Shown piece after piece: positions 1-46,850 of a stretch of 46,850 bases of DNA. The stretch's first letter is position 1. Each line of letters starts with the position of its first letter. Origin of the DNA: an uncultured bacterium (GTDB lineage Bacteria > Patescibacteriota > Minisyncoccia > Moranbacterales > UBA2206). The stretch is taken from the NCBI GenBank assembly GCA_903937035.1, contig CAIZXS010000026.1, positions 1 to 46,850 on the forward strand. The letters are read 5' to 3'. The translations under genes were made by a program, and so were the position numbers. The notes beneath the pieces are model-generated. The model saw nothing but the letters and a program-made list of their open reading frames with translations. It was not told where the DNA came from and made no database searches.

Positions 1-146
1 ACTGTGATAAATTAAAATTATTAGAGAGATCTATTTATACTCAGGTATGAGAAATTGCAGGACAGTTTTTTTTAAAATTTATATGAATAATTAAGTTGCA
101 TAATTAAGAAAGATATGAAAAAATTAATAATTAATAAAAATAATCT

Positions 147-1265
147 ATGAAAATAGTATCGTCGAAAAAAACAACCGAAAAGGTTTTCCTTGTTTTTTTC
201 TTTGGAGCATTTATGGCTCTTCTTTTTTTATTCCAAAGTCAAAAAGTCGAGGCTGCCTGCAACTATCCTGCGCAAGTCTTGGACATTTCAAACTGCAAAC
301 AAACTTTGCCAATTGGAAAGTCTGGTAGTCCAAAAGAAATCACTCAACCGGCACTGGCAACATACACGTCAGATCCCTTTTTTAAGGCCAATGCGACATG
401 TGATGGTGTGATATTTCGAGCACCGGTCAATGGTGTGACAACCAGTAATTCAGGTTATCCACGTTCTGAGCTTCGTGAAATGACGAACGGTGGGAAAGAT
501 AATGCTAAGTGGTCAACTAAATCAGGAACGCACACCATGTTTATCGACCAAGCGATTACTGCTGTTCCCAAAAAGAAAAAACATGTTGTGGCAGGGCAGA
601 TTCACGGTGCCGATGATGATTTGATTGTCATTCGTTTGGAATTTCCCAAACTCTTTATCGATATTAATGGCAAGACTGGTCCGACTCTGGACGCTAAGTA
701 TACTTTAGGAAAAAGATTCACTGTTAAATTCGTTGCTGAGGGCGGAAAGGTTAAAATTTACTATAACGGCAGTCAAAATCCAATCTATACGTTGAGTAAA
801 TCAACTTCTGGCTGTTACTTTAAAGCTGGAGCCTATACTCAATCGAATTGCTCCAAGGAATCAGATTGCTCAAGTAACAATTTTGGTGAGGTGGTCATAT
901 ATGATCTATCTTTGAATGGGCAGGTTATTATCCCAAAAACTGGCACAACACCTCCACCAGCGTCTTTGACCATGAATGAGGCCTCGGTCGATTCAGCGCC
1001 CGTGGTAGTCGCCCTAGCGTCTGAGGCTGCGTCTGAGCCTGTAGTGCAAGTCGCGGAAGTTAAGGGAGCTTCAAATGATAATATTCCAGAAACTACTCAA
1101 TCTGACTTGGAAAGGGTCGTTCCGGTTATCGTAGTAAGCCGCTCAAGTGGCTGGTTTGAGGGAATTAAATCCTTTTCAATAGTTCAAAGTGGAAAAATCG
1201 CAATCAATTGGACTTCCAATTCGATTATAAATGTGATTTCAATGCTAGCAACGCGCTTGTCTTAA
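147..1265 (+). CDS. Secreted PL7-family alginate lyase
   Basis: Predicted endolytic polysaccharide lyase that cleaves alginate by beta-elimination outside the membrane. Residues 1-36 form a signal peptide (KK-rich start, hydrophobic stretch at about 13-30, VEA cleavage site). The catalytic jelly-roll at about 38-262 carries the three PL7 signatures: RSELREM (106-112), QIH (151-153) and YFKAGAYTQ (224-232). These supply the active-site Arg, Gln, His and Tyr. In PL7 enzymes QIH usually goes with activity on guluronate-containing blocks, QVH with poly-mannuronate. A Pro/Ala/Val/Glu-rich linker and a tail of about 100 residues with a weakly hydrophobic end follow; the tail is not a domain I recognise. 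No Shine-Dalgarno is visible. The gene sits 2.5 kb from an alginate-type synthase/epimerase operon on the other strand, which supports a role in trimming or releasing that polymer. A role in feeding on alginate made by other organisms is the alternative. Confidence 0.88.
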   Translation: MKIVSSKKTTEKVFLVFFFGAFMALLFLFQSQKVEAACNYPAQVLDISNCKQTLPIGKSGSPKEITQPALATYTSDPFFKANATCDGVIFRAPVNGVTTSNSGYPRSELREMTNGGKDNAKWSTKSGTHTMFIDQAITAVPKKKKHVVAGQIHGADDDLIVIRLEFPKLFIDINGKTGPTLDAKYTLGKRFTVKFVAEGGKVKIYYNGSQNPIYTLSKSTSGCYFKAGAYTQSNCSKESDCSSNNFGEVVIYDLSLNGQVIIPKTGTTPPPASLTMNEASVDSAPVVVALASEAASEPVVQVAEVKGASNDNIPETTQSDLERVVPVIVVSRSSGWFEGIKSFSIVQSGKIAINWTSNSIINVISMLATRLS

Positions 1266-1301
1266 GGGCGGAGATAGTATCTGAGCCAAAAAAGAGCTTC
1301 A

Positions 1302-1330
1302 AAAAAACAGGACTAAAAATCCTGTTTTTT
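1302..1330 (+). terminator. Intrinsic terminator after the alginate lyase gene
   Basis: AAAACAGGA and TCCTGTTTT arms around a 7-nt loop are followed by a T run. It lies 37 bases after the lyase stop codon and ends that transcript before the promoter of the Nudix gene. Confidence 0.85.
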
Positions 1331-1340
1331 GTTTTCTGGC

Positions 1341-1369
1341 TTGACATTAGTCCTGATTTGCGCTATGTT
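1341..1369 (+). promoter_or_regulatory. Sigma70-type promoter for the Nudix gene
   Basis: A perfect -35 TTGACA (1341-1346) is followed by a 17-base spacer and a -10 TATGTT (1364-1369). Transcription should start near 1376, leaving a leader of about 150 nt before the Nudix start codon. Confidence 0.7.
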
Positions 1370-1375
1370 TATCTA

Positions 1376-1527
1376 TTAAATTGGCTAGTGAATATGAGAG
1401 TTTTTGAACATTTTAAAATAAAATAGAGGAGGGACAAGGAGGCTCATTGGGAAAAACGACTATCTCACTTAAGCGGAACTCGCTTAGGGGGTAGTGAAAA
1501 AATAACGCAATAAATAAGGAGCATCTA
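1376..1527 (+). promoter_or_regulatory. Long structured leader of the Nudix gene, with a possible 15-codon leader peptide
   Basis: The leader holds a hairpin built on AAGCG-GAACT-CGCTT (1471-1485), extended by ACTA/TAGT. A strong AAGGAGG (1436-1442) precedes TTG at 1447, which would open a 15-codon reading frame ending at TAG 1492-1494 and covering the hairpin. A second SD (AAGGAG, about 1516-1521) serves the Nudix start. The SD and hairpin are visible; a regulatory function is inference. Confidence 0.3.
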
Positions 1528-2133
1528 ATGGAAAGACTGTATTCAAATTCACCCATTCCTGGTTCTGTGATGCCTTGGAGTAAGACAGGTGAAGAAGTGA
1601 AGCTTGCTGGAAAATTTGGTGTTAACTTGATTTCCCAGGGGTTTACGAATCCCAAAACCGGCGAAGTGGATCAATATGTATTCTGTCGCAAGGGCCTGGG
1701 ATTTACGGTTGTTCCTGTGCTTGTTAATGGCAACATGGTTGTTACACGAACTTTCAAGCACGGAGTCAACAGAGTTGTATGGGAATTTCCGGCCGGTATG
1801 AAAATGAGCAATCAGGAAAAAGGGACGCCTTTCGATTTGGCAAAGGTGGAGCTATCTGAAGAATCTGGTCTGCGTGCAGGAAAAGTCGTCTATTTGGGGA
1901 CAACATCAACAGCTCCGCGAAAAATTGATACGGCTGAACATCTCTATCTTGCCTTGGGTTGCACTGTCCTTGAGCAGGGGCCGACACCTGAAAAAAATGA
2001 AATTCTTGAGGTCTGGGAGTTGTCCATTGAAGAACTTTGGGGGCTTATCCGACTTCATGATGGGTCTTTCTCTGGTTTTTCCGAGATGGCTGCCATGCGC
2101 GCTGCCGACCTGGGGTTGATACGAAAGCCATAA
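1528..2133 (+). CDS. Nudix hydrolase (ADP-ribose pyrophosphatase-like)
   Basis: Predicted Mg-dependent nucleoside-diphosphate-derivative hydrolase of ADP-ribose/sugar-nucleotide type. The WEFPAG segment (85-90) typical of ADP-ribose pyrophosphatases leads into the Nudix box, whose catalytic core reads VELSEESGL (107-115). The metal-binding E-x-x-E-E is intact, but the usual Arg of the REx2EE motif is Val, and two extra residues lie between the first Glu and the core, so activity may be altered. The start is set by AAGGAG at 1516-1521. The gene is monocistronic, with a TTGACA promoter, a long leader and its own terminator, unlike most genes here, which lack an SD. The substrate cannot be read from sequence. 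Confidence 0.82.
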   Translation: MERLYSNSPIPGSVMPWSKTGEEVKLAGKFGVNLISQGFTNPKTGEVDQYVFCRKGLGFTVVPVLVNGNMVVTRTFKHGVNRVVWEFPAGMKMSNQEKGTPFDLAKVELSEESGLRAGKVVYLGTTSTAPRKIDTAEHLYLALGCTVLEQGPTPEKNEILEVWELSIEELWGLIRLHDGSFSGFSEMAAMRAADLGLIRKP

Positions 2134-2177
2134 AATTGGAGGATTTAGTATTATTGATGTTTAAGTAACGCCGCAAG

Positions 2178-2216
2178 AGATGCTGTTTTTTGAAGAAAAA
2201 ACAGCATCTTTATTTT
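2178..2216 (+). terminator. Intrinsic terminator after the Nudix gene
   Basis: A 14-bp perfect stem (AGATGCTGTTTTTT and its complement) with a GAAG loop is followed by TTATTTTT. It is among the strongest hairpins in the window. Confidence 0.92.
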
Positions 2217-2231
2217 TGATAAACCATAGCA

Positions 2232-2237
2232 TATAAT
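2232..2237 (+). promoter_or_regulatory. Consensus -10 box very close to a start codon
   Basis: TATAAT at 2232-2237 ends only six bases before ATG 2244, so a start codon there would give a leaderless mRNA. The -35 at 17 bases (TTTATT) is weak. Confidence 0.5.
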
Positions 2238-2243
2238 TAATAT

Positions 2244-2741
2244 ATGGGGAAAATAAACTTAATAATTGCTCCAATTCTAAAACTGTCCCAATTTAGGGAG
2301 ATGAAGTTTCTTGGTAAGAGAGTTGTTTTGGCTGGTGGAGCATTTGATATTTTACATATTGGGCATATCGAGCACTTGAAACGAGCAAAAGCTAAGGGTG
2401 ATATTTTAATTGTGCATATAACAGGGGATAGGAGATATTTTGAGAAGAGAGGGTATTATCCATTAAGTACTCAGATTGACAGAGCTAGAATTGTAGCATC
2501 TATCCGTTTTGTTGATTATGTTTTCATTTATAATAAGCCACACTTTAATCAAAAAATCGTTGACATCATAAAGCCGGATATCCTCTTTTTTAATATGGAA
2601 TCTTTCCGAATTGTTGCTACAAAATATATAAAAAATAAATTCATTTTTTCTGGCAAGGTGATTGTGGACAAAGCAAGAAAGATTCGCTCTAGTAGTATTA
2701 TTAGAAAAAGAATGGATGATGCCAGAAAGAAAGTAGCATGA
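2244..2741 (+). CDS. Cytidylyl/adenylyltransferase family protein (HxGH nucleotidyltransferase)
   Basis: A small nucleotidyltransferase of the glycerol-3-phosphate cytidylyltransferase / heptose-phosphate adenylyltransferase type, expected to join an NMP moiety to a phosphorylated sugar or polyol. The Rossmann start GGAFDILHIGH (31-41) holds the HxGH nucleotide-binding motif, and a C-terminal RSSSIIRKR (about 148-156) matches the ISSTxIR signature. Two starts are possible: ATG 2244, just after a TATAAT box (leaderless), or ATG 2301, which begins directly before the conserved fold. The second gives 146 residues, near the family norm. A longer paralogue lies at 18192. Proximity to the uronate polymer genes hints at a sugar-nucleotide role, but the substrate is unknown. 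Confidence 0.75.
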   Translation: MGKINLIIAPILKLSQFREMKFLGKRVVLAGGAFDILHIGHIEHLKRAKAKGDILIVHITGDRRYFEKRGYYPLSTQIDRARIVASIRFVDYVFIYNKPHFNQKIVDIIKPDILFFNMESFRIVATKYIKNKFIFSGKVIVDKARKIRSSSIIRKRMDDARKKVA

Positions 2742-2776
2742 GCCAACATTCGGAGTTTTTGTTTTGACAAAAAAGC

Positions 2777-2805
2777 TTGACAAGTCATTTTTTAAGTGTT
2801 AAAAA
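2777..2805 (+). promoter_or_regulatory. Promoter upstream of the 259-residue unknown gene
   Basis: -35 TTGACA (2777-2782), a 17-base spacer and a -10-like TAAAAA (2800-2805). A second TTGACA lies at 2764-2769. The leader to ATG 2931 would be about 118 nt. Confidence 0.45.
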
Positions 2806-2807
2806 TA

Positions 2808-2885
2808 AATGCCATTCAATGTGATGGCAATTTTTTGTTTTTTTACAATTTGGCGTATTTTTTTGAGAGGTTTCTCAATTTTTTT
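2808..2885 (+). terminator. Two tandem terminator-like hairpins
   Basis: TGCCAT/ATGGCA (2810-2829) is followed by TTTTTTG plus more Ts. TTGAGA-GGTT-TCTCAA (2863-2878) is followed by a seven-T run. They probably end transcription from the upstream nucleotidyltransferase gene, but they also lie at or after the presumed start of the next transcript, so attenuation is possible. Confidence 0.55.
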
Positions 2886-2930
2886 ATTGTTTCTTCGTGT
2901 TTACATCTATTAAGAAAGGGGGAAGGATTT

Positions 2931-3710
2931 ATGCAGTGGAATATGATGTCGATAGAATGTGCAATGGGCTTGGCTTCAACAATGAATTCGCTCGGCGAAG
3001 GTCCATTATCGAGCGGTGTCAAGGAAACTTTACGATTGGAGCTTGAGGAAAACGAAGAGAAGGGCGATATCAGTGATGTCGATTGTTATGCAGCAGCGGA
3101 TCATGTTTTTGCGAGGGGTATCTGGTCATCGTTGCGAAATGTCAAGATTCAGTCAGGTAATAATATTACATTTGATTTTGAAAAGACTCCTTACCGAGGC
3201 ATGGTTGAGCATTTTTTTGACTATGCTACGCGAGGTAGTTCGGTAGAAGCTCAGTGGGCAGAAGCCTGTGGAGCTGCTATTCAGTGTGCTATCTATTTGA
3301 CTGATGCAGATTTTTCTCCCAAGCATTTTCCTTTGAGTTGGAAATGTCTCCTAGATGCTCAAAAGGCTCTAGGGGCTTTTTTCGGCCTTGACGTGGCTGG
3401 AAAAGCGCTATTGCCTGAGACGCGACGTTTGATGTGTGTTTATCGAGAGTCTATTCACTTGCGTGACGACCATTTGGGTTTGTGGGAAATCTTGCGTGTC
3501 ATTCCTCAGATATCAGAAAAACCTCCTCGAAATGAATGCTTCATTGCCAGTCCTGGTAAATATAAATTAATCGGCACAAAAGCAGGAAGAGAGTGTGTCG
3601 TTTTGGGCAATGATTTTAACCTGGAGCAAGCAATTAAGATTTCAGGTCTCAAAGAGGCTAAATTCGTTGCGAAAGAAGTGTTTAACGATGAAGGATTGTG
3701 GGTTTGGTAG
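2931..3710 (+). CDS. Conserved-looking hypothetical protein, 259 residues
   Basis: I do not recognise this protein. The start at 2931 is chosen because a strong AAAGGGGGAAGG purine tract sits just before it; an upstream in-frame ATG at 2796 would add 45 residues that read like non-coding sequence. The product looks soluble, has no signal peptide or membrane segment, is rich in acidic residues near the N-terminus and contains several Cys and Trp. It is a stand-alone gene with promoter, long leader and terminator, the same layout as the Nudix gene and the gene at 27655. No function is assigned. Confidence 0.7.
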   Translation: MQWNMMSIECAMGLASTMNSLGEGPLSSGVKETLRLELEENEEKGDISDVDCYAAADHVFARGIWSSLRNVKIQSGNNITFDFEKTPYRGMVEHFFDYATRGSSVEAQWAEACGAAIQCAIYLTDADFSPKHFPLSWKCLLDAQKALGAFFGLDVAGKALLPETRRLMCVYRESIHLRDDHLGLWEILRVIPQISEKPPRNECFIASPGKYKLIGTKAGRECVVLGNDFNLEQAIKISGLKEAKFVAKEVFNDEGLWVW

Positions 3711-3750
3711 TGCCAACCAAAATTATAACCACTAACTTTTGATAGCGCAA

Positions 3751-3788
3751 AAAAAAGGGATTTGTTGATAACTCGCAATCCCTTTTTT
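3751..3788. terminator. Bidirectional terminator between convergent genes
   Basis: AAAAAAGGGATT (3751-3762) pairs with AATCCCTTTTTT (3777-3788). The A run on one side and T run on the other let it work for the + gene ending at 3710 and the minus operon ending at 3799. Confidence 0.88.
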
Positions 3789-3798
3789 CTATACTTTT

Positions 3799-5169
3799 TT
3801 ATTTAGGAATATCTAAGAATTTTAGTTTGAGGACATAGCTGAGTCCGGATTGCTCAAGATAGGCGACAGGCACTAGATTTGTGTCGTCGAATTTTTCTGG
3901 CACGTTTGGATATAGCTTGCCTTGATTTTCGAGGCGTATTGGATCTTGGAATATGCCAGCTTGCATGAAAGAAATCAGACTGGAACCGGAACTGGGATCT
4001 TCTCGGGGAAAATCAGAGGGGAGTGAGTTTTCCATCCAAGTGATATAGACCTGGTCGTTCTTGGTAATTCCAATATTGGGGAAAAATTGATATTGAGTTG
4101 ATGTTGGCAAGGGCAGAATATTGCCCCATTCTCCGTTTGCCAGTGCGCTATAAAATATCTGTGATGGTTGAGTTGTTGATGCTCCGGCGCGCCAGGCGAC
4201 GTGAATCACGTCATGGGAATCAATCGCGATACTTGCGTGTCTTGAGTCAAAGAGTGGATCGGAGATTGCTTGCCAGGCTGACCAAGAATCACCTCGATCA
4301 AGCGATGTTGCATATTCGATTTGCTGAATGTCGCCCATAGGGTTGCCCTGCGAAGAATACATAAAAAGATGCAGGTTGCCTTTTTGATCAATTACGAGAC
4401 TTGGGCGTGACTGGGTATTTTTTGAGATAGCGATATTTTTCCACGGTGACCAATTTTCTCCACCATCCTCAGATTTACTGAATTTTATTTGTTGGTTTTT
4501 GTTTGACGTGTCTTTTCCTTCCCATACGACATATAGAGTGTCATCTGGTCCGACAAGGAGTGTAGGATGTTCTTGCCAATAAAGTTCTCTTGTTGTATAG
4601 CCAGCAACGGGGGCGATATTTTTCCATTTAGACCAAGTTTGTCCAGTGTCGCTGGAAGCAGCATATTTGATTTGCCGATTATTTTCTTGCCAATTATCTG
4701 AGCCATACCAGACGGTATGTATGATTCCTTTGGAGTCAACTGCAATAGCGGGAACTCGTTGGCTTGCGGCGTTGATAGTGGCAATTGGATTTTTTGTTCC
4801 AGAAATCTCTGGCTTATCATCTCCCGTTACGCGCGCCACAAAAATCTCATATAAACCCAGATATTTTTTTCTATAGGCGATGTAGGTATTGCCTTTTTTG
4901 TCATAAGCAATTTTTCTTTGTCCGCTATATCCAAGACCTTTAGCGTCTTCCGTGCTATCAATCGTCAATTCGAGATTTGAGAAATTTTTACTACGTGTTT
5001 TGCCTTCTGTCGCTAATTCTATTGTGGCGGGGGTCTCGCTTGGAGGGGGAATTGTATTTTTGCTGGGTTTCATTTTCAAGATGGAAAAAATTGCTAGTAG
5101 TGCAATGGTAAATAGTATGAATGGCAGTTGCTTGGTTATTTTGTTATTGGATATTGTTGTCATAAGCAT
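3799..5169 (-). CDS. Membrane-anchored Asp-box (BNR) beta-propeller protein
   Basis: 456 residues with a single N-terminal transmembrane anchor (about 15-32) and an extracytoplasmic propeller. Three Asp-box repeats of the S-x-D-x-G-x-x-W type are visible: SSDTGQTWS, SEDGGENWS and SLDRGDSWS, with further degenerate blades. The fold is that of sialidases and several polysaccharide-binding or lyase propellers. I see no clear sialidase Arg triad, so sialidase activity should not be assumed. Its start overlaps the end of the synthase-epimerase gene by 26 bases, which argues for translational coupling and a shared task such as binding, guiding or modifying the polymer outside the cell. It is the last gene of the operon, followed by a strong terminator. 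Confidence 0.78.
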   Translation of the reverse strand: MLMTTISNNKITKQLPFILFTIALLAIFSILKMKPSKNTIPPPSETPATIELATEGKTRSKNFSNLELTIDSTEDAKGLGYSGQRKIAYDKKGNTYIAYRKKYLGLYEIFVARVTGDDKPEISGTKNPIATINAASQRVPAIAVDSKGIIHTVWYGSDNWQENNRQIKYAASSDTGQTWSKWKNIAPVAGYTTRELYWQEHPTLLVGPDDTLYVVWEGKDTSNKNQQIKFSKSEDGGENWSPWKNIAISKNTQSRPSLVIDQKGNLHLFMYSSQGNPMGDIQQIEYATSLDRGDSWSAWQAISDPLFDSRHASIAIDSHDVIHVAWRAGASTTQPSQIFYSALANGEWGNILPLPTSTQYQFFPNIGITKNDQVYITWMENSLPSDFPREDPSSGSSLISFMQAGIFQDPIRLENQGKLYPNVPEKFDDTNLVPVAYLEQSGLSYVLKLKFLDIPK

Positions 5170-7954
5170 CTGATGTTACATTTCCATCCTTTTTATTGTC
5201 TGTTGAATGAAAATTATTAAGAAAGGTGTTTTGACTTGCGTTTTTCAGCGTGATGCCAATCTCACTGCCACGCATAGTGTTGTTTACAAAGATATTATTC
5301 CTGGAGTTTCCATAGACATACATGCCGTAGGCGTTTTCAGCAATGGTGTTATTTTCGAAGAAATTTCCCACAGAGTCAACATTAAGTCGGATGCCTTTTT
5401 TATTGTTGTGGATATTGTTGTCTAAAACAATATTTTTGCTGGATTGATAGATAGTAATACCATCAACATTTTCGTATACAGTGTTTCCTTGAATGAGATT
5501 ATTATTCGATTCGCGATCGATCATGATGCCATGTAAGCGATTGTCAAAAGAAGTGTTATTGATAATTTTATTATCAAAACAGCGTTTTGAAATGATGATC
5601 CCATGATTACCATTATTATGCGATAGATTGTTTTCAATCAGCATATTATTAGAGTCATCATGCGGGTCAAGCCCATATTGAATATTATCATAAAATTCAT
5701 TTTCTTGAAAAATCATGCCCGTTATTCCGTAGGTATAGGCCCCAAAATAATTGTCGTGAAATTTATTACCGCGTACAATTCCAGTGAGCAATCGATCATG
5801 TAAGCTTTTGCCCTTGAGTTTCCAGGAGACTCCATAGGAACCTCCAAATTGCCCTCCTCGTCTCGGCGCGCCGACATAGCCGAGGTAGCCTAGTTCTGAA
5901 TCGATGATGTCCATTCGGCCATCATTTTTGGCAGTAATATAGCTTCTTCCATCTGCATAGTTAGAGTCAGGAGCGTTATTCTTTTCGTCCCAGGAGGTAA
6001 TTTTTGTCTTTGAGATGAGGATGCTTCCAGATTCAGAACGTAACCAAATAAAGCCATTTTCATCACTTTTAATTTTCAGATACGTCACGTCTTTTTCATC
6101 CAGCACTAGCGTTACATCTTTTCCGATATAGAGGTTGGCGCGGAGTATCCATTCGCCCGGAGCGGTCTGCTCAAGAAGTCTTCGATTTATGAAACTGAGC
6201 GAGCGGCTAATTTTTGTGAGCGTGGCAATACTGCCAGCTTGTTTGACAAAAATGGTATTGCTCGCAGCATCAAAAGTAACTCTTGGTGGTTTGGCAAAAG
6301 TATTGGGAATAATAGTGCTACTAAGGGGATTCCTAAGATCTTCAACGGGAATTGCTATTTGTTGGCCAACTGTCAAAAGTGTTAGCCTGCCGAGTGGTAC
6401 TTTCGTTTCTGCGTTTACGATACTTCCAGTTGGTGCTAAATTAAATCTTCTCCGGATAAGCGGTAATGTGTCGCCATTTTTTACAATATAATAACCGTAA
6501 GGATCATTCTGATTTTCACCAAGAAGGGTGGTTTTAATATTTTCTGTCTCGTCACTGCTAAGTCGTGGTTTATCTGGAGTTAAGTTGCTCAATTTTTGCG
6601 ATTGTACTTTTTTCTCAAAATTTGGTGTTTTCCAAATTCCTGTTTGCGCTAATTTTATAGCGCTACTCTTGAAGTAGAAAACGATAAAAAATAGTGCAAA
6701 AATTATTGATAAAGTTGCAATAAAAGAAAGGCCTCGCTCTAGAAAGCCCAAGCCTTTTAATCGACTTTTATCCCAGCGTGTGATCCAGCCTTGCTTGTCG
6801 ATGGTTATGAGAGCATAAATTTTAATCGCTGCGACAACGAAAGTCATTGCGACATAGATGGGCAAGATAAGAATATCTCTAGGCTTTTCTTTGAGATGGG
6901 GGTATATTTTTATAATGCGACTAACTAGCCACCAACATGCGATAATTAGGGCGACTTGCCAGTGTCTAAGATACAGGGAAATTATGAAATAGGAAAAACC
7001 GAGAAGAAGAGTTACTGGCGAAACTAGTTTGTCCAGCATGTGAAGCGCTAGCATTTTATGGTTTTTCCAAACCCAGCCACTGAGGAGAACTCGAGAATCA
7101 GAGCGCAAGCCATTGCGAGCCCAACGTAATTTTTGCTTAAGAAAGCTGGTTACATCCGTTGTTCCATTCGTATAAACTTTCACATCTCGAAGATAGCGGG
7201 TTTTCCAACCTTTTGCGTGGACCAAATTAGTAAGTGTCTTGTCATCGCCACTTATCATTTTTTTACCCCAAAAAGTTTCATTCTCAAGTTTGTCTAGCTC
7301 ATCAATGATGGCAATTTTGCGATAGACCGCGGTTCGGCCAGAAAGACAGAGTATTGCATCGCTAACAGTTGCTAGAAATGGATATTCAAGTAGATATCTG
7401 TCATCAAGCAAAAATTTGAATAATTTTCGTGAGAGTGTATCAGTTTTCAAGATATCTTGTCTTGTGACAAGTCCGCCAACTTCCGGATCGGCGAATGTTC
7501 CCAAGAGTGTGTCTTTTATATCCGCGCTCCAGATAGTGTCACTATCAACAAAAGCGATGATTTCACTGCTTGATGCTCTTGCGCCATCAACAAGCGCTGG
7601 GCGTTTTCCTGGTTTTTCGGTGACAATCATTTTGGCACCAGAAAAAATTTTTGAAAATTTTTCAAAAATCTCAATTGAGCTCTTGTCAGTGTGATCAATT
7701 ACGGCAATAATCTCGTCTGGCTTATTAGCTTCCCAGGAATAGAGTGCTAGTTGAAACATTTCCGGGTCTTCATTATACACCGGAGTTACAATGGAAAGAT
7801 TTGCTTTGTAAGTGCCTTCGGGTGATTTGTAGAAAAGAGAGATAATTTTTCGAATAATCCAAACACTCCAGCGCCAGATGCCGATAATGCCAAGGGGGAT
7901 GTAGAAAAGAATGAACTGGCTGTATTGATAAAGTGAATTCAAAAAAGTCTCCAT
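5144..7954 (-). CDS. Fusion of a GT2 polysaccharide synthase, a LysM-like segment and an AlgG-like mannuronan C5-epimerase
   Basis: 936 residues. Residues 1-430: one or two N-terminal membrane helices (about 13-41), a processive GT2 domain with DSD (137-139), SGDD (235-238) and QKLRW (274-278), then membrane helices near 308-352, 361-383 and 409-428. Residues 488-536 resemble LysM (YIVKNGDT at the start, VGQQIAIP at the end). Residues about 555-915 are a right-handed beta-helix of N-rich rungs. It holds QYGLDPHD (759-766) followed by NHGIIIS (783-789), the motif pair of AlgG/AlgE mannuronan C5-epimerases. In Pseudomonas AlgG a His five residues before the motif Asp is considered the catalytic base; here that position is Ile758. 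The layout suggests the polymer is made, exported and epimerised by one chain, whereas Alg8 and AlgG are separate proteins in pseudomonads. Mannuronan as substrate is inferred from the epimerase motif and the AlgD-type neighbour; the synthase motifs alone also fit hyaluronan-like synthases. Confidence 0.88.
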   Translation of the reverse strand: METFLNSLYQYSQFILFYIPLGIIGIWRWSVWIIRKIISLFYKSPEGTYKANLSIVTPVYNEDPEMFQLALYSWEANKPDEIIAVIDHTDKSSIEIFEKFSKIFSGAKMIVTEKPGKRPALVDGARASSSEIIAFVDSDTIWSADIKDTLLGTFADPEVGGLVTRQDILKTDTLSRKLFKFLLDDRYLLEYPFLATVSDAILCLSGRTAVYRKIAIIDELDKLENETFWGKKMISGDDKTLTNLVHAKGWKTRYLRDVKVYTNGTTDVTSFLKQKLRWARNGLRSDSRVLLSGWVWKNHKMLALHMLDKLVSPVTLLLGFSYFIISLYLRHWQVALIIACWWLVSRIIKIYPHLKEKPRDILILPIYVAMTFVVAAIKIYALITIDKQGWITRWDKSRLKGLGFLERGLSFIATLSIIFALFFIVFYFKSSAIKLAQTGIWKTPNFEKKVQSQKLSNLTPDKPRLSSDETENIKTTLLGENQNDPYGYYIVKNGDTLPLIRRRFNLAPTGSIVNAETKVPLGRLTLLTVGQQIAIPVEDLRNPLSSTIIPNTFAKPPRVTFDAASNTIFVKQAGSIATLTKISRSLSFINRRLLEQTAPGEWILRANLYIGKDVTLVLDEKDVTYLKIKSDENGFIWLRSESGSILISKTKITSWDEKNNAPDSNYADGRSYITAKNDGRMDIIDSELGYLGYVGAPRRGGQFGGSYGVSWKLKGKSLHDRLLTGIVRGNKFHDNYFGAYTYGITGMIFQENEFYDNIQYGLDPHDDSNNMLIENNLSHNNGNHGIIISKRCFDNKIINNTSFDNRLHGIMIDRESNNNLIQGNTVYENVDGITIYQSSKNIVLDNNIHNNKKGIRLNVDSVGNFFENNTIAENAYGMYVYGNSRNNIFVNNTMRGSEIGITLKNASQNTFLNNFHSTDNKKDGNVTSDAYDNNIQ

Positions 7955-7994
7955 AGAATTATCTTTGGGTTAGTGAATTGTTATAGCAATCAAA

Positions 7995-8915
7995 TTAATA
8001 TTCCAAGTATTGTTTATTTTTGAGGTGTTCATTGACTTGAATGACAGCGTGGAGCAGGCGCATTTTTTTCTTTGCCTTTTCATTGGCCCAACTGAGAAAT
8101 GCCAAGGTGTCTTTTGGCAGGCATGAGCCGTCGAATGGTCCAAAATTCCGGATACCATATCGCTTATTCCAAGATGCTTCAGCGCTATCAACGACAGTGC
8201 GGAAAACTTTATCAGCATCTACCCCGATTGATTCAGCGACTAAGCGCATTTCATTAAAAAAGGAGATTTTTGTTGCGTTGTAGATATTGTGCACATATTT
8301 CATCATTTCAGCCTCTTTAATCGACATATGAACAATTGGCGCACTAAATGGTTGGTATAACTCATCAAGAACTTGAGCCACTTTAGCGTTATTGCTTCCA
8401 ATAACGACAATCCAGGGGTGCATAAAATCTTCTTCGGCGCTAACTTCTCGCAAAAATTCGGGATTCATGGCAATGCCAAAGTCTTTTTCCACTTTTTTCC
8501 CAGAATATTTTTCAATGATTGGAACGAAGCGGGTTTCGACGGTTCCAGGGGGAACTGTTGAGCGAATGACGATAATTGGCCAATTCGTGCTGTCTTTTAG
8601 GACTTGTCCGAGACTAGCGAGGGCTGAGTCGATAAAGCGAAAATCGAGGTGATCATTAATTGTCGGCGTAAGCACGCTAACGATGTAGATGTCACGGTCA
8701 TGGGAGCAGTCAGATCCAATATTGCAGGCAGTTAAGCCATCTTTATTCAAAGCTTCAATGAGGATGGTGTTGATATCGACAAAGGTGACATCGTGGCCAG
8801 TAGCCAGGAAACCTTTTCCGGCCGCTTTTCCTACGAAGCCAGAGCCAATTGTCGCAATCTTTTTTTTGTTAATTTTGCCAGGAGAAAGAATTCCTGTGGT
8901 TTCTTGTGTTTCCAT
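7995..8915 (-). CDS. Nucleotide-sugar 6-dehydrogenase (GDP-mannose/UDP-glucose DH family), C-terminally short
   Basis: Four-electron oxidation of a nucleotide hexose to its uronate using two NAD+. The Rossmann motif GSGFVG (24-29), the NPEFLREVSAEED segment (151-163), Lys206/Asn210 and the nucleophile in GSCLPKDT (Cys265) are all present, so the catalytic residues look complete. The protein stops at residue 306, straight after the central helix, and lacks the C-terminal nucleotide-sugar-binding domain (family members are about 430 residues). No continuation is seen in the 40 bases before the synthase gene. First gene of the operon, with a good promoter. GDP-mannose (AlgD role) is the likely substrate given the epimerase next door; UDP-glucose cannot be excluded. 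Confidence 0.85.
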   Translation of the reverse strand: METQETTGILSPGKINKKKIATIGSGFVGKAAGKGFLATGHDVTFVDINTILIEALNKDGLTACNIGSDCSHDRDIYIVSVLTPTINDHLDFRFIDSALASLGQVLKDSTNWPIIVIRSTVPPGTVETRFVPIIEKYSGKKVEKDFGIAMNPEFLREVSAEEDFMHPWIVVIGSNNAKVAQVLDELYQPFSAPIVHMSIKEAEMMKYVHNIYNATKISFFNEMRLVAESIGVDADKVFRTVVDSAEASWNKRYGIRNFGPFDGSCLPKDTLAFLSWANEKAKKKMRLLHAVIQVNEHLKNKQYLEY

Positions 8916-8972
8916 AATATTTTGATTTAGGTTGGTTAGAAATATGTAGATTTAAAGAAGCAATTATTAGCC

Positions 8973-9001
8973 ATTCTATATACAAAAATAAAATAAGTCA
9001 A
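8973..9001 (-). promoter_or_regulatory. Promoter of the uronate polymer operon
   Basis: On the minus strand: TTGACT (8996-9001), a 17-base spacer and TAGAAT (8973-8978). The start would be near 8966, giving a leader of about 50 nt before the dehydrogenase. Confidence 0.7.
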
Positions 9002-9062
9002 TAATAATTTGCTTGCTATGTTTGCAAGGAGATAGTGCACTAAATTATGAATTAATCAGGAT

Positions 9063-9091
9063 TTGTAATAATTCACATTTTGTTTTATAAT
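9063..9091 (+). promoter_or_regulatory. Promoter of the ftsA-like gene
   Basis: TTGTAA (9063-9068), a 17-base spacer, TATAAT (9086-9091). The -10 is part of a 14-base string, ATAATTAAGTTGCA (9087-9100), that recurs at 87-100 upstream of the lyase gene. Confidence 0.65.
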
Positions 9092-9126
9092 TAAGTTGCA
9101 AAAAGAATCGTAAAATAGAATTATTA

Positions 9127-10395
9127 ATGGGAATCTTTTCTAAAATTTTTAGCACAGGAAAATCTTCATCAGATTACTATCTGTCGCTTGATATTGGGAC
9201 TGAAGTTGTTAAAGCTTTGGTGTTTAAGGTTGACACGGAAAATGGTTCAGGAATAATTAAAGGCGTTGGTCGTTCAAGGCAAGGCCTCAAAGATATGCAC
9301 AGTGGAGCAGTTTCCGACATTACTGGTGTGATTGAGAATTGTCGTCATGCGATTGATGCAGCTGTTGCGATGGCAGGAATAAAAAAAGTTGAAAAAGCTA
9401 TTGTGGGAATTGCTGGGGAGCTGGTTAAAGGAACGACTACTACGGTTCATTACGAAAGAATTAAGCCAGAGATGCGGATTGATTTTCCGGAGTTAAAAAA
9501 TATCATCCAAAAAGTTCAATGGAAAGCTTTCGATCGCATACGCCAGCAACTTGCTTGGGAAACAGGGCATAATGAAATTGAAGTAAAGCTGATTAATGCA
9601 GCAATTGTTGATGTGCGAATCGATGGATACAAAATAACGAATCCTTTGGGCTTTCAAGGAAAGGATGTTTCCATTTCAGTTTTTAACGCCTATGCGCCGA
9701 TGGTGCACTTGGGTGCTTTGCAAACGATTGCCGATGAGTTGAAGCTGGACTTGCTTTCGATTGCGGCGGAGCCATATGCGGTGGCAAAATCAATGGGCGT
9801 GGACGATATTGTTGATTTTAGTGCAATTTTTGTTGATATTGGCGGAGGGACGACGGACATCGCTCTTGTACGAAACGGAGGACTGGAGGGCACAAAAATG
9901 TTTGCATTGGGTGGCCGAGCTTTTACAAAAAGATTGGCGGCCGAATTGGGTGTTGGCTTTGAGGAAGCGGAAAGCTTTAAGATTCGCTATGCCGAAGGGA
10001 AGCTGGGCAGGGACGTGTCTGGGAAAATTGAAAAAATGTTTACTGATGATTGCAATGTCTGGCTTTCTGGAGTCGAGCTGTCATTGTCGGAATTTTCTGA
10101 AAATGATTTATTGCCAAATAAGATTTTTCTGTGTGGTGGTGGCTCTGGATTGCCTGGCATAAAAAAAGCACTTATGACTTCGGCTTGGACCAAAAATTTA
10201 CCTTTTGCCAAAGAAGTGGAAGTGAGTTTTCTGCAACCAAAAGATGTGGTGAATATTTTTGATGAAACGAGAGAGCTGCGTGATCCGCAAGACATTACTC
10301 CGATGGGGCTGGCTAATTTGGTCATAGAGTTAGTGGGCGAGGAAAAGGTTTTGGCAGGAATCCTTAGGAGGGCAGTGAAAATGATTCAGAAATAA
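9127..10395 (+). CDS. ftsA: FtsA-like actin-fold ATPase (cell division / PilM-type)
   Basis: 422 residues of the actin/Hsp70 ATPase fold. Phosphate-1 motif SLDIGTEVVKAL near residue 18, phosphate-2 motif VDIGGGTTDIAL near 237 and adenosine motif CGGGSGLPGI near 336. An insertion between the two phosphate motifs fits the SHS2/1C domain of FtsA and PilM. In FtsA the domain binds the FtsZ tail and a C-terminal amphipathic helix tethers it to the membrane; here the last residues (ILRRAVKMIQK) could serve that role. No ftsZ is in the window, and the next gene is a large bitopic membrane protein rather than FtsZ, so a PilM-like scaffold role is an alternative. Confidence 0.75.
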   Translation: MGIFSKIFSTGKSSSDYYLSLDIGTEVVKALVFKVDTENGSGIIKGVGRSRQGLKDMHSGAVSDITGVIENCRHAIDAAVAMAGIKKVEKAIVGIAGELVKGTTTTVHYERIKPEMRIDFPELKNIIQKVQWKAFDRIRQQLAWETGHNEIEVKLINAAIVDVRIDGYKITNPLGFQGKDVSISVFNAYAPMVHLGALQTIADELKLDLLSIAAEPYAVAKSMGVDDIVDFSAIFVDIGGGTTDIALVRNGGLEGTKMFALGGRAFTKRLAAELGVGFEEAESFKIRYAEGKLGRDVSGKIEKMFTDDCNVWLSGVELSLSEFSENDLLPNKIFLCGGGSGLPGIKKALMTSAWTKNLPFAKEVEVSFLQPKDVVNIFDETRELRDPQDITPMGLANLVIELVGEEKVLAGILRRAVKMIQK

Positions 10396-10428
10396 TTTTT
10401 TTGATTTTTAATTTTTGTTTTAAATATT

Positions 10429-12645
10429 ATGCATCAAACATTCTATATTGACATCGATGAGGAAATAACATCAATTGTCGAAAAACTAAGAAAAACTGAA
10501 GCGCCAGAGGCGGTTATCGTTGTGCCTAAAAGAGCTCTCCTTATCCAAAGTATTGTGAATTTGAAGCTACTGCGAAAAGAGGCGGATAATTTGGGGTTGA
10601 AAATAAGCATTGTCACTCAAGATAAGTTGGGCAAGATGCTTATTAAAAAGGCGGGGATTTCTATTGGGCAAAAACTAGAAGATAGCCTCGACGAATTAGG
10701 TCTTGACACTGATGATGATAGGCCAAAAAAAGAATTTAAACGAGAAATTGAGACGACTGAGTTGGGTGGAGATAATTATCGAAGCCAGAGAAATTTAGAA
10801 AAAATTGGATCTGCTGATTATTTCATATCAAATGATGCCAAGGATCGCTTTTCTGATGATGAGCATGGATGGGAGGAACTGGAGGAAATAAAGGAAAAAG
10901 AAGTCATTCCTAATGCCAATGCCAGTGGCGGTCAGCGAATAAATGTTGGTAGCGGAGTTTTGTCGAATAATGAAGAAAATATTAAGAAAAAAAATGTACT
11001 CGCGATGGATGTGGCCAATTCTAGCCGTGTGCCTAACAGAAATTTATCACAAGTTAATCTGGACGTTCCTGTTCGCAGCGCCGTATCGACTCGTAATGAT
11101 GTAGTAGTTTCTGGTAGTCGTCCTACATTAGGTAGCCTAGCTCGCTTGGCCGTTCCGAGGAGTGAGGGCGTACGTACGGGGAGTCGATCCAATGATGAAA
11201 TAAGTGGTCTTGCTCGAAATTCCAACGTTGCAGGAGGTTATGGTCAAAGAGTGGGCGCGGCGATGTCGGATCCGGTCGATAATCGCGCTAAACTTCCTTA
11301 TGCTAAGACCACTCTAGACTATGAGAAAAGTAATAATCGCAGATATGAGGCTCGGCAAAAAGAATCTCCTCGTGATGAACAATTGGAAAAGTTTTTTTAT
11401 GCAAATAATTTTTCCCAAAAGGGAAAAGAGAACTATACTGATGAAAAGAAAACAGCGACTTCACAGTCAAGCGGGGGATTTATGAAAGCGGTAGCCGTTG
11501 TAGGTGCAGTTATTTTGGTTTCGGGGTTGGCATATATCGCATATCAATATGTTCCAAAGGCGATTGTTACCGTTTTTGCAAAGAAAGAAGTTAAATCTGC
11601 TGATATAGAAATTTCCGGTGATGTTAATTTGGATAATATTGACTACGAGAAATCAACTATTCCCGCAAAGCTAATGGAATTTGATGAGGAGGTTTCAAAA
11701 ACGTTTAGTTCAACTGGAGGGAAGAGTGTTTCAAATCAGAAAGCTAAGGGAAAAATAACAATATATAATGAGTTTAGCTCTTCAGCTCAACCGCTCGTAG
11801 CAACTACTAGGTTTTTGAGCGATAGCCAGAAGATGTTTCGTTTAGTGCAAGGTGTGACAATCCCTGGCACAACTAAGGTGGGCGAAGAAATTAAGCCTGG
11901 TGTTGTTGAGGCGGAAATTGTTGCTGATGAAGCGGGTGACTCATTCAATATTGATGCGACGAATTTTAGTATTCCAGGATTTAAAAATAGCGGAAATGAT
12001 AAATCAACCAAGATTTATGCTAAATCGCTCTCCCCAATGACAGGTGGAGGCAATGGCAACGATGAAATCCATGTTGTATCCGAAAAGGATGTGAGCGACG
12101 CAAAGGATAAGATCTCCTTGGAAATAACCAGCATGATTAAGAATAAAGTTAAGAGTTCCGTGTCAGATATGGTGATTCTCGATGATGCTATTATTATTGA
12201 TGAGCCGGTATATCGCATTTCCAATTCTGCTGGCGAAACGGCTGATAATTTTGAAATAAAAGCTCAGGCGCATGCGCGTGCGTTGGTTTTTTCTGAAAGC
12301 GATGTTAAAAAAATTGCTAATACGGTTATTTCAAAATCGGGCAATGGAAAGATAAATATCGATAGTGGATCAATATTGGTTGACTACGGGAAGTCTAATG
12401 CTGACTTCAAACTTAGCGTAATCGATATCAAGATGCATGCCTCAAGTGTTATGCAGCCCAATATTGATCTAGAGAATTTGAAGCGAGGAATTTTGGGAAA
12501 GAATAATGATGAGTTGGCTGATTATTTGAAAGGTTATCCAAGCATAGAGAAGGCTGAGGTGGAATATTTTCCACAAATATTTGTCAGTAAAATTCCATTA
12601 AACGAAAAAAGAGTTGAGGTTATCCTCAACGCTACAATGCCATAA
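10429..12645 (+). CDS. Large bitopic membrane protein with baseplate-J-like outer domain
   Basis: 738 residues. Residues 1-90 form a small alpha/beta domain; 90-345 are Ser/Asn/Arg-rich and probably disordered; a membrane helix lies at about 352-371 (VGAVILVSGLAYIAYQYV); 380-738 is an outer beta-rich domain. The outer part, with its TIYNEFSSSAQPLVATTRF stretch and repeated degenerate segments, resembles the baseplate J/gp47-like proteins often found in Patescibacteria. It lies 33 bases after the ftsA-like gene, probably in one transcript, and may form an envelope-spanning partner of that ATPase. Family assignment is tentative. Confidence 0.6.
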   Translation: MHQTFYIDIDEEITSIVEKLRKTEAPEAVIVVPKRALLIQSIVNLKLLRKEADNLGLKISIVTQDKLGKMLIKKAGISIGQKLEDSLDELGLDTDDDRPKKEFKREIETTELGGDNYRSQRNLEKIGSADYFISNDAKDRFSDDEHGWEELEEIKEKEVIPNANASGGQRINVGSGVLSNNEENIKKKNVLAMDVANSSRVPNRNLSQVNLDVPVRSAVSTRNDVVVSGSRPTLGSLARLAVPRSEGVRTGSRSNDEISGLARNSNVAGGYGQRVGAAMSDPVDNRAKLPYAKTTLDYEKSNNRRYEARQKESPRDEQLEKFFYANNFSQKGKENYTDEKKTATSQSSGGFMKAVAVVGAVILVSGLAYIAYQYVPKAIVTVFAKKEVKSADIEISGDVNLDNIDYEKSTIPAKLMEFDEEVSKTFSSTGGKSVSNQKAKGKITIYNEFSSSAQPLVATTRFLSDSQKMFRLVQGVTIPGTTKVGEEIKPGVVEAEIVADEAGDSFNIDATNFSIPGFKNSGNDKSTKIYAKSLSPMTGGGNGNDEIHVVSEKDVSDAKDKISLEITSMIKNKVKSSVSDMVILDDAIIIDEPVYRISNSAGETADNFEIKAQAHARALVFSESDVKKIANTVISKSGNGKINIDSGSILVDYGKSNADFKLSVIDIKMHASSVMQPNIDLENLKRGILGKNNDELADYLKGYPSIEKAEVEYFPQIFVSKIPLNEKRVEVILNATMP

Positions 12646-12658
12646 TGAGAAAATAAAA

Positions 12659-12709
12659 ACCCTCCTCGCCCTCCGGGAGAGGATGTCACGAGTACGTGAC
12701 AGGTGGGGG
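12659..12709. repeat. Palindrome-rich intergenic repeat
   Basis: GC-rich 51-base segment holding CTCCGGGAG inside TCCTC/GAGGA arms and a perfect GTCACG-AGTA-CGTGAC hairpin (12685-12700). It has no T tract, so it looks like an intergenic repeat or processing site rather than a classic terminator. A single copy is seen in this window. Confidence 0.45.
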
Positions 12710-12763
12710 CAATGGCTGTATATTAAGAAAAATCTAAGCAAAGCTAATCAAGCTATTTATCAT

Positions 12764-12839
12764 TGGAGCCATCTGTCGGGATTGAACCGACGACCTACGG
12801 TTTACGATACCGTCGCTCTACCAACTGAGCTAAGATGGC
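12764..12839 (-). tRNA. tRNA-Thr (anticodon CGU)
   Basis: 76 nt with complete cloverleaf: acceptor GCCATCT/AGATGGC, D arm GCTCAGTTGGTAGAGC, anticodon stem ACGGT/ACCGT with loop ATCGTAA (anticodon CGT, reads ACG), T stem GTCGG/CCGAC with loop TTCAATC. The CCA end is encoded and the discriminator base is U73, so the 3' end reads UCCA. That end pairs with the UGGA bulge of the thrS T-box in this window. Confidence 0.95.
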
Positions 12840-12960
12840 TTATGTGGTTTTCGAAGAAATAATTGACTGTCGCTTGAACTTTGCTCGCCCACTGGCGGAA
12901 GCTGAAGTGACACTAATATATAATAGAATAGAATCTGAAATAATTCAATCATGTAATAAA

Positions 12961-13347
12961 ATGCAGCATAGCAAGGCGAAACAAGACGATCATCAAATAA
13001 TAGATGGGCAAATTGAAAGCTTTGAGAAGGCGGATTTTGCAAAAAAGGAGGCGGGCACCGATAATGTTGTAAAAATATTATCACTAGTTTCCGCTGCTTA
13101 TTACATAGTACGAGGGGTACTTATCGACGTCGGGATGGTTCTTTATTTGGGTATTTTTATTCTTGTTGCGCTATCTATGATATGGTTTCCTGAGACATAC
13201 CAATCTTTTGGATTCAGATTTATATCAACAAGTTCGACTGCTGATGGTCAAGGAGAGTCATCTGTCCCATTGATAAAATTGACTGGCTGGGTTTTCCTAT
13301 TTTTAATCGGTTTCATATTGTTTTTTATTAATAACTTTTTAAAATGA
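12961..13347 (+). CDS. Small membrane protein of unknown function
   Basis: 128 residues from ATG 12961. A longer frame opening at 12835 would start inside the tRNA gene and is unlikely. A TATAAT at 12919-12924 could be the -10, giving a leader of about 30 nt. The N-terminal 40 residues are charged (Asp/Lys/Glu), followed by two or three hydrophobic helices: about 44-60, 64-78 and 107-126. No motif recognised. It is followed directly by rubrerythrin and a ZIP transporter on the same strand, so a link to metal or oxidative stress is possible but not shown. Confidence 0.6.
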   Translation: MQHSKAKQDDHQIIDGQIESFEKADFAKKEAGTDNVVKILSLVSAAYYIVRGVLIDVGMVLYLGIFILVALSMIWFPETYQSFGFRFISTSSTADGQGESSVPLIKLTGWVFLFLIGFILFFINNFLK

Positions 13348-13356
13348 TTTAATTAT

Positions 13357-13875
13357 ATGAATCTATACATCTGTGAAATTTGTGGTGACGCCTATATTGG
13401 CGTGGAAAAACCAAGTGATTGTCCTTTTTGTGGAGCGAAAGGGAGTTTTATAAAAACGGGTTCAGAAGCACAGCCGATTGCGGAAATTAAAGATGAGATT
13501 AGTGAATTGTCTAAAAAGAATCTCATGGAAACCTTGGCGCTAGAAACTCGAGCAAACGCGATTTATCTTTGTATAGCAGGGGAGGCAAAGGACTATCAAA
13601 TCATGAAAATGTATAAACGCTTGGCAAAAGTGGAATTGGAACATGCAATCATCGCAACAAAGTTATTGAATATTACGTTACCAGAAATTGAGTCTCAAAA
13701 TTGTTCAAGCGAGGATTTAGAAAATTTTAGAAAGACTATTGAGCTAGAAGATCATGCCGTTGAGCTATATAAGAAATTTGCCGCAGAGGCTAGTGAGGCG
13801 CATGTGCGCAAATTTTTTGGTGCGATTATGCAAGCGGAAATGGGGCATATTGAACTAATCAAGAATTATCTCTAA
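13357..13875 (+). CDS. Rubrerythrin with N-terminal rubredoxin domain (reverse rubrerythrin)
   Basis: Non-haem iron protein that reduces peroxide in anaerobes. The rubredoxin-like knuckle comes first (CEIC at 6-9, CPFC at 22-25), then a ferritin-like four-helix domain with the ligands of the di-iron site: E in LETRANAIY, ExxH in ELEHAII, E in IELEDHAVE and ExGH in EMGHIEL. The domain order is opposite to classical rubrerythrin, as in the reverse rubrerythrins of obligate anaerobes. Nine bases separate it from the membrane protein upstream and five from the ZIP transporter, so they probably share a transcript. This supports an oxygen-sensitive lifestyle. Confidence 0.87.
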   Translation: MNLYICEICGDAYIGVEKPSDCPFCGAKGSFIKTGSEAQPIAEIKDEISELSKKNLMETLALETRANAIYLCIAGEAKDYQIMKMYKRLAKVELEHAIIATKLLNITLPEIESQNCSSEDLENFRKTIELEDHAVELYKKFAAEASEAHVRKFFGAIMQAEMGHIELIKNYL

Positions 13876-13880
13876 AATTT

Positions 13881-14624
13881 ATGCTTTGGATATATGCACT
13901 GACTTCTGTTTTTGTTGTCAGCCTAATTTCACTTATCGGGGTTTTCACATTATCGATAGATCGTAATAAGCTATATAAATACCTGATTTATATTGTTAGT
14001 CTTTCTGCCGGCACATTAATGGGGGATGCTTTCATTCATTTGATCCCTGGAGCATACGAAAAATCTAGTAGTAGCACAGTAGTCTCGCTCTATATTCTTC
14101 TTGGTATATTGGTTTTTTTTGTATTGGAGAAGGTAATTCATTGGCGACACTGCCATGAGGAGCCCTGCGAAAAACATCCCCATCCCTTTTCGTACATTAT
14201 TTTAATGGGAGACTCATTGCATAATTTTGTTGATGGTATGGTTATTGGCGCTAGTTATTTGGTAAGTATTCCCGTAGGAATTGCTACCACGGTAGCGGTT
14301 GTTTTTCATGAAATTCCTCAGGAAATTGGTGATTTTGCATCACTCATTTATGGTGGATTTAGTCGAAAAAAAGCACTAATTTTGAATTTTTTGAGTGCAC
14401 TTATGGCTGTTTTTGGCGCTCTTTTAATCCTGAGTTTTGATCTTAAGATTGACGGCCTAGAAGAATTCTTAATTCCTTTTGCTGCTGGAGGTTTCATCTA
14501 TATCGCCGGAACAGACCTGATTCCTGAATTACATAAACACAATGAAGCAAAAAAAGGAGTTTTTCAAGTACTTGCTTTTTTGCTTGGAATCGGGCTAATG
14601 TTGGGAATGCTACTAGTAGAGTAA
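13881..14624 (+). CDS. ZIP-family divalent metal transporter
   Basis: 247 residues, about eight membrane helices, cytoplasmic membrane. The metal path signatures are clear: HNFVDG (114-119) in helix IV and HEIPQEIGD (143-151) in helix V. A His/Cys/Glu-rich loop (about 87-101) lies in the cytosolic position typical of ZIPs. Substrate is probably Zn2+ or Fe2+. Its position right after rubrerythrin (five bases) makes iron supply an attractive guess, but ZIP selectivity cannot be read from sequence. Confidence 0.88.
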   Translation: MLWIYALTSVFVVSLISLIGVFTLSIDRNKLYKYLIYIVSLSAGTLMGDAFIHLIPGAYEKSSSSTVVSLYILLGILVFFVLEKVIHWRHCHEEPCEKHPHPFSYIILMGDSLHNFVDGMVIGASYLVSIPVGIATTVAVVFHEIPQEIGDFASLIYGGFSRKKALILNFLSALMAVFGALLILSFDLKIDGLEEFLIPFAAGGFIYIAGTDLIPELHKHNEAKKGVFQVLAFLLGIGLMLGMLLVE

Positions 14625-14701
14625 TTGTCTCATCAGCGACCCACTGGAGAAGTAGGGAAAGAGCGGACTGTCCACTGCGGAATGCTTGTGAAAATATTAT
14701 T

Positions 14702-15794
14702 ATGCAAAACTATACTCAAAGAATAGAAGAATTAAAAAATAAACTCCCGAATCTTCGGGACTGTCTTTGACTTGGCACAGAAAAAGCAGAAAGTTCTTGA
14801 GCTTGAAGATCAGTCTCAACTGAACGATTTTTGGAGTGATAATCAAAAGGCTTCACAACTGATGCGCGAACTTGAGATGCTAAAAGAAGATGTTAATTCT
14901 TTCGAAAAAATAGAGAATGAGCTAAACGAGCTAATTGAATTTGCGGGCATGATAGAGAAGGCCGAAGATGAAAAGGAGCTAGAGCAAAAAATCAGCGAAG
15001 CGGAGAAGAGACTTGATGAGTTGGAATTTAAGACGCTCCTGAGTGGAGAATATGATGCTAATGATGCAATTTTAAATATCTATTCCGGCGCCGGTGGGGT
15101 TGATGCCCAGGACTGGTCAGAAATGCTACTTCGTATGTACCTGAAATGGGGCGAGAAAAATGGGTTTAAAATGAAGCTTGTTGATGAGACGCGTGGCCAA
15201 GAGGCGGGAATAAAAAGTGCGACACTGGAAGTTAGTGGCGCGCACTCTTATGGCTACCTTAAAAGTGAAATGGGCACACATCGTCTTGTGCGTTTGTCAC
15301 CATTTAATTCAGACAATCTTCGTCAAACTTCTTTTGCGGTAGTGGAAGTTTTGCCAATTATTGGGGAAATTAGCGAGGTGAAAATTAGTCTAGAAGATTT
15401 GCGAGTAGATGTCTATCGATCAAGCGGTGCGGGCGGGCAAAGTGTAAACACCACCGATAGCGCCGTGCGAATTACGCACATTCCTTCTGGAACCGTCGCT
15501 TCGTGTCAAAATGAAAGGAGTCAGTTGCAAAATAGGGAGCAAGCGATGCGAATCTTGAAAGCCAAATTGCACAAAAAATATCTGGAAGAGGTTGAAGCGG
15601 AAAAAAGAAAATTACGCGGTGAACAATCAAGTGCGGAGTGGGGCAGTCAAATTCGTTCTTATGTCGTTCATCCCTACAAGCTGGTCAAAGATCATAGGAC
15701 TAAATGGGAAACATCACAGGTCGATGAAGTTCTCTCGGGCGATTTGAAGGCGGTCATGGAAAGCTATTTGAAATATTCTAAAAGTGGTGTATAA
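14702..15794 (+). CDS. prfB: Peptide chain release factor 2, with programmed +1 frameshift
   Basis: Recognises UGA (and UAA) stops and triggers peptide release. A first frame opens at ATG 14702 and runs 22 codons to TGA 14768-14770; a +1 slip at CTT-TGA-C continues as Asp-Leu-Ala-Gln into the main frame, giving about 363 residues. The full protein shows the RF2 anticodon tripeptide SPF (about 199-201) and the catalytic GGQ (about 244-246). The frame from TTG 14772 alone would miss the start of the conserved N-terminal coiled-coil domain. Upstream of ftsE-ftsX, a very common bacterial order. Confidence 0.95.
14765..14771 (+). promoter_or_regulatory. prfB autoregulatory +1 frameshift site
   Basis: CTTTGAC, the classical slippery site: low RF2 makes the ribosome pause at the UGA and slip from CUU to UUU. 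A weak SD-like CGGGAC sits nine bases upstream of the CTT, where E. coli has AGGGGG. Confidence 0.93.
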
Positions 15795-15827
15795 TAATAG
15801 CGTATTTGAAAATAATAATAAATAGAA

Positions 15828-16517
15828 ATGATAATGATTAAGTTTGATAAGGTTTCAAAAATATATAAAGATGATTACATCGCTCTTGAGAATATAAATC
15901 TCGAGATTAAGGCGGGCGAATTTGTTTCAATTGTTGGAACAAGTGGCGCTGGAAAATCCACCATCCTAAAATTGATTTATGCCGAGGAGGCTCCAACGGA
16001 TGGTCGGGTATTTTTTGCTGAAAAACCGCTTGATAGTATCAGTAGGAGACATATTTCTCGACACAGAAGGAGTATTGGCACGGTTTTTCAGGATTTTAAG
16101 TTATTAAACAAGAAAACAGCATTTGAAAATGTGGCTTATGCCCTGGAGGTTTGTGGTGTTTCCCGTGAAGAGATTCTCGAGGATGTGCCTCAAATTTTGG
16201 AAATTGTTGGTCTCGGAGATCGGCAAAATAAGTTTCCTCATGAGCTCTCAGGTGGTGAGCAGCAACGTGTGGCAATGGCGAGAGCCCTAATCCACAAGCC
16301 ATTGGTGATTATCGCTGATGAGCCAACTGGTAATCTTGATCCTGTGTCTTCCTTGGAAATAATGCAATTATTGCTGAAAATAAATAAATTGGGCACGACA
16401 GTTGTGCTTGCTAGCCATGACAGGGATATCATCAATAAGGCTGCAAAAAGAGTTATTACGCTAGAAAAAGGACGGATTATTTGTGATGAGGAAAAGGGCA
16501 AATATAAAATTTGCTAA
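15828..16517 (+). CDS. ftsE: Cell division ATP-binding protein FtsE
   Basis: ABC-type ATPase that partners FtsX and drives peptidoglycan hydrolase activation at the septum. Walker [10 protein letters not shown] (37-45), Q-loop in VFQDFKLL, signature LSGGEQQRV, Walker [13 protein letters not shown] and switch His in ASHD are all present. 229 residues is the normal length. The start could be 15828 or 15834 (two nearby ATGs). A TATAAT at 15790-15795, overlapping the prfB stop, might add an internal promoter. ftsX follows after 36 bases. Confidence 0.94.
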
Positions 16518-16553
16518 CAATGTGTAAGCTATTTGATTATAAAATAAAAAACT

Positions 16554-17462
16554 ATGTTTTTAACTATTGGCAGAACGATTAAGGGTGGGTGGAATAATTT
16601 TTTTCGTAATGGATATCTGAGTATTGCAGCAGTTAGCGTAATGCTTCTTTGTTTGTTTACGATGAGCTCTTTGTATCTGATTGTGCTTACGGCAGATAGT
16701 GTTCTTGCTGGTATGCAAGGAAATGTGAATGTTAGCGTGTATTTCAAAGCTAGTGTGTCCGAGGAGTCAATTTTAAAAGCGAAGAAGGATTTGGAAAATT
16801 ACAGTGAAATTAAAACTGTAGACTATATCACCAAAGAAAAGGCCTTGGAAATATTCAAAAAGAATAGCGCATCAAAGCCAGTCATTTTGCAATCCTTGGA
16901 GGAAATTGGGGAAAACCCACTACTATCCTACTTGGTTATCCAGGCAAATGATCCAAATCAGTATGATATGGTTGGAGAATATTTGAAAAACGCTTCGTTC
17001 AAAGATGATATTAGCTGGGTAAATTATAGGGATAATAAAGATCGAATTGATCGATTAAATAAAACGATTTCAGAAGTTCGTAAAATTGGCCTAGGCGTAG
17101 CTGGTCTTTTCTCAATTATCTCGCTTCTCATTATTTCCAATACAGTTAGAATTACGATCTATACCCATCGGAAAGAAGTGGAAGTGATGCGTTTAGTCGG
17201 TGCGTCTAATACCTACATTCGTCTTCCTTTTATTTTTGAAGGAATTATTTATGGACTCGTCGCTTCTATCATTTCAATGCTTTTTCTCTACGTCTCACTG
17301 AGATTGTCAGCGCAATTTACTCTGCGTCTCGTCCCAACTGTTGATATGGTCTCACTCTATCTATCTAATTTTGCTGTAATTTTCGGCATGCAAATCCTTG
17401 TTGGGGCATTTTTAGGAACTGTGAGTAGCTGGTTTGCTATTAGGAAATACTTAAAGATATAA
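16554..17462 (+). CDS. ftsX: Cell division permease-like protein FtsX
   Basis: 302 residues. One membrane helix near 22-45, a large extracellular loop (about 46-175) and three C-terminal helices (about 180-202, 225-250, 270-292), the FtsX plan. The N-terminal RTIKGGWNNFFRNG and the loop segment VDYITKEKALEIFKK match bacterial FtsX. It transmits ATP hydrolysis by FtsE to wall hydrolases outside. A strong terminator follows. Confidence 0.93.
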   Translation: MFLTIGRTIKGGWNNFFRNGYLSIAAVSVMLLCLFTMSSLYLIVLTADSVLAGMQGNVNVSVYFKASVSEESILKAKKDLENYSEIKTVDYITKEKALEIFKKNSASKPVILQSLEEIGENPLLSYLVIQANDPNQYDMVGEYLKNASFKDDISWVNYRDNKDRIDRLNKTISEVRKIGLGVAGLFSIISLLIISNTVRITIYTHRKEVEVMRLVGASNTYIRLPFIFEGIIYGLVASIISMLFLYVSLRLSAQFTLRLVPTVDMVSLYLSNFAVIFGMQILVGAFLGTVSSWFAIRKYLKI

Positions 17463-17482
17463 CGCTTGACAAAACCTAAAAG

Positions 17483-17516
17483 AGCCACCAGGGGGAACTT
17501 CCGGGTGGCTTTTTAC
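17483..17516 (+). terminator. Terminator of the prfB-ftsEX unit
   Basis: AGCCACC (17483-17489) pairs with GGTGGCT (17504-17510) around a GC-rich loop and is followed by TTTTACTTTTT. Confidence 0.9.
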
Positions 17517-17519
17517 TTT

Positions 17520-17548
17520 TTGACGAGAGAGTACAAAAGAGGTAAAAT
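17520..17548 (+). promoter_or_regulatory. Promoter of the kinase-nucleotidyltransferase-deaminase unit
   Basis: TTGACG (17520-17525), a 17-base spacer and TAAAAT (17543-17548). Start near 17555, about 30 nt before ATG 17587. Confidence 0.7.
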
Positions 17549-17586
17549 GGAGTAAATGTAAACAATTCTAATAATGTTAAAAAAAT

Positions 17587-18138
17587 ATGAAAATCATCTT
17601 GGGGATAGCGGGGGAGATTGGCAGCGGCAAGGGAATGATTGCACGTCACATCGAAGAGAAATATAAGGGAAGTTATCACCAGTTTTCAACGGTACTTCGT
17701 GATGTGGCAAGGAGGATGCATTTAGAAGAAAGTCGTGAAAACTTGCAAAAGATTTCCTCTATTTTCCGACAAAATTTCAACGAAGATATTCTATCAATGG
17801 TTGTTTGTAAGGATGTTGAGATGGATACTCATCAGATTGTGGCGATTGATGGTGTGCGCCGAATGGCAGATATCAAATGTCTGAAAAATTTAGAGGGCTT
17901 TAAGCTTATTTATGTCGAAGCGAGTATAGACATCCGTTATCACCGGATTGTCGATCGGAGAGAGAATACCGATGATGCACATAAGCCGTATTCAGAATTT
18001 GTGGCTGATCACCAAAGAGAGGCTGAGTCGCAAATTGCTGATCTCAAAAATTATGCCGATTTTGTGGTTAATAATGAAGGAACTTTTTTAGAGCTGTATC
18101 ACCAAATTGATCAAATCATCAGCGGATTAAATAAATAA
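17587..18138 (+). CDS. P-loop nucleotide kinase-like protein (dephospho-CoA/dNMP kinase type)
   Basis: 183 residues of the P-loop kinase fold. Walker A GEIGSGKG (9-16), a VAIDGVRRMADI segment where NMP kinases bind substrate, and an RIVDRREN lid-like stretch. The ending E-G-T-x-x-E-L-x-x-Q-I resembles the dephospho-CoA kinase C-terminus. Possible jobs are dephospho-CoA kinase or deoxynucleotide kinase; the deaminase two genes downstream slightly favours nucleotides. No symbol is given because the motifs do not separate these options. Confidence 0.65.
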   Translation: MKIILGIAGEIGSGKGMIARHIEEKYKGSYHQFSTVLRDVARRMHLEESRENLQKISSIFRQNFNEDILSMVVCKDVEMDTHQIVAIDGVRRMADIKCLKNLEGFKLIYVEASIDIRYHRIVDRRENTDDAHKPYSEFVADHQREAESQIADLKNYADFVVNNEGTFLELYHQIDQIISGLNK

Positions 18139-18191
18139 TTTTTTCGAAAAGTGGTGATGTGGACTAAGCTAACTAGATAAGCAAAGAAACT

Positions 18192-18839
18192 ATGGAAAAA
18201 AAGAAAAGACAAGAAGAGGATGCTAAAGATGAGAAAATTATCCAGCCAAAAGGCTTTTTCGGAGGCAAATGTATCTTGGATCCCGAAGAATTGGAGGCTG
18301 CTGTTAGTCATTGCAAGGGCCTGGGGATGAAAGTGGTTCTCACTATGGGTTCTTGGGATATGGTGCATATCGGGCATGCTAGATATTTCATGGAAGCGAA
18401 AAAACACGGCGATATTTTGGTGGTCGGTGTGGATAATGATGAAAAGATTAGAACCAGAAAAGGACCGGATCGTCCGATTGTTCCCCAGAACGAACGGTTG
18501 GAAATGGTGGCACATTTGCGCTATGTGGACTTAGTAGTTCTCAAAGCTCATGATGCGCCCAAATGGCAAATGATAAAAATGGTGCAGCCAGATGTCCTTA
18601 TTGCAACCCAAGAAACCTATAGCAAAAAGCAACTTGAAGAGTTGAGAAAAATCTGCGGAAAAGTGGTTGTACTTGAACCACAAGCGACCACTTCGACCAG
18701 TGCAAAAATTCGACGTTTGCAAATTTCAACTGCTAAGAAATTGGAAGAAAAATTAACCCCACGGATCCTTGAGGCAATTGAGAAATCTTTAAGTGAAATT
18801 AAGGAGGAAAAAAAGAAAAAAGATCCGACAAAAAAGTAG
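18192..18839 (+). CDS. Adenylyl/cytidylyltransferase (heptose-phosphate adenylyltransferase-like)
   Basis: 215 residues. The HxGH motif lies in MVHIGHARYF (HIGH at 59-62), ISSTxIR-like TSTSAKIRR lies near the end, and TRKGPDRPIVPQNERLEMV matches RfaE C-domain/GCT-type enzymes. It transfers AMP or CMP to a sugar or polyol phosphate. N-terminal (1-20) and C-terminal tails are Lys/Glu-rich and probably flexible. A shorter relative is at 2244. Substrate unknown; no heptose pathway is visible in the window. Confidence 0.78.
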   Translation: MEKKKRQEEDAKDEKIIQPKGFFGGKCILDPEELEAAVSHCKGLGMKVVLTMGSWDMVHIGHARYFMEAKKHGDILVVGVDNDEKIRTRKGPDRPIVPQNERLEMVAHLRYVDLVVLKAHDAPKWQMIKMVQPDVLIATQETYSKKQLEELRKICGKVVVLEPQATTSTSAKIRRLQISTAKKLEEKLTPRILEAIEKSLSEIKEEKKKKDPTKK

Positions 18840-18852
18840 TAAATCAAAAAAT

Positions 18853-19752
18853 ATGGACATGGAAAACAAGAAATTGAAAAAAATAATTATTGCCTATGTT
18901 CCCGTGCTTCATGCGGGCTACCTGAGATTCTTTGAAAAATATAAAGATGCCGATTTATATATTTTTGATGCGAATTTGATTTCTAAATTTGATTATCTCT
19001 ACAAAGAAATTCGTGCCCTTGATCCAGAGAAAATGCAAAAGGCGGTTGAATCGCTAAAAATTTTTGAAGAAGTTAATCTTTTGGACGAGAAAAAACTTGA
19101 GCAATTGCAAAAAGAAGAGCTGGAAATTATCATGCCCAATGAAGATATTATGCGGACACTCGCAAGAGAATATTTTTCTGATAGAAATGTGACCTTTGAC
19201 GCAATTTTTTTGCGCTGGGACAAGCACAATACTGTCAGGGAATTTCCCGTTAATCCTGATATAAAAATTTCGCAAGCTGAGTTTGATAAGCAAATGATGC
19301 TTTCAGCTAATGATGCGTCAAAAGAGAGTTCGGATTGGTGGCGCAGAGTTGGTAGCGTTGTCGTGAAAGACGGAGAAATTATTCTTTCGGCAAATAATAG
19401 TCATGTTCCATCAGAGCATATGCCGTTTGTAAATGGTGATCCACGCAGTTGTTTTCACAAAGGAATGCACCTTGATCTTTCGACTGCTATCCACTCGGAA
19501 GCGGCAATCATCTCGGAGGCTGCGAGACAAGGGATTAGCCTTGAGGGAGCAAGCATCTATGTCACAAACTTCCCTTGCCCACCTTGCGCTAAGTCAATCG
19601 CCTACAGCGGAATCAAAAAGCTTTACTATAATATTGGCTATGGCGTCCTAGATGGAGAAAGTATCTTGAAAGAAAAAGGGGTGGAAATAATTTTGGTTGA
19701 TATGGAATTGCCACAAGAAAAAGATTTGGGGAATGTGGCTTATGAAAAATAA
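18853..19752 (+). CDS. dCMP/cytidine deaminase-family protein with extra N-terminal domain
   Basis: 299 residues from ATG 18853; a frame from 18793 would run into the upstream gene and add only a Lys-rich leader. The C-terminal half has the zinc site: HSEA (His ligand and catalytic Glu) and CPPC (two Cys ligands) within TNFPCPPCAKSIAYSG, as in deoxycytidylate deaminases. The N-terminal 135 residues form a separate domain I do not recognise (alpha/beta, many Lys/Glu/Leu). dCMP deamination would feed dUMP to the thymidylate synthase about 1 kb away on the other strand. A tRNA- or free-base-specific role is possible but less likely. Confidence 0.75.
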   Translation: MDMENKKLKKIIIAYVPVLHAGYLRFFEKYKDADLYIFDANLISKFDYLYKEIRALDPEKMQKAVESLKIFEEVNLLDEKKLEQLQKEELEIIMPNEDIMRTLAREYFSDRNVTFDAIFLRWDKHNTVREFPVNPDIKISQAEFDKQMMLSANDASKESSDWWRRVGSVVVKDGEIILSANNSHVPSEHMPFVNGDPRSCFHKGMHLDLSTAIHSEAAIISEAARQGISLEGASIYVTNFPCPPCAKSIAYSGIKKLYYNIGYGVLDGESILKEKGVEIILVDMELPQEKDLGNVAYEK

Positions 19753-19769
19753 AAAATAGATTTAATCGT

Positions 19770-19809
19770 AAAAATAGCCCTAATCATGTAGATGACCGGG
19801 GCTATTTTT
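19770..19809. terminator. Terminator shared by convergent units
   Basis: AAAAATAGCCC pairs with GGGCTATTTTT around an 18-base loop; T-runs occur on both strands. Confidence 0.85.
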
Positions 19810-19832
19810 GTTTTGTCGATTTCGGCGGATTT

Positions 19833-20091
19833 TTATTTGAAGGTTTTTGCGCGTTCTTCGCGCGCAGCGACTTTTTCCGGCGACATGTCCTTGATCAGTG
19901 TTTCGGCGACTAGGTCTGTCCCATCGGGTACTACCAGGCTTTCAAAATAATGATCATCAGGTAATGAGCTTGAGTGGTATTTTTTTCACCCCAGCGATGA
20001 ATATCACCGCCGCCTCTATTGCCATCTTGCTGATGCACCCAGTGGCGTCCTGGAAAATTTGGTAGCACTCTTCAGGCGTCAGATCTTCCAT
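19833..20091 (-). pseudogene. Small gene broken by one base in a homopolymer
   Basis: The minus strand opens at ATG 20091 (MEDLTPEECYQIFQDA...) and stays open to a seven-base A run (seven Ts on +, 19980-19986). After it the frame hits tandem stops, while the adjacent frame continues with KYHSSSLPDDHYFESLVVPD and ends ...EERAKTFK at TAA 19833-19835. Removing one base from the run gives a single 85-residue acidic protein. Family unknown. It lies just behind the HIT-like gene and in front of a terminator, so it looks like the last gene of the thymidylate operon. A sequencing or assembly error, a real inactivation or slippage-based expression would look the same. Confidence 0.5.
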
Positions 20092-20119
20092 TTGGCAGGG
20101 TGCTTTGAGAAGCTCGAAT

Positions 20120-20611
20120 TTATTTTGTGAGCTTTTTATAGCCTAATTTTACCTTTAACTTGTCATGTTCTACGTCCGTTCCTTTGGCGTCACCAACGAG
20201 CATTTGGACGTGGTAGTGGTCAACGCTTCCGCCGGTGTATTCGCTTTTGCCAAAGCGGACAAAAAATGAGCCACCTTCCATTTCATATTCTTTCTCCGCC
20301 CAACCAATCAGGTCAAAAAGTTCTTTGGCTGCTTCCGGATCAATTTCCGAGGTGAGGTTAGTATGTTTTTTATAGAAAAACATTAGATGCACTCTCGTGC
20401 CTTCATAGGGGCTCATATTTTCTGATACATACCACCATTTACCTTCCTTGAGAATTGGCTTTGGGTGATATTTTAGCAGGTATTCTGGGCAAAAGGGGCA
20501 AACGCCATCTTCCATAATTTTTTTCATCAGTTCGATTTGTTCTAGGGTTCTGGCGTGATTGAAATCTAGGTAGCCCTTTTTTTCTTTTTCCGTATATTTT
20601 TTGCTAGCCAT
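20120..20611 (-). CDS. HIT/GalT-like protein with HxHxQ active site
   Basis: 163 residues. The motif GGSVDHYHVQMLVGD (127-141) is the HIT-superfamily active site, with Gln in place of the third His (HxHxQ), the form used by GalT and Ap4A-phosphorylase branch enzymes that transfer rather than hydrolyse a nucleotidyl group. CPFC at 38-41 may bind zinc. HIT N-terminal strand features (EGTRVHLMFFYKKH) are present. It follows thymidylate synthase by 17 bases and is presumably co-transcribed. The substrate is not evident; nucleotidylyl hydrolase/transferase is the safe description. Confidence 0.72.
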   Translation of the reverse strand: MASKKYTEKEKKGYLDFNHARTLEQIELMKKIMEDGVCPFCPEYLLKYHPKPILKEGKWWYVSENMSPYEGTRVHLMFFYKKHTNLTSEIDPEAAKELFDLIGWAEKEYEMEGGSFFVRFGKSEYTGGSVDHYHVQMLVGDAKGTDVEHDKLKVKLGYKKLTK

Positions 20612-20628
20612 ATTTTTTCTTAGATATT

Positions 20629-21564
20629 TTATATAGCGACGGGAATTCCTTTGATGCCTGGATGTGGGTTATAGTCAGAAAGCTCAAAATCTTCTCGACG
20701 AAAATCGAAAAGGTTTGTTTTTTCAGTGTTGATTTTCATCGTTGGTAGTGGGCGTGATTCGCGCTCAAGCATTTTTTCTACGGCAAAAATTTGATCAACA
20801 AAGATGTGCGCATCAGAGATAGTGTGAACATACTCATAGGCTTCAGTGCCTGTGACGTGAGCCAGCATCATAGTGAGAGCAGCATATTGTACCATATTGG
20901 ATGGTACACCGATGGGTGTGTCTCCCGAGCGTTGCATCATATGCAGTGTGAGCTTGTTGTTGACAATGCGAATGTTGATCCAGCCATGACAAGGACAAAC
21001 AACCACTTTTTGGGTCTTGCCTTTTCCGCGTCCCACATATTGCGGGATCCATGGGGAAACAAAATGTGTCCGCAATTGGGGTTCTTCTTTGATTTGTTCG
21101 ACAATATGTTGAAATTGATTAAAGGGTGTCCCTTCGCTTGTTGGAAAATCATGAAAAGCAGCGCCATATGAGCCTGGGCCCAAATCACCTGCAGGAAGAC
21201 CACGTTTCGAACATTTTTTTTCTGTGCACCACATATCCCACCAGTAGCAACCATATTTTTCGAGTTCTGTAACTGTACGAGCACCATTGATGAATCCGCA
21301 AATCTCACCAATCGCTTGTTGCCAGATCGTGACCGGGAGAGTGGCCATTTTTGGATTCATATTGCGCTCGGTGATCATTGGAAAACCATTTTCTAGGCGA
21401 AATCTCATTGGGATTGAACCGATTCTAGTTATAGCGTTAGTGCCTTGTTGGGAGATTGCTTCTACGCCGTTTTCCAAAACATCGCGAAGCATATTTTTAT
21501 ATTGCTCATCTGGTGTTCTCTGCGCATAGGGCTTCATAGGTACGATATCACTGAATGTTGGCAT
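20629..21564 (-). CDS. thyA: Thymidylate synthase (ThyA family)
   Basis: Methylates dUMP to dTMP with methylene-tetrahydrofolate. 311 residues. The catalytic segment reads VVVCPCHGW with the nucleophile most likely Cys192 (PCH), followed by QRSGDTPIGVPSNMVQYAAL (211-230), the dUMP-phosphate and pyrimidine contacts, and a Y-x-H-x-x-x-D-x-H-x-x-x-Q-I segment near 243-258. The usual PPCH is CPCH here, and the central part is longer than in E. coli ThyA (264 residues), so this is a divergent member; dCMP hydroxymethylase is a less likely alternative. First gene of a minus-strand unit, divergent from an HD-domain gene; a DHFR-like gene lies close by. Confidence 0.82.
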   Translation of the reverse strand: MPTFSDIVPMKPYAQRTPDEQYKNMLRDVLENGVEAISQQGTNAITRIGSIPMRFRLENGFPMITERNMNPKMATLPVTIWQQAIGEICGFINGARTVTELEKYGCYWWDMWCTEKKCSKRGLPAGDLGPGSYGAAFHDFPTSEGTPFNQFQHIVEQIKEEPQLRTHFVSPWIPQYVGRGKGKTQKVVVCPCHGWINIRIVNNKLTLHMMQRSGDTPIGVPSNMVQYAALTMMLAHVTGTEAYEYVHTISDAHIFVDQIFAVEKMLERESRPLPTMKINTEKTNLFDFRREDFELSDYNPHPGIKGIPVAI

Positions 21565-21652
21565 ATGATAAAAAAGTTAATATTTAGCAAGTTTACTGGC
21601 TAGCTCAAATATGCTAGTATATGGATTATACATAATCTTTAATTTGAATGCA

Positions 21653-22243
21653 ATGCAAAAAGATATTGATTTTCTGTATGAGGTTGGGCGAATGAGATTT
21701 ATGCAAAGGGCTTGGCAGCGGTTCTTTTTAACTAAAGTTGCCAACGACACGGAGCATACCTTTCGGGTAATGTGGTTGGCGCTGCTTATTGCCAACAAGG
21801 AAAAGAAGGGCAATCAGGAGCGGATAATGAAACTGGCGCTTGCGCACGATATTTCTGAAAGCCGATCGATGGATGTAGACTACATGTCGCGACAATATGT
21901 CAAAAGAAACGAGGAGCAGGCAGTTCATGACACGCTTAGCGGGACTACCTTTGAAAAAGAATTTATTGAATTATCCAAGGAAATGGAAAAGAGAGAAACG
22001 ATTGAAGCGAAAATAGTCAAAGACGCTGACAATCTCGACATTGATTTGGAACTAATGGAACAACGAGAGACAAATGAAAAACTTTTTCAATCAAAAACAA
22101 GAGGGCGAAAAAAAGTGATTCCTCCTAAATTATTCACAGCAACCGCCAAAAAAATGTTTAAGGAGATTTATTTGAGTGATGTGAATGGTTGGCATGCGAA
22201 TTCGAAGCAAAATCGATATCGAACAAGTGATTGGCATAAATAA
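21653..22243 (+). CDS. HD-domain phosphohydrolase (YfbR-like 5'-deoxynucleotidase)
   Basis: 196 residues from ATG 21653; an in-frame ATG at 21611 lies in the divergent promoter region and adds no conserved sequence. Metal ligands of the HD fold: H35 (NDTEHTFRV), HD 65-66 (LALAHDISES) and D124/D126 (KDADNLDID). Members of this group remove the 5' phosphate from deoxynucleoside monophosphates. Sitting divergent to thyA and followed by a DHFR-like reductase, it would fit dNMP balancing. C-terminal 45 residues are basic and Trp/Asn/Arg-rich. Confidence 0.75.
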   Translation: MQKDIDFLYEVGRMRFMQRAWQRFFLTKVANDTEHTFRVMWLALLIANKEKKGNQERIMKLALAHDISESRSMDVDYMSRQYVKRNEEQAVHDTLSGTTFEKEFIELSKEMEKRETIEAKIVKDADNLDIDLELMEQRETNEKLFQSKTRGRKKVIPPKLFTATAKKMFKEIYLSDVNGWHANSKQNRYRTSDWHK

Positions 22244-22268
22244 TAAATTTAAAAGTACGTCATAATTT

Positions 22269-22769
22269 ATGAAAGTAATAATGATGATGGCAATGACTTT
22301 GGACGGCAAAATTGCCAAGTCTAGTGATCATTTTCCAGACTGGACAAGTAAGGAGGATAAAAAGCTATTCGCCAAAACTTCCAAAGAGGCGGGGGTTGTA
22401 ATTATGGGGGATAAAACTTTTTTTACTTTTCCTGCACCGCTGAAAGATCGTCTGAATGTTGTTTTTACCTTGGAAGAAAATCCTAAGCCAATCGAAGGCG
22501 TGAAATGGGTGAAGGGTGATCCAGAAGCAGTTCTTGAAGAGTTGGCGTCTATGGGGCATAAATCAGCCATCTTGGGTGGTGGTGCTTTTGTAAATGGCCT
22601 ATTTTTGGAGCACAAGCTAATTAACGAAATATGGATTACTGTAGAGCCAAAAATTTTCGGTGAGGGCCTTTCGCTTTTTAAGGGTGATTTTGATGTTAGC
22701 TTGAACTTGAATAGCGTCGAGAAGATTAATGATAATTCTGTAGTTTTGAAATACGAGGTTTTATATTAA
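22269..22769 (+). CDS. Dihydrofolate reductase / RibD C-terminal-domain protein
   Basis: 166 residues with the DHFR fold: N-terminal MMMAMTLDGKIAKSSD, VVIMGDKTFFTFP (the MGRKT region) and the NADPH loop ILGGGAFVNGLF. The ending EIWITVEPKIFGEG is shared with the RibD-C and YwjB/YyaP groups. Two jobs are plausible: regenerating tetrahydrofolate for the thymidylate synthase nearby, or a pyrimidine reductase step in riboflavin synthesis (riboflavin genes lie 3-4 kb downstream but no deaminase partner is seen). I favour the first because it sits within the nucleotide block. Confidence 0.72.
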   Translation: MKVIMMMAMTLDGKIAKSSDHFPDWTSKEDKKLFAKTSKEAGVVIMGDKTFFTFPAPLKDRLNVVFTLEENPKPIEGVKWVKGDPEAVLEELASMGHKSAILGGGAFVNGLFLEHKLINEIWITVEPKIFGEGLSLFKGDFDVSLNLNSVEKINDNSVVLKYEVLY

Positions 22770-22834
22770 GTTATAATGGGACTGATCGTTGAGATAATAT
22801 AAAGTTGAAGCTAGACTTAATTTTAGTTAAAAAA

Positions 22835-23041
22835 ATGAAGTTAGAAAATTATAAAAATGCTAAAACACCAAAAGAAGCAGTTGGAGGAACGCGCGAAGGA
22901 TTGACCGATCCCGTTGTTGATGATTTAATTGCTGTCAGAGAGCGCTGGGATGAAGAATTTGAAAAAAAACAAGCAGAAAGACGAACAGAATTGCTAGAAG
23001 CTGAAAAAGAAGGGCGCTTAACTTTTTCTAAATATAAATAA
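22835..23041 (+). CDS. Small charged hypothetical protein before gatB
   Basis: 68 residues from ATG 22835. Strongly charged, probably mostly helical (RERWDEEFEKKQAERRTELL). It ends 11 bases before gatB, so it is likely co-transcribed with it. No membrane segment and no match I recognise; too small and divergent to be a convincing GatC. Confidence 0.5.
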   Translation: MKLENYKNAKTPKEAVGGTREGLTDPVVDDLIAVRERWDEEFEKKQAERRTELLEAEKEGRLTFSKYK

Positions 23042-23052
23042 TTTTTTACCAT

Positions 23053-24531
23053 ATGAACAAATACACGGCTGTTATTGGCATGGAAATCCATGTTGAACTG
23101 AAAACTAAATCCAAAATGTTTTGCTCGAGTAAGAATGGTATGGGAATGGAAACAGAGCCGAATGTGAATATTTGTCCGGTTTGCACTGCGCAACCTGGAA
23201 CGCTTCCTGTGCCGAATCGCCAAGCAATTGAATTTGTGCAACTGGCTGGATTGGCTTTGAATTGTCAATTAAGGTTAGACAGTAAATTTGATCGTAAAAA
23301 TTATTTCTATCCTGACATTCCTAAGGGCTATCAGATTTCTCAATATGACCAGCCGTTTTGTGAGGCAGGACACCTGGATGTTTTAGGAAAAAAAATTGGT
23401 GTAACCAGAATTCATCTCGAAGAAGATACGGGAAAGTTGGTTCATCCCAAGGGTGCGAATTACTCCCTGGTTGATTTTAATCGGGCGGGCGTTCCACTGA
23501 TGGAGCTCGTCACCGAACCGGACATTGAAACGGCTGAAGAGGCACGCGTGTTTTGCCAAAAATTACAACAAATTTGTCGCTATCTCAAGATTTCTGATGC
23601 CGATATGGAAAAGGGACATATGCGTTGTGAAGTTAACCTATCGCTCTATAAAAAAGGTGAAGAGAAGCTTTCTGGCACGAAGGTGGAAGTGAAAAATATC
23701 AACTCGTTCAAGTTTGTAGAAAAAGCCATTGCCTATGAGATTGAGCGGCAGACGGAAGTGTTGGAGAAAGGCGAGAAAATTGTGCAAGAAACGCGTGGCT
23801 GGGATGCTAATCGCAATGTGACAGTATCGCAGCGAAAAAAAGAATCCGCCCATGATTATCGCTATTTTCCTGAACCAGATATTCCTCCTTTTCAATTTAC
23901 TCCAGAATATGTCGAGGAGATGAAAAGGAAATTGCCAGAATTGCCCGATCAAAAAGTGAAACGTTTCAAAGTTGAATATGGTCTCGCCGACGATGCAATT
24001 TTAGTGCTCACAACCGACCCAGCTTTGGCAGATTATTTTGAGAATGTTGTCAGTGAAATAAAGGAAAAAATTGATTGTAAGGAATTTTCAGTTCCTCTGG
24101 AAAAAGCCTTAGCACTGGCTGCCAATTATATGGTGGGGGAACTCCGAAAACACTTAATGACGAATGGTGGAGAAATTGCTGAGTTAAAAATCACTCCAGA
24201 GAATTACGCTGAGCTTATCGCGATTGTGGGGGAGGGAAAAATCAGCTCGTCCGGGGCGCAAACAGTACTAAAAGTTATGTATGAAACTGGCGCTGATCCG
24301 TCGCAAATTATTGAAGAGAAAAATCTGATCCAAATGAGCGATGCGGGAGAGTTGGAAAAAATTGTCGATTTAGTTCTAGCAAAGAATGAAAAGTCAGTGA
24401 CGGACTATAAGGCAGGAAAAGAAAATGCTTTGAAGTTTCTTGTTGGGCAGGTGATGGCAGTATCAAAGGGAAAAGCGAATCCTACTGTTGCATCTGAATT
24501 ATTGATTAAAAAGTTAGCGGAGATGGCATAA
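23053..24531 (+). CDS. gatB: Asp/Glu-tRNA(Asn/Gln) amidotransferase subunit B
   Basis: Part of GatCAB, which converts Glu-tRNA(Gln) and Asp-tRNA(Asn) to the amidated forms. 492 residues, normal length. N-terminal IGMEIHVELKTKSKMFC and VNICPVCTAQPGTLPVPN, the DIPKGYQISQYDQPFC segment and HLEEDTGK are hallmark GatB blocks. The C-terminal tail domain (about 340-492, ISSSGAQTVLKVMY and GKANPTVASELL) binds the tRNA. gatA and gatC are not in the window. Confidence 0.95.
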   Translation: MNKYTAVIGMEIHVELKTKSKMFCSSKNGMGMETEPNVNICPVCTAQPGTLPVPNRQAIEFVQLAGLALNCQLRLDSKFDRKNYFYPDIPKGYQISQYDQPFCEAGHLDVLGKKIGVTRIHLEEDTGKLVHPKGANYSLVDFNRAGVPLMELVTEPDIETAEEARVFCQKLQQICRYLKISDADMEKGHMRCEVNLSLYKKGEEKLSGTKVEVKNINSFKFVEKAIAYEIERQTEVLEKGEKIVQETRGWDANRNVTVSQRKKESAHDYRYFPEPDIPPFQFTPEYVEEMKRKLPELPDQKVKRFKVEYGLADDAILVLTTDPALADYFENVVSEIKEKIDCKEFSVPLEKALALAANYMVGELRKHLMTNGGEIAELKITPENYAELIAIVGEGKISSSGAQTVLKVMYETGADPSQIIEEKNLIQMSDAGELEKIVDLVLAKNEKSVTDYKAGKENALKFLVGQVMAVSKGKANPTVASELLIKKLAEMA

Positions 24532-24560
24532 TAAGTAATTTAATTTTTAACAATAAAAAT

Positions 24561-24917
24561 ATGGGAGAAGGCTATGGTTCATTTAACAAGTTTCCAGGAT
24601 CTAGAAAATCCGCAGGAATTGAATATAAAAATCCCCCTATGGATGTTTGGGGACGGGTGTCAGAAGAGGCTGAAAGAATAGTTTTAGGTCGCAAGATAGA
24701 TTGGAATAATAATTCCAAGGCTTTGGCACTAATAAAAGAAATTCTAAGTGATCCAGAGTTTAAGATAGGAATAAAGGGGGTCTGGGACAATCAGGTTCAG
24801 CTTGGGAGTTTTGATAGCAGTGACCCTGAGAAGCAAGAAGTCGCATGGGCAACGAGATTAGCTGGCGTATTGGAAGACAAGGTTGCAATTAAATTGAAAG
24901 GCAGGGTTTATCATTAG
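24561..24917 (+). CDS. Hypothetical protein, 118 residues
   Basis: Soluble, no signal or membrane segment. A Gly/Pro/Asn-rich start leads into a helical middle (SEEAERIVLGRKIDWNNN, KALALIKEILSDPEFK). Thirty bases behind gatB and overlapping the miaA stop by four bases tail to tail. The visible composition is protein-like, but I recognise no family. Confidence 0.55.
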   Translation: MGEGYGSFNKFPGSRKSAGIEYKNPPMDVWGRVSEEAERIVLGRKIDWNNNSKALALIKEILSDPEFKIGIKGVWDNQVQLGSFDSSDPEKQEVAWATRLAGVLEDKVAIKLKGRVYH

Positions 24918-25837
24918 AGAAACATCTTCACTTCTTGCTCAATTTCTTGATATTTTTTCTTGTTCGTTGAAGCTGTAGGTAGCCAAATAATTCTCTCATC
25001 TTTTTTAAACCAAGTCATCTGACGTTTGGCGTAATCTTTTTCAGAAAAATAGACCTTAGAAAACAGCTCCTTTTCCGGGAGTTGTTTTTGCAAAAATTTT
25101 GCAATCCAAAGATAGCCCAGGCCGAAGCTTTCCATTTTTTTCCAACTGATTTTTTGTTCACGATGGAGTCGTACGACCTCTTCAATCATGCCTTCGTCAA
25201 ATCTTTGCTTTAGCCTTTTTTCAATATTTTGTTGTAGTTTTTCTTTAGGAAGAGATATGCCGATTTGCAGAAAGTCGTATTTAGTATTTAGTGTTTGGTA
25301 TTTAGTATTGGGGACACAACCGAGAGTTTGGCAGATTTCGATTGCGCGAATGAGTCTTACTGGATTTTTGGCATCAATATTTTTCGCGCGAACCGGATCA
25401 AGTTTTTTGAGTTCCACAAAAAGTTCCGCAATGGATTTTTTGCCTAATTTTTCTCGTAATTTCCAGTCTGGTTTTACTTCAGGGTAAACCACATCATCAA
25501 CTAGGGCTTTAATCCAAAAACCGGTTCCGCCGCAAATTATGGGTAATTTTCCACGTTTTAGGATATCGGCTATAATTTTATTGGCCTTTTTCTTGAAGTG
25601 TGCCGCGCTGAAATTAGTTTTAGGACTGACAATATCAAGCATATGGTGCTTGGCAAGCGCTTGTTCCGCTTTGGTGACTTTGCCTGTGCCAACGTCCATT
25701 CCGCGATAGATTTGGCGACTATCAGCCGAAATTATCTCACCATTAAACTTACGCGCCAATTTTATAGCGACAGAAGACTTTCCAGAGGACGTGGGGCCGA
25801 GAATAACGATTATTTTTGACTTTTGAGTGTTTATCAT
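24914..25837 (-). CDS. miaA: tRNA dimethylallyltransferase
   Basis: Adds the isopentenyl group to A37 of tRNAs reading UNN codons. P-loop GPTSSGKS (14-21), ISADSRQIYRGMDVGTGK (36-53) and GGTGFWIKAL (103-112) are diagnostic. 307 residues. Residues 177-187 read NTKYQTLNTKY, a tandem repeat produced by three copies of a GTATTTAGT-type unit (on +, about 25279-25311), placed at a surface position after the RLIRAIEIC helix. It resembles in-frame insertion of a short DNA repeat. miaB, the enzyme acting next on the same base, is 2.4 kb away. Confidence 0.94.
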   Translation of the reverse strand: MINTQKSKIIVILGPTSSGKSSVAIKLARKFNGEIISADSRQIYRGMDVGTGKVTKAEQALAKHHMLDIVSPKTNFSAAHFKKKANKIIADILKRGKLPIICGGTGFWIKALVDDVVYPEVKPDWKLREKLGKKSIAELFVELKKLDPVRAKNIDAKNPVRLIRAIEICQTLGCVPNTKYQTLNTKYDFLQIGISLPKEKLQQNIEKRLKQRFDEGMIEEVVRLHREQKISWKKMESFGLGYLWIAKFLQKQLPEKELFSKVYFSEKDYAKRQMTWFKKDERIIWLPTASTNKKKYQEIEQEVKMFL

Positions 25838-25885
25838 AGTATCCTATATGATAATACTATTCGTACTGATAAATCAAGCAAAGCA

Positions 25886-26224
25886 ATGAAAAATATATTT
25901 GAAGGCAATGTGGTTCATGGGCAAAAAGAAGGTCGAAAGCTTGGCTTTCCCACGGCTAATGTTGAATTTTTTGGAGAGCTAGATGAAGGCGTGTATGCCG
26001 GCTGGGCTATTGTTGACGGTAAAAAATACAAAGCAGGGATAATGTATCGAAATGGAACGACTATTCTGGAAGCCTATATCTTGGACTTTTCAGGAGATAT
26101 TTATGGAAAAAAGATGGAACTAGAAATCGGGAAAAAAATTAGAGAAATTATAAGATTTGAAAATGATAGGGAGCTGATAGCACAGATTAAAAAAGATGTG
26201 AAATTAATCAAAGATAAAATTTAA
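25886..26224 (+). CDS. Stand-alone riboflavin kinase
   Basis: Makes FMN from riboflavin and ATP. 112 residues from ATG 25886; the frame is open upstream but only from 25823 within the divergent promoter. GRKLGFPTANV (16-26) is the flavokinase motif with the catalytic PTAN, and EAYILDF carries the second conserved acid. Bacterial RibF normally fuses this domain to an N-terminal FAD synthetase; that half is absent, so this is the single-domain form. Followed, after a repeat, by riboflavin synthase and lumazine synthase. Confidence 0.84.
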   Translation: MKNIFEGNVVHGQKEGRKLGFPTANVEFFGELDEGVYAGWAIVDGKKYKAGIMYRNGTTILEAYILDFSGDIYGKKMELEIGKKIREIIRFENDRELIAQIKKDVKLIKDKI

Positions 26225-26249
26225 TGTTCACATAAAACTAAACCCTAGC

Positions 26250-26422
26250 TGTCATCCTGAGCGGAGTCCTGTACTCAGGACGCAGTCGAAGGATCTGCTA
26301 GCCGTAACCCAAAGCTTTCTATCTACTAGTGGGGCTTACGGTAATGGAAAGTAGATCCTTGCTCCACCGCTAAAGCTAAGGCGGCACGCGGTCGACTTCA
26401 CTCCGCTTCGCTCAGGATGACA
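26250..26422. repeat. MITE-like repeat, copy 1
   Basis: 173 bases bounded by TGTCATCCTGAGCG and its inverted copy CGCTCAGGATGACA. An inner block (26351-26396, GTAGATCCTTGCTCCACCGC and onward) recurs in opposite orientation at about 42229-42275. No reading frame. It sits between the riboflavin kinase and riboflavin synthase genes. Confidence 0.8.
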
Positions 26423-26448
26423 GTTTGTAATTAAGTTCACAAATCATC

Positions 26449-27054
26449 ATGTTCACAGGAATTATAACTAAAGTTTCAATTGTAGAAAGCGCCAAAGAAA
26501 GAGGCGGCAGTTTTTTTGTGGCTATTAAAAAACCAAAAAGTTGGAAAATAAAATTGGGCGATAGCATTTCAATTAATGGTGTTTGCTCAACTGTGAAGAA
26601 TATTTCAAAAAATAGTTTTGAAGTGGAATATATGCCGGAGACGATTAAAAAGACCACTGCTGGAACTTTTGCCAAAGGGCGAGTGGTTAATCTGGAAAAA
26701 AGTCTGACGCTGAATCAATTACTGGACGGTCACATCGTTCAGGGGCATATTGATGCGCGAGGAAAAATCATTGAAATTCAGGACGTGAAAAAATCGAAAG
26801 TGATGAAAATCCAAGCGCCAAAAAAAGTGCTGGCGCTCATTGTGGAAAAAGGCTCAGTGTCAGTGGATGGCATTAGTCTTACAGTTATTGAGACAAAAAA
26901 GGATTGGTTTAGTATCTCATTGGTTGAGTATACTCTTAACAACACTAATTTAGGAGTGATTGAAAAAGGTGCTGAGGTGAATATTGAGACTGATATCTTG
27001 GCGAAATATATCTATAAAATTTTGAAGAAACAAATCCATGCAAAGAAAAACTGA
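26449..27054 (+). CDS. ribE: Riboflavin synthase alpha chain
   Basis: Dismutates two 6,7-dimethyl-8-ribityllumazines to riboflavin. 201 residues made of two lumazine-binding repeats: the N-terminal MFTGII start with GDSISINGVCSTV, and the second with LLDGHIVQGHIDARG and KGSVSVDGISLTV. The catalytic N-terminal Phe2 and the Cys in NGVC are kept. Overlaps ribH by 17 bases, consistent with coupled translation. Confidence 0.95.
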   Translation: MFTGIITKVSIVESAKERGGSFFVAIKKPKSWKIKLGDSISINGVCSTVKNISKNSFEVEYMPETIKKTTAGTFAKGRVVNLEKSLTLNQLLDGHIVQGHIDARGKIIEIQDVKKSKVMKIQAPKKVLALIVEKGSVSVDGISLTVIETKKDWFSISLVEYTLNNTNLGVIEKGAEVNIETDILAKYIYKILKKQIHAKKN

Positions 27055-27493
27055 GATTTTAGAAAAAAAACTAGATGGAAGTAGATTGAAAATTGCTCTG
27101 GTGGTTTCCCGATTCAACTCTGACATCACAGAGAAGATGCTCGCAGGGGCTCTTCGAACATTGGAGGAGAATTCTGTTCCCAAAAAGAACATCGAAATTG
27201 TTTGGGTTCCAGGCTCATTTGAAATTCCTCTTGCTTGTCAGCGCGTGGCAAAAACCAAAAAATATGACGGTATTGTGACCATTGGGTGCGTAATTAAAGG
27301 CGATACAGACCATTTCTATTACATTTCCTCTGAAGCAAGCCACGGAATTATGCGAGTAATGCTCGATTTCTCGATTCCGGTTGGTTTTGGCGTAATTACT
27401 ACCAAAAATATTGAACAAGCCCAGGAACGTTCTGGTAATAAAAATAATAAAGGCTCCGAAGCCACTCAGGCAGTCTTGGAAATGCTATCTTGA
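27038..27493 (+). CDS. ribH: 6,7-dimethyl-8-ribityllumazine synthase
   Basis: Condenses the pyrimidine diamine with dihydroxybutanone phosphate. 151 residues. VVSRFNSDIT, VPGSFEIPLA, GCVIKGDTDHFYYI (with the catalytic His) and the end segment ERSGNKNNKGSEA cover the active site. The usual G-D-T-x-H-F-D-Y reads GDTDHFYYI, a mild variation. Neither RibA/B (GTP cyclohydrolase, DHBP synthase) nor a full RibD is in the window, so the upper pathway must be elsewhere or the precursors imported. Confidence 0.94.
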   Translation: MQRKTEILEKKLDGSRLKIALVVSRFNSDITEKMLAGALRTLEENSVPKKNIEIVWVPGSFEIPLACQRVAKTKKYDGIVTIGCVIKGDTDHFYYISSEASHGIMRVMLDFSIPVGFGVITTKNIEQAQERSGNKNNKGSEATQAVLEMLS

Positions 27494-27519
27494 TGGATTC
27501 TTAGGGCCAAGCTAGCTCA

Positions 27520-27548
27520 TTGACAGATTGGAAAAATTTGATTAGTAT
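27520..27548 (+). promoter_or_regulatory. Promoter of the 159-residue unknown gene
   Basis: TTGACA (27520-27525), a 17-base spacer and TAGTAT (27543-27548). Start near 27555, giving a leader of about 100 nt. Confidence 0.6.
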
Positions 27549-27654
27549 GAAAAATCAAAAGCAATAAATAGTAGGAATAAGTACCTTAATCATTTTTATG
27601 TGAAATTATAAGGCGGGGTAATAAGTTAACCGGAGAAAAAAAGGAGGGTATCCC

Positions 27655-28134
27655 ATGAAAGAAATCGTTGGAAGCGGAGTCCGTGGAAAAAGCTTTGCGC
27701 GGGTAAATGTGGGTAGTTCGGACATAAATGGCATTAGGCAGGAAGTGGTGTCCAATAATATGGGGATCAGCGCTGCAGCCGGGATGATTTTAGATAGAAT
27801 TGAAATCAGCCCCACGAGAAAAGAGGTATTATTATGGGAAGTTACTGGCAAGGAGCTGGGTCAAAAACTGCCCGCCGAACAGCCTGAAATTTTCGGCCTG
27901 GCTCTCCAGTGTGGTTTTGTGGAGTCCTCGGCAGAGGCAATTGCGAGATCGCGAGTCGCCTATGCTGGCCAGGGATGGAAAAATGGCGGAATGAGTCCAA
28001 TCCAAATTGGGAGTGCACTTTACTTGCTCGATTTGCGCTGGACTAGCATGCGGAGTTGGCTGGGTGCAGTAGTCATGAACGATGGCTATCTATTCAGTCC
28101 GGACAGTATTTGGCTATTCGAGCGCCCTTCTTAA
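27655..28134 (+). CDS. Hypothetical protein, 159 residues, strong SD
   Basis: The start at 27655 is fixed by AAAGGAGGG (about 27639-27647), one of the best SD sequences in the window. Soluble protein without signal or membrane segments; middle part EVLLWEVTGKELGQKLP and end MNDGYLFSPDSIWLFERP look like a compact alpha/beta fold. Family unknown. Its set-up (TTGACA promoter, about 100-nt leader, SD, own terminator, single gene) is the same as for the Nudix gene at 1528 and the unknown gene at 2931. Confidence 0.68.
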   Translation: MKEIVGSGVRGKSFARVNVGSSDINGIRQEVVSNNMGISAAAGMILDRIEISPTRKEVLLWEVTGKELGQKLPAEQPEIFGLALQCGFVESSAEAIARSRVAYAGQGWKNGGMSPIQIGSALYLLDLRWTSMRSWLGAVVMNDGYLFSPDSIWLFERPS

Positions 28135-28153
28135 TAATGATTTCTGAAAATCA

Positions 28154-28192
28154 AAAAATGGCCTGATGGATAAATCCGTCGGGCCATTTTTA
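28154..28192. terminator. Terminator between convergent genes
   Basis: AAAATGGCCTGATGGA and TCCGTCGGGCCATTTT form a long stem with a TAAA loop and A/T runs on both sides; it overlaps the end of miaB. Confidence 0.88.
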
Positions 28193-29443
28193 AATTAAAC
28201 TTGCTTCAAGGTTCCAAATGTTAGATTTTGTGATTTTAGCTTTTATGAAAGTCCCGACTAAATTTTTCTGGTCGGTTTTTATTTTTACATCTTTCCCTGA
28301 ACGCGTTCGGCCAAAATAGATCCCAGCTTTTTCCAGGTCAATCAAGACTTCTAATGTTTTTCCAAGATATTTTTGATTATTGGAAAAAGCAGTTTTTTTA
28401 AGAATTTCATTGAGGAATTTTTCTCGTCGAGATTTTTCTAGTTTTAAAACATCATCTTTCATTTTCCAGGCGACAGTACCAGGGCGGGGAGAAAATTGAC
28501 CAAAATAGATCAGGTCGAATTTTACTTCTTTCATAATTTTGGCCGATTCCAAAAAGTCCTTCTTAGTTTCACTAGGAAATCCGACGATGATATCCGCGGA
28601 TATTGAACATGGCACATCGGGTTTATATTTTTTGAAAGTGGTGCGGATTCTTCTGATTAAGCTCAGATAATGCTTAGCAGTATATTTGCGGTTCATCGCA
28701 AGGAGAATCTTATCTGAGCCAGCCTGGATTGGAAGGTGGATATGCTCGCAAACTTTTTTTGATTTAGCAATTGTCTCAATTAAGTCATCCGAAACATCTT
28801 TCGGGTGCGAAGACATAAAGCGAATCCAAAAATTTCCCGGGATTTTTTCGATTTTTCTTAGGAGTTTAGGAAAAGTTGTTTCCTTGTGATTGTAGCTATT
28901 AACATTCTGCCCCAAAAGCGTGATTTCTTTGCAGCCGTTTTTGAGCAAGTTTCTAATTTCAGCAATAATCTCCGCGCTAGGCCTGGAAACTTCTCGTCCA
29001 CGGGCATAGGGCACGACGCAATAGGAGCAAAAGTTATTACAGCCGGTCATGATCGGCACTTGTGCTGTATGCTTATGAGAATATTTTGGGATTATTTCCA
29101 GATAATTGCAACTAGAATTGAGAGTGGGCAATATACTTTCTATATCTTTTATCGCACAAAAAAAATCAACTTTATCTTTTAATCTTCTTTGTACGTCTTT
29201 GCGGTTAGCAAGGCAGCCAGTCAGAATGATTTTAATTTCCGGTCGTGCTTTGCGCAAAGTATGAATAATGCTGTAGGCTCTATTTTCCGCGGTTTGGCGG
29301 ATTCCACAGGTGTTGAAAATAACCAAATCTGCCTCAGTAGTTTTTGAAGCGGGATTGTGATTATTTTTTTCCAAAAAGCTAGCAATCCGTTCCGAATCAC
29401 TGATGTTCATTTGACAGCCGAAGGTTTTGATGAAGTAACTCAT
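28190..29443 (-). CDS. miaB: tRNA-2-methylthio-N6-dimethylallyladenosine synthase
   Basis: Radical-SAM methylthiotransferase acting on the base made by MiaA. 417 residues in three parts: UPF0004 domain with its cluster Cys (FGCQMN, NTCGIR, TGCLANR), the radical-SAM core with CNNFCSYC at about 134-141, and a C-terminal TRAM domain. SYCVVPYARGREVSRP and LLGQNVNSY are MiaB-specific signatures. About 60 residues shorter than E. coli MiaB, mostly at loops. Confidence 0.94.
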   Translation of the reverse strand: MSYFIKTFGCQMNISDSERIASFLEKNNHNPASKTTEADLVIFNTCGIRQTAENRAYSIIHTLRKARPEIKIILTGCLANRKDVQRRLKDKVDFFCAIKDIESILPTLNSSCNYLEIIPKYSHKHTAQVPIMTGCNNFCSYCVVPYARGREVSRPSAEIIAEIRNLLKNGCKEITLLGQNVNSYNHKETTFPKLLRKIEKIPGNFWIRFMSSHPKDVSDDLIETIAKSKKVCEHIHLPIQAGSDKILLAMNRKYTAKHYLSLIRRIRTTFKKYKPDVPCSISADIIVGFPSETKKDFLESAKIMKEVKFDLIYFGQFSPRPGTVAWKMKDDVLKLEKSRREKFLNEILKKTAFSNNQKYLGKTLEVLIDLEKAGIYFGRTRSGKDVKIKTDQKNLVGTFIKAKITKSNIWNLEASLI

Positions 29444-29462
29444 AGAGTTTATATTTCCAAGG

Positions 29463-29650
29463 TGTCATCCCCGCGGAGGCGGGGATCTAGTGTAAACGCT
29501 CAACTAAGAATCCCCCAACTTAGTGTCTTAGTAAATTAAGTTAAAGGCCGGATTAAAGAGAGATTTGATTAAGCGTAGCAATTTTTTTGTAGTGAGATTT
29601 GAATTCAAATTGGGATTTGAGACTGGATTCCCGCCTTCGCGGGAATGACA
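29463..29650. repeat. MITE-like repeat with palindromic ends, second family
   Basis: 188 bases beginning TGTCATCCCCGCGGAGGCGG and ending in GATTCCCGCCTTCGCGGGAATGACA-type sequence (positions 29627-29650). Each end is itself a hairpin and the ends are inverted relative to each other. No reading frame. Fills the gap between miaB and thrS. Confidence 0.72.
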
Positions 29651-29671
29651 AGGAAAGCCGTAAAGAGTTTT

Positions 29672-31426
29672 TTATAGTTTTTCGTCAATCTCTTTTTTAA
29701 TATTCTCCAAAAACTCCTCCATCTTCAAAATCTCCTGCTTTTTTTCTTCTCCACGTTTTCGAACAGCTATGGTTCCGTCAGTCATTTCTTTTTCTCCCAC
29801 AACTAGAATGTAGGGAATTTTTTGTTTCTCAGCCAGGCGAATTCGTTTGCCGAGGGACTCATTGGAATCATCGACGGTTGCGCGAACATTAGACGCAACG
29901 AATTGTGTCTCTATGGAATGCGCGTATTTATTAAATTTTTCAGAAATCGGAACAATCATCACCTGAACAGGGGAGAGCCAAGTTGGAAATGCGCCGGCAT
30001 AGTGTTCAATGAGAATGCCCATGAAGCGCTCAAAAGAACCCATGATCGTGCGGTGAATGAGAACGGGAGTTTTTTCTTTTCCGTCATTGTCAATATAGCG
30101 ACAGTCAAATTTCAAAGGCATCTGGAAATCTAATTGAACTGTGGCGCATTGCCAAGTGCGCCCAATTGCGTCTTTTAATTGAAAATCAATCTTTGGTCCA
30201 TAAAAAGCACCGTCCTTATCTTTGAGACCATAGTTTTCGCCGTAAAGTTCTCCGAGAATTTTTTTCAAATCGACTTCGGCCTTGTCCCATACACTGATTT
30301 CTCCCATGAAGTTTTCTGGGCGAGTTGAGAGAAACGCTTTATATTCGAGTCCAAAAGGTTTATACATTTTATCCACCAATTGGATTACTTTTTTGATTTC
30401 TTCTTCCACTTGATCTTCGCGAATGAAGATATGAGCATCATCCTGAGTAAACTGTTGCACGCGAAACAATCCTCCGAGCTGTCCAGATTTTTCTTTTCTT
30501 GTGATTAATCCTGGTTCAGCGTAGCGCAGTGGCAAATCGCGATATGATTTCAGGGAATTATTATAGATAAGAATTGCTCCCGGACAATCCATTGGGCGCA
30601 AAGCGAATTGTTTTTCACCTTCTTCGTTTTGAATGAAATACATATCGTCCTTGTAGTGCTCAAAATGGCCAGATTTTTTCCACATTGAGACATCGAGCAT
30701 GGAAGGGCAAAACACCATATCATAATTAAATTCTTTTTGAGAATCGAGCCAGAAATTTTTCAACTCTGTGTAGATGATGCTTCCCTTGGGATGAAAGAAG
30801 GGCATCCCGGGCGCAACATCATGAAAAGAAAACAAATCTAACTCTTTTCCAATCTTTCGATGGTCTCTTTTTTCCGCTTCTTCGAGCATGCGGAGATAAT
30901 TCTTGAGTTCTGGCTTACTCGCAAAAGCCACGCCATAGATTCGTTGTAGTTGTTTATTTTTTTCGTCTCCTCTCCAATAGGCACCAGAAATTTTTGTGAG
31001 CTTGAATCCATCGGTGGGAATCTCTCCGGTAGAATCTAGATGTGGGCCTGAACATAAGTCGACAAATGGACCAGATTTATAGACGGACACATTTTTATTG
31101 CCGGCTTTGGCTAAATCGTTAATTAGTTCAATCTTGTAATACTGAGCTAATTTTTCAAAATCCGATCTTGCCTCAACGATAGAAATCTCCGCTCGTTCGA
31201 ATTGGTGATTAGTGTTGATGATGGCGCGCATTTTTTCTTCAAGGATTGCTAGATCTTCTGGAATTAAAGTTCTTGGCAAATCAAAGTCATAATAAAAACC
31301 ATTTTCAATGGCAGGCCCTATTGCGAATTTGGCTTCAGGAAACATTTCCAGAACCGCCGCTGCTAGGACGTGAGAGGTTGAGTGGCGCAATATTTCTAAA
31401 CTCACTTGTGCTTGTTCTTGTGACAT
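29672..31426 (-). CDS. thrS: Threonyl-tRNA synthetase, lacking the TGS domain
   Basis: Class II aminoacyl-tRNA synthetase. 584 residues. The editing domain opens at once with HSTSHVLAAAV (zinc/editing His pairs; DLCSGPHL is the second half), followed by the class II core with motif 2 (RPMDCPGAILIY, LFRVQQFTQDDAHIF) and motif 3 (RTIMGSFERFMGILIEHYAG), then the anticodon-binding domain. The N-terminal ubiquitin-like TGS domain of about 60 residues found in E. coli ThrRS is missing. Expression is controlled by the T-box leader just upstream. Confidence 0.96.
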   Translation of the reverse strand: MSQEQAQVSLEILRHSTSHVLAAAVLEMFPEAKFAIGPAIENGFYYDFDLPRTLIPEDLAILEEKMRAIINTNHQFERAEISIVEARSDFEKLAQYYKIELINDLAKAGNKNVSVYKSGPFVDLCSGPHLDSTGEIPTDGFKLTKISGAYWRGDEKNKQLQRIYGVAFASKPELKNYLRMLEEAEKRDHRKIGKELDLFSFHDVAPGMPFFHPKGSIIYTELKNFWLDSQKEFNYDMVFCPSMLDVSMWKKSGHFEHYKDDMYFIQNEEGEKQFALRPMDCPGAILIYNNSLKSYRDLPLRYAEPGLITRKEKSGQLGGLFRVQQFTQDDAHIFIREDQVEEEIKKVIQLVDKMYKPFGLEYKAFLSTRPENFMGEISVWDKAEVDLKKILGELYGENYGLKDKDGAFYGPKIDFQLKDAIGRTWQCATVQLDFQMPLKFDCRYIDNDGKEKTPVLIHRTIMGSFERFMGILIEHYAGAFPTWLSPVQVMIVPISEKFNKYAHSIETQFVASNVRATVDDSNESLGKRIRLAEKQKIPYILVVGEKEMTDGTIAVRKRGEEKKQEILKMEEFLENIKKEIDEKL

Positions 31427-31461
31427 AAATTTATTTTTTAAAATAATTATTTATAAATAAC

Positions 31462-31670
31462 AAAACCCGTCTCAAAAATCTTTAAGTGCAATATGCAAAG
31501 CATAGAGCAAAAGATTTTTGGGACGGGTCTTTTTTATTCTGACTCGTGGTTCCACCCAATTTTCCCGTCATTCGTGACTGACAGGACACTTTTTATTAAG
31601 CTATTTCGCCAGCTCTTGGCCGAAGTTCAGTAGTTGGTTAGTCTACATCAATACTTCATTTAGATTTCAC
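31462..31670 (-). promoter_or_regulatory. T-box riboswitch controlling thrS
   Basis: On the minus strand, after the promoter, the leader contains the T-box core GGGTGGAACCACG (on +, 31545-31557). The UGGA bulge (31551-31554) is complementary to the UCCA end of an uncharged tRNA. A strong terminator follows: ACCCGTCCCAAAAATCTTT pairs with AAAGATTTTTGAGACGGGT (31463-31529) and then a U-rich tail. A candidate Specifier is ACC in GACTAACCAAC near 31640. The tRNA-Thr in this window ends UCCA, as needed. Transcription should stop when tRNA-Thr is charged and continue into thrS when it is not. Confidence 0.9.
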
Positions 31671-31676
31671 GGATTC

Positions 31677-31705
31677 ATTATAGCCGGTTTTGTTATTGGC
31701 GTCAA
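31677..31705 (-). promoter_or_regulatory. Consensus promoter for the T-box-thrS transcript
   Basis: TTGACG (31700-31705), exactly 17 bases, TATAAT (31677-31682), minus strand. The start falls near 31670. Confidence 0.85.
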
Positions 31706-31725
31706 TTGGTGAGAAAATCTATATC

Positions 31726-31755
31726 TGTAGAGATGCATTGCAATGCGTCTCTACA
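31726..31755. repeat. 30-base palindromic repeat
   Basis: TGTAGAGATGCATTG followed directly by CAATGCGTCTCTACA: 15-base inverted arms with one G.T mismatch and no loop. It lies between the divergent thrS and rnpB promoters. Near-identical palindromes are a widespread type of bacterial intergenic repeat. Confidence 0.75.
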
Positions 31756-31836
31756 ACGCGCGATATCTTTACAATTTCCCTATATAATGCTAAGATAATG
31801 ATGAAAGAAAGGGAGATAATTAGGCTCAATTTAGCC

Positions 31837-32241
31837 ATTTATCAAAGCAAATTGGGTAATTACTCTAAATCATTTCGGTGAGTTGGAGAGGAAAGTCCGG
31901 ACATTTACCCCGCCTCGGCGGGGAAGGGTAATGGGTAACACCCATACGGAGTAATCCGCGAGGTGCGAGCAGAGACGCTTTTGCTAGCGATAGCAAAGGC
32001 ATCCTGAGCAATCAGGGTGAATCTTTGATATAAGCTTGAGGCATGCCGAAGTCGAAAGATGGGGCCTGCCCTGAGTAAAGTCGAAGGGTGAAACGGCTAA
32101 ATCCTTATCTGAATGCAAGGTCGTGTCCCAATGCAAATTGGGAAGTGCCGCTTGAGGTTTTGAGCAATCAAGATCCCAGATAAATTATTACCAAGGAATT
32201 TTTCCAAACAGAATCCGGCTTATAGATTTGCTTTGATAAAT
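31837..32241 (+). ncRNA. rnpB: RNase P RNA
   Basis: Catalytic RNA that matures tRNA 5' ends. The ends pair perfectly as P1: ATTTATCAAAGCAAAT (31837-31852) with ATTTGCTTTGATAAAT (32226-32241). Conserved core elements: GAGGAAAGTCCGGAC (31887-31901), the CGAGGTGCGAGCAGAGACGC region, GGGTGAAACGG (32085-32095) and the 3' CAGAATCCGGCTTAT. About 405 nt. The P12-type arm carries CCCTGAGTAAAGTCGAAGGG, a common intergenic repeat sequence. A TATAAT at 31783-31788 could be the -10. Confidence 0.95.
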
Positions 32242-32243
32242 GG

Positions 32244-32273
32244 TTGACTTGTGAAGATGGTGTAATGTATTTT
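32244..32273 (+). promoter_or_regulatory. Promoter of the exopolysaccharide operon
   Basis: TTGACT (32244-32249) right after rnpB, an 18-base spacer and TATTTT (32268-32273). The start would be within a few bases of ATG 32284, so the mRNA may be nearly leaderless. Confidence 0.5.
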
Positions 32274-32283
32274 TTGAAAAAAT

Positions 32284-33699
32284 ATGAAAAAATCCGAATT
32301 ATTTTTTAGTGCCATTCAAGTTCCGGTTGATTTTGCCATGATCGTTCTGGCAGCTCTGACTGCTTTTTCTGTCCGCAATGTTCCCAGTATTATTCAACTA
32401 AAACCACTACTTTATTCTTTCCCGTTTGATATTTATTTACGGATAGTCCTTATGACTGCGCCGCTTTTTCTTTTAATCTATGCTTTTGAGGGACTTTACG
32501 ATATTCGTTCAACAAGAAAGTTTTGGAAGGAAGCTTTGAAAATTTTTGCAGCAACTTCCATTGGTCTCGTGATTATCATCGTGGCAATATTTTTAAAACG
32601 AGAATGGTTTTCTTCTCGTTTTATTATTTTGGCTGCTTGGCTTCTCGCGACGATGTATGTGGTTATTGCCAGGTATCTGCTGCAACTAGTGCAAAAATGG
32701 CTTTTGCGAAATCGAGAAATCGGAGTGCATCGCGTTTTGCTTATTGGAAAAAATTCCAAGATGAACATTATTTCGCGAACTATCAAAAATAATAAAAATC
32801 TTGGTTACAAAGTAATTGATCAAATTGACACTGCTCATCTCAAGGTAATCAAAATAATTAAGGATGAGCGAGGCATTGATGAAATTATTCTTTGTGAATC
32901 CTCAATTACTGATGATGAGCAGGAAAAGCTGGTCGACTACTGCACCATTCATAATGTTGTCTACAAATACATTCCCACTGGGTTGCAGACTTTTAAGTTT
33001 GAAATCGGAATGCTCAATGGTGAGCCATTGATTGAGGTTAAAAATACTCCACTGGATGGTTGGGGCAGGATTGCCAAGCGAACATTCGATATCTTTGCTT
33101 CACTTATTGGGGTTATCCTTACCTCTCCGATTATGATTATCACCGCTATTGCGATTAAATTTGATAGCAAGGGGCCGATAATCTATAAGAATGAACGCAT
33201 TGGCAGCGATGGGAAGAAGTTTTTTGTGTATAAATTTCGCTATTTCAAAAATGAATACTGTATTTCAAAAAATAATCCAAAATTGCAAGCAGCGCTTGAA
33301 TATGAAAAGGAATTGATAGAGAAACAGAGTGTTAGGCGCGGACCACTCTATAAAATCAAGGCTGACCCAAGAAAAACTCGCGTGGGAAATTTTATTGAAA
33401 GGTATTCCATCGATGAATTGCCGCAACTTTTTAATGTATTATTTGGCTCTATGAGTCTCGTTGGGCCTCGTCCACATCAAGAGCGTGAGATTGAAAAGTA
33501 TATGGAGTATCACCGTCGCCTACTTACGATCAAGCCGGGTGTCTCAGGAATGGCTCAGATATCAGGTCGTTCGGATTTGGATTTTGAGGATGAATACAAG
33601 CTGGATTTATATTATATTGAGAATTGGTCAATGTTACTCGACATAATAATTTGCCTCAAAACCATCGGGGTGCTATTTTCTAAGCGAAGAAATCTATAA
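32284..33699 (+). CDS. Polyprenyl-phosphate sugar-phosphate transferase (exopolysaccharide initiation)
   Basis: 471 residues, WbaP/WcaJ type. Four or five N-terminal membrane helices (about 12-140), a CoA-binding-like cytosolic domain (about 145-260) and a C-terminal catalytic domain opened by a re-entrant helix ([18 protein letters not shown]). The catalytic domain shows [28 protein letters not shown] and [18 protein letters not shown], the fingerprints of the family. It puts the first sugar-1-phosphate on undecaprenyl phosphate, starting the repeat unit the next glycosyltransferases extend. Confidence 0.93.
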
Positions 33700-33726
33700 A
33701 CGCGTAAGTCATAAAATAAATAAGAA

Positions 33727-34845
33727 ATGCGGATTGCTCTGGCTCATGATTATTTGGTTCAATGTGGAGGCGCGGAAAAGGTGCTCGAATGTTTTTGCGA
33801 GCTTTTTCCATATGCGCCGATATATACGATAGTCTATGATGAAAATCTGATGCATGGCATGTTTAAGGGTAAAAACATCAAAACTTCCTATTTGCAAAAA
33901 ATTCCATTTGCTCCGACAAGGCACCGGATATTTCCTCCCCTTATGCCTATGGCAATTGAGCAGTTTGATTTTTCTCAGTATGACATTGTGCTTTCTGATT
34001 CGTCCGCTTATGCTAAAGGAATAATCACGGGACCAGAAACATTACATATCTGCTACATGCACACACCAATGCGTTACGCCTGGGATGACTGTCACAAATA
34101 CACAACTGACTTCTATTTTCCAACCTTCATCAAAAAAATGGTTCCTTTTTTTATGAACTACATTCGCGTTTGGGATCGATTCAGTGCGGATCGTCCAAAT
34201 AAGATCATTGCCAATTCAAATTTTATCGCAAGACGAATTGTGAAATACTACAAGCGAGATTCTTTAGTTATTAATCCTCCAATAACCTTGAGCAATTTCT
34301 ATATTAGCGATAAAACCGAAGGCTATTTTTTAATGGTTGGACGTTTCATGGCCTATAAGCGTTTCGACATTGCAATTGAAGCTTTTAATAAATTGAAATT
34401 GCCTTTAAAGATATTGGGTCGAGGACCTGAATTGAAGCGGCTTAAAAAAATCGCCGGACCCAATATTGAATTTCTTGGTAGAGTTTCAGATGAAGAGTTA
34501 TTTAGCTGTTTTTCTCGCTGTCGAGCGTTTATCTTTCCACAGGAGGATGATTTTGGTATTGTTGCAATTGAAGCAATGGCATCGGGCCGACCACTTATCG
34601 CTTACCGAGGAGGGGATATCCCTGAGCACATAGAAGAGGGCAAGACTGGGATATTTTTTGAAAACCAAACACCCGAAGATATTATTGATGCAGTGGGAAG
34701 ATTTCGAGATAGCGATTATGATCCTAAATATATCAGAGAAAAGGTTTTGAAATTTGATAAGAAAATTTTTAAGGAAAAAATTAAAAAATATATTGATCAA
34801 GAGCTAGCAGTGCACTTGGCAAAGCGAGAAAGACTAGTTTCATAA
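33727..34845 (+). CDS. GT4 glycosyltransferase (mannosyltransferase-like)
   Basis: 372 residues, GT-B fold. N-terminal domain begins RIALAHDYLVQCGGAEKVLE, the acceptor-side GGxE motif; the C-terminal domain has MVGRFMAYKRFDIAIEAF and the donor-binding E-x7-E (QEDDFGIVAIEAMASGRP). Similar to WbaZ-type enzymes that add mannose to lipid-linked oligosaccharides. Cytosolic face of the membrane. Second gene of the operon, 27 bases after the initiating transferase. Confidence 0.88.
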   Translation: MRIALAHDYLVQCGGAEKVLECFCELFPYAPIYTIVYDENLMHGMFKGKNIKTSYLQKIPFAPTRHRIFPPLMPMAIEQFDFSQYDIVLSDSSAYAKGIITGPETLHICYMHTPMRYAWDDCHKYTTDFYFPTFIKKMVPFFMNYIRVWDRFSADRPNKIIANSNFIARRIVKYYKRDSLVINPPITLSNFYISDKTEGYFLMVGRFMAYKRFDIAIEAFNKLKLPLKILGRGPELKRLKKIAGPNIEFLGRVSDEELFSCFSRCRAFIFPQEDDFGIVAIEAMASGRPLIAYRGGDIPEHIEEGKTGIFFENQTPEDIIDAVGRFRDSDYDPKYIREKVLKFDKKIFKEKIKKYIDQELAVHLAKRERLVS

Positions 34846-34865
34846 TTTTTTAAAAAATATTTCAT

Positions 34866-35471
34866 ATGGAATTAAAAGAATATTTATTGATCATAAGAAA
34901 ACAGATGAAGCTTTACATGGGAGTGATTGTCTTGTTTGTTTTAGGCGTATTGGGGTATTTTATTTTTCGCCCAGTAACTTTTGATACATCTCTTTTTTTA
35001 AATATCACTCGGGTAGGTAATCAAGTTTCTGAAGGGTATAAGTATGATGATTTTTATCGTCTGCAAGCTGATGAAAAATTTACCGAGACAATCGTAGAAT
35101 GGCTCAAGAGTCCGCGTATCGCTATGGACATTAGCAGTGTGGCTGGAAGGAGTGTTGATGGGCTAAGCTTGAAGCAATTAACTAGGATTTTTCAAGCAGA
35201 AAAAATGTCTTCACAGATTGTTTCTGTGAAATTTTCTTCTGCCGACAAGAAAACGGCCGAAAAAATTGCACAGGCCATTTCTGATGTTTTAAGGAAAAAT
35301 ACTGAAAAGTTAAATGAGGATCAGCGGGAGGACACCTGGTTTGAGATTAAGGCTGACAATCCCGTGATCATTGAGAATAATCCAGATTTGCGGATTATAT
35401 TTCTAGCTGCATTGGCCATGGGGATATTTATGGGCTTTTGGATTGTTATGTTGAAACACTACTTGAAATAA
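34866..35471 (+). CDS. Wzz/YveK-like chain-length or assembly protein
   Basis: 201 residues with two membrane helices (about 16-36 and 178-196) bracketing an outer domain of about 140 residues, the polysaccharide co-polymerase layout. The N-terminus MELKEYLLIIRKQMKLY is typical of the Wzz domain. No fused tyrosine kinase is seen. The loop is shorter than in classical Wzz (about 240), as in Gram-positive YveK/CapA proteins. Predicted to set polymer length for the repeat unit made by the surrounding genes. Confidence 0.8.
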   Translation: MELKEYLLIIRKQMKLYMGVIVLFVLGVLGYFIFRPVTFDTSLFLNITRVGNQVSEGYKYDDFYRLQADEKFTETIVEWLKSPRIAMDISSVAGRSVDGLSLKQLTRIFQAEKMSSQIVSVKFSSADKKTAEKIAQAISDVLRKNTEKLNEDQREDTWFEIKADNPVIIENNPDLRIIFLAALAMGIFMGFWIVMLKHYLK

Positions 35472-35501
35472 AGACTTAAATCTTGATTTGGGAAAAATAC
35501 G

Positions 35502-36677
35502 ATGACTAGAATCTGTATAGATGTGCGATGTCTCTCTGAAGGAAGAAGGACCGGTGTGGAAGAATATGCCTTGGGACTCTTTTTGAACTTGTTTGAACTT
35601 GACAAGAAAAATGAATACGTATTATTTTTAAGTGCTTGGAAAAAGCTTGATTTTGATTTTTCGCTATTTTCTCAATACCCCAATGTTAAATTGAAAAAAA
35701 TTCGCATTCCCAATAAGCTCCTAAATTTTTCCTTTTGGTATTTTGGCTGGCCTAAAATTGATAAACTGGTTGGTGGAGCTGATATTGTTTTTTTTCCTAA
35801 TATTATTTTTGGCGCGGTCAGCGCGGAAGTCAAATCCATAACAACCATTCATGACCTATCCTTTGAGAGGTATCCACAATATTTTTCCTGGAAAAGGCGA
35901 CTTTGGCATGTTTTTGTTAATCCCAGGAAAATTTGCCAAACCGCAAATGAAATAATTACTGTTTCGCATTCTTCAGCAGCTGATATTTTAAGCATATATG
36001 GAATTGCAAAAGAAAAAATTTCAGTCATTTCGAGTGCAGTAGGGCGCAATTTTTGCGTGCTTAGTCGCAATGATAGAAAGCTAATTGAGGTAAAGGAGAG
36101 ATATAATCTACCATTCAAGTTCATTCTTTTTCTGGGGACAGTTGAGCCAAGAAAAAATATTCTCGGTGTAATCGAAGCCTATAATGCCTTGCAAGAAATT
36201 GCAATTAAGGAAGATGATGCGGAGCTGTCAAAATATAAGTTGGTAATTGCTGGTTCTTCTGGCTGGCTCAGCGCTGAATTATTTGACGAAATTGAAAAAT
36301 CAAACTTCAAAGACAGAATAATATTGCCTGGATTTATTGCAAGTGATGATATGGCTTATGTCTACAATCTGGCTTCGCTTTTTGTTTACCCATCTTTTTT
36401 TGAGGGTTTTGGTTTTCCACCACTCGAGGCGATGGGGTGTGGCGTGCCGGTAGTCACTTCCAATAACTCATCACTTTCTGAAATTTGCGCAAATTGCGCT
36501 ATTCTCATTGACCCCCATCAGCCAGGAGAAATTTGCGAGGCAATGCGGCAAGTTTTATCAAATAAGGTTTTGCGAGAAAAATTAATCCAGGACGGACTGG
36601 AAAGGGTGAAGGAATTTACTTGGGAAAAAACTGCCAATAACGTTTTGGAAGTATTAAATTTTGATATGCATAAGTAA
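35502..36677 (+). CDS. GT4 glycosyltransferase
   Basis: 391 residues, GT-B. N-terminal RICIDVRCLSEGRRTGVEEYAL; C-terminal donor domain with LFLGTVEPRKNILGVIEAY and E-x7-E in PSFFEGFGFPPLEAMGCGVPVV. This start-to-end pattern is common in mannosyl/rhamnosyl transferases of O-antigen clusters. Sugar specificity not readable. Its end overlaps the longest possible frame of the next gene, which more likely starts at 36736. Confidence 0.9.
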   Translation: MTRICIDVRCLSEGRRTGVEEYALGLFLNLFELDKKNEYVLFLSAWKKLDFDFSLFSQYPNVKLKKIRIPNKLLNFSFWYFGWPKIDKLVGGADIVFFPNIIFGAVSAEVKSITTIHDLSFERYPQYFSWKRRLWHVFVNPRKICQTANEIITVSHSSAADILSIYGIAKEKISVISSAVGRNFCVLSRNDRKLIEVKERYNLPFKFILFLGTVEPRKNILGVIEAYNALQEIAIKEDDAELSKYKLVIAGSSGWLSAELFDEIEKSNFKDRIILPGFIASDDMAYVYNLASLFVYPSFFEGFGFPPLEAMGCGVPVVTSNNSSLSEICANCAILIDPHQPGEICEAMRQVLSNKVLREKLIQDGLERVKEFTWEKTANNVLEVLNFDMHK

Positions 36678-36723
36678 GTCTGTAATATCGGAGGCAGGGC
36701 TGTCTTTGCGGGCAATTGTATGC

Positions 36724-36729
36724 TATAAT
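36724..36729 (+). promoter_or_regulatory. Extended -10 promoter, probably leaderless
   Basis: TGCTATAAT (36721-36729) has the TGn extension plus a perfect -10. It ends six bases before ATG 36736, the same distance as at 2232-2244. No good -35 is visible. Confidence 0.5.
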
Positions 36730-36735
36730 TGCATT

Positions 36736-37863
36736 ATGAGAATTGGTATAGATGCGCGCTTTTTCGGCCCGATAGGCAAGGGATTGGGGCGTTATACGCA
36801 AAAATTAGTTGAAAAATTAGAAAAACTTGATTTGGTCAATGAATATTTGGTTTTCCTTAAAAAGGAAAATTTTGACGAATATCAGCCTCAAAATCCAAAC
36901 TTCAAAAAAGTATTAGCTGACTATAAATGGTATTCTATCTCTGAGCAGCTATCCATGCCACGATTGCTTAGAAAATATAAGTTAGACTTGGTGCATTTCC
37001 CGCATTTCAATGTTCCTTTTTTGTATAAAGAAAAGTTTGTCGTTACCATTCATGATTTAATCTTAATTCATTTTCCGACAATCAAAAATACCACCCTAAA
37101 CCCGTTGTATTATTGGATTAAATTTATTGCGTATCGGTTGATAATAAATTTTGCCATTGGACGATCAGAGAAGATTATCGCAGTTTCAGAGTTTACCAAG
37201 AAGGATATTGTGGAAAATTATGAAAATATCCCTCTGGAAAAGATTATTGTTACTCATGAAGCTTGTGAAGACTTCTGTATGCTTAGCCCCAATAAGGATG
37301 TGGAAATTTTAAAGCGTTATGCTATAATAAAACCATACCTCATCTACGTAGGGAATGCTTACCCGCACAAGAATTTGGAAAAATTGGTTGGAGCATTTTC
37401 TTCGCTACATGAAAAACATCCAGATTTGAGCTTGGTGCTTGTTGGTAAAGAAGACTATTTCTATCGAAGACTTAAAGATGTGGTTGCGAAAAAGGGAATA
37501 GATATGGTTGTATTTGTCGGCTATGTTCCTGACTATGATCTAGATACATTATTTCATAATGCCAAGGCTTTCGTCTTTCCTTCTCTCTACGAAGGATTTG
37601 GCCTTCCACCCCTGGAAGCGATGGCGAAAGGATTACCAGTGATTTGTTCAGACCATCCTTGCATGCGAGAAATTCTGGGAGAAAGCGCATACTATTTTAA
37701 TGGAAAGATTGAGGCTGCAATAGCGAAAGCGATTGATTTGGTTTTGCTAAATAATGATTTGCAAAACAAAATAAGAGAAGCGGGTTATCGACAGATAAAA
37801 AAATATAGTTGGAAAAAAATGGCGGAAGAGACAATGGGGGTATATAAAAGCGTCAAATTATAG
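36736..37863 (+). CDS. GT4 glycosyltransferase
   Basis: 375 residues from ATG 36736, where the conserved MRIGIDARFFGPIGKGLGRY begins; an earlier in-frame ATG (36661) adds 25 non-conserved residues. Donor domain YVGNAYPHKNLEKLVGAF and E-x7-E in PSLYEGFGLPPLEAMAKGLPVI. It is a close structural relative of the enzyme encoded just upstream, likely from duplication, and would add a later sugar. The DUF4012 gene follows directly. Confidence 0.9.
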   Translation: MRIGIDARFFGPIGKGLGRYTQKLVEKLEKLDLVNEYLVFLKKENFDEYQPQNPNFKKVLADYKWYSISEQLSMPRLLRKYKLDLVHFPHFNVPFLYKEKFVVTIHDLILIHFPTIKNTTLNPLYYWIKFIAYRLIINFAIGRSEKIIAVSEFTKKDIVENYENIPLEKIIVTHEACEDFCMLSPNKDVEILKRYAIIKPYLIYVGNAYPHKNLEKLVGAFSSLHEKHPDLSLVLVGKEDYFYRRLKDVVAKKGIDMVVFVGYVPDYDLDTLFHNAKAFVFPSLYEGFGLPPLEAMAKGLPVICSDHPCMREILGESAYYFNGKIEAAIAKAIDLVLLNNDLQNKIREAGYRQIKKYSWKKMAEETMGVYKSVKL

Positions 37864-40524
37864 ATGATGCAACAAAACAAAAAACCTCAAAATAGAATTA
37901 TCCAGCAAATGTTCGATGTCCGGCCGGTCGATAGGGCGGGCAATTTGGATTTGGATAAGATTAATCAGATAGCGCGTGTTTCAAGGATTGGTTTTTCAGA
38001 GAGAATGAAGAGTACGGAGCAAAGAGTGGCACCTACTCCAGCCTTTCACGATATCTACGCCTCGACTCCGCAAGAAGATGAAATTCGAAGATTTCGAAAA
38101 TTTATCGAGGAGGAAAGAGATGATTACGCATTTTCAGAAGAGACTGTCACTGCGAGTGGTTTACGGAATATCCACATTACTCATGCAACCAAGGTTGAGC
38201 GCCTCATGCCTAACAGTTGGAAGGATCAGCCATCGCTTCTAAGATATTCTTCGATTGAAAAAGCGAATCAAGTTCGGCTAGCACCCGCTCGAAGCAAGGC
38301 TCGAAAGCCTTTGTTTATACGAAAGAAAGTTGCAAAAATATTTCACAAGGGAGTGCGGATGATTGCTGGTTTTATGGCAATTGCAATTACCATATTTCAT
38401 AATATTTTTGCTGGGGCAGAAATTCTAATTGCCACCAATACCAAATCATTTTTTACCTCTGTTCGGGACTTTTTCGAAATTTTGAACAACAGCAGAAGGA
38501 GATACTATGGCTACATCGATGAATCAATCAGGAAAAGAAACACATTTTCTTTTTTTGCAACCGCTACCTGTGTCTTTGTTTTGGTCTTTGGTGTAGGTTT
38601 TTTCTATCGCAGTCTAAAAATAAAAAGCTTGGCAGTTGAAAATGGAAAAATAGCTTATGCTAGTCTTAATGAAGCAAAAGAGGGAATTAAAAATCGTGAT
38701 TTTGATGATGCGACCTTTAAATTTAATGACGCTTATGAACGTTTTGATATGATTCAAAAAGACATTGATAGTTTGGGGAGTGTCATCGTTGAATCCTCAA
38801 GATTTGTTCCCTATCTATCGAAACTTTCTTCTGGTTCGAATCTGTCTGAAGCGGGAAAGAATATCTCGCGTATCGGAGTGCTAGCAACAGAAATTATGAA
38901 AAATTTAAATAATGTCAAAAATCCGCTTAATAGCGAGGATTCGATATCGTATTTAAAACTTTTTCAAGAATCGGATAAAAATTTGACTGAAATCGCCCTT
39001 CGTATCAATGATTTAGCGGGTAATCTGGACAAGATTAATATTGAAGATATCCCTGAAGCACAGCGAAGTCGTTTTGTGGATTTGAAGAAAAAAATGCCTG
39101 AAATCAATAAATTCGTAACAAGCTTTTCTGAGGAGGAAAAAATATTAGCTGACGTCTTGGGTGGTAATGGTCCTCGAAAATATCTTTTTCTGTTTCAAAA
39201 TAACCAAGAAATGCGAGCGACCGGTGGATTTATTGGAACATACGCGGTGCTAGATATCTTTGATGGAAATGTTAAGAGTTTTTTTGTTGATGGCATATTT
39301 AATCCCGATGGACAGTTGCGGGAAAAAGTGATTCCACCTGCGCCAATCCAAAAGATTAGTGCTGCTTGGAGCCTGCATGATAGCAATTGGTTTCCTGATT
39401 TTCCAATGTCTGCTGAAAAGGCCTCGTGGTTTTATGAGAAAACTGGCGGTCCAACTGTGGATGGGGTAATTACCATGACGCCAACGGTGATGCAAAAACT
39501 CTTGGAAATTACCGGACCAATCGAGATGTCTGATTATGGAGTCACTATCGACAAAGATAACTTTCTTGAAAGCATTCAATATGAAGTAGAGGTGGATTAT
39601 GATAAGGAATTAAATCAGCCTAAGAAGATCTTAGCTGATTTGGCTCCAAAGATATTGGATCGCATATTTAACGCGAAAAACTTCGCAGATATTACGAAAA
39701 CGATGGACGTTCTTCTTACTAGTCTCAATGAGAAGCATATCCTAATTTATTCCAAGAATTACGATGTTGAAAAAATGCTTTCAGCTAATGGTTGGTCCGG
39801 TGAGGTTTTGGACACGGATAAAGATTATTTATCTGTGATCAATACTAATATTAATGGGTATAAAACGGATGGAGTGATTGATGAAACCATTTCTCACAAA
39901 GCAGAGATTCAAAACGACGGCTCGATTATCGATACCGTAACAATAACTCGTGAGCATAAAGGTGGTGACACTCCTCATGACTGGTGGAATCGTGTAAATG
40001 CGGATTATATGCGAGTCTATGTCCCGAAGGGTTCTAAGTTCATCAGAGCATCCGGAGAGACAAATGAATTTAATTCTCCTCCGATTGATTACCGCGCATT
40101 AGGTTTCAAAAAAGACGCTCAGGTGGGAATGGAAGAAGATTCTATGATAATCGATGCTGCTAGTGGCACGAGGATATATGAAGATTCTGGCAAAACCGTT
40201 TTTGCGAACTGGGTCTATGTTAGTCCGCAAGAGTCCGTAACGATGAGCTATTCCTACTTGTTGCCATTTAAGCTGGACACCAATTTAACCGTGAATCCTG
40301 CTGATACTTATTCACTTCTAGCTCAGAAGCAATCAGGTAGTGTGGGCAGTAAGTTTTCAACGAAAATCACATTTCCTAATTTTTATAAGATGATTTGGAA
40401 ATATCCTAGCGAAGAAATCTCTAATTTTTCGACTGACAATGAAAAGATTAGTGGCATTGAGATGGAAAGTGATTTGAAGACAGATAAGTTTATTGGAGTG
40501 GCATTTGAAAAAAATAATCAGTAA
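37864..40524 (+). CDS. DUF4012 membrane protein
   Basis: 886 residues. Basic N-terminal cytosolic part (1-160), hydrophobic segments at about 167-190 and 224-246, then a large outer region with a helical part (250-430) and the DUF4012 domain, recognisable by FLFQNNQEMRATGGFIGTYA, FFVDGIFNPDGQL and WSLHDSNWFPDFPMSAEKA. The last 200 residues are beta-rich. DUF4012 proteins are frequent in Patescibacteria and Actinobacteria near surface-glycan genes; the motif resembles LytR/Cps-type ligase regions, so attachment of glycan to the envelope is a guess. Starts four bases after the stop of the GT4 gene's last codon region, so coupled translation is likely. Confidence 0.82.
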   Translation: MMQQNKKPQNRIIQQMFDVRPVDRAGNLDLDKINQIARVSRIGFSERMKSTEQRVAPTPAFHDIYASTPQEDEIRRFRKFIEEERDDYAFSEETVTASGLRNIHITHATKVERLMPNSWKDQPSLLRYSSIEKANQVRLAPARSKARKPLFIRKKVAKIFHKGVRMIAGFMAIAITIFHNIFAGAEILIATNTKSFFTSVRDFFEILNNSRRRYYGYIDESIRKRNTFSFFATATCVFVLVFGVGFFYRSLKIKSLAVENGKIAYASLNEAKEGIKNRDFDDATFKFNDAYERFDMIQKDIDSLGSVIVESSRFVPYLSKLSSGSNLSEAGKNISRIGVLATEIMKNLNNVKNPLNSEDSISYLKLFQESDKNLTEIALRINDLAGNLDKINIEDIPEAQRSRFVDLKKKMPEINKFVTSFSEEEKILADVLGGNGPRKYLFLFQNNQEMRATGGFIGTYAVLDIFDGNVKSFFVDGIFNPDGQLREKVIPPAPIQKISAAWSLHDSNWFPDFPMSAEKASWFYEKTGGPTVDGVITMTPTVMQKLLEITGPIEMSDYGVTIDKDNFLESIQYEVEVDYDKELNQPKKILADLAPKILDRIFNAKNFADITKTMDVLLTSLNEKHILIYSKNYDVEKMLSANGWSGEVLDTDKDYLSVINTNINGYKTDGVIDETISHKAEIQNDGSIIDTVTITREHKGGDTPHDWWNRVNADYMRVYVPKGSKFIRASGETNEFNSPPIDYRALGFKKDAQVGMEEDSMIIDAASGTRIYEDSGKTVFANWVYVSPQESVTMSYSYLLPFKLDTNLTVNPADTYSLLAQKQSGSVGSKFSTKITFPNFYKMIWKYPSEEISNFSTDNEKISGIEMESDLKTDKFIGVAFEKNNQ

Positions 40525-40538
40525 GTTTCCTTAATTTT

Positions 40539-42185
40539 GTGATAAAAAAAATTCTTCGTAGCAGATTGCTATTGAACTCTGAGCCGTCGCATTCGGTTAT
40601 TTCTGCCGCATTCATAATCACCATAGCAGGACTTGCTAGTCGGATTCTCGGTCTTGTTCGGGATCGTTTTTTAGCCTCAACCTTTGGAGCGGGGGACACA
40701 CTAGATATCTACTATGCAGCTTTTCGTATTCCCGATTTAATTTACAATTTTTTGATTCTTGGCGCACTAAGCGCAGCGTTCATTCCTGTCTTTACGGGGC
40801 TTATCAGTAAAAAAAAAGACAAAGAAGCCTGGGACGCGGCAAACGGAGTGATGAATTTGGCAATTGCTCTTGTGATTGCGTTGTCGCTCATATTTTGTCT
40901 TTTTGCTCCATATTTGATGAAAATAATTACCCCGGGTTTTCCAGTGGAGAAAATGGATCAAGTCGTTCTGTTTACCCGAATAATGTTTCTTAGTCCTGTT
41001 TTTCTAGGCATTAGTGGGATTTTTGGAGGGGTACTCACTTCTTTTAAGCGATTTATGATTTATTCGCTCGCACCCGTTCTCTATAATCTAGGTATTATCT
41101 TTGGGGTTGTTTTTTTTGTCAAATTATGGGGACCAATCGGGTTGGCGTGGGGAGTTGTTTTGGGAGCGTTCTTGCATATGTTGATTCAATATCCTGCCGC
41201 CAGAAACTTGGGTTTTCGTCATAGATTTGCTTTTAGGGAATATTTTATCAACAAAGATATTCGCCATATCTTCAAACTCATGATTCCTCGAATGATGGGC
41301 ATTGCTGTTTCTCAGGCTAATTTATTTATAATCACAATTTTTGCTTCAACCCTTATCGCTGGCAGTTTATCAATTTTCAACTTTGCCCAAAATTTGCAAA
41401 GCGTGCCACTGGGAATTTTTGGCGTTTCATTTTCTATTGCCGCCTTTCCGACACTTTCCGCTCTCTGGGCTACAAATGATAAGAAGAAATTTGCCAAAAC
41501 GTTTGCGGAAACATTTTGCCAGATCATGTTTTTTGTCATCCCGCTCAGCATTTTTATATTACTCCTTCGTGCCCAGATTGTTCGCGTGACATTGGGCGCG
41601 GGAAAGTTTGATTGGGAAGACACAATTCTCACCTATGAATGTTTAAAATACTTCACCCTTAGTCTTTTTGCGCAAAGCGTTGTCCCGCTTCTCACTCGCT
41701 CATTCTATGCCATCCACAACACCCGAACGCCTTTCTATATCGCAATATTTAGCGAAATAATCAATATCATAGCAGTGCTACTTTTGATTGGTAAATATGA
41801 AATACAAGGCCTCGCGATGGCCTTTTCACTTACCAGTCTCATTCAGATGTTTTTGCTATTTATTGCTCTGCGTTCCAAATTCGATGATTTGGGGGATAAA
41901 AAAATCGTAAAATCAATCGGACAAATTGCGTTCTCTGCCATTTTTTCCGGTATTGGAGTGCAGATATCCAAATATATCGTAGCAAGCTTTGTTGACATGG
42001 ATACTTTCCTGGGCGTTTTCGCACAATTGGCAATTTCAGGAGCCATAGGTATATTCATCTTCCTCGCTCTTTGTCACTTTTTGCGCCTAGAAGAATACTT
42101 GGAATTTAAAAAATCCTTGACGAAGAAAATCTTCAAGGATAAAAAGGCTATTACTGAAAATACGGGAGAGGTGAGTGGGGTGTAG
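40539..42185 (+). CDS. murJ: Lipid II / polyprenyl-glycan flippase MurJ
   Basis: 548 residues, GTG start at 40539, about 14 membrane helices. N-terminal AAFIITIAGLASRILGLVRD, FGAGDTLDIYYAAFRIPD and ALSAAFIPVF are MurJ/MviN signatures; Arg residues lining the central cavity are kept. It moves lipid-linked wall precursors across the membrane. Being the last gene of an exopolysaccharide operon, it may flip the lipid-linked repeat unit instead of, or as well as, lipid II; no Wzx or Wzy is seen in the window. Confidence 0.93.
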   Translation: MIKKILRSRLLLNSEPSHSVISAAFIITIAGLASRILGLVRDRFLASTFGAGDTLDIYYAAFRIPDLIYNFLILGALSAAFIPVFTGLISKKKDKEAWDAANGVMNLAIALVIALSLIFCLFAPYLMKIITPGFPVEKMDQVVLFTRIMFLSPVFLGISGIFGGVLTSFKRFMIYSLAPVLYNLGIIFGVVFFVKLWGPIGLAWGVVLGAFLHMLIQYPAARNLGFRHRFAFREYFINKDIRHIFKLMIPRMMGIAVSQANLFIITIFASTLIAGSLSIFNFAQNLQSVPLGIFGVSFSIAAFPTLSALWATNDKKKFAKTFAETFCQIMFFVIPLSIFILLLRAQIVRVTLGAGKFDWEDTILTYECLKYFTLSLFAQSVVPLLTRSFYAIHNTRTPFYIAIFSEIINIIAVLLLIGKYEIQGLAMAFSLTSLIQMFLLFIALRSKFDDLGDKKIVKSIGQIAFSAIFSGIGVQISKYIVASFVDMDTFLGVFAQLAISGAIGIFIFLALCHFLRLEEYLEFKKSLTKKIFKDKKAITENTGEVSGV

Positions 42186-42193
42186 TTTTATAT

Positions 42194-42366
42194 TGTCATC
42201 CTGAGCGAAGTCCTGTATTCAGGACAAAGTCGACCGCGTGCCGCCTTAGCTTTAGCGGTGGAGCAAGGGTCTACTCGCCAATGCCTCAAGTTTTGTAAAT
42301 ATAAGCTAGGCTTCGAATAACACAAAGCAGATTCTTCGATTCCGCTGCGCTACGCTCAGAATGACA
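42194..42366. repeat. MITE-like repeat, copy 2 (inverted relative to copy 1)
   Basis: Starts TGTCATCCTGAGCG and ends CGCTCAGAATGACA, 173 bases, the same length as the copy at 26250-26422. The inner block GACCGCGTGCCGCCTTAGCT (42231-42250) and onward is the reverse complement of that copy's inner block; the remaining middle is unrelated. It lies between murJ and a convergent small gene. Confidence 0.8.
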
Positions 42367-42370
42367 AAAT

Positions 42371-42691
42371 CTATATTTTCTTTACTTTATTTATATTCCT
42401 CGACCCCAAAACCGCTAAACCAAGAATAACAACTTTTAACGTGTAGTGACCACTTGGATCGATGAAATCTCTTGTCATCGGCGTGATTGGACCAACAATA
42501 AGATGTGTTACGATGCCAATGGGCAAAGTCAAAAAAACCCAATTCTTTTTGGGAACTTCTAGTTTGAAGATTTTGCGGCATAGCCAGGACAGAAGCGGGG
42601 AAAGTAATGCTAGCCCTAAAAATGCTACCGTGAAATCAAATATGGCATATTCTCCGATTCTAAATTGGCGTAAGAAAGTGACTGTTAGCAT
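42371..42691 (-). CDS. Small membrane protein of unknown function
   Basis: 106 residues, three or four hydrophobic stretches (about 18-38, 51-66, 87-100). Contains VTHLIVGPITPMTRDFIDPSGHY, a conserved-looking polar loop between helices. No family assigned. Its minus-strand position starts the run of small genes at the end of the window. Confidence 0.6.
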   Translation of the reverse strand: MLTVTFLRQFRIGEYAIFDFTVAFLGLALLSPLLSWLCRKIFKLEVPKKNWVFLTLPIGIVTHLIVGPITPMTRDFIDPSGHYTLKVVILGLAVLGSRNINKVKKI

Positions 42692-42715
42692 GGATTAAGT
42701 ATAGCACAGATATCA

Positions 42716-43075
42716 TTAGTTTTTTAAGAATTTTCCAATTTTTGGCTTTGTATATTTTTCGCCCTTAACCATCTTATACTGGCCATACTCCTTGCTCATA
42801 TTTGAAGCATGTACTTCTTTGAAAATATTTTCGATTTTTTCTTGCAGTCCGTGCTCTAGGATTGTCCCATAAACAGCATATAAAATATCGCAGAGCTCCT
42901 TGGCGATATTTTCTAAATCATTATTTTTGACACCCTCAAAATATTCTTTTACTTCTTCCGCCATCAGCTTATGTCTCAAGTCTGATCGATCGCGAGGGAT
43001 TAGAGATGGCCTCTTTAATATCGGAACATTGAATTTCCTGTGAAATTCTTTTACAAGAATCAGCTGTTTTTTCAT
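42716..43075 (-). CDS. MazG/PRA-PH-like nucleotide pyrophosphohydrolase
   Basis: 119 residues from ATG 43075 (a start at 43105 would overlap the upstream gene by 17 bases). All-alpha NTP pyrophosphohydrolase fold: LMAEEVKEYFEG (the EExxE metal site) and NIAKELCDILYAVYG (the E-x-x-D site) are present, followed by FKEVHASNMSK. Hydrolyses NTPs or (d)NTP analogues to NMP and PPi; related small proteins are house-cleaning enzymes or are carried by mobile elements. Co-transcribed with the DUF5680 gene. Confidence 0.78.
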   Translation of the reverse strand: MKKQLILVKEFHRKFNVPILKRPSLIPRDRSDLRHKLMAEEVKEYFEGVKNNDLENIAKELCDILYAVYGTILEHGLQEKIENIFKEVHASNMSKEYGQYKMVKGEKYTKPKIGKFLKN

Positions 43076-43088
43076 ATATTTTCTTTTG

Positions 43089-43562
43089 CTATTTTCTGAT
43101 GTCAACTAAGCCACCAATATACTTTGCTTTGTAAGTTTCATTTCCGTCCTTGGACTTGATAATTTCTTCGCCAAAAAAATTGTCAATTTCTCCTTCGAAA
43201 ACATTGGTATATTCGACGCCGTCTAGGTCGTATCTTTTTGGACCACGAAACGGTTTGTCTTCGGGGATGAGTGTTAGCGCACCTTGTAAAGCTTTGTAAA
43301 CAGATTGGGCATCAGTAACGCCTTCAACTACCCAGCCATAATAAACCATCATATAAACTGGTATGTTTTGGAAAAATACAACTTCGCGTCCACCATACGG
43401 TTCTCCACCAAAATAGTTATCGTGATATTTCCAATCGCCATCTTCAAAAATCAATGTCGTAGACTTGTCAGCCTCGACGGTTTTTTTGGCAGCCTCACCA
43501 GCCGCATAAGTCGATTTCTTGGCTTTGACTAAAAATTTGCAAAGCTCATTCAGGTCAATCAT
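43089..43562 (-). CDS. DUF5680-type protein
   Basis: 157 residues, soluble. The pattern KSTYAAGEAA, FEDGDWKYHDNYFGGEPYGG, REVVFFQNIPVYMMVYYGWV and GPKRYDLDGVEYTNVFEGEI matches the small DUF5680 family (name from memory, no search run). Function unknown. It overlaps or abuts the MazG-like gene, forming a two-gene unit. Similar proteins occur widely in small cassettes and mobile regions. Confidence 0.65.
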   Translation of the reverse strand: MIDLNELCKFLVKAKKSTYAAGEAAKKTVEADKSTTLIFEDGDWKYHDNYFGGEPYGGREVVFFQNIPVYMMVYYGWVVEGVTDAQSVYKALQGALTLIPEDKPFRGPKRYDLDGVEYTNVFEGEIDNFFGEEIIKSKDGNETYKAKYIGGLVDIRK

Positions 43563-43601
43563 GTTATTGTATTGCCATATTAGAAATAAATTTTATTTCG
43601 C

Positions 43602-43635
43602 CACAACATGTGTGAAACGGATGCTCAATGTTATG
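43602..43635 (-). other. attC-like short palindrome, site D
   Basis: On the minus strand CATAACAT and ATGTTGTG form an 8-bp stem (one T.G) around an 18-base loop. It lies 21 bases after the VOC stop and 40 before the DUF5680 start. Short for an attC site. Confidence 0.3.
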
Positions 43636-43655
43636 CAATGTAAGATTTTGCGTCG

Positions 43656-44039
43656 TTACATTTCGCAAATCTCTAGTGGCAAATCATCAGGGTCTTTAAA
43701 GAAAGTCATTTTCTTTCCCGTTCTGTCATCAGTACGAACTGGCTCAGTTTTTATTCCAAGTTCATTTAATTTATTAATAGTTTCATCAAAATTCTCAACG
43801 TCAAATGCTAGATGCCTCAATCCACAAGCTTCAGGATAAGACAGACGTTTTGGCGGAGAAGGGAAAGAAAATAATTCAATCATTGTGTTGCTAGCGTCTA
43901 AATAAAGGATTGAAGATTGTCTTTCTGGGCGATCAATTTGGTGAATAACTTTAAAACCAAGTTTATTGACATAGAAGTCCTTGGAAATCTCAACGTCCGA
44001 AATGATGATGGCGATGTGATTGACTTTTTTTAAAATCAT
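43656..44039 (-). CDS. VOC (glyoxalase-like) metalloenzyme
   Basis: 127 residues from ATG 44039 (ATG 44054 is also in frame). Two beta-alpha-beta-beta-beta modules of the vicinal-oxygen-chelate fold. Candidate metal ligands: His in VNHIAIII, Glu in NTMIELFSF, His in GLRHLAFDV and Glu in LPLEICEM. This four-ligand set fits the YaeR/lactoylglutathione-lyase-like branch; the substrate is unknown. VOC proteins are common cargo of gene cassettes. Confidence 0.82.
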   Translation of the reverse strand: MILKKVNHIAIIISDVEISKDFYVNKLGFKVIHQIDRPERQSSILYLDASNTMIELFSFPSPPKRLSYPEACGLRHLAFDVENFDETINKLNELGIKTEPVRTDDRTGKKMTFFKDPDDLPLEICEM

Positions 44040-44061
44040 ATTTTTGTTGATCAATTGATTA

Positions 44062-44131
44062 TCAAAATTTTTCTTACCTTGGATTATAAATGTGAAAAAT
44101 TCCTGAACCAGATATGCCGTGCTATCGGATG
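44062..44131 (-). other. attC-like palindrome, site A (degenerate)
   Basis: The right half (44107-44131) shares ATATGCC..TG.TAT with sites B and C, and an AATTTTTC/GAAAAATT hairpin (44066-44101) lies inside. The far half is not clearly paired. Located between two small minus-strand genes. Confidence 0.35.
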
Positions 44132-44144
44132 TTTATTTTTGATT

Positions 44145-44570
44145 TTATTTGCGACATTCACAAAATGCTTTTGAATCATTTTCCATTATAAAATAATCAC
44201 CAAAATTACCGCTGATAACGCCAAATGACTTATCACATTCTTTAGATCCATATTTACAATCATGATATTGCTTCATCGTAATATTTTTTGGAACAAGAAG
44301 GTGCTTGAATTTTAAATCGGTCTTATATTTTTTTTGAAGATAATCAGAATCTAACGGAAATATTTTATCATACTCATAGGGAATATCATTACTGGTTGCC
44401 CATTTACCAGTTTCTTCATCAGGATAAACTCTAAAATTATCGTACTTACAGTGACAAAAAGTATACTGATCAATAGGAGGAACAAAATGTATAATTATGA
44501 TCCATAACAGTATAAGTAAAAATATTATGACTGAAAATATAATCAGTACTATTTTTAGTGGTTTTTTCAT
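44145..44570 (-). CDS. Membrane-anchored or secreted hypothetical protein with paired cysteines
   Basis: 141 residues. A single N-terminal helix (about 6-29, very Ile/Leu-rich) serves as anchor or signal. The outer part has six Cys in CHC, C, C and CEC spacing, suggesting disulfides or metal binding. AT-rich codon use. Flanked on both sides by attC-like palindromes, 27 bases from one and 14 from the other, as expected for a single-gene cassette. No family recognised. Confidence 0.62.
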   Translation of the reverse strand: MKKPLKIVLIIFSVIIFLLILLWIIIIHFVPPIDQYTFCHCKYDNFRVYPDEETGKWATSNDIPYEYDKIFPLDSDYLQKKYKTDLKFKHLLVPKNITMKQYHDCKYGSKECDKSFGVISGNFGDYFIMENDSKAFCECRK

Positions 44571-44597
44571 ATGATTAATAAAATCAAAAATAAATTT

Positions 44598-44731
44598 CCG
44601 ATAACGTTTACGAGTATCCGAAGTTTTTCTGTAGCGAAGCGAAAGAAAAATTTGGGAGAGAAAATTTTACTTTCCTTAATTTATTATAAAGTGCAAAATT
44701 CTCGAACCGGATATGCCTTGTTATGTGATGT
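44598..44731 (-). other. attC-like site B, the best paired
   Basis: ATAAC (44601-44605) pairs with GTTAT (44720-44724) and TATCCG (44615-44620) with CGGATA (44708-44713), with unpaired bases between: the R''-L''...L'-R' layout of integron attC sites. Two inner hairpins (TTTTTCT/AGAAAAA at 44624-44650; GAGAAAATTTT/AAAATTCTC at 44657-44703) fill the middle. About 130 bases, within the attC range. Confidence 0.45.
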
Positions 44732-44791
44732 AAAATTCTTTTTTTTCTTTTTTAAATTTGCTTTTATTCTAAATTATAAATAAGTTTTTTT

Positions 44792-44842
44792 GTTTTTGAT
44801 TTTGGGCAGAGGGGTCAGGGGTGAATGCCCAAAATCAAAAAC
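44792..44842. repeat. Perfect 17-bp inverted repeat
   Basis: GTTTTTGATTTTGGGCA (44792-44808) and TGCCCAAAATCAAAAAC (44826-44842) around a 17-base G-rich loop. It lies six bases after the stop of the next minus-strand gene. No T run follows on that strand, so its use as a terminator is uncertain. Confidence 0.7.
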
Positions 44843-44847
44843 TCCCT

Positions 44848-45441
44848 CTATATCTTTTTTGCTAAAAGATCATTAAGTAGCTTTATAATGCCCTCGCCTT
44901 TTGTTTGATAATTGAATTTAATTTCTTCGCTACATTGTCGCGAGTCGCGCAAAACTAAATTAGTTTCATCAAAATCACGGTGCAAAGCCCAAAAATCAAG
45001 CAATGTCACATCTTCATCATTCATGGCTCGCTCCTCGGATCCTCCTTTTTTGTTATAATAAGACCCGCCTGTTTTATAAAAAGCCACTTCCTCTAAACCA
45101 TCTGTACAAAAGAATAAAGCACCATTGGAGCGCAAACAATAATTATTACAGTCTTTTTCTGTAATGATTAAATCATTCTTCTGTTCTTCACTCCAATAGA
45201 TTCGTTGTTCCAAAACCCAGTAGTCCTCCACAATGTGAATCGCAGTCTTTTCTTGATAAGTTTCTACCCGCCTTTGAAGATTTAAAAAACCACAGGATAC
45301 CGTTCGTTCCTTAGTTTCTAAAATAGTTACATCATGCTCAAAGCGTGGCGCTTTCGTTTCTTTTGCGACACGCTTAGCCAACGCATTGATTTTATTCCAG
45401 TCAATATTTGACGTATCGTAAATATTTCTATCAAATTCCAT
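44848..45441 (-). CDS. Hypothetical protein, 197 residues
   Basis: Soluble and acidic, without signal or membrane segments. Contains several Cys (SCGFL, DCNNYCLRS, FFCTDG, RQCSEE) but no repeated spacing of a known metal site. The stretch ERTVSCGFLNLQRRVETYQE and the IVEDYWVLEQRIYWSEEQ pair look like beta strands. No family recognised. It sits between an inverted repeat and the next small genes of the putative cassette run. Confidence 0.6.
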   Translation of the reverse strand: MEFDRNIYDTSNIDWNKINALAKRVAKETKAPRFEHDVTILETKERTVSCGFLNLQRRVETYQEKTAIHIVEDYWVLEQRIYWSEEQKNDLIITEKDCNNYCLRSNGALFFCTDGLEEVAFYKTGGSYYNKKGGSEERAMNDEDVTLLDFWALHRDFDETNLVLRDSRQCSEEIKFNYQTKGEGIIKLLNDLLAKKI

Positions 45442-45519
45442 TGGTGTAAATTAAAAATTACCAACCGTACTCATTTCTCAAAAATGAGACTACTGATTTA
45501 TGGTTCGGTGCGGTTATCG

Positions 45520-45729
45520 TTAGTCTTGTCTGGGGACATCTTTCCAATCTCTATTAGCACGAACATCAGCCAGTGTGCCGTCTGGATTATAAACCGCAGA
45601 TGCCTTGCCATCTTTGTTTTTCTGAGTATGATAATATCCGCCCTCAGGAACCTTGGGATTGTCCGTTGGATTAACCGTGTGAACGGTTCCATCTGAATCC
45701 GTCCATTGCTCACCATCTTTATTGCCCAT
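45520..45729 (-). CDS. Small Asp/Gly/Asn-rich hypothetical protein
   Basis: 69 residues from ATG 45729, chosen because GGAGGTGAT, a perfect SD, lies just upstream. Composition (SDGTVHTVN, NPDGTLADVRANRDW) resembles short WG/YD-type beta hairpin repeats. An overlapping frame at 45498-45716 is rejected. Short intergenic gaps to its neighbours. Function unknown. Confidence 0.62.
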   Translation of the reverse strand: MGNKDGEQWTDSDGTVHTVNPTDNPKVPEGGYYHTQKNKDGKASAVYNPDGTLADVRANRDWKDVPRQD

Positions 45730-45749
45730 AAATATCACCTCCATTCTAG

Positions 45750-46247
45750 TTATTTCAATTGAGACATCTCTGACTTCAAATAAGAAATATTTTTATTTTT
45801 AATAAAATTTTTCTTGTTATCTATCACTTTTACAATAGTATTAATTATTTTTTCTGCAAAAAGCTTATCTGCTGTTTTTAAAATAGCAACCCAATTTCCG
45901 TTCAACGCCCCTCCAGGCTCACACATATATACTGTATAAGAATTATTTTTATAGTAACGATGGCGAATAGTAAATGCAGAAGAGAGAACAAAAAATATCA
46001 AAGCAATTAAAAATCCATTATGATATCCAATGGCATATCCTGCATAAGTAAGTATTATCAACGCTATTATGCCGTATCCAAAAAAAGCTACAATTACTAC
46101 CTCACTCAAACTTTTGGCTTCTACTGGAAATCTGATAACACCATAACCATCATCAAACAAAAACTGATTATTTTCACATACAACTCTTTTGTTCGTTACG
46201 ATTATACCACCTTCCTCAAATATTTTTTTTTCTTCATCATCGGACAT
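45750..46247 (-). CDS. Two-helix membrane protein, possibly DUF6232-like
   Basis: 165 residues. Short N-terminal cytosolic beta domain (GGIIVTNKRVVCENNQF), two adjacent helices (about 50-70 and 76-94), then a cytosolic domain with VAILKTADKLFAEKIINTI. This order fits the small bacterial DUF6232 group as I remember it, but no search was possible. AT-rich like its neighbours. Lies 20 bases upstream of the SD-bearing small gene. Confidence 0.58.
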   Translation of the reverse strand: MSDDEEKKIFEEGGIIVTNKRVVCENNQFLFDDGYGVIRFPVEAKSLSEVVIVAFFGYGIIALIILTYAGYAIGYHNGFLIALIFFVLSSAFTIRHRYYKNNSYTVYMCEPGGALNGNWVAILKTADKLFAEKIINTIVKVIDNKKNFIKNKNISYLKSEMSQLK

Positions 46248-46288
46248 ATTTTTTAAATTAGTTACTTATAAACACTCAAATAAGACAC

Positions 46289-46495
46289 TTACCTTGCATA
46301 TGTATTTTCTGCGCTCATATCCCTGCTAACATTATTAAGTCTATTATTATCTCTTGCGCTTCTAATGGCATCGGCCGCCTCTCTGCCGTCTGAACCTGAA
46401 ATCTTGGCCCATTTGATTAACGTGTAATAATCGCTTTGACTCAATGATGAGCCATACTTCGCACTGTCGATTGCCCTTCTTAACTCGCTGTCCAT
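46289..46495 (-). CDS. Small hypothetical protein, 68 residues
   Basis: Helical, soluble, Ser/Asp/Ala/Arg-rich (LRRAIDSAKYGSSLSQSDY, AADAIRSARDNN). No known motif. First gene of the minus-strand run, 42 bases before the membrane-protein gene. Composition is protein-like but the size makes it uncertain. Confidence 0.5.
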   Translation of the reverse strand: MDSELRRAIDSAKYGSSLSQSDYYTLIKWAKISGSDGREAADAIRSARDNNRLNNVSRDMSAENTYAR

Positions 46496-46707
46496 ATTTT
46501 TATTGTTTAAAAATTAAAACTAATTACTACTATTACTTTACTACTATGCCACTTTTAGTCAATGATCATTTTTTCTAAATCGTTTTTTACTGCCCCTTTG
46601 TGGGCAGAAAAAACACCTTATACCCCTATATAAATAGATAAAAAAAACTTATTTTTCCTTATTATAAAAAGCGAATTTTAAAAAAGAAAAAAGAAAGAAT
46701 TTTATTT
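46496..46707. other. AT-rich gap, no gene seen
   Basis: Very AT-rich, with A/T homopolymers and no plausible reading frame. It presumably carries the promoter of the small minus-strand genes, but I cannot single out boxes. Confidence 0.4.
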
Positions 46708-46850
46708 CACACAACGTATCGGCATCATCTGAAGTTTCGACACCTCATTATTAAAATATAAAAGAGTGTCGAAATTTGGGCCGAGGAAAATTGACTTTCC
46801 ATTGAAATATAAATGTGTCAATTTTCTGATCCAGCTATGCCGTGTTATCG
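46708..46850 (-). other. attC-like site C at the window edge
   Basis: CGGCAT (46720-46725) pairs with ATGCCG (46837-46842) with CACAAC and GTTAT outside them. Inner hairpins TTTCGACAC/GTGTCGAAA (46735-46773) and AAAATTGAC/GTCAATTTT (46787-46825) are strong. The right end shares TATGCCGTGTTATCG with site A/B ends. May continue beyond the window. Confidence 0.42.

Follow-up and report, generated by a model that had tools for sequence, protein, structure and literature searches.

The open reading frame (ORF) at 5144-7954 of the window (the whole 46,850-nucleotide stretch of DNA analysed here) encodes a single protein in which a membrane-bound processive GT2 synthase is joined through a LysM segment to an AlgG-family epimerase. 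We consider it quite likely that this protein is a self-contained synthase and C5-epimerase of alginate (poly-mannuronate/guluronate), working in a bacterium that lacks a Pseudomonas-type exporter. The fusion of both activities in one polypeptide, claimed in an initial annotation made from the letters of the DNA, was confirmed, as the ORF runs uninterrupted for 936 codons from an ATG and homologues carry the same fusion. The motif positions given there were also correct (DSD 137-139, SGDD 235-238, QKLRW 274-278, YGLDPHD 760-766 and HGIIIS 784-789), and a further motif absent from it, WITR, lies at 390-393. In the full-chain structure prediction (mean pLDDT 88.6) AlgG was the top fold match (2.8e-18) and hyaluronan synthase was recovered in the same model (3.1e-16); the glycosyltransferase (GT) domain is predicted to be cytoplasmic, with the LysM segment and the epimerase outside the membrane. 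Searches of viral contigs with the fusion gave no match and none of the PHROGs matched, so there is no sign of a phage gene. The features considered here are collected in Table 1.

Table 1. Features of the window discussed in the text
Feature	Position	Strand	Remarks
Secreted PL7 alginate lyase	147..1265	+	PF08787 3.8e-42; closest solved structure polyguluronate lyase 1UAI
Membrane-anchored BNR/beta-propeller protein	3799..5169	-	overlaps 3' end of fusion gene
Synthase-LysM-epimerase fusion gene	5144..7954	-	936 aa, stop included
AlgG-like right-handed beta-helix epimerase part, residues about 575-936	5147..6232	-	profile and fold matches
LysM segment, residues about 486-536	6347..6499	-	profile matches in homologues and modelled fold
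GT2 synthase part, residues 1-437	6644..7954	-	predicted model and motif alignment of 34 sequences
Two-domain nucleotide-sugar 6-dehydrogenase	7995..8915	-	306 aa; closest solved structure GDP-mannose dehydrogenase AlgD

The synthase-epimerase system is common to many genomes and not peculiar to this one. A search in other Patescibacteria, proposed with the initial annotation, found the fusion again: it is present in 42 GT-bearing ORFs, mostly on candidate-phyla contigs and with identities down to about 40%, and in 14 of the 131 genomes of the order. Two genes might have been joined by an assembly or annotation error, a concern raised at the outset, and in fact one relative (L086/L068) has the two parts split over distinct ORFs by an intervening stop or frameshift, while L107 and L105 are also broken. 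However, 34 complete sequences from independent assemblies retain the fusion with conserved domain order and junction, one of them in a complete curated WWE3 genome (L085). The occurrence of full-length fusions at 80-40% identity across many genomes excludes a chance or mis-joined assembly, and we regard such an error as vanishingly improbable.

The synthase half shows all the features of processive membrane GT2 enzymes, namely a GT-A fold with DxD, (T/G)(E/D)D and QxxRW, interface helices, a gating loop and a transmembrane channel, as described for hyaluronan synthase (HAS; PMC11750622). Profile searches matched this half to PF13641 (6.3e-19) and to the NodC model (7.1e-30). In the predicted structure the transmembrane helices are placed at 12-39, 300-328, 332-349 and 404-437 and an interface helix at 358-383; the cytoplasmic GT domain (residues 50-290) holds DSD, SGDD and QKLRW, and the gating loop contains W390-x-T-R393-W394. 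The GT motif columns are invariant or nearly so across the 34 aligned sequences.

A LysM-like stretch had been claimed at 488-536, and this is borne out at about 486-536. PF01476 matches 22 of the 34 full-length homologues (best 1.1e-11), the fusion under study scoring under threshold on its own, and the family profile picks up Ecp6 and LytE, LysM proteins whose structures are known. In the model this segment shows the strand-helix-strand pattern and sits directly outside the membrane.

The epimerase half (residues 575-936) is best described by the AlgG model NF038177, which matches residues 589-880 at 1.1e-43 and recognizes all 34 full-length fusion sequences. The generic models PF13229 (4.3e-22) and NosD (1.2e-18) are both behind it, and a generic NosD or pectate-lyase beta-helix, the outcome that the initial annotation had named as fatal to its reading, is ruled out because AlgG scores far better. 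The P. syringae AlgG structure matches this half at 4.6e-31, and the fold match to 4nk6 reached 2.8e-18 with a TM score of 0.69 by target. The NF038177 score of 149.7, far below the equivalog cut-off of 700, makes the protein a member of the AlgG family, from which orthology to Pseudomonas AlgG does not follow. Catalysis by AlgG relies on a tyrosine and the DPHD motif, plus an arginine that neutralises the carboxylate (PMC4444821). Y760, D763, H765 and D766 are kept in 34/34 sequences, H784 is invariant, and residue 790, aligned to the AlgG arginine, is always basic (K in 30, R in 4); in a WWE3 homologue (L040) SVG replaces SKR, with V at the aligned arginine position. The AlgG-type active site is thus intact, which suggests conversion of mannuronate to guluronate. 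Beta-helix epimerases and lyases share a common chemistry, and AlgE7 has both activities from one site (PMC8824271). With this precedent and the low equivalog score, the beta-helix could cleave the chain, or bind it without catalysis, in which case the protein would be a synthase whose extra domain trims or guides the product. We find this improbable, since the conserved tyrosine, DPHD and basic residue would be needless in a mere binding module and a dedicated PL7 lyase is encoded separately.

The genomic context favours an alginate-type product, with an AlgD-like dehydrogenase, a PL7 lyase and GDP-mannose genes. The dehydrogenase gene adjoins 39 of the 42 fusions on the same strand, with a median gap of 19 bases, and its product has the NAD-binding and central domains and the catalytic Cys in a GSCLPKD motif. 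The third domain of AlgD, UDPG_MGDP_dh_C, is missing from it and from all 31 relatives checked, so we class it as AlgD-like and not as AlgD. An isomerase, a phosphomannomutase and a mannose-1-phosphate guanylyltransferase are encoded no more than 6 kb apart on contig C12 of the same genome, outside the window. The guanylyltransferase is present in 115/131 genomes of the order, so its presence is weak evidence and a co-occurrence test is uninformative; it had no match in two fusion-bearing MAGs (G496 and G422), each about 90% complete. The PL7 lyase matches the polyguluronate lyase structure at 2e-73 and its motifs RSELR, QIH and YFKAGAY, at 106, 151 and 224, are intact. PL7 occurs in 8/131 genomes of the order, each of which belongs to the 14 fusion-bearing genomes (p about 2e-9, with no correction for the relatedness of the genomes), and about half of the fusion genomes are without it; in a draw of 380 genomes from the phylum it was above cut-off only in the window's own genome. 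The BNR/beta-propeller gene is found near fusions at 9 loci, and the fold of its product resembles uronate-acting lyases, GH145 and sialidases.

The same machine could instead make another beta-1,4 polyuronate, for instance glucuronan or a mixed chain of hyaluronan type built from UDP-sugars, which the beta-helix would epimerise, for example from glucuronate to iduronate. The synthase half is indeed nearest to NodC and hyaluronan synthase among the models compared, a set that did not contain an Alg8 reference. Moreover, enzymes acting on UDP-glucose and on GDP-mannose both belong to the dehydrogenase family, whose profile favours AlgD (2.4e-70) by a modest margin over the best UDP-glucose dehydrogenase (2.3e-64); PL7 includes a glucuronan lyase, to which the lyase is a weak match (7nde), and the beta-propeller neighbour resembles glucuronate-acting enzymes. 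Against this, the epimerase half resembles AlgG specifically, the best match of the lyase by a wide margin is a polyguluronate lyase, and GDP-mannose genes are present; no GalU of full score was found among the three sugar nucleotidyltransferases detected. We therefore judge a different polyuronate unlikely and alginate the probable product of the fusion.

For alginate, we propose that the short AlgD-like dehydrogenase would oxidise GDP-mannose to GDP-mannuronate, and that the cytoplasmic GT2 domain, whose fold and motifs are those of a polymerase of this kind, would polymerise it. The chain would pass through a membrane channel formed by the synthase itself, in the manner of hyaluronan synthase and NodC, and exit on the outer face of a presumably single-membrane host, next to the LysM segment, which probably anchors the machine to peptidoglycan. 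During passage, the tethered AlgG-type beta-helix would invert C5 of some mannuronates to give guluronate, and the secreted PL7 lyase, possibly together with the beta-propeller protein, may trim or release the product. The earlier idea of one machine for polymerisation, extrusion and epimerisation is supported by the AlgG match, the alginate-type genomic context and the predicted topology.

Several loci in Chloroflexota and Saccharibacteria (L113, L124, L126, L128 and L131) hold a homologous synthase, dehydrogenase and AlgG-like epimerase with YGxD-P/A-H, and those of Saccharibacteria also carry PL7, but in all of them the epimerase is a separate gene near that of the synthase. In Saccharibacteria L124 this separate epimerase itself bears a weakly scoring LysM (8.1e-4). 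Fused and separate forms are intermixed on the unrooted GT tree, where well-supported branches force at least 4 changes and the best fit requires 7, some of which are due to ORFs that are broken or truncated (L086, L127); this is compatible both with a single origin followed by splits and with several origins. We give even chances to the existence of a second, outer-membrane-independent alginate route in candidate phyla and Chloroflexota, perhaps also in archaea, that would centre on a synthase of NodC/HAS type together with a two-domain AlgD-like dehydrogenase and do without the export and c-di-GMP parts of Pseudomonas; in Patescibacteria its synthase and epimerase would have merged into one protein tethered to the cell wall, setting the guluronate content during extrusion. 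Candidate-phyla bacteria are thought to be host-dependent and to have few pathways, and our data suggest that they may produce an alginate-type surface polymer of their own; alginate may be found in more lineages than Pseudomonas, Azotobacter and brown algae. A natural synthase-epimerase fusion also suggests that epimerisation is possible right where the chain leaves the channel, and, as a single protein, it lends itself both to structure determination and to the production of alginates of set composition.

In brown algae alginate synthase and epimerases are separate proteins and, to the best of our knowledge, chain synthesis and epimerisation are carried out by separate proteins in all alginate producers described so far. 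In keeping with the initial claim of novelty, we found no described synthase-epimerase fusion in the literature covered, which leaves out many subscription papers. The brown-algal pathway resembles the present system in its AlgG-related C5-epimerases (PMC4444821). The Pseudomonas/Azotobacter system consists of the Alg8-Alg44 synthase, the AlgG epimerase and AlgKXE export (PMC9734138, PMC4444821), and shares with ours a GT2 membrane synthase, an AlgG-family epimerase outside the inner membrane, an AlgD-like dehydrogenase and a linked lyase. Here, in contrast, synthase and epimerase form one polypeptide with a LysM insert, the epimerase is tethered at the channel exit, the dehydrogenase has two domains and the lyase is PL7 and not AlgL. 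The outer-membrane porin and the PilZ co-polymerase of the Gram-negative secretion system are also missing, the AlgE (PF13372) and PilZ/Alg44 (PF07238) families not being found by profile search in the 98.7% complete genome. Finally, the Chlorella virus and Xenopus hyaluronan synthases (PMC11750622) and NodC have in common with the fusion the processive GT2 fold, DxD, GDD, QxxRW, the W-x-T-R gating loop and a channel of their own, whereas the fusion has LysM and epimerase parts attached and GDP-mannuronate as its presumed substrate; it has one N-terminal and three C-terminal transmembrane helices where HAS has two and four, an arrangement by which its C-terminus is predicted to lie outside.

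The fusion is a real, conserved gene. The initial annotation had read a polysaccharide synthase, a LysM-like segment and an AlgG-like epimerase in one polypeptide, and this reading held, as both halves of the single ORF are matched by models and their motifs are intact. Residues 1-437 form a membrane GT2 synthase (PF13641, 6.3e-19; NodC model, 7.1e-30; hyaluronan synthase structures, 6e-15), while the AlgG model matches residues 589-880 (1.1e-43; P. syringae AlgG structure, 4.6e-31). PF01476 remained below threshold for the intervening LysM segment when this protein was taken singly, but it matches 22 of the 34 family sequences, and the family profile also reaches LysM proteins of known structure; the segment probably tethers the protein to the cell wall. 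Over the 34 complete fusions, D137, D139, SG[DE]D (235-238), QxxRW (274-278) and WxTRW (390-394) of the synthase are invariant, and in the epimerase the same holds for Y760, D763, H765, D766 and H784. Lysine (30/34) or arginine (4/34) occupies position 790, which aligns with the carboxylate-neutralising arginine of AlgG, and a WWE3 homologue outside this alignment (L040) has valine at the matching position; what this arginine, the tyrosine and the DPHD histidine do in AlgG has been described (PMC4444821).

Main features of the fusion region
Feature	Position	Strand	Remarks
PL7 lyase	147-1265		closest to polyguluronate lyase 1UAI (2e-73)
Beta-propeller protein	3799-5169		overlaps the fusion gene at its 3' end; one N-terminal hydrophobic helix
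Synthase-LysM-epimerase fusion	5144-7954	-	single ORF, 936 residues
Two-domain nucleotide-sugar dehydrogenase	7995-8915		gene beside the fusion

An AlphaFold2 model built on the 34-row alignment reached a mean pLDDT of 88.6 but a pTM of 0.54, so that each domain is reliable by itself, but not the arrangement of the domains relative to one another. In a Foldseek search of the PDB with this model, AlgG came first (2.8e-18), followed by hyaluronan synthases (3.1e-16). In hyaluronan synthase, the gating loop over the catalytic pocket links interface helix 3 to TM5 (PMC11750622). By homology, helices 358-383 and 404-437 of the fusion would be an interface helix and TM5, an assignment with which the positive-inside pattern agrees (mean K+R in the alignment of 3.1 in loop 349-359, 4.2 in loop 383-405 and 0.3 in loop 326-332), and together they would place the LysM segment and the epimerase outside the membrane.

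Within Moranbacterales, 12 genomes besides the window's own carry the fusion, which in one case is divided between two ORFs; in a fourteenth genome a fragment lies where a contig ends. Two genomes of another class also have it, with 44-45% identity along the full length. Scanning 84,980 species genomes yielded 64 loci with 42 fused ORFs, from several candidate-phyla lineages (Moranbacteria, Daviesbacteria, Amesbacteria, Curtissbacteria, WWE3, Woesebacteria, Levybacteria and Roizmanbacteria). The short contig that bears one of the fused ORFs (L103) is labelled Chloroflexi and may be misbinned. At L084:1107-7923 and L096:4675-11572 two fusion genes flank one dehydrogenase gene, suggesting duplicated machines. 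In another phylum member, the GT2 synthase at L012:1390-3285 has no epimerase part; its C-terminal extension is long and, by eye, LysM-like. In Chloroflexota and Saccharibacteria, homologues of the synthase and the dehydrogenase lie next to AlgG-like genes that are separate and retain the YGxD-[PA]-H core, and in one Saccharibacteria cluster (L124) LysM is found on the separate epimerase (8.1e-4). Nitrososphaerales ammonia-oxidising archaea (L115-L122) have a synthase homologue ~45% identical to the GT part of the fusion, a divergently transcribed dehydrogenase beside it and a nearby beta-helix protein with a weak AlgG match and no DPH motif; haloarchaea have only synthase and dehydrogenase.

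In 39 of 42 cases a dehydrogenase gene is found no more than 1.5 kb from the fusion, always on the same strand; in the other three, the locus is near a contig end (L091, L105) or the fusion gene is cut by one (L093). Of the solved structures, AlgD scores highest with the dehydrogenase family profile (2.4e-70; top UDP-glucose dehydrogenase, 2.3e-64), and the C-terminal domain is absent from all 31 relatives examined. Dehydrogenases lacking this domain form a whole family (loci of alignment A3) in candidate phyla, Chloroflexota and archaea. Contig C12 of the same genome (5.8-11.6 kb) encodes phosphomannomutase, phosphoglucose/phosphomannose isomerase and mannose-1-phosphate guanylyltransferase, a set compatible with GDP-mannose supply, although this is weak evidence because the guanylyltransferase occurs in 115/131 genomes of the order. 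We infer that GDP-mannuronate is the synthase substrate and guluronate the epimerase product.

Alongside an epimerase producing guluronate, a guluronate-block-specific lyase is to be expected. The PL7 protein has intact RSELR, QIH and YFKAGAY motifs, and PL7 is rare, occurring in 8/131 genomes of the order, all eight among the 14 fusion genomes (p ~2e-9, overstated as genomes were treated as independent). These eight span four families and in several the lyase and the fusion are on different contigs. In a draw of 380 genomes from the phylum, PL7 exceeded the cut-off only in the window's own genome, and 8 of 17 other fusion genomes, searched via their loci, have it. Near fusions it was found in Amesbacteria, Curtissbacteria, Woesebacteria, Levybacteria and Roizmanbacteria, and it also adjoins an unfused Saccharibacteria cluster. 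In Microgenomates clusters (L083:12856-14446 and similar loci) a secreted fn3 protein and a sortase adjoin PL7. The window's genome has a second PL7 lyase apart from the fusion (contig C1:34312-34968).

The propeller prediction (pLDDT 82.9) resembles rhamnose-glucuronate lyase, GH145-type BT3686, ulvan lyases and sialidases with modest TM-scores (0.35-0.67 by target); tentatively, the protein is taken as a surface protein acting on or binding uronate. Elsewhere in the window there are a cytidylyltransferase-like gene of HldE domain II type (2244-2738; homologue at Saccharibacteria L124:13650-14126) and, as read from translations, a putative separate surface-polysaccharide cluster (32284-42185) with a sugar-phosphate transferase, several glycosyltransferases, and chain-length-like and flippase-like proteins.

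Finally, the Pseudomonas alginate system has the AlgE porin and the PilZ protein Alg44, whereas neither family was found in this genome (98.7% complete), as expected if the cell has neither an outer membrane nor c-di-GMP control; the cell presumably has a single membrane. A possible counterpart of O-acetylation, acting on the polymer, is encoded in WWE3 (L039:6629-8393), where a GDSL/SGNH hydrolase gene followed by an acyltransferase-3 gene lies one gene from the fusion.
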